A stretch of DNA of 32,307 bases from Verrucomicrobiota bacterium (GTDB lineage: Bacteria > Verrucomicrobiota > Kiritimatiellia > CAIQIC01 > JAGNIJ01): assembly GCA_018823105.1 (NCBI GenBank), contig JAHJJH010000261.1, forward strand, positions 1 to 32,307, read 5' to 3'. The notes below the pieces were generated by a model. That model ran no database searches and was not told the DNA's origin. It worked only from the letters and a program-made list of their open reading frames with translations. Position numbers and translations under genes: made by a program. Shown piece by piece: positions 1 through 32,307 of this stretch. Numbering within the stretch: position 1 is the first letter of the stretch; the number at the start of each line of letters is the position of its first letter.

Positions 1-630
1 CCGGAGGCCAGTCGGCGGGCGTTCGACAAGCGCCTGACCAAGCAGATCCTGGTGCGGGAGGGAATCCCGACGCCCCCCTTCGAGCTGATTCGCGGCGGGC
101 AGCGCCGTACCTTGGCGTTGCCGGTGGTGGTCAAGCCGGTGCGGCAGGGATCGAGCATCGGAGTGCACCGGGTTTTCGAAGAGGCCGACTGGGTGTCGGC
201 CCTGGCCGACGCCCTCGTCCATGACGAGGAAGTGCTGGTGGAGCGCTTCATCGAGGGGCGCGAACTGACGGTCGGATTGCTGGACCAGGCCCCGCTGCCG
301 GTGCTGGAAATCCGGCCCCGCAAGGGATTCTACAACTACCAGGCCAAGTACACCGCCGGCTGGAGCGAGTACCTGGTCCCGGCGCCCCTCCCGGAGGAAA
401 CGGCGGCCCGATGCCGCGACCTGGCACGCCAGACATTCCTTGCCCTTGGCGCCGAAGGGTTCGGCCGCGTGGATTTTCGGATGACGGAGAACGGGGACCT
501 GTTCGTCCTCGAGCTGAACACGATCCCGGGTTTCACGGAGACCAGCCTGTTCCCCAAGGCGGCCCGTTCGGCCGGGATGACATTTTCCGAACTTTGTGAT
601 CGAATCATGCGCAAGGCGTCGGTACATTGA
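1..630 (+). CDS. ddl: D-alanine--D-alanine ligase, 5'-truncated by window edge
   Basis: This cytoplasmic ATP-grasp enzyme joins two D-alanines for the peptidoglycan stem peptide. The frame is open from base 1, so the N-terminal part lies outside the window; the GTG at 52 is internal. Visible motifs are DKRLTKQIL, the ATP-binding VVKPVRQGSSIGV loop, VERFIEGRELTVG, and the metal-binding C-terminal stretch VDFRMTENGD...LELNTIPGFTETS, with the Asp, Glu and Asn expected of the family. The protein ends with the usual C-terminal helix, about 30 residues after the metal site. It is followed after 58 bases by ftsQ, the standard ddl-ftsQ-ftsA-ftsZ order, so it is probably the division-cluster ligase (DdlB type). 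Confidence 0.95.
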   Translation, partial: PEASRRAFDKRLTKQILVREGIPTPPFELIRGGQRRTLALPVVVKPVRQGSSIGVHRVFEEADWVSALADALVHDEEVLVERFIEGRELTVGLLDQAPLPVLEIRPRKGFYNYQAKYTAGWSEYLVPAPLPEETAARCRDLARQTFLALGAEGFGRVDFRMTENGDLFVLELNTIPGFTETSLFPKAARSAGMTFSELCDRIMRKASVH

Positions 631-656
631 GGTCGGCTCGCTTCGCTGCACCGACC
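631..656. repeat. Short inverted repeat in the ddl-ftsQ gap
   Basis: GGTCGG at 631-636 pairs with CCGACC at 651-656 around a 14-base loop. It begins directly after the ddl stop codon and lies upstream of the ftsQ ribosome binding site. No T-run follows, so it is not a classical terminator. It may be another of the GC-rich palindromes found between genes in this window. The short stem makes this a weak call. Confidence 0.3.
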
Positions 657-688
657 CGCGGGGGCCGGGCGGGCAGAAGGTGAACACG

Positions 689-1555
689 ATGTGGTACTGG
701 CAACGGTATAAAATCGATCGGCGACGGGCGACGGTGCAACGCCAGGTCCGCCTGCGCGAGACTCTTCTCCAGGTGGAGAAGCCGCGCCGCGCGCGGCAAC
801 GCGAGCGCCTCTACCAGGTCGGGGCCATCGTGTTGCTGTTGCTGGTCACGGCCTTGGCGCTCTGGCTGGGTACGGAGGGGGTGCGCCGGCTGGGCCATGC
901 GCTGTTCTCCGGGAACGAGCGTTTTACACTGCGGAATTTCGACCTGGCGTCCGACGGCAAGTTGCAGTCGTGGCACATCCGGGAATATGCGCGGCTGGAA
1001 CCCGGCATGAATCTTTTCGCGGTGGATCTGCGCAAGGTGTGCCGTGAGCTCGAGAGCGTGCCCATCGTAGGCATGGTCACGGTGACGCGCGTGCTGCCCG
1101 ACACGCTGCGCATCCGGATCTCCGAGCGCCTGGCCGTGGCGCGCCTCGGTGACGAGACCGGCGGCCAGCCGCTGGCGGTGGATCGGGAAGGCTATGCCTT
1201 GGGACCCAGCTCCGTTTCCACCCGTCTGCCCGTGATCACCGGCTACCGCGCGCGGGGCTTGAGACCGGGCAGCCGCATCGAGGACCCGGGCGTACAGGTG
1301 GCCCTCCGGTTGCTCGACCTCAGCGACGAACCGGTCTTCAGCCGGTTCATCCGCATCCGCCGGGTGGATGTGTCTCGCGAGGAAACGCTGGAGGTGCAGC
1401 TCGAGCGCGGGGAGCACATCCGGTTTCCCCGCAAGAACCTGCAGCCCCGGCTGGAGTGGCTGTGCGAGTTCATCAAGCAGTCGGCCGACAAGGGCCGGGC
1501 CATCGCCTCGGTGGACATGACGGTGGACCGGAACTTCCCCGTCACGTTCCAGTAG
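689..1555 (+). CDS. ftsQ: Cell division protein FtsQ/DivIB
   Basis: This is a single-pass inner-membrane protein of the divisome that links early and late division proteins. The 288 residues show the family layout: a basic cytoplasmic N-terminus, one hydrophobic segment (about residues 50-70, VGAIVLLLLVTALALWL), then a POTRA-like region starting FTLRNFDLAS and continuing through GMNLFAVDLRKV and VTVTRVLPDTLRIRISER, and a beta domain. I chose the ATG at 689 because AGAAGG lies 8 bases upstream. An in-frame ATG at 596 would add 31 residues overlapping ddl that do not look like FtsQ. The ftsA start follows 18 bases after the stop. The family is poorly conserved in sequence, so the call rests on layout plus position between ddl and ftsA. 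Confidence 0.88.
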   Translation: MWYWQRYKIDRRRATVQRQVRLRETLLQVEKPRRARQRERLYQVGAIVLLLLVTALALWLGTEGVRRLGHALFSGNERFTLRNFDLASDGKLQSWHIREYARLEPGMNLFAVDLRKVCRELESVPIVGMVTVTRVLPDTLRIRISERLAVARLGDETGGQPLAVDREGYALGPSSVSTRLPVITGYRARGLRPGSRIEDPGVQVALRLLDLSDEPVFSRFIRIRRVDVSREETLEVQLERGEHIRFPRKNLQPRLEWLCEFIKQSADKGRAIASVDMTVDRNFPVTFQ

Positions 1556-1573
1556 GAGAGGGCCGGACCGCGT

Positions 1574-2782
1574 ATGAGCAGCGAACCTCCCGTTGTAGCC
1601 GTGGAAATCGGGACCAGCCGCATCCGGGCCCTGGTCGGGGAAACCCGCGACAACGTCAACTGGATGATCACCGGCCTCGGGGAATGTCCCTCGCGCGGTG
1701 TGCGGAAAGGCGAGATCGTCAACGTCGAAAACGCCGAGACCTGCCTTCGCACCGCCCTTCAGCATGCCGAGGAAAACGGCCACCTGCACATCCACCAGGT
1801 ACACCTGCTGGTGACCGGCGGTCACATCGACAGCCTGGTCAATCGCGGCAGCGTGCCGATCATGGATACCGGCCACGAGGTCATACGCGAGGACATCGAG
1901 CATGCGATGGAACACGCCCGCACGGTTGCCCTGAACGATGATCGCCAGATCCTGCACACGATCTGCCAGCACTTTTACGTGGACGACCAGGAGGGCGTGC
2001 CGGACCCGCTGGGGTTGGAAGGCGCGAAATTGTCCGTGGACATGCTGGTGATCCACGGCCTTCTCAACCGCATTCGCAACCTCGTCCGGGTGGTGCGCAG
2101 CGCGCAGGTGGAAGTCCAGGACGTGGCTTTTTCCGGCTTGTGTTCCGCGCTGGCCGTGCTGACGCGGGAGGACAAGGAGAGCGGGGTGGCCGTCGTGGAC
2201 CTCGGGGGGGGCACCACCGATTTCGTGGTCTACGCGCGCGGCGTGATCGCGGATGCCGGCTGCTTTGCGGTGGGCGGCGATCATGTCAGCAATGATATCG
2301 CCCGCGGCCTGTTCCTGTCCGTCTCCGAGGCCGAACGGCTCAAGGAAAACGAAGGGAACGCCATGGTGGACCTCGCGGCTCGATCCCAGAAGGTGGTATT
2401 GGCGAGTGAGGCCGGGCAGCCGGCCCGGGCCGTGAAGCTTTCCGATCTGAACACGATTATCCATGCCCGGATGGACGAGATCCTGAGTCTGGTACGGAAC
2501 CGGTTGGAGCAGAAAGAGCTCCTGCACACTTTTGGCGGCGGGGTGGTTCTGACCGGCGGCGGCGCGCGTATGAAAAACATCGTGCCGCTGGCGGAAAAGA
2601 TCTTCGGACTCCCCTGCCGGATCGGAGCTCCCGTGGGTCTGGCGGGCCTGGCGGTGATTGCCGAGGGACCCCAGTACGCCGCGCCGGCGGGCATGATCAA
2701 ATACGCTTTCAAGACAAGGCCCCGGGACCAGGGGCTCGGAGGCACCTTGATATCCATGATGCGAGGATTATTGGGAAAATGA
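1574..2782 (+). CDS. ftsA: Cell division protein FtsA
   Basis: FtsA is an actin-like ATPase that tethers FtsZ filaments to the membrane. The 402-residue product has the actin-fold signatures: phosphate-1 near residues 8-23 (VAVEIGTSRIRALVGE), phosphate-2 near 208-218 (VVDLGGGTTDF) and the adenosine motif near 327-337 (LTGGGARMKNI). The last 17 residues (LGGTLISMMRGLLGK) form an amphipathic tail of the kind FtsA uses to bind the membrane. A purine-rich AGGAGAGGG lies 11 bases before the start. The stop overlaps the ftsZ start (ATGA), suggesting translational coupling. Length is typical of the family. Confidence 0.96.
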   Translation: MSSEPPVVAVEIGTSRIRALVGETRDNVNWMITGLGECPSRGVRKGEIVNVENAETCLRTALQHAEENGHLHIHQVHLLVTGGHIDSLVNRGSVPIMDTGHEVIREDIEHAMEHARTVALNDDRQILHTICQHFYVDDQEGVPDPLGLEGAKLSVDMLVIHGLLNRIRNLVRVVRSAQVEVQDVAFSGLCSALAVLTREDKESGVAVVDLGGGTTDFVVYARGVIADAGCFAVGGDHVSNDIARGLFLSVSEAERLKENEGNAMVDLAARSQKVVLASEAGQPARAVKLSDLNTIIHARMDEILSLVRNRLEQKELLHTFGGGVVLTGGGARMKNIVPLAEKIFGLPCRIGAPVGLAGLAVIAEGPQYAAPAGMIKYAFKTRPRDQGLGGTLISMMRGLLGK

Positions 2783-3990
2783 GTGGATTGAAGGAGCGAC
2801 GTTTGGGCGGCGCGGATCATCATGAAGAAGGCGAGGGGGCGTCCAGCCGCGTGCTGGTGCTCGGCCTGGGCGGCGGAGGGTGCAACAGCGTCGCCCGCAT
2901 GGCGGCCGCCTGGGAAAACGGGCCGGAGGTGCTGCTGGTCAATACGGACGCGCAGGCGCTCGCGGCGTGCGGAATACCCGCGCAGCGGCTTCTGATCGGT
3001 CGGACCTTGAGTGGGGGGGCCGGTGCCGGGGGCGATCCAAATCTTGCGAAACTCGCCGCCGAGGAGGACGCGGACAAAATCCGTGAATCGTTGATTGGCG
3101 TCGAGGTGGTCCTGCTGGTGGTGACGTTCGGGGGCGGGACCGGCACGGGCGCCGCGCCGGTCGTGGCTCGGCTCGCGCGCGAGGCGGGGGCCACGACGAT
3201 CGGCCTGGTCACGCTCCCGTTTGAATTCGAGGGACTGCGCCGGTGCCAATTGGCCGAGGAGGGCCTGGAAGCTTTGCGGTTGCAGGCGGATCTGGTGGTC
3301 ATGTTACCCAATCAGCATTTATTGAGCCTCGCAGACGATCAGTCCAGTCTGCGCGAGGCCTTTTCCAGGACCGATGCCATGCTCAACGTGGCCGTTCGTT
3401 CGGTGTGGAAACTGCTCACCCAGCCCGGCATCATCAATCTGACCCTGGCCGACCTGCGGAACATGGTCGAGCACAGCGGCGGGCCTTGCACGTTCGGCTA
3501 TGCGGAGGGGTCCGGCCCGGGGAAAGCCGAGCAGGCCCTTGCCCGTCTGCGGAAAAGCCCGCTGCTGGACGAGGGGCGCATCCTCGGCCGGGCCGGGGCC
3601 CTGCTGGTCAACATCGTGGGCGGGCCGGACCTCGCGCTGTCGGAAGTGACCCGGATCATGGACGAACTGAACGGCCTTGTGCGGCCGGATGTCCGTCTCT
3701 TCCCCGGCGCGGCGATTGAGGAGGAATGGAAGGGCCGTGTGGCGATCATAGTGCTGGCGGCCGAAGTGTGGAACGAGAGCCTTGTGCCGTCCCGTGACGC
3801 CGACTCCTCGTCGGCGCCGGCCCCTGGGGAGGCATCGACCCGACCGGCCCGGCCGCTCCAGCCCGAGTTGCCTTTTCGCAACGGAGAGAAGGGACGTTTC
3901 CGGGGAGTGGACCCGACCGTGATTGAAGGTGAAAACCTCGATATCCCGACCTACTTCCGGCGGGGCATCAAGCTCTCGTTCGAACGCTAG
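2779..3990 (+). CDS. ftsZ: Cell division protein FtsZ with altered T7 loop
   Basis: FtsZ is the tubulin-like GTPase that forms the division ring. The 403-residue product has the nucleotide-binding signatures GLGGGGCNSV (about 29-38), NTDAQAL (about 55-61), the tubulin motif GGGTGTGAAP (about 118-127), LPFEFEGLRR and LPNQHLL. A variable linker leads to a C-terminal peptide NLDIPTYFRR, resembling the conserved tail that binds FtsA. The oddity is the T7 synergy loop, residues 217-227, GIINLTLADLR. The usual pattern is N-x-D-F-A-D; here N220 and D225 are kept but the first Asp (E. coli D209) is Thr222 and the Phe is Leu223. It overlaps ftsA by 4 bases. There is no second ftsZ in the window. Confidence 0.95.
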   Translation: MSGLKERRLGGADHHEEGEGASSRVLVLGLGGGGCNSVARMAAAWENGPEVLLVNTDAQALAACGIPAQRLLIGRTLSGGAGAGGDPNLAKLAAEEDADKIRESLIGVEVVLLVVTFGGGTGTGAAPVVARLAREAGATTIGLVTLPFEFEGLRRCQLAEEGLEALRLQADLVVMLPNQHLLSLADDQSSLREAFSRTDAMLNVAVRSVWKLLTQPGIINLTLADLRNMVEHSGGPCTFGYAEGSGPGKAEQALARLRKSPLLDEGRILGRAGALLVNIVGGPDLALSEVTRIMDELNGLVRPDVRLFPGAAIEEEWKGRVAIIVLAAEVWNESLVPSRDADSSSAPAPGEASTRPARPLQPELPFRNGEKGRFRGVDPTVIEGENLDIPTYFRRGIKLSFER

Positions 3991-3996
3991 GATGAC

Positions 3997-4045
3997 TGGT
4001 GAGCCGGGTGGGGCTCGCTCCCACGACCACTGGCTTTAAAGACTT
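3997..4045 (-). pseudogene. Decayed 3' half of tRNA-Lys
   Basis: This stretch aligns base for base with positions 4872-4920, the 3' part of the intact tRNA-Lys, with about 40 of 49 positions identical. It keeps the CCA end, the discriminator, the 3' acceptor strand and the T-arm stem (GTGGG/CCCAC), but the T-loop is mutated and similarity stops in the anticodon loop. There is no 5' half. It lies in the same orientation as the intact gene, 6 bases after the ftsZ stop. A duplicated tRNA 3' end at a distance is the hallmark of integration into a tRNA gene, but no integrase is present between the copies, so a simple duplication followed by decay is also possible. Confidence 0.8.
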
Positions 4046-4209
4046 TTTTCGGGAATGGACTATTTCGCGCGCCAAGGCGACCCCGGCGAGTAGGAAAGAG
4101 CTGCCATGAAACCCCCGGCGCGGCCGCTGTTGGATCCTGCTGGCTCAAGGTGTGTCATTACATAAGGACGCTGCGGCCACAAATTCGTATTGTTTAAAAC
4201 ACGTATTCT

Positions 4210-4503
4210 TCACTCGGGGGCAGCGTCCACGAAAATAATGTAGCGTTCCGTTGAGGCGCTTCCCTCTTGTACGTTGTCGGCCGGTTCGAATCTATAGTCA
4301 ACGTCACGGATATCGTCCAGTTTCACTATTTCACCCGGAGCCACAGAAAAACCGCCCCATTCTGTTGTGAGGGGGATTACTTGAACAGTGAATCTGGATG
4401 CGTTTTCGAACGTGAGCCGAAAGTTGTTTGAATAGTCCGACTCACAGCCTGTCAGGCTAAACATCCAGACGGCCATCAAAATACTGATGAATAACCTTTT
4501 CAT
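4210..4503 (-). CDS. Small putative lipoprotein, function unknown
   Basis: The gene encodes 97 residues beginning with a type II signal peptide: MKR, a hydrophobic stretch LFISILMAVWMFSL, and a lipobox LTGC with the lipidated Cys at residue 19. The mature part of about 78 residues is rich in beta-forming and acidic residues (FTVQVIPLTTEWGGF, APGEIVKLDDI) and looks like a small beta-sandwich. AAGGTAGAG lies just upstream of the start as a ribosome binding site. By hand count the coding region is about 49% GC, clearly below its neighbours, and it is the only gene between the two tRNA-Lys copies, which suggests later acquisition. I do not recognise the family. Its position near division genes need not mean anything. 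Confidence 0.7.
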   Translation of the reverse strand: MKRLFISILMAVWMFSLTGCESDYSNNFRLTFENASRFTVQVIPLTTEWGGFSVAPGEIVKLDDIRDVDYRFEPADNVQEGSASTERYIIFVDAAPE

Positions 4504-4871
4504 AATCTCTACCTTATATGTAGCTGATAGGAAATCGCTCTTCGGGCTCTACGGGTATGTGCCCCCGGGAACTGACATGAACGAGCGCTTTCATAGCGGA
4601 AAAGATGCCAGAACGAGGCTGAGAGGTCAAGCGATGATGGACCATGCGCCCTGGAGCGCTGGCGACATCGAAGTGCGCGTTGTCCCCGAAGCGCCTCCCC
4701 GAAGTTCCTGACTCGTCCGTTGTTCCCCCATGACGAACGGCCTTCCAGATAAACGGTTTTATTAACCTTTTCTGACATTATTTCGGACAAGCAACGGCCC
4801 TCAGGCGCAAAACAGGAGCATCGTCAAAGGGTGCAAAAAATAGATCTGCCATCTTCTTTGGGAAAAATGAA
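4504..4871. other. Gap between lipoprotein gene and tRNA-Lys
   Basis: I see no convincing gene here. Short open frames on both strands lack ribosome binding sites and familiar composition. The stretch around 4740-4790 is AT-rich and probably holds the promoter of the minus-strand lipoprotein gene, but no clear -35/-10 pair stands out. The sequence just after the tRNA 3' end on the minus strand contains a short T-run (TTTTTC) that could help end tRNA transcription. Confidence 0.5.
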
Positions 4872-4947
4872 TGGTGAGCCGGGTGGGGATCGAACCCACG
4901 ACCACAAGCTTAAAAGGCTCGTGCTCTACCAACTGAGCTACCGGCCC
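4872..4947 (-). tRNA. tRNA-Lys (anticodon UUU)
   Basis: The minus strand folds as a complete 76-base tRNA with an encoded CCA end. The acceptor stem is GGGCCGG paired with CCGGCTC (one G-U). The D-arm contains GCTCAGTTGGTAGAGC, the anticodon stem CGAGC pairs with GCTTG, and the loop CTTTTAA gives anticodon UUU. The T-arm is GTGGG-TTCGATC-CCCAC. Discriminator A73 is at 4875. A strong promoter lies just upstream. A decayed copy of the 3' half sits at 3997-4045. Confidence 0.97.
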
Positions 4948-4965
4948 TGAAACAGAACGACGCGG

Positions 4966-4994
4966 AAAATAGGACAATCACTCTGCGCTGTCAA
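4966..4994 (-). promoter_or_regulatory. Sigma-70-type promoter of tRNA-Lys
   Basis: On the minus strand a perfect -35 box TTGACA (4994-4989) is followed after exactly 17 bases by TATTTT (4971-4966). The predicted transcription start near 4959 leaves about 12 bases of leader before the tRNA. Box quality, spacing and position all fit a stable-RNA promoter. Confidence 0.75.
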
Positions 4995-5036
4995 AATATC
5001 ATTTGCGCGCCCGGAAATCCAGCGGGCATCACCAAC

Positions 5037-5828
5037 TCATGCGGCGCGGTGCGCCCGGACATACCCGACACGATAGGTGGCGACCACCCCGTCTCCCCCG
5101 CGGTGATGCCGGTCGTAATCGGCCATCAGCCGCTCCACTTCTCCGCGATTCAAGGGCCACTGCGAGCGGGAAACCAGGCCGCCGGTGAGGCCCATGGCGT
5201 GGATATGGCGCAGAAAGGCGGCGGCGGATTCGTGATGCGCCTGGAGCGTCTCCTCCCGGTGGCTTGCGATCCGGCCGCCGGCCGCCTCGACGGCGCGAAT
5301 GACTTCGGAGAGGGCCGGCAGTCGACCCAGCGGCGGCTTCAACGGGGCCACGCGCAATCGCGATTCGCGCAGTTCGCCCAGCGTGCCGTCCAGCATGATG
5401 GAAAAGGCCAGGGTCCCGCCCTCCGCCAGCAGGGCGCAGAGTTTGCGTGCGCCGGCCTCCAGGGGTTGGATCCAGTGCAGGGCGCAGTTGGACGCGATCA
5501 GATCATAGGGCGTATTCGATTCGAACGAGAGGATGTCGGCCGCATGCCATGCGATGTCGCCGGACATCCCGGTCTCGCGACGCGCGGTTTCGACCATTCG
5601 GCCGGAATGGTCAATCGCCTCCAGCACGGCCCCCGGATAGCGTCCAGCCAGGCGGCGCGTCAGCACGCCGGTCCCGCATCCGACTTCCAGGAGGCGGCGC
5701 ACCGTCCCCGGCGCCGGCAGCATGTCTATCAACCGGTCGGCCACGGCGGATTGAACGGCCGCCCGGGTCGCGTAGGTGTCTGCCGCCGCGGAGAAACGGG
5801 CGCGAACGCTTTGCTGATGAAGGTTCAT
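5037..5828 (-). CDS. bioC: Malonyl-ACP O-methyltransferase
   Basis: BioC methylates the free carboxyl of malonyl-ACP with SAM, disguising it so the fatty acid machinery can build the pimeloyl chain of biotin. The 263-residue product begins with the family N-terminus (VRARFSAAADTYATRAAVQ). It has the class I methyltransferase glycine motif LLEVGCGTGVLTRRL (about 46-60), then AIDHSGRMVETARRE, SNCALHWIQPL, LAEGGTLAFSIM and GTLGELRESR, all in BioC order. Its ATG overlaps the bioH stop (ATGA), so it is the third gene of a bioF-bioH-bioC operon. The pairing with bioH supports BioC over a generic methyltransferase. Confidence 0.9.
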   Translation of the reverse strand: MNLHQQSVRARFSAAADTYATRAAVQSAVADRLIDMLPAPGTVRRLLEVGCGTGVLTRRLAGRYPGAVLEAIDHSGRMVETARRETGMSGDIAWHAADILSFESNTPYDLIASNCALHWIQPLEAGARKLCALLAEGGTLAFSIMLDGTLGELRESRLRVAPLKPPLGRLPALSEVIRAVEAAGGRIASHREETLQAHHESAAAFLRHIHAMGLTGGLVSRSQWPLNRGEVERLMADYDRHHRGGDGVVATYRVGYVRAHRAA

Positions 5829-6568
5829 CCCGGATGCTTCAGAAAGTGTTCTATGGGCTCGGCCACGCGATCGGGCTCATCCAGGGGAAAATCATGACCG
5901 CTGTCGTTGCAGGTGATCATTTCCGTGCCCGGGCGTTGTTCGATGATCCAGGAAGCCGCGCCGACGGGGATGATGCGGTCCGGGCGCCCGTGCAGGATGA
6001 GCACCGGCGCCGTCAATCGGCGCGCGGCCTCGCGCAGGTCGGACTCCGTCAGGTAGCGCAGCTGCTCTGCCAGGCGATCCGCGCCCAGAACCATCGCCGC
6101 CGCCACCTTCTCCCGAAGGACGGTGGGCGTGAGCAGATGGGGGAAGGCCGCGTTGATGAAAAACTCTGACAGCGTGCGCTCCGGCGCCAGCTGGAAGGAT
6201 AGGGTCATGGCCCGCAGGACACGCGGCGGAACTCCATGCGGGAAATCCAGCGCGGCGGCCAGGCGCGGCGCGCTGGAAATCAGGACCAGGGCGGCCACGC
6301 GTTCGGGGAACGCCGCGGCCGCCTCGAGGGCGATCATGCCGCCCATGGACCAGCCCACCAGGACGCACGGGCATTGTTCGCGCTGGAGTTCGCGGCACAG
6401 GCCAGCGGCAAAGTCGGACAGTTCGGACGGATTCGACATTGCCAAGCCCCCGAGATCATGAACGGCCAGTGCCCGGACCGTGTACTGACGGGCCAGGCGA
6501 TCCGCGAGCGGTTGCAGGGCCTCGGCCGTGTGTGCCCAGCCGGAGACGAGCAGCAGGGGCGTCGTCAC
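5825..6568 (-). CDS. bioH: Pimeloyl-ACP methyl ester carboxylesterase
   Basis: BioH removes the methyl group added by BioC, releasing pimeloyl-ACP for BioF. The 247-residue alpha/beta hydrolase has the nucleophile elbow GWSMGG with Ser74, an acid in HGRPDRIIPV (Asp197) and a histidine in DSGHDFPLDEP (His225). The N-terminal LLLVSGWAH is the usual oxyanion-hole strand. The start is GTG, overlapping the bioF stop (GTGA), and the stop overlaps the bioC start. Alpha/beta hydrolases are hard to tell apart by sequence, so the specific name relies on its place between bioF and bioC. Confidence 0.87.
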   Translation of the reverse strand: MTTPLLLVSGWAHTAEALQPLADRLARQYTVRALAVHDLGGLAMSNPSELSDFAAGLCRELQREQCPCVLVGWSMGGMIALEAAAAFPERVAALVLISSAPRLAAALDFPHGVPPRVLRAMTLSFQLAPERTLSEFFINAAFPHLLTPTVLREKVAAAMVLGADRLAEQLRYLTESDLREAARRLTAPVLILHGRPDRIIPVGAASWIIEQRPGTEMITCNDSGHDFPLDEPDRVAEPIEHFLKHPG

Positions 6569-7734
6569 GCCAGGCCCTCCGTGCGCGCGGCGGCGATGAT
6601 CCGGTCGGCGGCTTCCTCCAGGTCCGCCGGCGCGTGGGCCAGGCTGATCGAGAAACGGATTCGGGCCGTGCCGGCCGGGACGGTGGGCGGCCGGATCGCG
6701 ACGGCCAGGATACCCGCCTCCCGCAACCGCTGTGAAAGGGACAAGGCCTTCGCGTTTTCACCCACGCGGAGGGGGACGATCTGGCTGGCCGAGTTCAGCG
6801 TATCGAGCCCGGCATCCTGAAGGTGTTTCCGGAACCGTGCCGCCCGCTGGAGCAATTCCCCGCCGAGGCCGGGTTGCTCCGCGATCACGTCGAGCGCACC
6901 CAGCGCGGCGCCGATGGCCGACGGCGCGGGAGCGGTGCTGTAGATGAAGGACCGCGCCCGGTTGATCAGCCATTGGCGCATGGCCTCGGAACACGCGACG
7001 AATCCTCCATAACCGCCGAGCGCCTTGCTGGTCGTGCCCATGGACAGGTTGACAAATCCCGACAACTGGTGCTCCGAAACCAACCCCGCGCCGCCGGGCC
7101 CGAAAATGCCGGTGGCGTGGGCTTCATCCACCAGCAGCATGGCGTCGTGTTTGGCCACGACGGAAGCGATGTCCGGCAGCGGGGCCAGGTCACCGTCCAT
7201 GCTGAATACGCTCTCCGTCACCACCAACCGCTGCCGGGCCGGGTGCCTGGAAAGGAGGTCATCGAGATGGGCCGGGTTGTTATGACGGAAGCGCAGCAGG
7301 CGGGCGCGGCTCAAGACGGCGGCGTCCAGAAGGCTGGCGTGCGCGAGGCGATCGGCCAGGACCAGGTCGCCGGTTCCCGCCACCGCGGAAATCACCCCGG
7401 CGTTGGTCAGGTAGCCGCTGCCGAAGACCAGGGCCGCCGGGTAGCCTTTCAAGGCCGCCAGCCTTCGCTCCAGTTCGTCGTGGAGCGGGAGGGTGCCGGT
7501 GACGAGCCGGGAGGCGGTGGCCCCGGCGCCGTATTCCTGCAGCGCTTTCGCGGCGGCCTCGATCACGCGGGGATGCCGGGCCAGGTCGAGGTAATCGTTG
7601 CTGGAGAAATTCAGCAACGTCCGGCCGTCCGCCTGAATCCTCCCGCCCGTCCCGGAATAGCCGGTCAGGCGGCGTTCCAGATGCGCCGCGCGCAGTTCCT
7701 CCAAAGCGCCGGTTATCCAGTTTTCGCCCTGCAT
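6565..7734 (-). CDS. bioF: 8-amino-7-oxononanoate synthase
   Basis: BioF condenses pimeloyl-ACP with L-alanine using PLP, forming 8-amino-7-oxononanoate. The 389-residue product has the full alpha-oxoamine synthase pattern: LNFSSNDYLDLARHP near residues 41-55, TGTLPLHDELERRLA, the PLP-contacting LLVDEAHATGIFGPGGAG (Asp203, His206), and the Schiff-base lysine Lys237 in GTTSKALGGYGG. The length is normal. It is the first gene of the minus-strand operon and is divergent from bioB across 69 bases. No strong ribosome binding site is visible before the ATG at 7734. Confidence 0.95.
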   Translation of the reverse strand: MQGENWITGALEELRAAHLERRLTGYSGTGGRIQADGRTLLNFSSNDYLDLARHPRVIEAAAKALQEYGAGATASRLVTGTLPLHDELERRLAALKGYPAALVFGSGYLTNAGVISAVAGTGDLVLADRLAHASLLDAAVLSRARLLRFRHNNPAHLDDLLSRHPARQRLVVTESVFSMDGDLAPLPDIASVVAKHDAMLLVDEAHATGIFGPGGAGLVSEHQLSGFVNLSMGTTSKALGGYGGFVACSEAMRQWLINRARSFIYSTAPAPSAIGAALGALDVIAEQPGLGGELLQRAARFRKHLQDAGLDTLNSASQIVPLRVGENAKALSLSQRLREAGILAVAIRPPTVPAGTARIRFSISLAHAPADLEEAADRIIAAARTEGLA

Positions 7735-7772
7735 GACGGCCAGTTTAAGCGACCGGTGGACAGGATGCGACC

Positions 7773-7783
7773 CTTATGATAAG
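7773..7783. promoter_or_regulatory. Palindrome between divergent bioF and bioB, possible shared -10/operator
   Basis: CTTATGATAAG is an 11-base perfect palindrome around a central G in the 69-base gap between the divergent biotin genes. It contains TATGAT on the plus strand (towards bioB) and TATCAT on the minus strand (towards bioF), both resembling -10 boxes. No good -35 box sits at standard spacing on either side. It does not match the BirA operator. It could be a regulator site or coincidence. Confidence 0.35.
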
Positions 7784-7803
7784 CCTGCCCGGGAGGCGCA
7801 AGG

Positions 7804-8781
7804 ATGAACTGGCTGGAATACGGGGAAAGGGTGCGGGCGGGCGGCGCCTTGACGCGCGATGAGGCCCTGGCCGTGCTGCGTTCCTCTGACGACGAACTGC
7901 TGGGCGTGCTGCAGGCGGCCTTCCTGGTCCGCCGTGCGCACTTCGGCCGCAACGTGAACCTGCATATCCTGCGCAACGCGCAGAGCGGGTCGTGCGGAGA
8001 AAACTGCGCCTTCTGCAGTCAGTCCGCCGTTTCCGCCGCCGGGATCGAACGTTATCCGCTTCAATCCGTGGAGGAGATCGTCGCGGGCGCCGTCGAGGCG
8101 CAGCGCCTGGGCGCGGTCAAGTATTGCGTCGTGACCAGCGGCCGGGCCCCGGCGGAGGAGACGCTGGAAACATTCTGCGAAGTCGCGCGCCGGGTTCGAA
8201 AGCAGACGTCGCTTCATCTTTGCGTCTCGCCCGGATTGCTCACGGAGGCGCAGGCGCAAGCCCTTGCGCGGGCCGGCGTGCATCGCGTGAACCATAACCT
8301 GGAGACCTCCCGGCGCTATTTTCCAACCATCTGCGACACCCACACCTACGACGATCGGGTCGCCACGGTTCGAGTCGTGAAAGCGGCGGGCATGGAGGTA
8401 TGCTGCGGTGGAATCCTCGGCCTTGGAGAGAGCCTGGAAGATCGTGTGGACCTGGCGTTCGCGCTGCGCGCACTGGAGGTGGATTCCATTCCCGTCAATT
8501 TTTTCAATCCCCGGCCCGGCACGCCGCTGGCGGAGCGCCCCAAGCTGGGCGCGATGGAGGGATTGCGCGGGCTGGCGCTGTTCCGGCTGGTCAACCCGGC
8601 GCGGGACCTCCGCGCCGCGGGCGGGCGCGAGGCGTGCCTGGGCGCCCTCCAACCGCTGGCCATGTTCGCCGCCAATTCCATTTTCAGCAACGGCTATCTG
8701 ACCACGCCGGGCCAGGGCCGCTCGGCGGACGCGGTGATGCTGGAGGAGGCCGGCTTCCGGCCGGCGCAGTTGGAGATGTAA
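7804..8781 (+). CDS. bioB: Biotin synthase
   Basis: BioB is a radical SAM enzyme that inserts sulfur into dethiobiotin, the last step of biotin synthesis. The 325-residue product has the [4Fe-4S] motif CGENCAFC (Cys64, Cys68, Cys71). The second-cluster ligands are recognisable in VKYCVVTSG, LHLCVSPG, GMEVCCGGILGLGE and the Arg region LRAAGGRE. NHNLETSRRYF matches the conserved substrate-side motif. GGGAGG lies 7 bases before the ATG. It is divergent from bioFHC, and a palindromic repeat follows 6 bases after the stop. The product feeds the biotinylation of AccB encoded at 16595. Confidence 0.96.
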   Translation: MNWLEYGERVRAGGALTRDEALAVLRSSDDELLGVLQAAFLVRRAHFGRNVNLHILRNAQSGSCGENCAFCSQSAVSAAGIERYPLQSVEEIVAGAVEAQRLGAVKYCVVTSGRAPAEETLETFCEVARRVRKQTSLHLCVSPGLLTEAQAQALARAGVHRVNHNLETSRRYFPTICDTHTYDDRVATVRVVKAAGMEVCCGGILGLGESLEDRVDLAFALRALEVDSIPVNFFNPRPGTPLAERPKLGAMEGLRGLALFRLVNPARDLRAAGGREACLGALQPLAMFAANSIFSNGYLTTPGQGRSADAVMLEEAGFRPAQLEM

Positions 8782-8787
8782 GCATTT

Positions 8788-8841
8788 GGTAGGGACGGCT
8801 CGCTGAGCCGTCCGCGGCGCGCTCGGCGAGCGCGCCCTACC
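8788..8841. repeat. Double-hairpin palindromic element with GTAG/CTAC ends
   Basis: The outer ends are GGTAGGG (8788-8794) and its complement CCCTACC (8835-8841). Between them stand two perfect 9-base hairpins with 3-base loops: GGACGGCTC/GAGCCGTCC (8793-8813) and GGCGCGCTC/GAGCGCGCC (8816-8836). Similar layouts occur at 21076, 22634, 27329 and 27979. It may end bioB transcription or form stabilising RNA structure, though no T-run follows. Confidence 0.85.
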
Positions 8842-8868
8842 TCGATGCAGTGGCGCAATCAATCTGCC

Positions 8869-9627
8869 ATGTCTATGGACGTACAGGAAATCACAACCCG
8901 CACGGCGCTGGTCCGCTCTCGCATCCCGGGCGTTGAATTCGTGATCAATCCCTACCTCGGGTGCGGCCACGGCTGCCGCTACTGTTACGCCGTGTTCATG
9001 ACCAAGTATTCCCGCCACCATGTCCGGTCCGCGTGGGGCCAATTCGTGGAAGTCAAAACGAACATCGCCGCCGTGCTTCGCGATGAATTGCGCCGCAAAC
9101 GGAAGACCGGCACGGCGATGCTTTCCAGCGTATGTGATCCCTACCAGCCGGCCGAGCGCCGGTACAAGCTGACGCGCCGGTGCCTCGAGGCCCTGCGCGA
9201 TTTCAACTGGGGGATCGAAATCCTGACGCGTTCCCCGCTGGTGCTCCGGGATCTGGATATCCTCAAAACCTTGCCCCGCGTATCGGTGGGCCTGACGATC
9301 CCGACCGATGACGATCGCGTGCGCCGCGTGACGGAGCCCGGGGCCCCGCCGATCGGAAGCCGGATCGTGACGTTGCGACGGCTGAAGGAGGCGGGGGTGG
9401 CGACCTGGGCGTTCATCGGCCCCATGCTGCCCATGAATCCCGAGCGGCTGGCCGAACTGGTGGCGCCCGTCGCGGACGAAGTGATGATCGATGCGCTGAA
9501 TTACCGCGGGCAGGTCGCAGGCCTGTTCCGGCAGCAGGGCTGGGCCTATGCGCTGACCAACGAATACGCGCAGCGTACGCGTCGGGTATTGATGGGACGG
9601 CTCGGCCGGAAAGCGTCCAGCGTGTAA
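8869..9627 (+). CDS. SPL-family radical SAM protein
   Basis: The product (252 residues from this start) belongs to the SplB-like radical SAM group (COG1533). It carries the cluster motif CGHGCRYC (Cys32, Cys36, Cys39) in the typical setting NPYLGCGHGCRYCYAVFM, followed by WGQFVEVK, SSVCDPYQPAERRYKLTRRCLEAL split over two segments, and ILTRSPLVLRDLDIL. True spore photolyase is longer and this organism is unlikely to sporulate, so the substrate is unknown; many such short proteins have no assigned reaction. Start choice is uncertain: ATGs at 8845, 8869 and 8875 all lack a ribosome binding site, and a repeat ends 3 bases before 8845. It converges with nadA, with a 5-base gap between stops. Confidence 0.85.
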   Translation: MSMDVQEITTRTALVRSRIPGVEFVINPYLGCGHGCRYCYAVFMTKYSRHHVRSAWGQFVEVKTNIAAVLRDELRRKRKTGTAMLSSVCDPYQPAERRYKLTRRCLEALRDFNWGIEILTRSPLVLRDLDILKTLPRVSVGLTIPTDDDRVRRVTEPGAPPIGSRIVTLRRLKEAGVATWAFIGPMLPMNPERLAELVAPVADEVMIDALNYRGQVAGLFRQQGWAYALTNEYAQRTRRVLMGRLGRKASSV

Positions 9628-9632
9628 TCACC

Positions 9633-10673
9633 TCACCCGATGGCGATCATGCGCTCGACGGCGCGCAAGGCGCGCACGCGGATGTCTTCCGGCACCTCGA
9701 TCACGTACCGGTTCAGCTTCAGGGAGTTCAGCGTGTCTTCCAGCGTGATCTCGTTCATGTGCGGGCAGCGGAGGCTGCAGATGCGGACCATTTCCTTGCC
9801 CGGATTTTCCGCGGCGATGTTGTCGCCCATGCTGCATTCCGTGAGCAGCAGGTATCGCTTCGCCGACGATTGCTGGACATAGCGGACCATGGCCATCGTG
9901 CTGCCGGCAAAATCGGCGGCCTTGACCACGGCCGGTTTGCATTCGGGATGGGCGAGGACCACGACGTCGGGAAACTGGCGCCGGGCATTCTTTACGTCTT
10001 CCACGGTGAATCGGACATGCACCTCGCACGAGCCGGTCCAGCCGATCATCTGGTAATCCAGGTTTTCAGGGGCCCCGGCTTTTCTCCGGCTTTTCCGCGT
10101 CGGGAAGATGATGCGCCGGCCCGTCTCTCGCGCGACGTTCCTTGCCAGGAATTCGTCCGGCAGGAAAATCACGCGGTCGCTGTGGAGCGATTCGACCACG
10201 GCGGCCGCGTTGCCGGAGGTGCAGCAGATGTCGGACTCGGCCTTCACGTCGGCGTACGTGTTCACGTACGTGACCACCGGCACGCCGGGGAACTCGAGGC
10301 GGAGCCGGCGGACGTCTTCCGCCGTGATGCTTTCGGCCAGCGAGCAGCCGGCGCGTTCGGCGGGCAGCAGGACGGTCCGGCCGGGATTGAGGATCTTGGC
10401 CGTCTCGGCCATGAAGCGGACGCCGCAGAAGACGATCACGTCCTTGTCCGTCTGCGCGGCCCTGCGGCTCAACTCGAGCGAATCGCCCGTGAAATCGGGG
10501 ATGGAATGGTAGAGGGCGGGTTCCATGTAGTTGTGCGCCAGGATGACGGCGTTGCGCTCCTGCTTCAGCCGCAGGATCTGGTCGGCGATGCCCGCCTTGT
10601 AGCGCAGTTCCACGTCGGGCACGACGTGGCCGAGGCGCGCCTTCATTATCTCGTACATTTCAACCGCGGACAT
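9633..10673 (-). CDS. nadA: Quinolinate synthase
   Basis: NadA condenses iminoaspartate with dihydroxyacetone phosphate to quinolinate, a step of de novo NAD synthesis, using an oxygen-sensitive [4Fe-4S] cluster. The 346-residue product has AHNYMEPALYHSIPDFTGDS split around residues 46-65, FCGVRFMAETAKIL, and three likely cluster cysteines: Cys110 (ERAGCSLAE), Cys216 (GWTGSCEVH) and Cys303 (RCPHMN). About 20 basic residues around 190-205 appear inserted before the second ligand compared with the E. coli enzyme as I remember it. AAAGG lies close before the ATG. No nadB or nadC neighbours are present. It is divergent from the gene at 10768. Confidence 0.95.
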   Translation of the reverse strand: MSAVEMYEIMKARLGHVVPDVELRYKAGIADQILRLKQERNAVILAHNYMEPALYHSIPDFTGDSLELSRRAAQTDKDVIVFCGVRFMAETAKILNPGRTVLLPAERAGCSLAESITAEDVRRLRLEFPGVPVVTYVNTYADVKAESDICCTSGNAAAVVESLHSDRVIFLPDEFLARNVARETGRRIIFPTRKSRRKAGAPENLDYQMIGWTGSCEVHVRFTVEDVKNARRQFPDVVVLAHPECKPAVVKAADFAGSTMAMVRYVQQSSAKRYLLLTECSMGDNIAAENPGKEMVRICSLRCPHMNEITLEDTLNSLKLNRYVIEVPEDIRVRALRAVERMIAIG

Positions 10674-10767
10674 AAATCACCTTTCACGGCAAGGTAGGCT
10701 GCTTTCGGGATGATTTCAACCGCAAGATAGGCGCGGGTTTTGATTGCGCGGGCACTCCGGGCAGGAT

Positions 10768-12051
10768 ATGAAGAAAAAAGGCAGGTACTTCGTGAACGAC
10801 GAAAATCCCAGCGAATCGCTGCCGCCTTCGCCAGAAATCCCGGAACCTGTGAACCGACCTATGCGGTCCGTCCGCCGGGAACACGCCGCCTGCGACGCGT
10901 TGCGCACTTTTTTGCGGGACCTGCATGAGAGTCGATTCGGCCGTGTGCTGCCCCGCCAGGAAGAAGCCGAGTTGGTGTTGAAGTTGAAGGCCCGGCCCGG
11001 CGAAGACTGGGCGCTGTCCTTCCATCCCTCGCTGGGTGAACAGTTGACGGCGCAACTCGACGACTGGCAGGCCGGCCGGAATGTGTACCGGGAAGGCCGG
11101 GCCTACTGCTTCCGCTGCGACACCTCGGAATGCGAACACGCCCGGCCGGCTTCCCCCCTGGAGGTCTTCAAGGAATATGCCCCCAACGGCATGCCGGAAT
11201 GGCATGAGCTGGCCCAGGCCTTGCTCGCCGCCGGGGACGACCGCGTGGACCGGCTCTACCGGGAGGGGGGGGGTATCGTCGCCATGTTTCAGCCCGGCCG
11301 CCTGCTCCGCAGCCGGCAGCTTTCCTCCTTCGGGCGGTCGTCGCGGACGTACGCCATCCTGGCCCAGGTCGCGGCCGGTTTTTTCCAGATGGCGCGGGGC
11401 GCGACCGGCGAGACGGCCCCCCGCCTGGCGGTTTCCTTCCAGGCCGTCGAGGGACGTGGGGCGCAAGGGGAACTGCTGTTGCGCCTGAACCTGGTGGCCG
11501 GCACCGACCCGGTCGAGTTGCGCGAGCAACTGGCCTCGGGCTGGCAGCCCGCCCTGTACCGTGCCTGGAAAACGGCGGCCCAGGAAATCGAGCGCTTGGA
11601 ACGGCTGGCCCGGGAGGCCGCGCAGGGCGGGACGGCCGAGTCCATGAGCGAGATCCTGCGCCGCGTGCCTGGAGTGATGCGCCGACTGGCGGAGTCGTTG
11701 GAGCGGGGTGGCCGGCAGGAGGCGCGCCGCACGCATCACGTCGAAAGGCGACGGCAGGAGCAGCGTCCCGTCCACAAGGCCCTGGAAGACGTCCGCGCGG
11801 TGGCGGCCGGCATGGCCTTCGAAGACGAAAAAGCGGGCACCACGGTCGCCTGCGGGCCGCAATCCAGGGCGCACGCGTTCAACAGGGATGGTCGTCACGT
11901 CACGAGCTTTGTGCTCCGGCCGCAGGCGATTGACTTGCGGTTGCGCACGCGCCGATGGCGTGTTCTGACCCCGGAGGAAGTGGCCGAGTTCAAACGGCGC
12001 GTTGAGCAGTACGTCCCCGATCAGAAGGACATCGCGCCGCCGCTCTCCTGA
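10768..12051 (+). CDS. Unrecognised protein with Cys3-His cluster
   Basis: This is a soluble-looking, Arg-rich protein of 427 residues with no signal peptide or membrane segment. I cannot assign a family. Residues 112-126 hold CFRCDTSECEH (Cys114, Cys117, Cys122, His124), which resembles the C-x-C-xn-C-x-H SWIM zinc finger but with C-x2-C spacing, so zinc and perhaps nucleic acid binding is plausible. The middle (about 190-280) is hydrophobic/beta-like. The region about 290-350 is predicted helical and highly basic (ARRTHHVERRRQEQRP). The C-terminus has a compact GTTVACGPQSRAHAF/GRHVTSFVL segment that looks conserved in style. The ATG at 10768 is preferred to a TTG 8 codons earlier. The 3' end overlaps the convergent exonuclease gene by 31 bases. 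Confidence 0.75.
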   Translation: MKKKGRYFVNDENPSESLPPSPEIPEPVNRPMRSVRREHAACDALRTFLRDLHESRFGRVLPRQEEAELVLKLKARPGEDWALSFHPSLGEQLTAQLDDWQAGRNVYREGRAYCFRCDTSECEHARPASPLEVFKEYAPNGMPEWHELAQALLAAGDDRVDRLYREGGGIVAMFQPGRLLRSRQLSSFGRSSRTYAILAQVAAGFFQMARGATGETAPRLAVSFQAVEGRGAQGELLLRLNLVAGTDPVELREQLASGWQPALYRAWKTAAQEIERLERLAREAAQGGTAESMSEILRRVPGVMRRLAESLERGGRQEARRTHHVERRRQEQRPVHKALEDVRAVAAGMAFEDEKAGTTVACGPQSRAHAFNRDGRHVTSFVLRPQAIDLRLRTRRWRVLTPEEVAEFKRRVEQYVPDQKDIAPPLS

Positions 12052-12764
12052 TAGAGCTCGCCCAGGCGCAGATGGCCGTTGCGCTTGCTTAACCCCTTCT
12101 CGAAGATCAGCACGACGTACATCGAGTCTGCGAGGGCGCGGTGAAGCACCCCCGTGTCCACTTCCGTATAGTGCGCGACTTCGGAGAGCGTGTAGGAGCG
12201 CGCGTCGGGGAACCATTTCCGGAAGAGAGGCAGGCTATCCACCACCAGGTTGTTCAGCATCGGCAGTTCCGCCCGCCGGATTTCCTCGGCCATAAAAGAC
12301 ACATCGAACCGGGCGTTGTGGGCCATGAGTACGCTGCCCTGGGCGAATTCCGCAAATTCAGGATAAACCTTTTTGAAGGACGGCTTATCCTGGACATCCT
12401 CGTTGGTGATCCCATGCACTTCGGTGGCCCAGTACGGGATTCGGCGGCCCGGGTGAATGATCCAGCTTTTCTCGGCAAGTACCTGGCCGTTCCTGAACTT
12501 GACCGCCCCGATTTCCACGATCCGGTCCCCGCTGGGACTGAAACCCGTGGTTTCCGTGTCAAAGGCCACGAAGGTGACATTGGCCACCAGCGTGTTGCGA
12601 TGAGGCATCTTCTCGAATTGCAGGCTGGGCGGCACCCGTTTTGAGTCGGCCGCCGGCGCGTCAAGGAAAAGAAGGGTGGCCGTTGTCAAGAGGGTGGCAA
12701 AGGACACCAGTACGAGCGTGCGTCGCCTTTGGCGAACAACACCGCTATTTTTCAGCAAGTACAT
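12021..12764 (-). CDS. DnaQ-type 3'-5' exonuclease with N-terminal signal/anchor
   Basis: The 247-residue product contains a complete DEDDh exonuclease domain: FDTETTGF (Asp69, Glu71), AHNARFD (Asp154) and HRALADS (His208, Asp213), as in DNA polymerase III epsilon and its relatives. Unusually, it begins with a basic stretch RQRRR and a hydrophobic segment TLVLVSFATLLTTATLLFL, then DAPAAD, which reads as a signal peptide or membrane anchor. The ATG at 12764 has AAAGG 8 bases upstream, which supports the long form. An internal ATG at 12608 would give a cytoplasmic enzyme of 195 residues, but GAGAAG touches it with no spacing. It is probably not the replicative epsilon subunit. Its 3' end overlaps the gene on the other strand. 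Confidence 0.85.
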   Translation of the reverse strand: MYLLKNSGVVRQRRRTLVLVSFATLLTTATLLFLDAPAADSKRVPPSLQFEKMPHRNTLVANVTFVAFDTETTGFSPSGDRIVEIGAVKFRNGQVLAEKSWIIHPGRRIPYWATEVHGITNEDVQDKPSFKKVYPEFAEFAQGSVLMAHNARFDVSFMAEEIRRAELPMLNNLVVDSLPLFRKWFPDARSYTLSEVAHYTEVDTGVLHRALADSMYVVLIFEKGLSKRNGHLRLGELYQESGGAMSF

Positions 12765-12811
12765 GGATTAACCTTTGTTATGATTGGAACGAATTCCTAT
12801 CATTGGTGATA

Positions 12812-12840
12812 ACGTTACCATCGTTCATGGAAGCAGTCAA
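12812..12840 (-). promoter_or_regulatory. Possible promoter of the exonuclease gene
   Basis: On the minus strand TTGACT (12840-12835) is followed after 17 bases by TAACGT (12817-12812), which overlaps the palindrome TAACGTTA. The -35 box is good but the -10 matches only 3 of 6. A regulator site overlapping the -10 is possible. Confidence 0.3.
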
Positions 12841-13000
12841 GCGTAATACAAACATATATTACTTGACAAGATATCCGCGTATTGAGCCGAGGGGGCGCGG
12901 GCATAGGAAACAGAGACACAAGGAAACCAAAGATCAGAAGTGGTTGTGGTGTTATTCAGCTCTTTCATCCGGAATCGGCGGCCCAAAAGCCTCTTTTGAT

Positions 13001-13027
13001 TGTCAGGTCGGCTTTATCCCCTATAAT
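13001..13027 (+). promoter_or_regulatory. Possible promoter upstream of cysS
   Basis: A perfect TATAAT at 13022-13027 is preceded by TTGTCA (13001-13006, 15-base spacer) or TTGATT (12997-13002, 19-base spacer). Neither spacer is ideal. A transcript from here would have a leader of about 245 bases before cysS, running through the inverted repeat at 13096-13256. It could also serve a small RNA. Confidence 0.45.
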
Positions 13028-13067
13028 CCGCGCGGTGTTTGGTGGAGGGGACAGATCAGGTCGTTTT

Positions 13068-13256
13068 CCGCCATAGGCGGATCCGCCTTCGGCGGAAGGC
13101 TGTAGGTTGTTAGGCTGTAGGAATAATGATGCGTGACCACACGAAATGTATGGCATCTATCTCGCTTCTGGCGGGCTTTGATCCGGCTGCCGACTATTTA
13201 AAGACTCGATCAATGCACAACGATAAGCAGCCTACAGCCTACTAGCCTACAGCCTT
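13068..13256. repeat. Hairpin pair plus 26-base inverted repeat in cysS leader
   Basis: Two small perfect hairpins, CCGCC/GGCGG (13068-13080) and TCCGCC/GGCGGA (13082-13096), are followed by an inverted repeat. The left arm is 13096-13121 and the right arm 13231-13256, with 23 of 26 positions pairing. Each arm itself contains AGGCTGTAGG twice. The 109 bases between the arms encode nothing I recognise. The arrangement resembles a small non-autonomous element or a large RNA stem. The ATCCGCCTTCG word recurs in the repeats near 22.7 kb and 27.4 kb. Confidence 0.75.
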
Positions 13257-13279
13257 TCCACCCTAATAATGAGCATCCA

Positions 13280-14677
13280 GTGGGCTTACGTTTTTACAAT
13301 ACCTTGACACGGAAAGTGGATCCTTTCGAGCCGCTGGAGCCGGGGCATGTGCGGCTCTATACGTGCGGGCCGACGGTTTATAATGCCGCGCATATCGGCA
13401 ATTTCCGCGCCTACGTGTTCGAGGATTTGTTGCGGCGGTACCTGAAATTCAAAGGATTTCGGGTCACCCAGGTCATGAACCTTACCGACGTGGACGACAA
13501 GACCATCAAGGGGGCCCGGGAAGCGGGCCTTTCGCTCAACGACTTCACCCGGCAGTTCAAGGACATGTTCTTTGAGGACGTAAAAACGCTCAATGTCGAG
13601 CCGGCCGAACACTACCCGGCCGCCACCGACCATATCCCCGAGATGATCGGGCTCCTCGAGCAGTTGATGAAAAAGGGGTTTGCCTATCGTTCGGAAGACG
13701 GTTCGATTTATTTCAGCATCAAGAAATTCCCCGCCTACGGCCGGTTGGCGCACCTGGATCTTTCCGGCCTGAAAGCCGGCGCTCGGGTGGCCCAGGATGA
13801 ATACGAGAAGGAAAACGCGGCCGACTTTGCCCTGTGGAAGGCGTGGGACGAGAAGGATGGCGAGGTGGGCTGGGAGGCGCCCTGGGGCCGCGGCCGGCCG
13901 GGTTGGCATATCGAGTGCTCGGCCATGAGCATGAAATACCTCGGCGAGAGCTTCGATATCCATACCGGCGGGGTGGACAACATTTTCCCGCATCACGAGG
14001 ACGAGATCGCCCAGAGCGAGGCCGCGACCGGCAAGCCGTTTGTGCGCTTCTGGCTGCACTGCGCCCACCTGATCGTGGATGGGCGCAAGATGTCCAAGTC
14101 GCTGGGCAATTTTTACACGCTCCGGGACCTGCTCGGCCGCGGCTACTCGGGGCGGGAAATCCGATACGAGCTCATGGCCACGCATTACCGGCAGTGGCTC
14201 AACTTCACGTTCGATTCGCTGCAGGCCGCCCGCGCGGCGCTCGACCGGCTGGACGAGTTCCGCCGCCGCCTGGACCTTGCGTCGGCGGGGTCGGTCGCCG
14301 GCCGAATGCCGTCCTGGGTGGAAGTGGCCCGCGCCGGCTTTGTCGCGGCGATGGACGACGACCTGAACATTTCCGGGGCGCTCGGCGCGCTGTTCGATAT
14401 GGTCCACGCCGGCAACAAGGCGATGGATGCCGGGGAGACGGACGGCGCAGCGGCCCGCGCGGCGCTGGACGCGTTCGCGGACATGGACCGAGTGCTGGGG
14501 CTTCTACAGAGCGCGCAGGGGACAGCCGACGCAGCAATCCAAGGGCTCGTGGCGCGGCGCCAGCAGGCGCGCGCGGAGAAAAACTGGCCGGAGGCGGACC
14601 GCCTGCGCAAGGAACTACTGGCCCTGGGCTGGACGGTGAAGGATACTCCGCGGGGGCCGCAACTTAAAAAAGCTTGA
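13280..14677 (+). CDS. cysS: Cysteine--tRNA ligase
   Basis: CysRS is a class I synthetase that charges tRNA-Cys in the cytoplasm. The 465-residue product is full length. It shows YTCGPTVYNAAHIGNFRAY with the zinc ligand Cys29 and the HIGN signature at 38-41, VMNLTDVDDKTI, WHIECSAMS, GGVDNIFPHHEDEIAQSE and the KMSKS loop at 270-274. The C-terminal helical tRNA-binding region is present. The start is a GTG at 13280; an ATG at 13269 is out of frame. The ribosome binding site is weak. It is followed by a repeat-like spacer and then tmk-holB. Confidence 0.97.
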   Translation: MGLRFYNTLTRKVDPFEPLEPGHVRLYTCGPTVYNAAHIGNFRAYVFEDLLRRYLKFKGFRVTQVMNLTDVDDKTIKGAREAGLSLNDFTRQFKDMFFEDVKTLNVEPAEHYPAATDHIPEMIGLLEQLMKKGFAYRSEDGSIYFSIKKFPAYGRLAHLDLSGLKAGARVAQDEYEKENAADFALWKAWDEKDGEVGWEAPWGRGRPGWHIECSAMSMKYLGESFDIHTGGVDNIFPHHEDEIAQSEAATGKPFVRFWLHCAHLIVDGRKMSKSLGNFYTLRDLLGRGYSGREIRYELMATHYRQWLNFTFDSLQAARAALDRLDEFRRRLDLASAGSVAGRMPSWVEVARAGFVAAMDDDLNISGALGALFDMVHAGNKAMDAGETDGAAARAALDAFADMDRVLGLLQSAQGTADAAIQGLVARRQQARAEKNWPEADRLRKELLALGWTVKDTPRGPQLKKA

Positions 14678-14678
14678 G

Positions 14679-14751
14679 AGTCCAAAGTCCCAAGTCCAAG
14701 GTCCAAAGTTGCACATCCAGTAACCAGGAACCACGAACGAAGAACCAAGAA
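14679..14751. repeat. Degenerate purine-biased short tandem repeats
   Basis: The gap between cysS and tmk consists of two runs of short imperfect repeats. The first is built on AGTCCAA (AGTCCAAAGTCCCAAGTCC then AAGGTCCAAAGT, 14679-14709). The second is built on GAACCA/GAAC words (ACCAGGAACCACGAACGAAG then AACCAAGAAC, 14722-14751). The strand is poor in T and unlike the GC-rich surroundings. No coding or promoter function is apparent. Confidence 0.7.
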
Positions 14752-14761
14752 CTTTCTCCTC

Positions 14762-15400
14762 ATGCGCGGTAAATTTATCACATTTGAAGGGCCCGAAGGC
14801 AGCGGCAAGACCACGCAAGCGCGACGCCTGTTGGCGAGGCTGGAGAAGGATGGGTACTCCGTGCTCTACGCCCGGGAGCCCGGCGGTACGCCGACCGGCG
14901 AAGCGATTCGGGAAATCCTGCAATACGACAAGGCCGGCGAACCCATCTGCCGGGAAACCGAAGTGCTCCTGTTCGCCGCCAGCCGCGCCCAACTGGTACG
15001 CCACGTCATTCTGCCCGCGCTGGAAAGCGGTCGGCAGGTGGTATGCGATCGCTTCGCGGATTCCACGACGGCCTACCAGGGTTTCGGACGCAACTTCCCC
15101 GTCGAGCAGATGCTGGCGATCAACGAATTTGCCATCAACGACGCAAACCCCGATTTAACTTTGCTGCTGGACGTCGAGGTTTCGTTGGGATTCGAGCGCC
15201 TGACCCGGCGGCACGCGGCCACGGCCAGCACTTGGGACCGCATCGAACGCGAGGAACGCGCCTTCCACGAACAGGTCCGGCGGGGCTATCTTGAACTGGC
15301 GCGGCGCTGGCCCGAGCGCTTCCGGGTGGTGGACGCCGGCCGGGACATGGACGTCGTGGAGCAGGAGATCTGGGGGCATGTCCGCCGTTTACTCGGCTGA
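14762..15400 (+). CDS. tmk: Thymidylate kinase
   Basis: Tmk phosphorylates dTMP to dTDP with ATP for DNA synthesis. The 212-residue product has the P-loop EGPEGSGKTT (residues 9-18), the substrate-side REPGGTPTGEAIRE, the DR motif in CDRFADSTTAYQGFGR, and a lid region TRRHAATASTWDRIE. Length is typical. No ribosome binding site is obvious; the start follows a repeat-like spacer. The 3' end overlaps holB by 23 bases, the common tmk-holB pairing. Confidence 0.96.
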   Translation: MRGKFITFEGPEGSGKTTQARRLLARLEKDGYSVLYAREPGGTPTGEAIREILQYDKAGEPICRETEVLLFAASRAQLVRHVILPALESGRQVVCDRFADSTTAYQGFGRNFPVEQMLAINEFAINDANPDLTLLLDVEVSLGFERLTRRHAATASTWDRIEREERAFHEQVRRGYLELARRWPERFRVVDAGRDMDVVEQEIWGHVRRLLG

Positions 15401-16355
15401 TCGTTTTTCGGAGTTGTTCGAGAGCCTCCGCCAGGGCCACGCGGCGGGCCGCCTGGCGCACGCCTACCTCGTGATCGGCGCCCCGCGGGGCAATGCCCTG
15501 GCCCTCTCCGAGGCCCTGCTCCAATTGCTCTTCTGCACCGGCGACCCGCGGCCCTGCGGCGAATGCGCCGAGTGCCGGCGCGTGCGCGAACATGTCCATC
15601 CGGACATCCTCTGGATCGAGCCCGAGAGCAAGAGCCGCCGGATCAAGATCGATCGGATCCGCGACGATCTGATTCCGCGCCTGGCCCAGAGTTCGTACGG
15701 GGGAGGCTGGAAGGCGGGGGTGCTCGTTCAGGCCGATCGCCTGACGGAGGACGCCGCCAACGCGTTCCTGAAGATGCTGGAGGAGCCGCCGGGCTCCAGC
15801 CTGATTCTGCTTCTGACGGACACGCCGCAGAATCTGTTGCCGACGATCGTTTCCCGCTGTCATCGCCTCCTTCTCGCGGCGGAAGAGCCCGGCCGGGCGG
15901 AGCCCTGGCGCGCGCCGCTCATGGAAGTGCTGCGGAAGGACTTGGCGGCGGACTCGCTGGAGGCCCTGGCGCAGGCGAGTCGGATGAAGGCCATCCTGGA
16001 CACTATCCGCAAGGCGGCAGAGAAAGAGCAAGAGCAGGAGCAAGAGGATGAACGAGGGCCCGAGGTCGTCAAGGATGTGTTTGAAGCCCGGGTCAAGACC
16101 CGGGTGCTGGAAGCCCGGGCGGGCATCGTGCGGTGCCTGATGGAATGGCGCCGGGATGTCCTGCTGACGGTCCTGGGGATGGGTCCGGAGGAGCTTCATT
16201 ATCCCGACGAGGGGGAGTTCATCCGGCGCCAGGCGGCGGGCTTGGAGTACGGGCGGGCGCTCCGGCGCTTCCAGGCCGTGGAAATCCTGCACCGGCAACT
16301 GGAGCGCAATGTCCCCGACGAGCTGGCGTTTGAGAACGCCTGGCTGGTGGATTGA
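15378..16355 (+). CDS. holB: DNA polymerase III subunit delta'
   Basis: Delta' is part of the clamp loader that places the sliding clamp on primed DNA. The 325-residue product has a degenerate P-loop region (LVIGAPRGNALALSEAL), a zinc module with Cys53, Cys60, Cys63 and Cys66, and then the conserved VLVQADRLTEDAANAFL, KMLEEPP and IVSRCH motifs. The loss of a working P-loop fits delta' rather than gamma/tau. The ATG at 15378 follows a GGGGG tract and lies inside tmk. After about residue 215 there is an odd charged insert with EQEQEQED, encoded by a 6-base unit repeated three times (16026-16043), and then a coding palindrome at 16087-16104. Confidence 0.9.
   Translation: MSAVYSADRFSELFESLRQGHAAGRLAHAYLVIGAPRGNALALSEALLQLLFCTGDPRPCGECAECRRVREHVHPDILWIEPESKSRRIKIDRIRDDLIPRLAQSSYGGGWKAGVLVQADRLTEDAANAFLKMLEEPPGSSLILLLTDTPQNLLPTIVSRCHRLLLAAEEPGRAEPWRAPLMEVLRKDLAADSLEALAQASRMKAILDTIRKAAEKEQEQEQEDERGPEVVKDVFEARVKTRVLEARAGIVRCLMEWRRDVLLTVLGMGPEELHYPDEGEFIRRQAAGLEYGRALRRFQAVEILHRQLERNVPDELAFENAWLVD
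16087..16104. repeat. Perfect palindrome inside holB
   Basis: CCCGGGTC and GACCCGGG are separated by AA, giving an 8-base perfect stem within coding sequence. GAAGCCCGGG occurs just before it and again about 27 bases later. It encodes part of FEARVKTRVLEARAG. It may be a palindromic element that has become translated in frame. Confidence 0.5.
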
Positions 16356-16382
16356 TGCGGGCGATAGAAGGTTTGAGCGGTG

Positions 16383-16469
16383 GCCGTCGCGCTCCGTCGC
16401 GACGGCAAGATGGTTGCTCATGAAGGGCTCGCGGCCTGCCTTGAGCGGAGTCGAAAGGCCTCGCGAGCC
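16383..16469. repeat. Two hairpins between holB and accB
   Basis: The first is a perfect 9-base stem GCCGTCGCG/CGCGACGGC (16383-16391 and 16398-16406). The second pairs GGCTCGCG-GCCT (16426-16437) with a complementary arm ending at 16469, with a 2-base bulge, and is capped by CCTTGAGCGGAGTCGAAAGG (16439-16458). I recall this cap sequence as a widespread dispersed repeat in bacterial genomes but cannot confirm it here. No T-run follows, so terminator activity is uncertain. Confidence 0.65.
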
Positions 16470-16594
16470 GCGGACGGCGAGGCCGCCGTGGCTTTGGATT
16501 GGCACTTCGTATGGACACCCAGCCCCCGGGACTGGTAAGGTGGTCAGGACAAAAGGTGCAGCAGGGAGGCGGGCAAGCGCGGAGGAATGAACGC

Positions 16595-17083
16595 ATGGAC
16601 ATTTTGACCATAAAACAAATAGTGGCGTTGATGAAGGACAACGACCTGGCCGAGTTCGAGGTGGAAGAGAAGGGCCTCCGGCTCTCCATCAAACGGTCGG
16701 CGGCCGGGGAACCCCGCGTGGCGATCAGCGCCGTGCCGGCGGCCCTGGCCCCGGTCGCGGGGGCGGCCTCGGGGACGGCCCCTGGAGTCGCCCCGGCCCC
16801 GGTGCCCGCGGCCGCGCCCGCCGAGAACGCGGAAGAGGCCAAGTGCGTGTCCGTCAAGTCGCCCATCGTCGGGACCTTTTACCGGGCGACCTCGCCCGAC
16901 GCGGAACCGTTCGCGACGGTGGGACAACAGGTGGAAGCCGAGACCGTGGTCTGCGTCATCGAGGCCATGAAGGTGATGAACGAAATCAAGGCCGAGACGC
17001 GGGGGGTGGTGAAGAAGATCCTGGTGGATAACGCCACCGCCGTGCAGTACGGCCAGACGCTGATGCTGATCGAGCCGGCCTAG
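16595..17083 (+). CDS. accB: Biotin carboxyl carrier protein of acetyl-CoA carboxylase
   Basis: AccB carries the biotin that shuttles CO2 from biotin carboxylase to acetyl-CoA in the first step of fatty acid synthesis. The 162-residue product starts with a helix region ([20 protein letters not shown]), then KGLRLSIKR, an Ala/Pro-rich linker (about 45-80), and a C-terminal biotinyl domain with SPIVGTFYR and [12 protein letters not shown]. The biotinylated lysine is Lys126. The usual family motif is EAMKMMNE; the Met-to-Val change is mild. GGAGG lies 9 bases before the ATG at 16595, which settles the start. It leads a probable operon through pfkB. Confidence 0.96.
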
Positions 17084-17121
17084 CGGCGGGACCTTGTTCA
17101 TCCACGGAACGGAAACCGGTC

Positions 17122-18486
17122 ATGTTTGAGCGTATACTGATAGCCAATCGCGGAGAGATCGCGCTGCGGATCATCCGCGCCTGCCGGGAAATGGGCATCA
17201 AGACAGTGGCCGTACATTCCGAAGCGGACGAGTCGTCCATGCACGTGCAGATGGCAGACGAGTCCATCTGCATCGGGCCCGCGCCCGCGCGCGACAGCTA
17301 TCTGAAGATCGCCAACATCATCAGCGCCGCCGAGGTGGCCGACGTGGACGCGATCCATCCCGGCTACGGTTTTCTCGCCGAGAACGCGCACTTCGCGGAG
17401 ATCTGCGAGAACTGCAAGATCACCTTCATCGGGCCGACCGCGGAAAACATCCGCCGGATGGGCGACAAGGCCAAGGCGCGCGAGACGATGAAGAAGGCCG
17501 GCGTCCCGGTGACGCCGGGCAGCGACGGCGTGGTCCAGAACAAGGAAGAAGCCCTCAAGATCGCCCGGGGGATCGGCTACCCGGTGCTCATCAAGGCCGT
17601 GGCCGGGGGCGGGGGCAAGGGGATGCGCATTGCGCGCAACGATGTCAGCCTGGCGCAGAGCTTCATGACGGCGGCCTCGGAGGCCGAGCGCGCCTTCGGC
17701 AACGCCGCGGTGTACCTCGAGAAGTACGTCGAGAAAGCGCGCCACATCGAGGTCCAGATCATCGGCGACCTGTTCGGCAATATCCTGCACCTGGGCGAAC
17801 GCGATTGCAGCCTCCAGCGACGTCACCAGAAACTGCTGGAGGAGTCGCCCAGCCCGGCCATCACCCCGGATATCCGCCGGAAGTTGACCCGCGCCGCCGT
17901 GCGCGGGGCCGAGGCGGTCAAGTATCGCAACGCGGGCACGATCGAATTCCTGTTCGACGTCGAGGCCAACCAGTTCTACTTCATGGAGATGAATACCCGC
18001 ATTCAGGTGGAGCACCCCGTTACCGAGGAAGTGACCGGCGTGGACCTGATCAAGGAGCAGATCAGCGTGGCGGCGGGCAACCGGCTTTCCGTCCGCGAGA
18101 AGGACCTGCGCTTCCGGGGCCATGCCATCGAGGCGCGGATCAACGCCGAAAATCCGTACAAGAACTTCACCCCCTCCCCGGGGCGCATCAGCTTCGTCTC
18201 CATGCCGGGCGGGCCGGGCGTCCGCGTGGACTCGCACGTGTACGCCGGCTACGAAATCAACCCGCACTACGATTCCATGATCGCCAAGATCATCGTCCAC
18301 GGGCGCACGCGCCAGGAGGCGATCGCCAAGATGTCGCGCGCCCTGAGCGAGTTCGTCATCGAGGGGGTTTCGACCACGGTGCCGTTGTGCCAGGCCGTGC
18401 TGGGCGACGCGCGCTTCGCGCGGGGAGAATACAACACCGCCTTCCTGGAAAGCTTCATGCAGGAGGTCTTTCTCATCACGCCGTGA
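17122..18486 (+). CDS. accC: Biotin carboxylase subunit of acetyl-CoA carboxylase
   Basis: AccC uses ATP and bicarbonate to carboxylate the biotin on AccB. The 454-residue ATP-grasp protein opens with [20 protein letters not shown] and has [14 protein letters not shown], the glycine loop [35 protein letters not shown], and the catalytic [17 protein letters not shown]. All of these are intact. It follows accB by 38 bases, as is common. The carboxyltransferase genes accA and accD are not in the window. Confidence 0.97.
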
Positions 18487-18512
18487 GACGAAGACCGTTG
18501 GAGGCCGACGCC

Positions 18513-18989
18513 ATGACCGAACAGATGCCGACCGCAGAAAATACAACGATGGACCCGCGCCACCCGCTCCAGGCCGCTGGCGCCGCGGGGCCCTCCGAGG
18601 ACAACGCGGAGGAGGAGCTCGATCAGGGCGAGATCAAGATCCATCAGCACGTGATCGCCACCATCGCGCGCCTGGCCGCGCTGAAGGTGCCGGGCGTGGC
18701 CGCGTTGAGCGCGTCCTTCGCGCAGGGCCTGGCCCGGTTCTTCGGGAAGAAGACGGACGACACGGGCATCCGCGTCCTCCTGCAGGATGCCGGCGTCGTC
18801 ATTGACCTCTACGTGGTCGTGAATTTCGGCGCGCGGATCCCGCAGGTCGCCTGGCAGGTTCAGAGCGAGGTGCGCCAGGCGGTCGAACAGATGACGGGGA
18901 AGAACGTCAAGGCCGTCAACGTCGTGGTCCAGTCGTTGCAGTTTGAATCCGATAAGAATCCGGCTCATGAGGAAGGAAGGGCTCCATGA
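18513..18989 (+). CDS. Asp23/Gls24 family envelope stress response protein
   Basis: The 158-residue product has an acidic, low-complexity N-terminus (about 1-45) and then an Asp23 domain: IKIHQHVIATIARLAALKVPGVAALS, followed by GIRVLLQDAGVVIDLYVVVNFG, IPQVAWQVQSEVRQAVEQM and VKAVNVVVQSLQF. In Firmicutes Asp23 forms a cytoplasmic layer at the membrane, recruited by AmaP. TTGGAGG lies 8 bases before the ATG, and the stop overlaps the next start (ATGA), which encodes an AmaP-like anchor. The pair therefore looks like a working Asp23-AmaP module in a Gram-negative genome. Its role here is not established. Confidence 0.88.
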   Translation: MTEQMPTAENTTMDPRHPLQAAGAAGPSEDNAEEELDQGEIKIHQHVIATIARLAALKVPGVAALSASFAQGLARFFGKKTDDTGIRVLLQDAGVVIDLYVVVNFGARIPQVAWQVQSEVRQAVEQMTGKNVKAVNVVVQSLQFESDKNPAHEEGRAP

Positions 18990-19537
18990 AAACCCTGCGC
19001 GTACTGTCCGGTCTCCTGTTGTTCCTGGTGCTGGTCGCCCTGGCGGGCGGCATGATCTACCTGGCGCTTTCCGCCGACGCTTGGCACCAGGCCTTGGATG
19101 CGTTGAGCGGCGAGCGGTTGATCGCGCTCGGCGCGGGCGTGGCGCTCTTGTGTCTGGTCCTTCTCTACGGGATGGCCGGGATCAAGCCCCGCCGGTTCGC
19201 CGAGCCGTTCATTACGTTCGAGAACGAAGGCGGCGCGGTCAGCGTGAGCACCCGGGCCATCGGCGAGGTAGTTTCGCGCGTCGGCGATGAATTTGCCGCC
19301 GTCCTCGGCCTGGAGAGCGCCATCCGTCCCGCTGGCGGCAGCATCGAGGTGGGGCTCGATGTGAAGGTCCGCGGCGGGACCCAGATCCCCGAGTTGTGCC
19401 GCATGCTGCAGGACCGCGTCCGGGACACCATCCGCGAAAACCTGGGCCTTTCGGAGATCCGCGGAGTCAAAGTAACCGTCCGCGAGATCGTGTCGCCGGC
19501 GCGGGAGCGCCGGAAGCCGGAGGAAGGCGCCGCCTAG
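18986..19537 (+). CDS. amaP: AmaP-like membrane anchor of Asp23 protein
   Basis: The 183-residue product has two membrane segments, about residues 6-29 and 45-64, joined by a short loop. The soluble C-terminal domain (ENEGGAVSVSTRAIGEVVSR through GVKVTVREIVS) resembles Asp23 itself. This is the architecture of AmaP, which holds Asp23 at the membrane. It overlaps the Asp23 gene by 4 bases, so the two are probably translationally coupled and act together. I use the amaP symbol by architecture and neighbourhood; sequence identity to the Firmicutes protein is probably low. Confidence 0.8.
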   Translation: MKTLRVLSGLLLFLVLVALAGGMIYLALSADAWHQALDALSGERLIALGAGVALLCLVLLYGMAGIKPRRFAEPFITFENEGGAVSVSTRAIGEVVSRVGDEFAAVLGLESAIRPAGGSIEVGLDVKVRGGTQIPELCRMLQDRVRDTIRENLGLSEIRGVKVTVREIVSPARERRKPEEGAA

Positions 19538-19553
19538 GCGCCGGGGATCTCTT

Positions 19554-20120
19554 ATGAATTGGAACCGCATGGCGGAGGAGATGCTGGCCGTGGCCGACGA
19601 GGTGATCGGCACCCTGCAGGCGCCCATCGAGGAAGTGGCGGCGGAGATGGCCCGCCGCCTGCGCGGCGGCGCCAAGATCCTGGTCTGCGGCAACGGCGGC
19701 AGCGCCGCCGATGCCCAGCATCTGGCCGGGGAACTGGTCAACCGCTTCCTGAAGGAGCGTCGGCCCTATGCGGCGCTGGCGCTCTCCACCGACACCTCCG
19801 TGCTGACCTCGATCGGCAACGATTATGGGTTTGCCCAGGTTTTCGAGAAGCAGGTCCACGCGCTCGGGCGGGAAGGGGATGTCCTTATCGCGATATCCAC
19901 GAGCGGCAACGCCGAGAACGTCTGCCGCGCCGTGCAGGCCGCGAAGGAACTCGGCTTGCTGACGGTCGCCGTGACCGGTGGATCGGGCGGCCGGCTGCTT
20001 CCGCTGGTGGATCGCTCGCTCTGCGTGACCTCGACGGCCAGCACCCCGCGCATCCAGGAAGGCCACCAGTTCATCATCCACGCCCTGTGCGAGCGCGTCG
20101 AAGAGTTGATGGAAAGCTGA
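19554..20120 (+). CDS. gmhA: SIS-domain phosphoheptose isomerase
   Basis: GmhA converts sedoheptulose 7-phosphate to D-glycero-D-manno-heptose 7-phosphate for lipopolysaccharide core or other heptoses. The 188-residue SIS protein has GNGGSAADAQHLAGE (46-60), STSGNAENV and TASTPRIQEGHQ. Candidate zinc ligands His56, Glu60, Gln168 and His176 fit the spacing I remember for E. coli His61, Glu65, Gln172 and His180. It starts 16 bases after the amaP-like gene and is followed by a sugar kinase. No hldE or gmhB is in the window, so the rest of the heptose pathway must be elsewhere if it exists. Confidence 0.9.
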   Translation: MNWNRMAEEMLAVADEVIGTLQAPIEEVAAEMARRLRGGAKILVCGNGGSAADAQHLAGELVNRFLKERRPYAALALSTDTSVLTSIGNDYGFAQVFEKQVHALGREGDVLIAISTSGNAENVCRAVQAAKELGLLTVAVTGGSGGRLLPLVDRSLCVTSTASTPRIQEGHQFIIHALCERVEELMES

Positions 20121-20158
20121 ACCACGGCCCGCCCGGGCCTTCGGGAGATCACCGCGCC

Positions 20159-21079
20159 ATGAGCGAAAAAGAAACCGTCAGACTGGTCGTCGTCGGCTCC
20201 ACGGCCATAGACAATATCGAAACGCCGTGGGCGAAGCGGAAGAACCTGCTCGGCGGGTCGGCCAGTTATGCCTGTGCCGCCTCCTCCTTTTTCACCTCTG
20301 TGGGAATGGTCGGCGTGGTCGGCGAAGATTTTCCTCCCGAGTACATGGAGTTATACCGGCGCTTCGGGATCAACCTGGAGGGCCTCCAAATCAAGCCGGG
20401 CCGAACCTTCCGTTGGGCCGGCGCCTACGAAGAGAACATGGATGAGCGCCGGACCCTGCTCACGGAGCTGAACGTTTTCGCCACATTCCGGCCCGAGCTG
20501 CCGCCTGCTTACCAGGTCGCGCCGTTTCTTTTCCTCGGCAATATTTCCCCGGAGCTCCAGGCGCATGTCCTCGACCAGGTCCGGCGGCCGCGTTTCATCA
20601 TCGTGGATACCATGGACTTATGGATCACCACGGCGGTCGAGGCGCTGCGCGCGGTCATCGGCCGCGTGGACCTGCTGACGCTCAACGAATCCGAGGCGCG
20701 GCATTTGAGCGGCAAGCATTCGCTGATCAAGGCTTCCCGCCGCCTGCTTGAACTGGGTCCCAAATACGTCCTGATCAAGAAGGGTGAACACGGCAGCGTG
20801 CTGTTCTCACGGAACGGCATGTTCCTGATGCCGGCCTTTCCCCTGGAGGACGTCCTGGATCCCACCGGCGCGGGCGATGCCTTTGCGGGCGGATTCGTCG
20901 GGGCCCTGGCGGTCGGCGGACGCGTCAACGAGGCCGCGATCCGCAAGGCGATGCTTTACGGCAGCGTCGTGGCCTCCTTCGGGGTCGAGGCCTTCAGCCT
21001 GGAGCGGTTGAGCAGTCTTACGCGCGAGGACATCGAAGGACGCGCCGCGCTTTTCCGGAACATGTGCCAGGTGCGGTAG
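20159..21079 (+). CDS. PfkB-family sugar kinase, substrate unknown
   Basis: The 306-residue product is a ribokinase-fold kinase. It opens with VVVGSTAIDNIETP, has the substrate-side LGGSASYACAASSFF and VGVVGEDFP, and carries the C-terminal signature LDPTGAGDAFAGGFVG with the catalytic base Asp240. Its position after gmhA suggests a heptose kinase, but the N-terminus lacks the GD-x-M-x-D start and RISPEAP motif typical of the HldE kinase domain, so I leave the substrate open. GGGAG lies about 13 bases before the ATG at 20159. The TAG stop falls within the GTAG end of a palindromic repeat. Confidence 0.88.
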   Translation: MSEKETVRLVVVGSTAIDNIETPWAKRKNLLGGSASYACAASSFFTSVGMVGVVGEDFPPEYMELYRRFGINLEGLQIKPGRTFRWAGAYEENMDERRTLLTELNVFATFRPELPPAYQVAPFLFLGNISPELQAHVLDQVRRPRFIIVDTMDLWITTAVEALRAVIGRVDLLTLNESEARHLSGKHSLIKASRRLLELGPKYVLIKKGEHGSVLFSRNGMFLMPAFPLEDVLDPTGAGDAFAGGFVGALAVGGRVNEAAIRKAMLYGSVVASFGVEAFSLERLSSLTREDIEGRAALFRNMCQVR

Positions 21080-21120
21080 GACTCGCCGTCCGCCGACGGG
21101 GCGGCGGAGCTACAACTACA
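21076..21120. repeat. GTAG/CTAC palindromic element between pfkB and folE
   Basis: The 36-base gap between convergent genes is filled by an element starting with GTAG (21076-21079) and ending with CTAC (21110-21113), followed by a second CTACA (21116-21120). Inside, CTCGCCGTCC can pair with GGGGCGGCGGAG with one bulge and one mismatch. The TAG stops of both neighbouring genes lie in these ends. It could act as a two-way transcription stop, though T-runs are absent. Confidence 0.6.
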
Positions 21121-21688
21121 CGCCCCGCGCTTCATGGCCGATGAGCTGCAGGAACTCGTTGCGCGTGGCGATGGAGTCGTGGAAGCTGCCGAGCATGGCC
21201 GAGGTGACCATGCACGAGTTCTGTTTCTCCACTCCACGCATCATCATGCAGAGATGCCGCGCCTCGATGACCACGCCGACGCCTTCGGGAGCCAGCGCGT
21301 CCATCATCACCCGCGCAATCTGGTTGGTCAGCCGTTCCTGGAGTTGCAGCCGGCGCGCGAATATGTCCGCGAGGCGAGCCAGCTTGCTCACGCCGAAGAC
21401 CTTGCCCTTGGGAATGTAGCCGATGTGACAGCGCCCGAAAAAAGGGAGCAGGTGGTGCTCGCACAGGCTGTAGATCTCGATGTCCTTGACGATGACCATG
21501 TGGTTGGCCTCAACCTCGAAGATGGCCGACTGGACGACTTCCTGCACGTCCTGGTGGTATCCGCGGGTCAGGAACGCCCAGGATTCCGCGACGCGCTCCG
21601 GCGTGTTGCGCAGCCCCTCGCGCCCGGGATTTTCTCCGATCTCGACCAGTAACTGTCGTGTGAGCTCTTCCATCGCCGTTTTGTTCAT
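21116..21688 (-). CDS. folE: GTP cyclohydrolase I
   Basis: FolE converts GTP to dihydroneopterin triphosphate, the first step of folate synthesis (or of queuosine and pterins). The 190-residue product has the zinc-binding set Cys76 and His79 in SLCEHHLLPFFG and Cys147 in EARHLCMMMRGV, plus GYIPKGKVFGVSKLAR and LTNQIARVMMDAL. This is the zinc-dependent IA type. The ATG at 21688 has GAGAGG 6 bases upstream; the frame is open a further 48 codons but that extension overlaps the divergent gene and looks non-coding. It is convergent with pfkB and divergent from the SAM hydroxide adenosyltransferase gene. Confidence 0.95.
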   Translation of the reverse strand: MNKTAMEELTRQLLVEIGENPGREGLRNTPERVAESWAFLTRGYHQDVQEVVQSAIFEVEANHMVIVKDIEIYSLCEHHLLPFFGRCHIGYIPKGKVFGVSKLARLADIFARRLQLQERLTNQIARVMMDALAPEGVGVVIEARHLCMMMRGVEKQNSCMVTSAMLGSFHDSIATRNEFLQLIGHEARGV

Positions 21689-21812
21689 CGTGACCTCTCG
21701 ATAAGGGGGCCCGCTTTCCCTGATACGCGTACCATAACCCGCGCCCGTTTTCCCGGTAAAAAAAGTCGAAAAGCCTGACGACCGCGGGTACATTGTCAAC
21801 CAACAGGCAGAC

Positions 21813-22616
21813 ATGAGCGGTCCCATAGTCACTTTACTGACCGATTTCGGAACGCGCGACGGTTATGTCGCCGCGATGAAAGGGGTGCTGTTGAACCGGG
21901 CGCCCCGGGCCACGCTCGTGGACGCGGCCCACGACATCCCCCCCCATGACGTGGCCTCGGCGGCGTGGACGCTCGGTCAGTACTGGCGGTTGTTTCCGCC
22001 CGGCACGATTCACGTGGCCGTGGTGGACCCCGACGTGGGCACCGCGCGCGCCATTCTTCTGGTTCAGGCCGACAGCCATGTCTTCCTGGCCCCGGACAAC
22101 GGTCTGCTGACCTGGGTGCTCCGGCAGGCGCGCCACGTGGTCCTGAAGCGACTCAAGGAAAGCGTCCGACGGGAGGAACTGTCCGCCACTTTTCACGGCC
22201 GCGACATCTTCGCCTATGCCGCGGGCCTGCTGGCCGCCGGGCGTGCCTCCATGGATGACCTGGCCGAGGACATCCGGGAGCTGGTGTTGCCGCCGTGGGC
22301 GGCGGTGGAGCGGACCGGGGAAGGGTTGCGGGGGATGATCGTGCACGTGGATCGGTTCGGGAATTTGATTACCAATATTCAGCATCACCAGGCGCTGGAA
22401 TCCGTGGGGGCCGCCTTCACGGTCGCCGCGGGCCGTTTCGCGGGCATCCCGGCGCGCCGGACCTATGCCGAGGCGAAGCCCGGCGAGTTGATCGCGCTCT
22501 TCGGATCCTCCGAAACTCTGGAGCTGGCCATCCGCGACGGCTCCGCGGCGGAGCGAACCGGCTTGGCGCGCGGGGAGGCCGTGATCCTGCAGCCGTCGTT
22601 GCACCTGGAGAGCTAA
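21813..22616 (+). CDS. SAM hydroxide adenosyltransferase (DUF62 family)
   Basis: This family, related to fluorinase, cleaves S-adenosylmethionine with hydroxide to adenosine and methionine; its cellular purpose is poorly known. The 267-residue product has ITLLTDFG-type motifs: VTLLTDFGTRDGYVAAMKG (Asp11, Asp16), IHVAVVDPDVGT, FLAPDNGLLTWV, HGRDIFAYAAGLLA and VDRFGNLITNI. The more usual motif is DPGVGT; here it is DPDVGT. AGGCAG lies just before the ATG. It is divergent from folE across 124 bases and followed by tandem repeats. Confidence 0.9.
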   Translation: MSGPIVTLLTDFGTRDGYVAAMKGVLLNRAPRATLVDAAHDIPPHDVASAAWTLGQYWRLFPPGTIHVAVVDPDVGTARAILLVQADSHVFLAPDNGLLTWVLRQARHVVLKRLKESVRREELSATFHGRDIFAYAAGLLAAGRASMDDLAEDIRELVLPPWAAVERTGEGLRGMIVHVDRFGNLITNIQHHQALESVGAAFTVAAGRFAGIPARRTYAEAKPGELIALFGSSETLELAIRDGSAAERTGLARGEAVILQPSLHLES

Positions 22617-24524
<1,908 letters not shown>

Positions 24525-24567
24525 CGATCGAAATAAGCGACACCCGGCCCGCGTAACTCAAGTCCTC

Positions 24568-27264
24568 ATGGCATCCAGCGACCAGAAAAGTGGCGGGCCT
24601 GAAAAGACGGAAGCCTATCGCTATCGTCTCCCTCTGGGCGAAGGGCTGGCGCACTACCGGATTCTGCGTCCGCTGGGCGTGGGGGCCCTGGGCGAGGTCT
24701 ACCTGGCGGAGGATGTCGAGACCCGGAAGCGCTGCGCGCTGCGCGTGTTGCCGGACGAAATCACTGCGAATCCGGGCGCCGCGGATATCCTCCGGGAAGC
24801 CGTGCGCGCCAGCGAGAAGTTGAGCCATCCCCACATCCGCGGCCTGCAGGAGACCGGGACCGATCACGGACTGTTGTACCTGGCCATGGATTACATCGAG
24901 GGTCCGCGCGGCGAGTCGCGCGCGCTCCGGGATGAAATCAGGGAATCCGGCGGCCGCATCCGGGACGAACGAAAGGTCCGGCATATCGTAATGCAGATCT
25001 GCGAGGCGCTGGAAAAGGCCCACGCGGAAGGTGTCGTCCATGGGTACCTGCATCCTTCGGATATCCTGATCGGTTCGCTCGATGCGCAGCGCACCGTGCA
25101 TCGGCGTCTCGGGGGAGGGTCGGGCCGCGGCAATGAGCTGGACCAGCTTGATCTGCAGGTGTCCGAATTCGGCATGATGCCGCTGCGGGAATGGCTAAAG
25201 GCGGGACTGCAGAGCGACGCCTACACGAGCCCGGAAGAGAGGGCCGGAGAAATCACGCCGCAGACCGATCTCTACGCCCTCGGGGTGATTCTGTACCAGA
25301 TGCTCACGGGCGGGCGGCCCGGGGCGACGTATGTCCCCCCGTCCCGCTACGGGGTCAGCAAGGTCTGGGACCCCATTTTGGAGCGATGCCTGCAGCCCGA
25401 TCCCAAGGACCGTTATGAGAGCGCAGTGGAGCTCCAGCGCGACGTACAGAAGGCGGTCAGCCATCGGGCGTTGCGCAACGTCCTGGTGGCCCTCACGTTG
25501 CTGGTGCTGGGTAGCGTGGCGGCGTGGCAGGGCTACCGGGTATGGCTGAAAGTCCAGGCGGCGATCGAACGGCGCGCCGAGGAGCGCCGGCTGGCGGCGG
25601 AACGGCAGGCCGAGGCCGAGTCGCTGATCCGGCAGGCCCGCGACGCCTTCCAATTGCGAAAAATACCGGAGGCGGATGTGCTGGTGCGGCGGGCGCTGGA
25701 CCTGGTCCCCGGCCAACCGGAGGCCCTGGCGCTGCAGAAGGAGATCGAAAAAGCCGGCGACATGGCCCAGGCCGAGGTGGCGAGGATCGACGGATTGAAG
25801 AAGCTGGAAAAATTCCGTGGCGAAGCCGTTGAACCCGACCAGAAGAAAGCCCTCAAAAACGCGGAGGCGCTTTTTGCGCGCGCCGAACAGTTCTTGGCGG
25901 TCCCGGATTACGCCGCGGCCAAGGAGGCTTTCCGCGAGGCCACGGCCGAGTGCGATCGTGGCTTGAAGCTGGGGGAGGAACGCCGCGCGGCCTTGCGGAA
26001 CAAACAGCGGGCGGAGCAGGCGCGGTGGAACGCGAAGCGGCACAGTGCCGAGCAAGATGCCCCCGATTTGTGGGCGAACGCCGAGGACCGATTCAGGGCG
26101 GCGGCCGGGACGATGGAGGACGGCCTTTACGCCGCCGCGTCCAAGGACTGGCAAGGGTCCATTCCGATGTACGGGCAGGCCGAGCAGGTGGGGCTGGCCG
26201 CGATGCGCGTCCGCGCCGAGGAGGCCAGGTCGGTGCGGGCACAGGAGGAAGACCGTCAGACGCGGCGGCGCTGGCCGAGCCTGCCGGACGGCTACCGCGT
26301 GATCGGGCAGGAGACGGATGCCGCCAGCGGCCTGCCCCGGATCATCGAGCATAAGAAGACCGCTTACCGCCTGATGCTGATCCCGGCCGGGTCTTTCCCG
26401 ATGGGCAGTCCGCCCGGGGTGGGCGGGGAGGGTGAACATCCTGCCCGTCGCATCGAGCTGGGCACCTACTGGATCGGCGAGTCGGAAGTGACCGTCGAGC
26501 AGTACACGGAATTCCTTATTGAAAACGGCAACCAGACGGAGGCCGGTGTGACCTGGGTGAACATGGGGCCGGCCGTCAAGCTGGGCATGGTGGAGGGCCA
26601 GTTCATGCCGGACCCTGGCTTCGAAGACCATCCGGTCGTGGAAGTATCCTGGTACGGTGCTCGCGCGTTCGCGGAATGGATCGGCGGCGATCTGCCGACC
26701 GAGGCACAGTGGGAGAAGGCGGTCAAGGGCGGCCGGGATCCCCGTTGGCCCTGGGGTGACCGCTGGGATTGGACCCAGGCCAATACCGCCGAGCGGCTCG
26801 CCGGGAGAACCGACTTCAAGAATTACGCGGAATGGCTGTCTTGGTGGGAGCCCTATCAGCGGATCTTCCTGGCCAAGAAAAAAGACGCCTACAAGGAAAC
26901 GACCCGGCCGGTGCGCAGTTACGCCCCTAACGGGTATGGGCTGTACGACATGGCGGGCAATGTGCTCGAGTGGTGCCTGGATTACTACGTGCCGGACGCC
27001 TATCGCAGGTTGAAGGACGGGCAAAAAGATCCGTCGCCGGTGCGCGAGGGATCGCAGGAGACGGTCATTTACTGGCGCGGCGGGGAACGGGTCGAGGAAA
27101 CGTCCGAGTGCCGGGTCGTCCGGGGCGGGAGCTGGGGGTACATGGGCGAGTTCTCGCGCTGCGCCTTCCGTTTCAAGGCCCTGTCCACGGGTCGGTATTC
27201 GGACGGCGGCTTCCGGGTGGTGGCTCTTCCCAAGCCGTCCAAGGCGCCAAGCACAGGCCCTTGA
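24568..27264 (+). CDS. Membrane pseudokinase with C-terminal SUMF1/FGE-like domain
   Basis: The 898-residue product has a Hanks-type kinase fold (about 30-292), a basic junction and one membrane segment (about 304-322), an Ala/Glu/Arg-rich helical stretch (about 330-560) and a SUMF1/formylglycine-generating-like domain (about 600-893: IPAGSFPMGSPPG, LPTEAQWEKA, YDMAGNVLEWC, VVRGGSWGY, SRCAFRF). The kinase keeps its glycine loop (GVGALGEV) and SPEE, but the ATP-binding Lys is Arg59, HRDLKPSN reads HGYLHPSD (Asp to Tyr160, Lys to His162) and DFG is EFG (Glu200). It is therefore probably inactive as a kinase. The SUMF1 domain lacks the closely spaced cysteine pair of true formylglycine enzymes. 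It may be a binding or scaffold protein. The ribosome binding site is weak. Confidence 0.9.
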   Translation: MASSDQKSGGPEKTEAYRYRLPLGEGLAHYRILRPLGVGALGEVYLAEDVETRKRCALRVLPDEITANPGAADILREAVRASEKLSHPHIRGLQETGTDHGLLYLAMDYIEGPRGESRALRDEIRESGGRIRDERKVRHIVMQICEALEKAHAEGVVHGYLHPSDILIGSLDAQRTVHRRLGGGSGRGNELDQLDLQVSEFGMMPLREWLKAGLQSDAYTSPEERAGEITPQTDLYALGVILYQMLTGGRPGATYVPPSRYGVSKVWDPILERCLQPDPKDRYESAVELQRDVQKAVSHRALRNVLVALTLLVLGSVAAWQGYRVWLKVQAAIERRAEERRLAAERQAEAESLIRQARDAFQLRKIPEADVLVRRALDLVPGQPEALALQKEIEKAGDMAQAEVARIDGLKKLEKFRGEAVEPDQKKALKNAEALFARAEQFLAVPDYAAAKEAFREATAECDRGLKLGEERRAALRNKQRAEQARWNAKRHSAEQDAPDLWANAEDRFRAAAGTMEDGLYAAASKDWQGSIPMYGQAEQVGLAAMRVRAEEARSVRAQEEDRQTRRRWPSLPDGYRVIGQETDAASGLPRIIEHKKTAYRLMLIPAGSFPMGSPPGVGGEGEHPARRIELGTYWIGESEVTVEQYTEFLIENGNQTEAGVTWVNMGPAVKLGMVEGQFMPDPGFEDHPVVEVSWYGARAFAEWIGGDLPTEAQWEKAVKGGRDPRWPWGDRWDWTQANTAERLAGRTDFKNYAEWLSWWEPYQRIFLAKKKDAYKETTRPVRSYAPNGYGLYDMAGNVLEWCLDYYVPDAYRRLKDGQKDPSPVREGSQETVIYWRGGERVEETSECRVVRGGSWGYMGEFSRCAFRFKALSTGRYSDGGFRVVALPKPSKAPSTGP

Positions 27265-27328
27265 AATGGAGAGTCGGGTAGCGCGGCTTGGCTGATATAA
27301 GTCGGGCCATACTGGAAAAGACGTTTTA

Positions 27329-27417
27329 TGTAGGGCCTCCGCTTGTCGGAGGCCGAAATTCGGCGCGCCGCATCCGCCTTCGTCAAACTTCGGCGAGACA
27401 AGAGCGGCGGCCCTACA
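27329..27417. repeat. 89-base double-hairpin element with TGTAGGGCC ends
   Basis: Perfect 9-base terminal inverted repeats TGTAGGGCC (27329-27337) and GGCCCTACA (27409-27417) enclose a perfect hairpin GGCCTCCG/CGGAGGCC (27334-27354) and a weaker second stem region with ATCCGCCTTCGTC (27371-27383). That word is shared with the tandem element at 22634. It lies between the pseudokinase and nitroreductase genes and could lie in the leader of the latter. Confidence 0.85.
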
Positions 27418-27468
27418 TCCGCATGTCCATTCAATTATGGACTGACTAACAAATCAGGAGGCGACACG

Positions 27469-27969
27469 ATGGACCTGTTTACGGCGATCGAGGAACGATA
27501 CAGCACGCGTAAGTATTCCGGCGAACCCGTGCCGCATGAACAACTGAAAATCATCGCGGACGCGGGCCGGCGCGCGCCGACGGCCCGGAACGAGCAGCCC
27601 TGGGAATTTGTGATCGTCACCGCGTGCGCGCGCCTGGTGGAACTGGCCGGCCTGACCGATCACGGAAGGTTCATTGCCGAGGCGGGCGGCTGCATCGCCG
27701 TGCTATGCCGCTCGACGAAATACTATCTCGAGGACGGATGCGCGGCCACGGAGAACATCCTGCTGGCGGCCACGGCGCTGGATCTTCAGACCTGCTGGGT
27801 GGCCGGCGACAAGAAGCCGTATGCGCTGAAGGTCTGCGAGTTTCTCGGCGCGCCGCCGGATCTCAAACTGGTCTCCCTGGTGGCCATCGGGCGCGCGGCC
27901 GAACCCGCCCGGAGGGCGCCCAAGCGGGAACTGGATAAAATCCTCCATTGGGAAAAATACGGCCCCTGA
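27469..27969 (+). CDS. Nitroreductase-family flavoprotein
   Basis: The 166-residue product is a compact FMN-dependent nitroreductase-fold protein. It has AIEERYSTRKYSGEPVP (about 5-21), RRAPTARNEQPWEFVIV, GCAATENILLAATALDLQTCW split around the dimer helix, and the C-terminal VSLVAIGRAAE. Such enzymes reduce nitro compounds, quinones or enones with NAD(P)H; the natural substrate cannot be read from sequence. AGGAGG lies 7 bases before the ATG at 27469, which settles the start. It converges with the flavoprotein gene, with a palindromic repeat between. Confidence 0.9.
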   Translation: MDLFTAIEERYSTRKYSGEPVPHEQLKIIADAGRRAPTARNEQPWEFVIVTACARLVELAGLTDHGRFIAEAGGCIAVLCRSTKYYLEDGCAATENILLAATALDLQTCWVAGDKKPYALKVCEFLGAPPDLKLVSLVAIGRAAEPARRAPKRELDKILHWEKYGP

Positions 27970-27978
27970 AAGCCAACC

Positions 27979-28044
27979 TGTAGTTGCGCGTGTGACACGC
28001 ACAAAGAGTCCGGCGTCCCGACGCCGCGTCGGAACGCCTCTACA
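27979..28044. repeat. Double-hairpin element between convergent genes
   Basis: TGTAG (27979-27983) and CTACA (28040-28044) flank two perfect hairpins: GCGTGT/ACACGC (with 1-base centre, 27988-28000) and GGCGTC/GACGCC (28012-28025). The TAG stop of the minus-strand flavoprotein gene (28040-28042) lies in the right end. The design matches the other GTAG/CTAC elements although the stem sequences differ. It may separate the converging transcripts. Confidence 0.75.
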
Positions 28045-29311
28045 ACTTGTCTCCGGCGGCCGCCAGGCCGGCCAGGTGCCCGCTGGAGAACGCCCACTGC
28101 AAGTTGAACCCGCCGCAGGGGCCGTCCAGGTCCACCACTTCCCCCGCGAAATACAAGCCCGACACCCGGCGACTTTCCAGCGTCCGGGGATTGATCTCTT
28201 CCAGGCGGACGCCGCCGCGCGTGACCATGGCGTGCTCGAATCCTTCCGTTCCGGTGAGCGTCAGCGGCCAGGCCGCCAGGTGGTCGCCCAAGGCTTTCCT
28301 CTGCGTCCGGGAAAGGCGAGCGGCCGTGAGATCCCGCGGCAACCCGGCGACCCCGATCAACGCCTCGGCCACGGAACGCGGCAGAAAGCCGTCCAGCCAT
28401 TTTAGGACCATGCGCCGTCCGCCGGCCTGCGGCCACTCGTCCAGCCGCTTTATCCAGTCCACAGGGCGCAGGCCGGGCGACAGGTTCAGGAAAGCCGGAA
28501 CAGGACCGCCGTCCTGGAGCCGGTCGCTGACCGCGCCGGACAGGTCCAGGGCCGCCGGGCCGGAAAGACCCCGGTGCGTGAAAAGCAGCGCCCCGCGCGT
28601 GGTCACGGTGTGGGTTCCTTTCGGCGCGAGACGAAGTTCGACCTCGGGAAGTGTCGCCCCCGCGCAGGAGGCCGGCCACTTCTCCCGCGTGATCAGCGGC
28701 ACCAGGGCGGGTCGGGGGGGCGCGATGACATGGCCGGCCTGCCGCGCCAACTCGTATCCGCTTTCACCGCCGCCCAAGGGGACATAACTGAGCCCGCCGG
28801 TCGCCACGATGACCCGCGGGCAGCGGATGACGCCGCGGGTGGTTTCCAGTCCAGCCAGGCGGCGGCCCCGGAGGACCAGCGCCGTCACCGCGCAATCCAC
28901 GTGGATGCACACGCCGGAGCGGATGGAGGCTTGCATGAGCGCCCGCTGGACATCCGCCCCGGATTCGGAAACGGGATAGACGTGAAGCCCGTCGGGCGAG
29001 AAGGTGGGGACGCCGAGGCGTTTCAACATCTGCCGCAAGGCCTTGGAGTCCAGGGCGGCTAGCGCGGGCTGGATGAACCGACCCCGCCGGCCAAAGCGGG
29101 CCATGAAGGACTCCGCGTCCAAGGTGTTCGACAGATTGCAGCGTCCGCCGCCGCTGGCCATCAACCGTAGACCCGGCCGGGCCATTTTCTCATAAATAAT
29201 AACCCGGCCGCCGCCCTTTACCGCGGCCAGTGCGGCCGTCAATCCCGCCGTCCCGCCCCCGACAATCGCCACGTCGCAGGTTCTGTCTATCTCCCGGTAC
29301 TGATGGCTCAT
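28040..29311 (-). CDS. HI0933/BaiN-type FAD-dependent oxidoreductase
   Basis: The 423-residue product belongs to the YhiN/HI0933/BaiN flavoprotein family. It has the FAD-binding VAIVGGGTAGLTAALAA (about 14-30), the family-specific SGGGRCNLSNT, ATGGLSYVPLGGGESGYELA, and the C-terminal GGVRLEEINPRTLESRRVSG, LYFAGEVVDLDGPCGG and FNLQWAFSSG. Most members have no known substrate; one group acts on bile-acid intermediates in gut bacteria, which need not apply here. The ATG at 29311 is chosen because FAD-binding motif spacing fits; an ATG at 29329 is possible. No ribosome binding site is visible. It is divergent from the sensor kinase gene. Confidence 0.9.
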   Translation of the reverse strand: MSHQYREIDRTCDVAIVGGGTAGLTAALAAVKGGGRVIIYEKMARPGLRLMASGGGRCNLSNTLDAESFMARFGRRGRFIQPALAALDSKALRQMLKRLGVPTFSPDGLHVYPVSESGADVQRALMQASIRSGVCIHVDCAVTALVLRGRRLAGLETTRGVIRCPRVIVATGGLSYVPLGGGESGYELARQAGHVIAPPRPALVPLITREKWPASCAGATLPEVELRLAPKGTHTVTTRGALLFTHRGLSGPAALDLSGAVSDRLQDGGPVPAFLNLSPGLRPVDWIKRLDEWPQAGGRRMVLKWLDGFLPRSVAEALIGVAGLPRDLTAARLSRTQRKALGDHLAAWPLTLTGTEGFEHAMVTRGGVRLEEINPRTLESRRVSGLYFAGEVVDLDGPCGGFNLQWAFSSGHLAGLAAAGDKL

Positions 29312-29393
29312 GGAACGGAGATTATCCATTTGCGGGACGGTGGAGAAGCGAATTGCCGGCGGGCAGGTTCGCGAGGGCCGGATTCGTTTGGGT

Positions 29394-29422
29394 TTGGCAG
29401 GAGGGGCCCCGACCGGTATAAG
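29394..29422 (+). promoter_or_regulatory. Promoter of the hybrid sensor kinase gene
   Basis: TTGGCA (29394-29399) and TATAAG (29417-29422) are separated by exactly 17 bases. The predicted start is near 29429, about 27 bases before the ATG at 29456. Confidence 0.55.
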
Positions 29423-29455
29423 AAACAAGCATTGAGCCAGAGGTCCGGCGATATC

Positions 29456-32233
29456 ATGAACATGGTGACGAGACAGAGGAGGGGCGCGGGTTGGATCCCC
29501 CTGTGGTTGCTTATCGGGGCGGCACTTTCCGGGGGTTCCGGGCTGGCGTTCGCCGCTGACGCGCCGCGCGATATTTCGCCCGCGCGGCAGGGCAAAAAAG
29601 TGCTGGTCCTGCACTCCTACCATTACGGCATGCGCTGGGCCGCGAGCATTATCCGGGGCATCGAGGCAGTTTTTGAGAGCCCTGAGGGCCGGTGGCATGT
29701 GCTCCAGCACGAGTTCATGGATACCAAGCGAATCTCGTCACCGGAATACTTCGAGGAACTCGCGCGACTCTTTGCGATGAAGTTTCGGGCCGATGAGTTC
29801 GACGTGATCATCGCGTCGGACGACGATGCCTTCAGTTTCCTGCTCCAGTACCGCGATCGTCTGTTTGACGCCACGCCGGTGGTGTTCTGCGGCGTGAATT
29901 ACTTCCAGCCCGGGATGCTGGAGGGCCCATCGGGGATCACGGGCGTGGTGGAATCCTATGATCTGGTCGGCACGCTGGATGCCGCTTTGGCGCTGCATCC
30001 CAAAACGCACCTCGTGTTCGTGGTCAACGATCAGACCTCTACGGGGGTGGCCAACAACAAGCGGGTCGAGGAGATCATCCCGGCCTACAGCGATCGCGTG
30101 TCGTTCCGTTTCGCCGGGCCCTCGAGCATGGCGGAACTGCTGGAAGATATTCGCGGCCTCCCGGAAGACAGCCTGATCCTGCTGATGTCGTTCAACCGCG
30201 ACCGGCTGGGGCAGGTGTTCCGCTACCGGGATAGTGCCCGCCTGGTGTGCTCCAGCAGCCCGCTGCCCGTTTATAGCGTCTGGGCGTTCTACTTGGGCGA
30301 CGGCATCGTCGGCGGCATGTTGACCAGCGGGGAGATTCACGGGCGGGCCGCCGCGGGGATGGCCCTTCGCATCCTGGGCGGGGAGCGGGCGGAGGATATC
30401 CCGGTGATCCTGCAATGCCCGAACCAGTACATGTTTGACGACGACCAGTTGCGCCGATTCGGGCTTTCCGCTTCGCAACTGTCCGCCGGCAGCGTGGTGA
30501 TCAACCAGCCCGAAATATTCTATTTGATGAGTAAGCGCACGATGTGGTTCTTCCTGGCGGGGGCCGGTCTCCTGGGGATGCTGGCCGTGGTCTACGGGAT
30601 CAACATCAACAAGCGTCTGCAGGCGCAGCACGCGCTGCAAAGCGCCAATGAACAGATGCGGCGGGAGATGGCCGACCGGCTTCAGGCTCAACAGGAACGC
30701 GAACGTCTGGCCACCGCCATCGCGCAGATGGCCGATGGCGTAGTGATCGCCGACGTGCAGCAAGGGATCATTACCTATGTCAATCCCGCCCTGGAGCAGA
30801 TGACCGGCTATAGCGCGGCGGAACTCCTGGGGCAGAGCGTCCGGATCTTCGGCCGGCCCGAACAGATCCATCAGGTCCGCGAGGTCATGGAGGTCATGCG
30901 GCGCGGCGAAAGCTGGCGGGGACGCATGCGGACCCGGCGCAAAGACGGGAGACTGCGCGATGAAGACGTGGTGATTTCCCCGGTGCGGGAGGCCACGGGA
31001 CGGGTCAGCCATTACCTGGCGATCCGGCGCGACGTGACGGAGAGCGTGGCGCTGCAGAACCAGGTCATGGAAACGCAGAAAATCGAGACCGTCGGGGAGA
31101 TCGCCGGCGGCATCGCGCACGATTTCAACAACATGCTGACGGTCATCTTGAGCAGCGCCCAGTTCCTGGCCGAGGCGGTGGGCGCCGACCCGAAACTTGC
31201 CAAGGATGCGAACGAGATCGTCCGGACGGCCAAACGGGCATCCGTGCTGACCCGGGAACTGCTCACCTTCCGTCGGAAGCATCCGCTCGAACTGAAACCG
31301 CGGAACATCAATGAAGTGGTCCGGCGCATGGAGAGCATGCTTCACCATATCGCGGGCGAAAGGGTCCGCCTTGTCCTCGACCTCGCTCGCGAACCGTGCG
31401 TCGCTCAAATTGACCGGGCGCGGATCGAGCAGGCGCTTGCCAATCTTGTGATGAACGCCCGCGACGCCATTGAAGGGAAGGGAGAAGTCACCGTCAGCAC
31501 GTCATTGACGACTCTGGGCTCCGAGAGCGCGGCCGATTTTATCGAGCCGCCGGAACCCACGCCCGGCCGCTATGTCCGCATCGCCGTGCGTGACACGGGC
31601 TGCGGTATCCCCGAGGCCATCCGCGGGCGGATTTTTGAGCCCCTGTTCACCACCAAGCCCGAGGGGGAGGGAACCGGGCTGGGCCTGTCCGTCGTGTCCG
31701 GGATCATTAAGCAGCACAACGGCCGGCTGGCGCTGGAGACGCAACTGGACAAAGGCAGCGTGTTCAAGCTCTACATCCCCGCGGTATACGCGCCGCCGGC
31801 CGATCTGGCCGCCACGGGCCTGGTGCCCACCATTCCGGGCGGCAAGGAAACCGTGCTTCTGGTGGAAGACGAAAGATCGGTCAGGGAGGTCGCGGGCCGG
31901 ATCATGGCTCATCTCGGTTACAAGGTGCTCACCGCCGATTGCGCCGAGAGCGCTCTGCAGCTGGTCGAGAAAACCCAGGAAACGATCCATCTGCTTTTCA
32001 CGGATATTGTCATGCCCGGTATGGACGGCGTGAGCCTGGCCCGCGAACTGTTGAAACAGAAGCCGGGGCTCCGCGTCGTGTTCGCCTCCGGCTATTCCCA
32101 GGAGCGCTTGGGCAAGGACCCGGAGCTGGCTTCGATTCCCCTGCTGAAGAAACCTTTTGAGGCCGGCGAACTGGCGCGCCTGATCCGCAGTGTGCTGGAT
32201 GGCCCCGATTCGCAGTCCGGCGCCACAGCTTGA
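29456..32233 (+). CDS. Hybrid sensor histidine kinase with periplasmic ABC substrate-binding-like domain
   Basis: The 925-residue product starts with a signal peptide (about 1-33, ending AFA). A periplasmic ABC_sub_bind-like domain follows (about 48-340: VLVLHSYHYGMRW, FDVIIASDDDAF, VVFCGVNYF). Then come a membrane segment (about 362-384), a coiled linker, a PAS domain (about 415-530, VNPALEQMTGYSAAELLG), a histidine kinase core and a receiver domain. The phospho-acceptor is His555 in GGIAHDFNNML; the N box is NLVMNARDAI and the G boxes are DTGCGIP and GEGTGLGLS. The receiver has acceptor Asp850 in TDIVMPGMDG and the KKPF lysine. All catalytic residues are present. It presumably senses a small ligand outside the membrane. 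No separate response regulator is adjacent. A good promoter precedes it. Confidence 0.93.
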   Translation: MNMVTRQRRGAGWIPLWLLIGAALSGGSGLAFAADAPRDISPARQGKKVLVLHSYHYGMRWAASIIRGIEAVFESPEGRWHVLQHEFMDTKRISSPEYFEELARLFAMKFRADEFDVIIASDDDAFSFLLQYRDRLFDATPVVFCGVNYFQPGMLEGPSGITGVVESYDLVGTLDAALALHPKTHLVFVVNDQTSTGVANNKRVEEIIPAYSDRVSFRFAGPSSMAELLEDIRGLPEDSLILLMSFNRDRLGQVFRYRDSARLVCSSSPLPVYSVWAFYLGDGIVGGMLTSGEIHGRAAAGMALRILGGERAEDIPVILQCPNQYMFDDDQLRRFGLSASQLSAGSVVINQPEIFYLMSKRTMWFFLAGAGLLGMLAVVYGININKRLQAQHALQSANEQMRREMADRLQAQQERERLATAIAQMADGVVIADVQQGIITYVNPALEQMTGYSAAELLGQSVRIFGRPEQIHQVREVMEVMRRGESWRGRMRTRRKDGRLRDEDVVISPVREATGRVSHYLAIRRDVTESVALQNQVMETQKIETVGEIAGGIAHDFNNMLTVILSSAQFLAEAVGADPKLAKDANEIVRTAKRASVLTRELLTFRRKHPLELKPRNINEVVRRMESMLHHIAGERVRLVLDLAREPCVAQIDRARIEQALANLVMNARDAIEGKGEVTVSTSLTTLGSESAADFIEPPEPTPGRYVRIAVRDTGCGIPEAIRGRIFEPLFTTKPEGEGTGLGLSVVSGIIKQHNGRLALETQLDKGSVFKLYIPAVYAPPADLAATGLVPTIPGGKETVLLVEDERSVREVAGRIMAHLGYKVLTADCAESALQLVEKTQETIHLLFTDIVMPGMDGVSLARELLKQKPGLRVVFASGYSQERLGKDPELASIPLLKKPFEAGELARLIRSVLDGPDSQSGATA

Positions 32234-32261
32234 TACCGCCCGCCGCGGCTCGTGCTGCGCA

Positions 32262-32276
32262 GCGAAGCGGCTTCGC
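32262..32276. repeat. Short palindrome after the sensor kinase gene
   Basis: GCGAAGC-G-GCTTCGC is a 15-base palindrome 28 bases after the stop codon. No T-run follows before the window ends, so it is not a clear terminator; it may belong to another intergenic repeat cut by the window edge. Confidence 0.4.
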
Positions 32277-32307
32277 AGAGTAGCAAGCGGACGGGCCGCC
32301 GATGAGA

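Follow-up and report, generated by a model that had tools for sequence, protein, structure and literature searches.

GTAG REPs are defined as a GTAG or GTGG tag placed 0-2 nt before 7-20 fully paired bases with a loop of 2-5 nt (PMC6006769). The repeats described by Di Nocera et al. (2013, PMC3733652) carry GTAG at one end of a short-looped stem of 6-13 bp, use alternative complementary residues in their stems, form head-to-head pairs spaced by 1-2 bp, show an excess of heterodimers with unlike arms, include members of the phylum Verrucomicrobia, and are accompanied by repeat-flanked RAYT genes; all these features are shared by the repeats reported here. The prevalence of heterodimers was reported in 2013 as common and without obvious explanation (PMC3733652). 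GTAG-17 of Opitutus terrae likewise forms head-to-head pairs with 1-2 bp spacers (PMC3733652), a likeness of description, not of compared consensus sequences. Three further systems offer partial parallels. The REPIN of Bertels and Rainey (2011, PMC3116915) is, like the unit studied here, made of two inverted REPs and a spacer, is mobile, and has a cognate RAYT; Pseudomonas REPINs, however, are described as symmetric, with arms that pair into one hairpin (PMC3116915), whereas here the arms differ and the predicted DNA fold is of two hairpins. In the REPtron Sm of Stenotrophomonas maltophilia (Corneloup et al. 2021, PMC8266576), GTAG immediately adjoins a short, perfect stem whose loop is the three bases GCT, as here; that stem has 8 bp, where ours has 9 bp and a GCY loop, and the likeness concerns the repeat sequence, not the transposase group. 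For that S. maltophilia REP, the first G of the loop is reported to be essential, stem swaps have a mild effect, and a mismatch nearly abolishes cleavage (PMC8266576). Finally, the E. coli BIME with its Y and Z REPs also pairs unlike REPs in inverse orientation (PMC8266576), but E. coli REPs have bulged stems of unequal lengths, whereas our two arms are of equal length and perfectly paired.

The window analysed, a stretch of 32,307 nucleotides, comes from a Verrucomicrobiota genome of 3.56 Mb in 356 contigs (G000), which was compared with a relative of the same genus (G001) and one of the same family (G002). The element under study occupies positions 8788-8841 and reads GGTAG-GGACGGCTC-GCT-GAGCCGTCC-GC-GGCGCGCTC-GGC-GAGCGCGCC-CTACC. 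Within these 54 bases, a left tag GGTAG (8788-8792, plus strand, read from the sequence) is followed by a left hairpin (8793-8813, plus strand) with stem GGACGGCTC, loop GCT and G at stem position 5; then come a 2-bp spacer GC (8814-8815), a right hairpin (8816-8836, minus strand) which on that strand reads stem GGCGCGCTC, loop GCC, with C at stem position 5, and the right tag CTACC (8837-8841), which is GGTAG on the minus strand. The two perfect 9-bp stems, of unlike sequence and equal in length and loop size (three bases), are thus as an earlier note on this DNA had described them; they differ at 3 of 9 positions. The same note had placed them inside GGTAGGG and CCCTACC ends. GGTAG and CTACC do flank the element, but the GG that follows GGTAG and the CC preceding CTACC are stem bases, so that there are no separate ends. 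With its tag adjoining a fully paired stem with a short loop, the element agrees with the GTAG REP rule.

Chance accounts poorly for such a structure. The pattern GTAGGG-N(20-50)-CCCTAC has one match in the window versus 0.01 expected from shuffles, and perfect hairpins of at least 9 bp with a loop of 3-6 number four, versus 0, 2, 0, 0 and 0 in five first-order Markov sequences. For the element folded as DNA, the prediction is a pair of hairpins enclosed by a short outer stem (−24.4 kcal/mol, z −4.2), and none of 200 shuffles gave an equally good energy. Compared with a REPIN, two inverted REPs form one unit here, and symmetric arms that pair with each other are not seen in the DNA fold. We conclude that the element is a head-to-head pair of GTAG-tagged REPs, BIME/REPIN-like and of a known kind, belonging to family A of this genome.

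The element had been described as one of a family occurring five times in the window. Five GTAG...CTAC pairs in a wide sense do exist, at 8789-8840, at 22635-22713, in a copy of the latter extending to about 22793, at 27330-27416 and at 27980-28043. These are not five copies of one family, as several REP families are represented and, besides the element, only the pair at 27330-27416 has GTAGGG and CCCTAC ends. The 22635-22713 pair belongs to another family (GTAGCCGGGATC... / GTAGCCGCGACC...), holds an extra nested hairpin in the loop of its right arm, and is followed by its degenerate tandem copy. The pair at 27330-27416 is of class B, with a CGCTTG apex and a nested hairpin in its right arm, and the hairpin pair at 27980-28043 has unrelated stems. 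A hairpin motif of about 30 bases (TTGTC...GAAGGCGGA) was observed inside REP-arm loops of two families (22669-22698, 22747-22776 and 27373-27401 in the window, and L073:13812), as if a second small repeat had inserted there; similar motifs without a REP were seen at L065:4658 and L068:884.

The genome search that the earlier note proposed, run as GTAGGG-N(20-50)-CCCTAC, returned 137 places in G000, versus 18 for the reversed-pattern control. Hairpins were then counted in 81 sampled stretches (759,237 bases, partly picked for known copies): of 3004 GTAG sites, 102 (34 per 1000) lead into a perfect hairpin of 8 bp or more, versus 0 to 3.6 per 1000 for control tags not overlapping GTAG. Pairs oriented by hairpin rules in this sample were head-to-head in 35 cases, tail-to-tail in 12 and in the same direction in 5. 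At least two GTAGGG classes coexist in the genome. Class A, which includes the window copy, has mostly perfect 9-bp stems and mostly a GCY loop, while class B has a CGCTTG apex and frequent bulges; a pattern-selected sample of 46 pairs from the genus comprised 28 of class A and 18 of class B. The base before GTAG was G in 56 of 56 class-A arms of this sample. Class B pairs, such as L035:4672-4729, also have unlike arms, the base before their tag is mostly other than G, and no transposase was matched to them. Other REP families of G000 surround transposase genes of their own (L024, L025, L022 and L110). Copies of the GGCGGC type numbered 63 in G000, 18 in G001 and no more than 3 in any of 54 other relatives, so that this type is nearly confined to the genus.

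Stem pairing was examined on 27 distinct class-A arms, chosen by their ends and not by pairing. In these, 97.5% of cells were paired and both-side changes were present at 7 of 9 pairs; the covariation score was 0.550, versus 0.157 in shuffles, and none of 500 shuffles reached it. The stems of the copies thus pair and covary, in favour of the first description. In the 81 listed GGCGGC-type pairs, 150 of 162 arms were fully paired, the loop was GCC or GCT in 151 of 162, and the spacer measured 2 in 39 pairs, the commonest length and that of the window copy, and 7-8 in 31. The idea that structure rather than sequence is conserved applies mainly to the middle of the stem, as the GGTAG tag, the two basal pairs and the GCY loop are themselves conserved; the stems vary by compensatory changes.

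The TnpA-REP-type transposase that was to be looked for was found: a gene for a REP-associated tyrosine transposase has copies of this repeat on both sides. With PF01797 alone, 11 places were obtained, none of them bracketed by the REP family of the window; the cognate gene surfaced only with NF047646, which has 15 matches in G000. It lies on contig C129 (L111:1287-1733), encodes 148 residues and scores 81.9 bits for a cut-off of 80. Family-A REPs are found on both sides of it, a pair (1157-1220) and a single REP (1242-1266) upstream, and an arm (1781-1805) downstream; the stop codon of the gene (1731-1733) is the TAG of the next REP's tag. An identical layout of repeats and transposase gene is present in G001 (L141:1453-1899; 84.2 bits, same cut-off), with a protein 74% identical to that of C129. 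Both histidines of PDHIH and the tyrosine of YIRENP, which we take to be the catalytic residues of the transposase family, are invariant in five proteins, and the HUH and YIRENP motifs of the family are present. Judged from these sequences, the C129 type is apparently the matching transposase (TnpA-REP/RAYT) of the family-A repeats. The initial interpretation of the locus is thereby supported as far as a repeat family with paired stems and a transposase is concerned, each proposed check having favoured it; the element is not a symmetric REPIN, since the arms mismatch.

Some further observations were made on RAYT genes. Those ending in a REP, with a TAG stop within GGTAG, are at L111:1731-1733, L141:1897-1899 and L110 (gene 1483-1962, minus strand). 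The RAYT gene at L025:957-1589 (G000:C83) carries two of its own REPs as an in-frame pair (1295-1349), which adds about 24 residues to the protein. The L024 transposase of G000 matches the solved TnpA-REP entry 4er8.

Mobility was assessed by presence and absence between the two genomes of the genus, with counts that rest on placeable elements only, unplaced ones being uninformative either way. Among 37 pattern-selected pairs of the G000 sample, 5 could be placed between aligned flanks in an 800-kb sample of G001, and all 5 were absent there; conversely, 1 of the 9 pairs of the G001 sample could be placed in the G000 sample, and was absent. Each of the 6 placeable elements is thus found in only one of the two genomes. 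At the bioB junction, the element is absent from G001, where 15 bp separate the genes, and from G002. Besides the 54-base element, this junction holds some 39 other bases in G000 versus 15 in G001; empty sites are therefore not exact to the base, and a target duplication was not delimited. This double hairpin of 54 bases belongs, as one copy, to a repeat that is abundant and apparently mobile.

The position of the window copy could nevertheless mean that its mobility is past and that it now functions chiefly in the RNA of the bioB operon, as a terminator, an attenuator or a stabiliser of the mRNA. It lies between two co-directional genes 63 bp apart: upstream, a bioB-like gene with Radical_SAM and BATS domains (7804-8781, plus strand), whose stop codon is 6 bp upstream of the element, and downstream a gene for a radical SAM protein (8845-9627, plus strand), for which the start conserved in G001 corresponds to about 8875. 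Its predicted RNA fold, one long hairpin, is also very stable (−50 kcal/mol, z −4.6). However, no terminator-like site or T run after the stem was found at 8600-9100, and an Rfam search of the whole window gave no family at the element, its sole match being a tRNA gene (RF00005, 4875-4947, minus strand); an intrinsic terminator and a known RNA family were rejected on these grounds. Together with the junctions lacking the element in two relatives and the 137 places of its pattern in the genome, this makes an RNA role of this kind quite improbable.

The best explanation overall, and very probably the right one, is a mobile repeat of the non-autonomous kind, in which two GTAG REP hairpins stand head to head and which a TnpA-REP (RAYT) transposase like that of G000:C129 would move. 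Its basis is the anatomy, the copy number, the repeat-flanked transposase in two species, the presence/absence pattern and the compensatory stem changes. The transposase would recognise, on single-stranded DNA, the GGTAG tag and a hairpin whose loop starts with G. The stem would have to pair while its central sequence is free, and could thus drift by compensatory changes. The conserved features fit the S. maltophilia system, in which the tag, the first base of the loop and an unbroken stem count and the sequence of the stem has little weight (PMC8266576). We infer the above by analogy, transferring these requirements to the C129-type transposase.

Arms of one pair are regularly unlike. In all 35 head-to-head pairs of the 759-kb sample the two stems are unlike, with only one base pair making the difference in one case. 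The 28 class-A pairs of the genus sample all differ at stem position 5; random re-pairing of class-A arms gave a mean of 14.4 such differences, and never 28 in 2000 trials. In the 81 listed GGCGGC-type pairs, which were selected for one G arm, the other arm has C at position 5 in 80, and the C/C pattern, with CGCG on both sides, had no match in G000 and G001. Across 288 genomes drawn from the phylum, with patterns that cover only arms starting GGCGG or GGCGC and leave the left arm of the window copy (GGACG) outside, GTAGGGCG pairs were G/C at position 5 in 177 of 199 cases (19 genomes), versus 99 expected under random pairing, G/G in 18 (11 genomes) and C/C in 4 (3 genomes); arms in one genome are related by descent, and these pair counts are not independent. 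The 22 pairs with the same base at position 5 include 20 with a difference at position 6 or 7; the other 2, out of all 199, have identical 5′ stem strands.

Such a picture might arise if same-arm palindromes were lost in short-read assembly and only unlike pairs were left to be seen, the G000 assembly consisting of 356 contigs. In genome G156, however, where matches spread across at least 3.58 Mb of one contig, 18 pairs are G/C, one is G/G (and differs at position 7), and none is C/C. Because the same arm rule is seen there, we regard an assembly or sequencing artefact as extremely unlikely. G156 also has 10 places of the backwards-read control pattern; another palindromic family, with ends CATCCCGCC/GGCGGGATG, seems to exist in it.

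The arms beside related transposases were then compared. A scan of named genomes gave 276 loci encoding relatives of the transposase, of which 80 were kept. Head-to-head pairs lying within 700 bp were found at 27 of these 80, and none by the same rules at the other 53. From 26 loci, 34 distinct arm pairs were obtained: the arms are unlike at position 5 or 6 in 32 and the same in the remaining 2 (L208, L237). Positions 7, 8 and 9 differ within pairs at rates of 0.24, 0.15 and 0.09, versus 0.67, 0.71 and 0.34 between loci; position 5 differs at 0.76 within pairs versus 0.60 between loci, and position 6 is no outlier (0.53 versus 0.58). Paired arms therefore share their base and apex, and differ mid-stem. 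These data bear on the possibility that the founder pair of each family had unlike arms by chance and that its copies inherited them, no selection being involved. The same two arm types are indeed common to copies within one genome. Descent alone is nevertheless unlikely, as the rule recurs across families and genera with unrelated stems (the 32 of 34 arm pairs above), as 81 of 102 GTAGGGCG pairs remain G/C at position 5, versus 50 expected, once G000 and G001 are set aside, and as position 5 differs more, and the apex far less, within pairs than between loci.

What the unlike arms change is the predicted fold. As DNA without flanks, a double hairpin is predicted for 24 of the 28 native pairs, and hypothetical same-arm versions form one long hairpin in 56 of 56 cases. 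With flanking G/C, double hairpins are predicted for 19 of 28; RNA folds give them for 14 of the 28 native pairs. The argument from folding is thus weaker with flanks and fails for RNA. Exposure of GTAG was considered as the cause of unlike arms and rejected, as tags are free in 24 of 28 folds without flanks, but paired in 25 of 28 with flanking G/C. Only two local hairpins are therefore argued for. Arms kept different mid-stem would each fold as their own hairpin, with no collapse into a single long one, and that they are kept unlike for this reason is a less certain part of our explanation, to which we give nearly even credence. In its wider form, held tentatively and at somewhat less than even confidence, the proposal is a rule of matched ends and mismatched middle for paired REPs throughout the Verrucomicrobiota: tag, basal pairs, apex and loop would agree between the arms as one transposase reads them, and the central pairs would be actively kept different, typically G-C versus C-G, for two hairpins to form on single-stranded DNA.

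The same mobile REP pair could also owe its unlike arms to palindrome avoidance only, the transposase having no need of them. Pairing in a same-arm version would give a single hairpin of some 24 bp, and a palindrome so long and nearly perfect might be deleted or cleaved in replication (SbcCD-type processing); protection of heterodimers from such enzymes is proposed in PMC3733652. Homodimers, which count against our explanation, were found at L208 and L237 and in G137 and G138, and the four homodimeric transposase flanks have longer spacers, of about 27, 48, 59 and 75 bases. For this reason spacer length was considered as what makes arms like or unlike, and was rejected, since unlike arms are usual at long spacers too; at spacers of 25-76 bases, which interrupt the palindrome, they are also the rule, which speaks against palindrome avoidance. 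We regard such avoidance as a serious possibility, although somewhat doubtful. The arm rule is explained equally by arms that fold separately on single-stranded DNA and by long palindromes being avoided, and the present data do not decide between these accounts. GTGG-tagged REPs beside other transposases, at L138 and L148, were observed to be homodimers or nearly so.

The mid-stem arm rule was not found stated in the REP, REPIN and RAYT literature covered, which included the portions of PMC3733652 considered here and lay mostly outside subscription journals. Over published work, the present analysis adds a cognate transposase, presence/absence evidence and a position-specific rule for the arms. 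For the question of how REP pairs spread, this family combines short, perfect stems with a 148-residue cognate transposase and a sharply defined rule open to direct test. If the proposed rule of matched ends and mismatched middle is true, the middle of the stem would serve as an anti-pairing code, with two separate hairpins required together for transposition.
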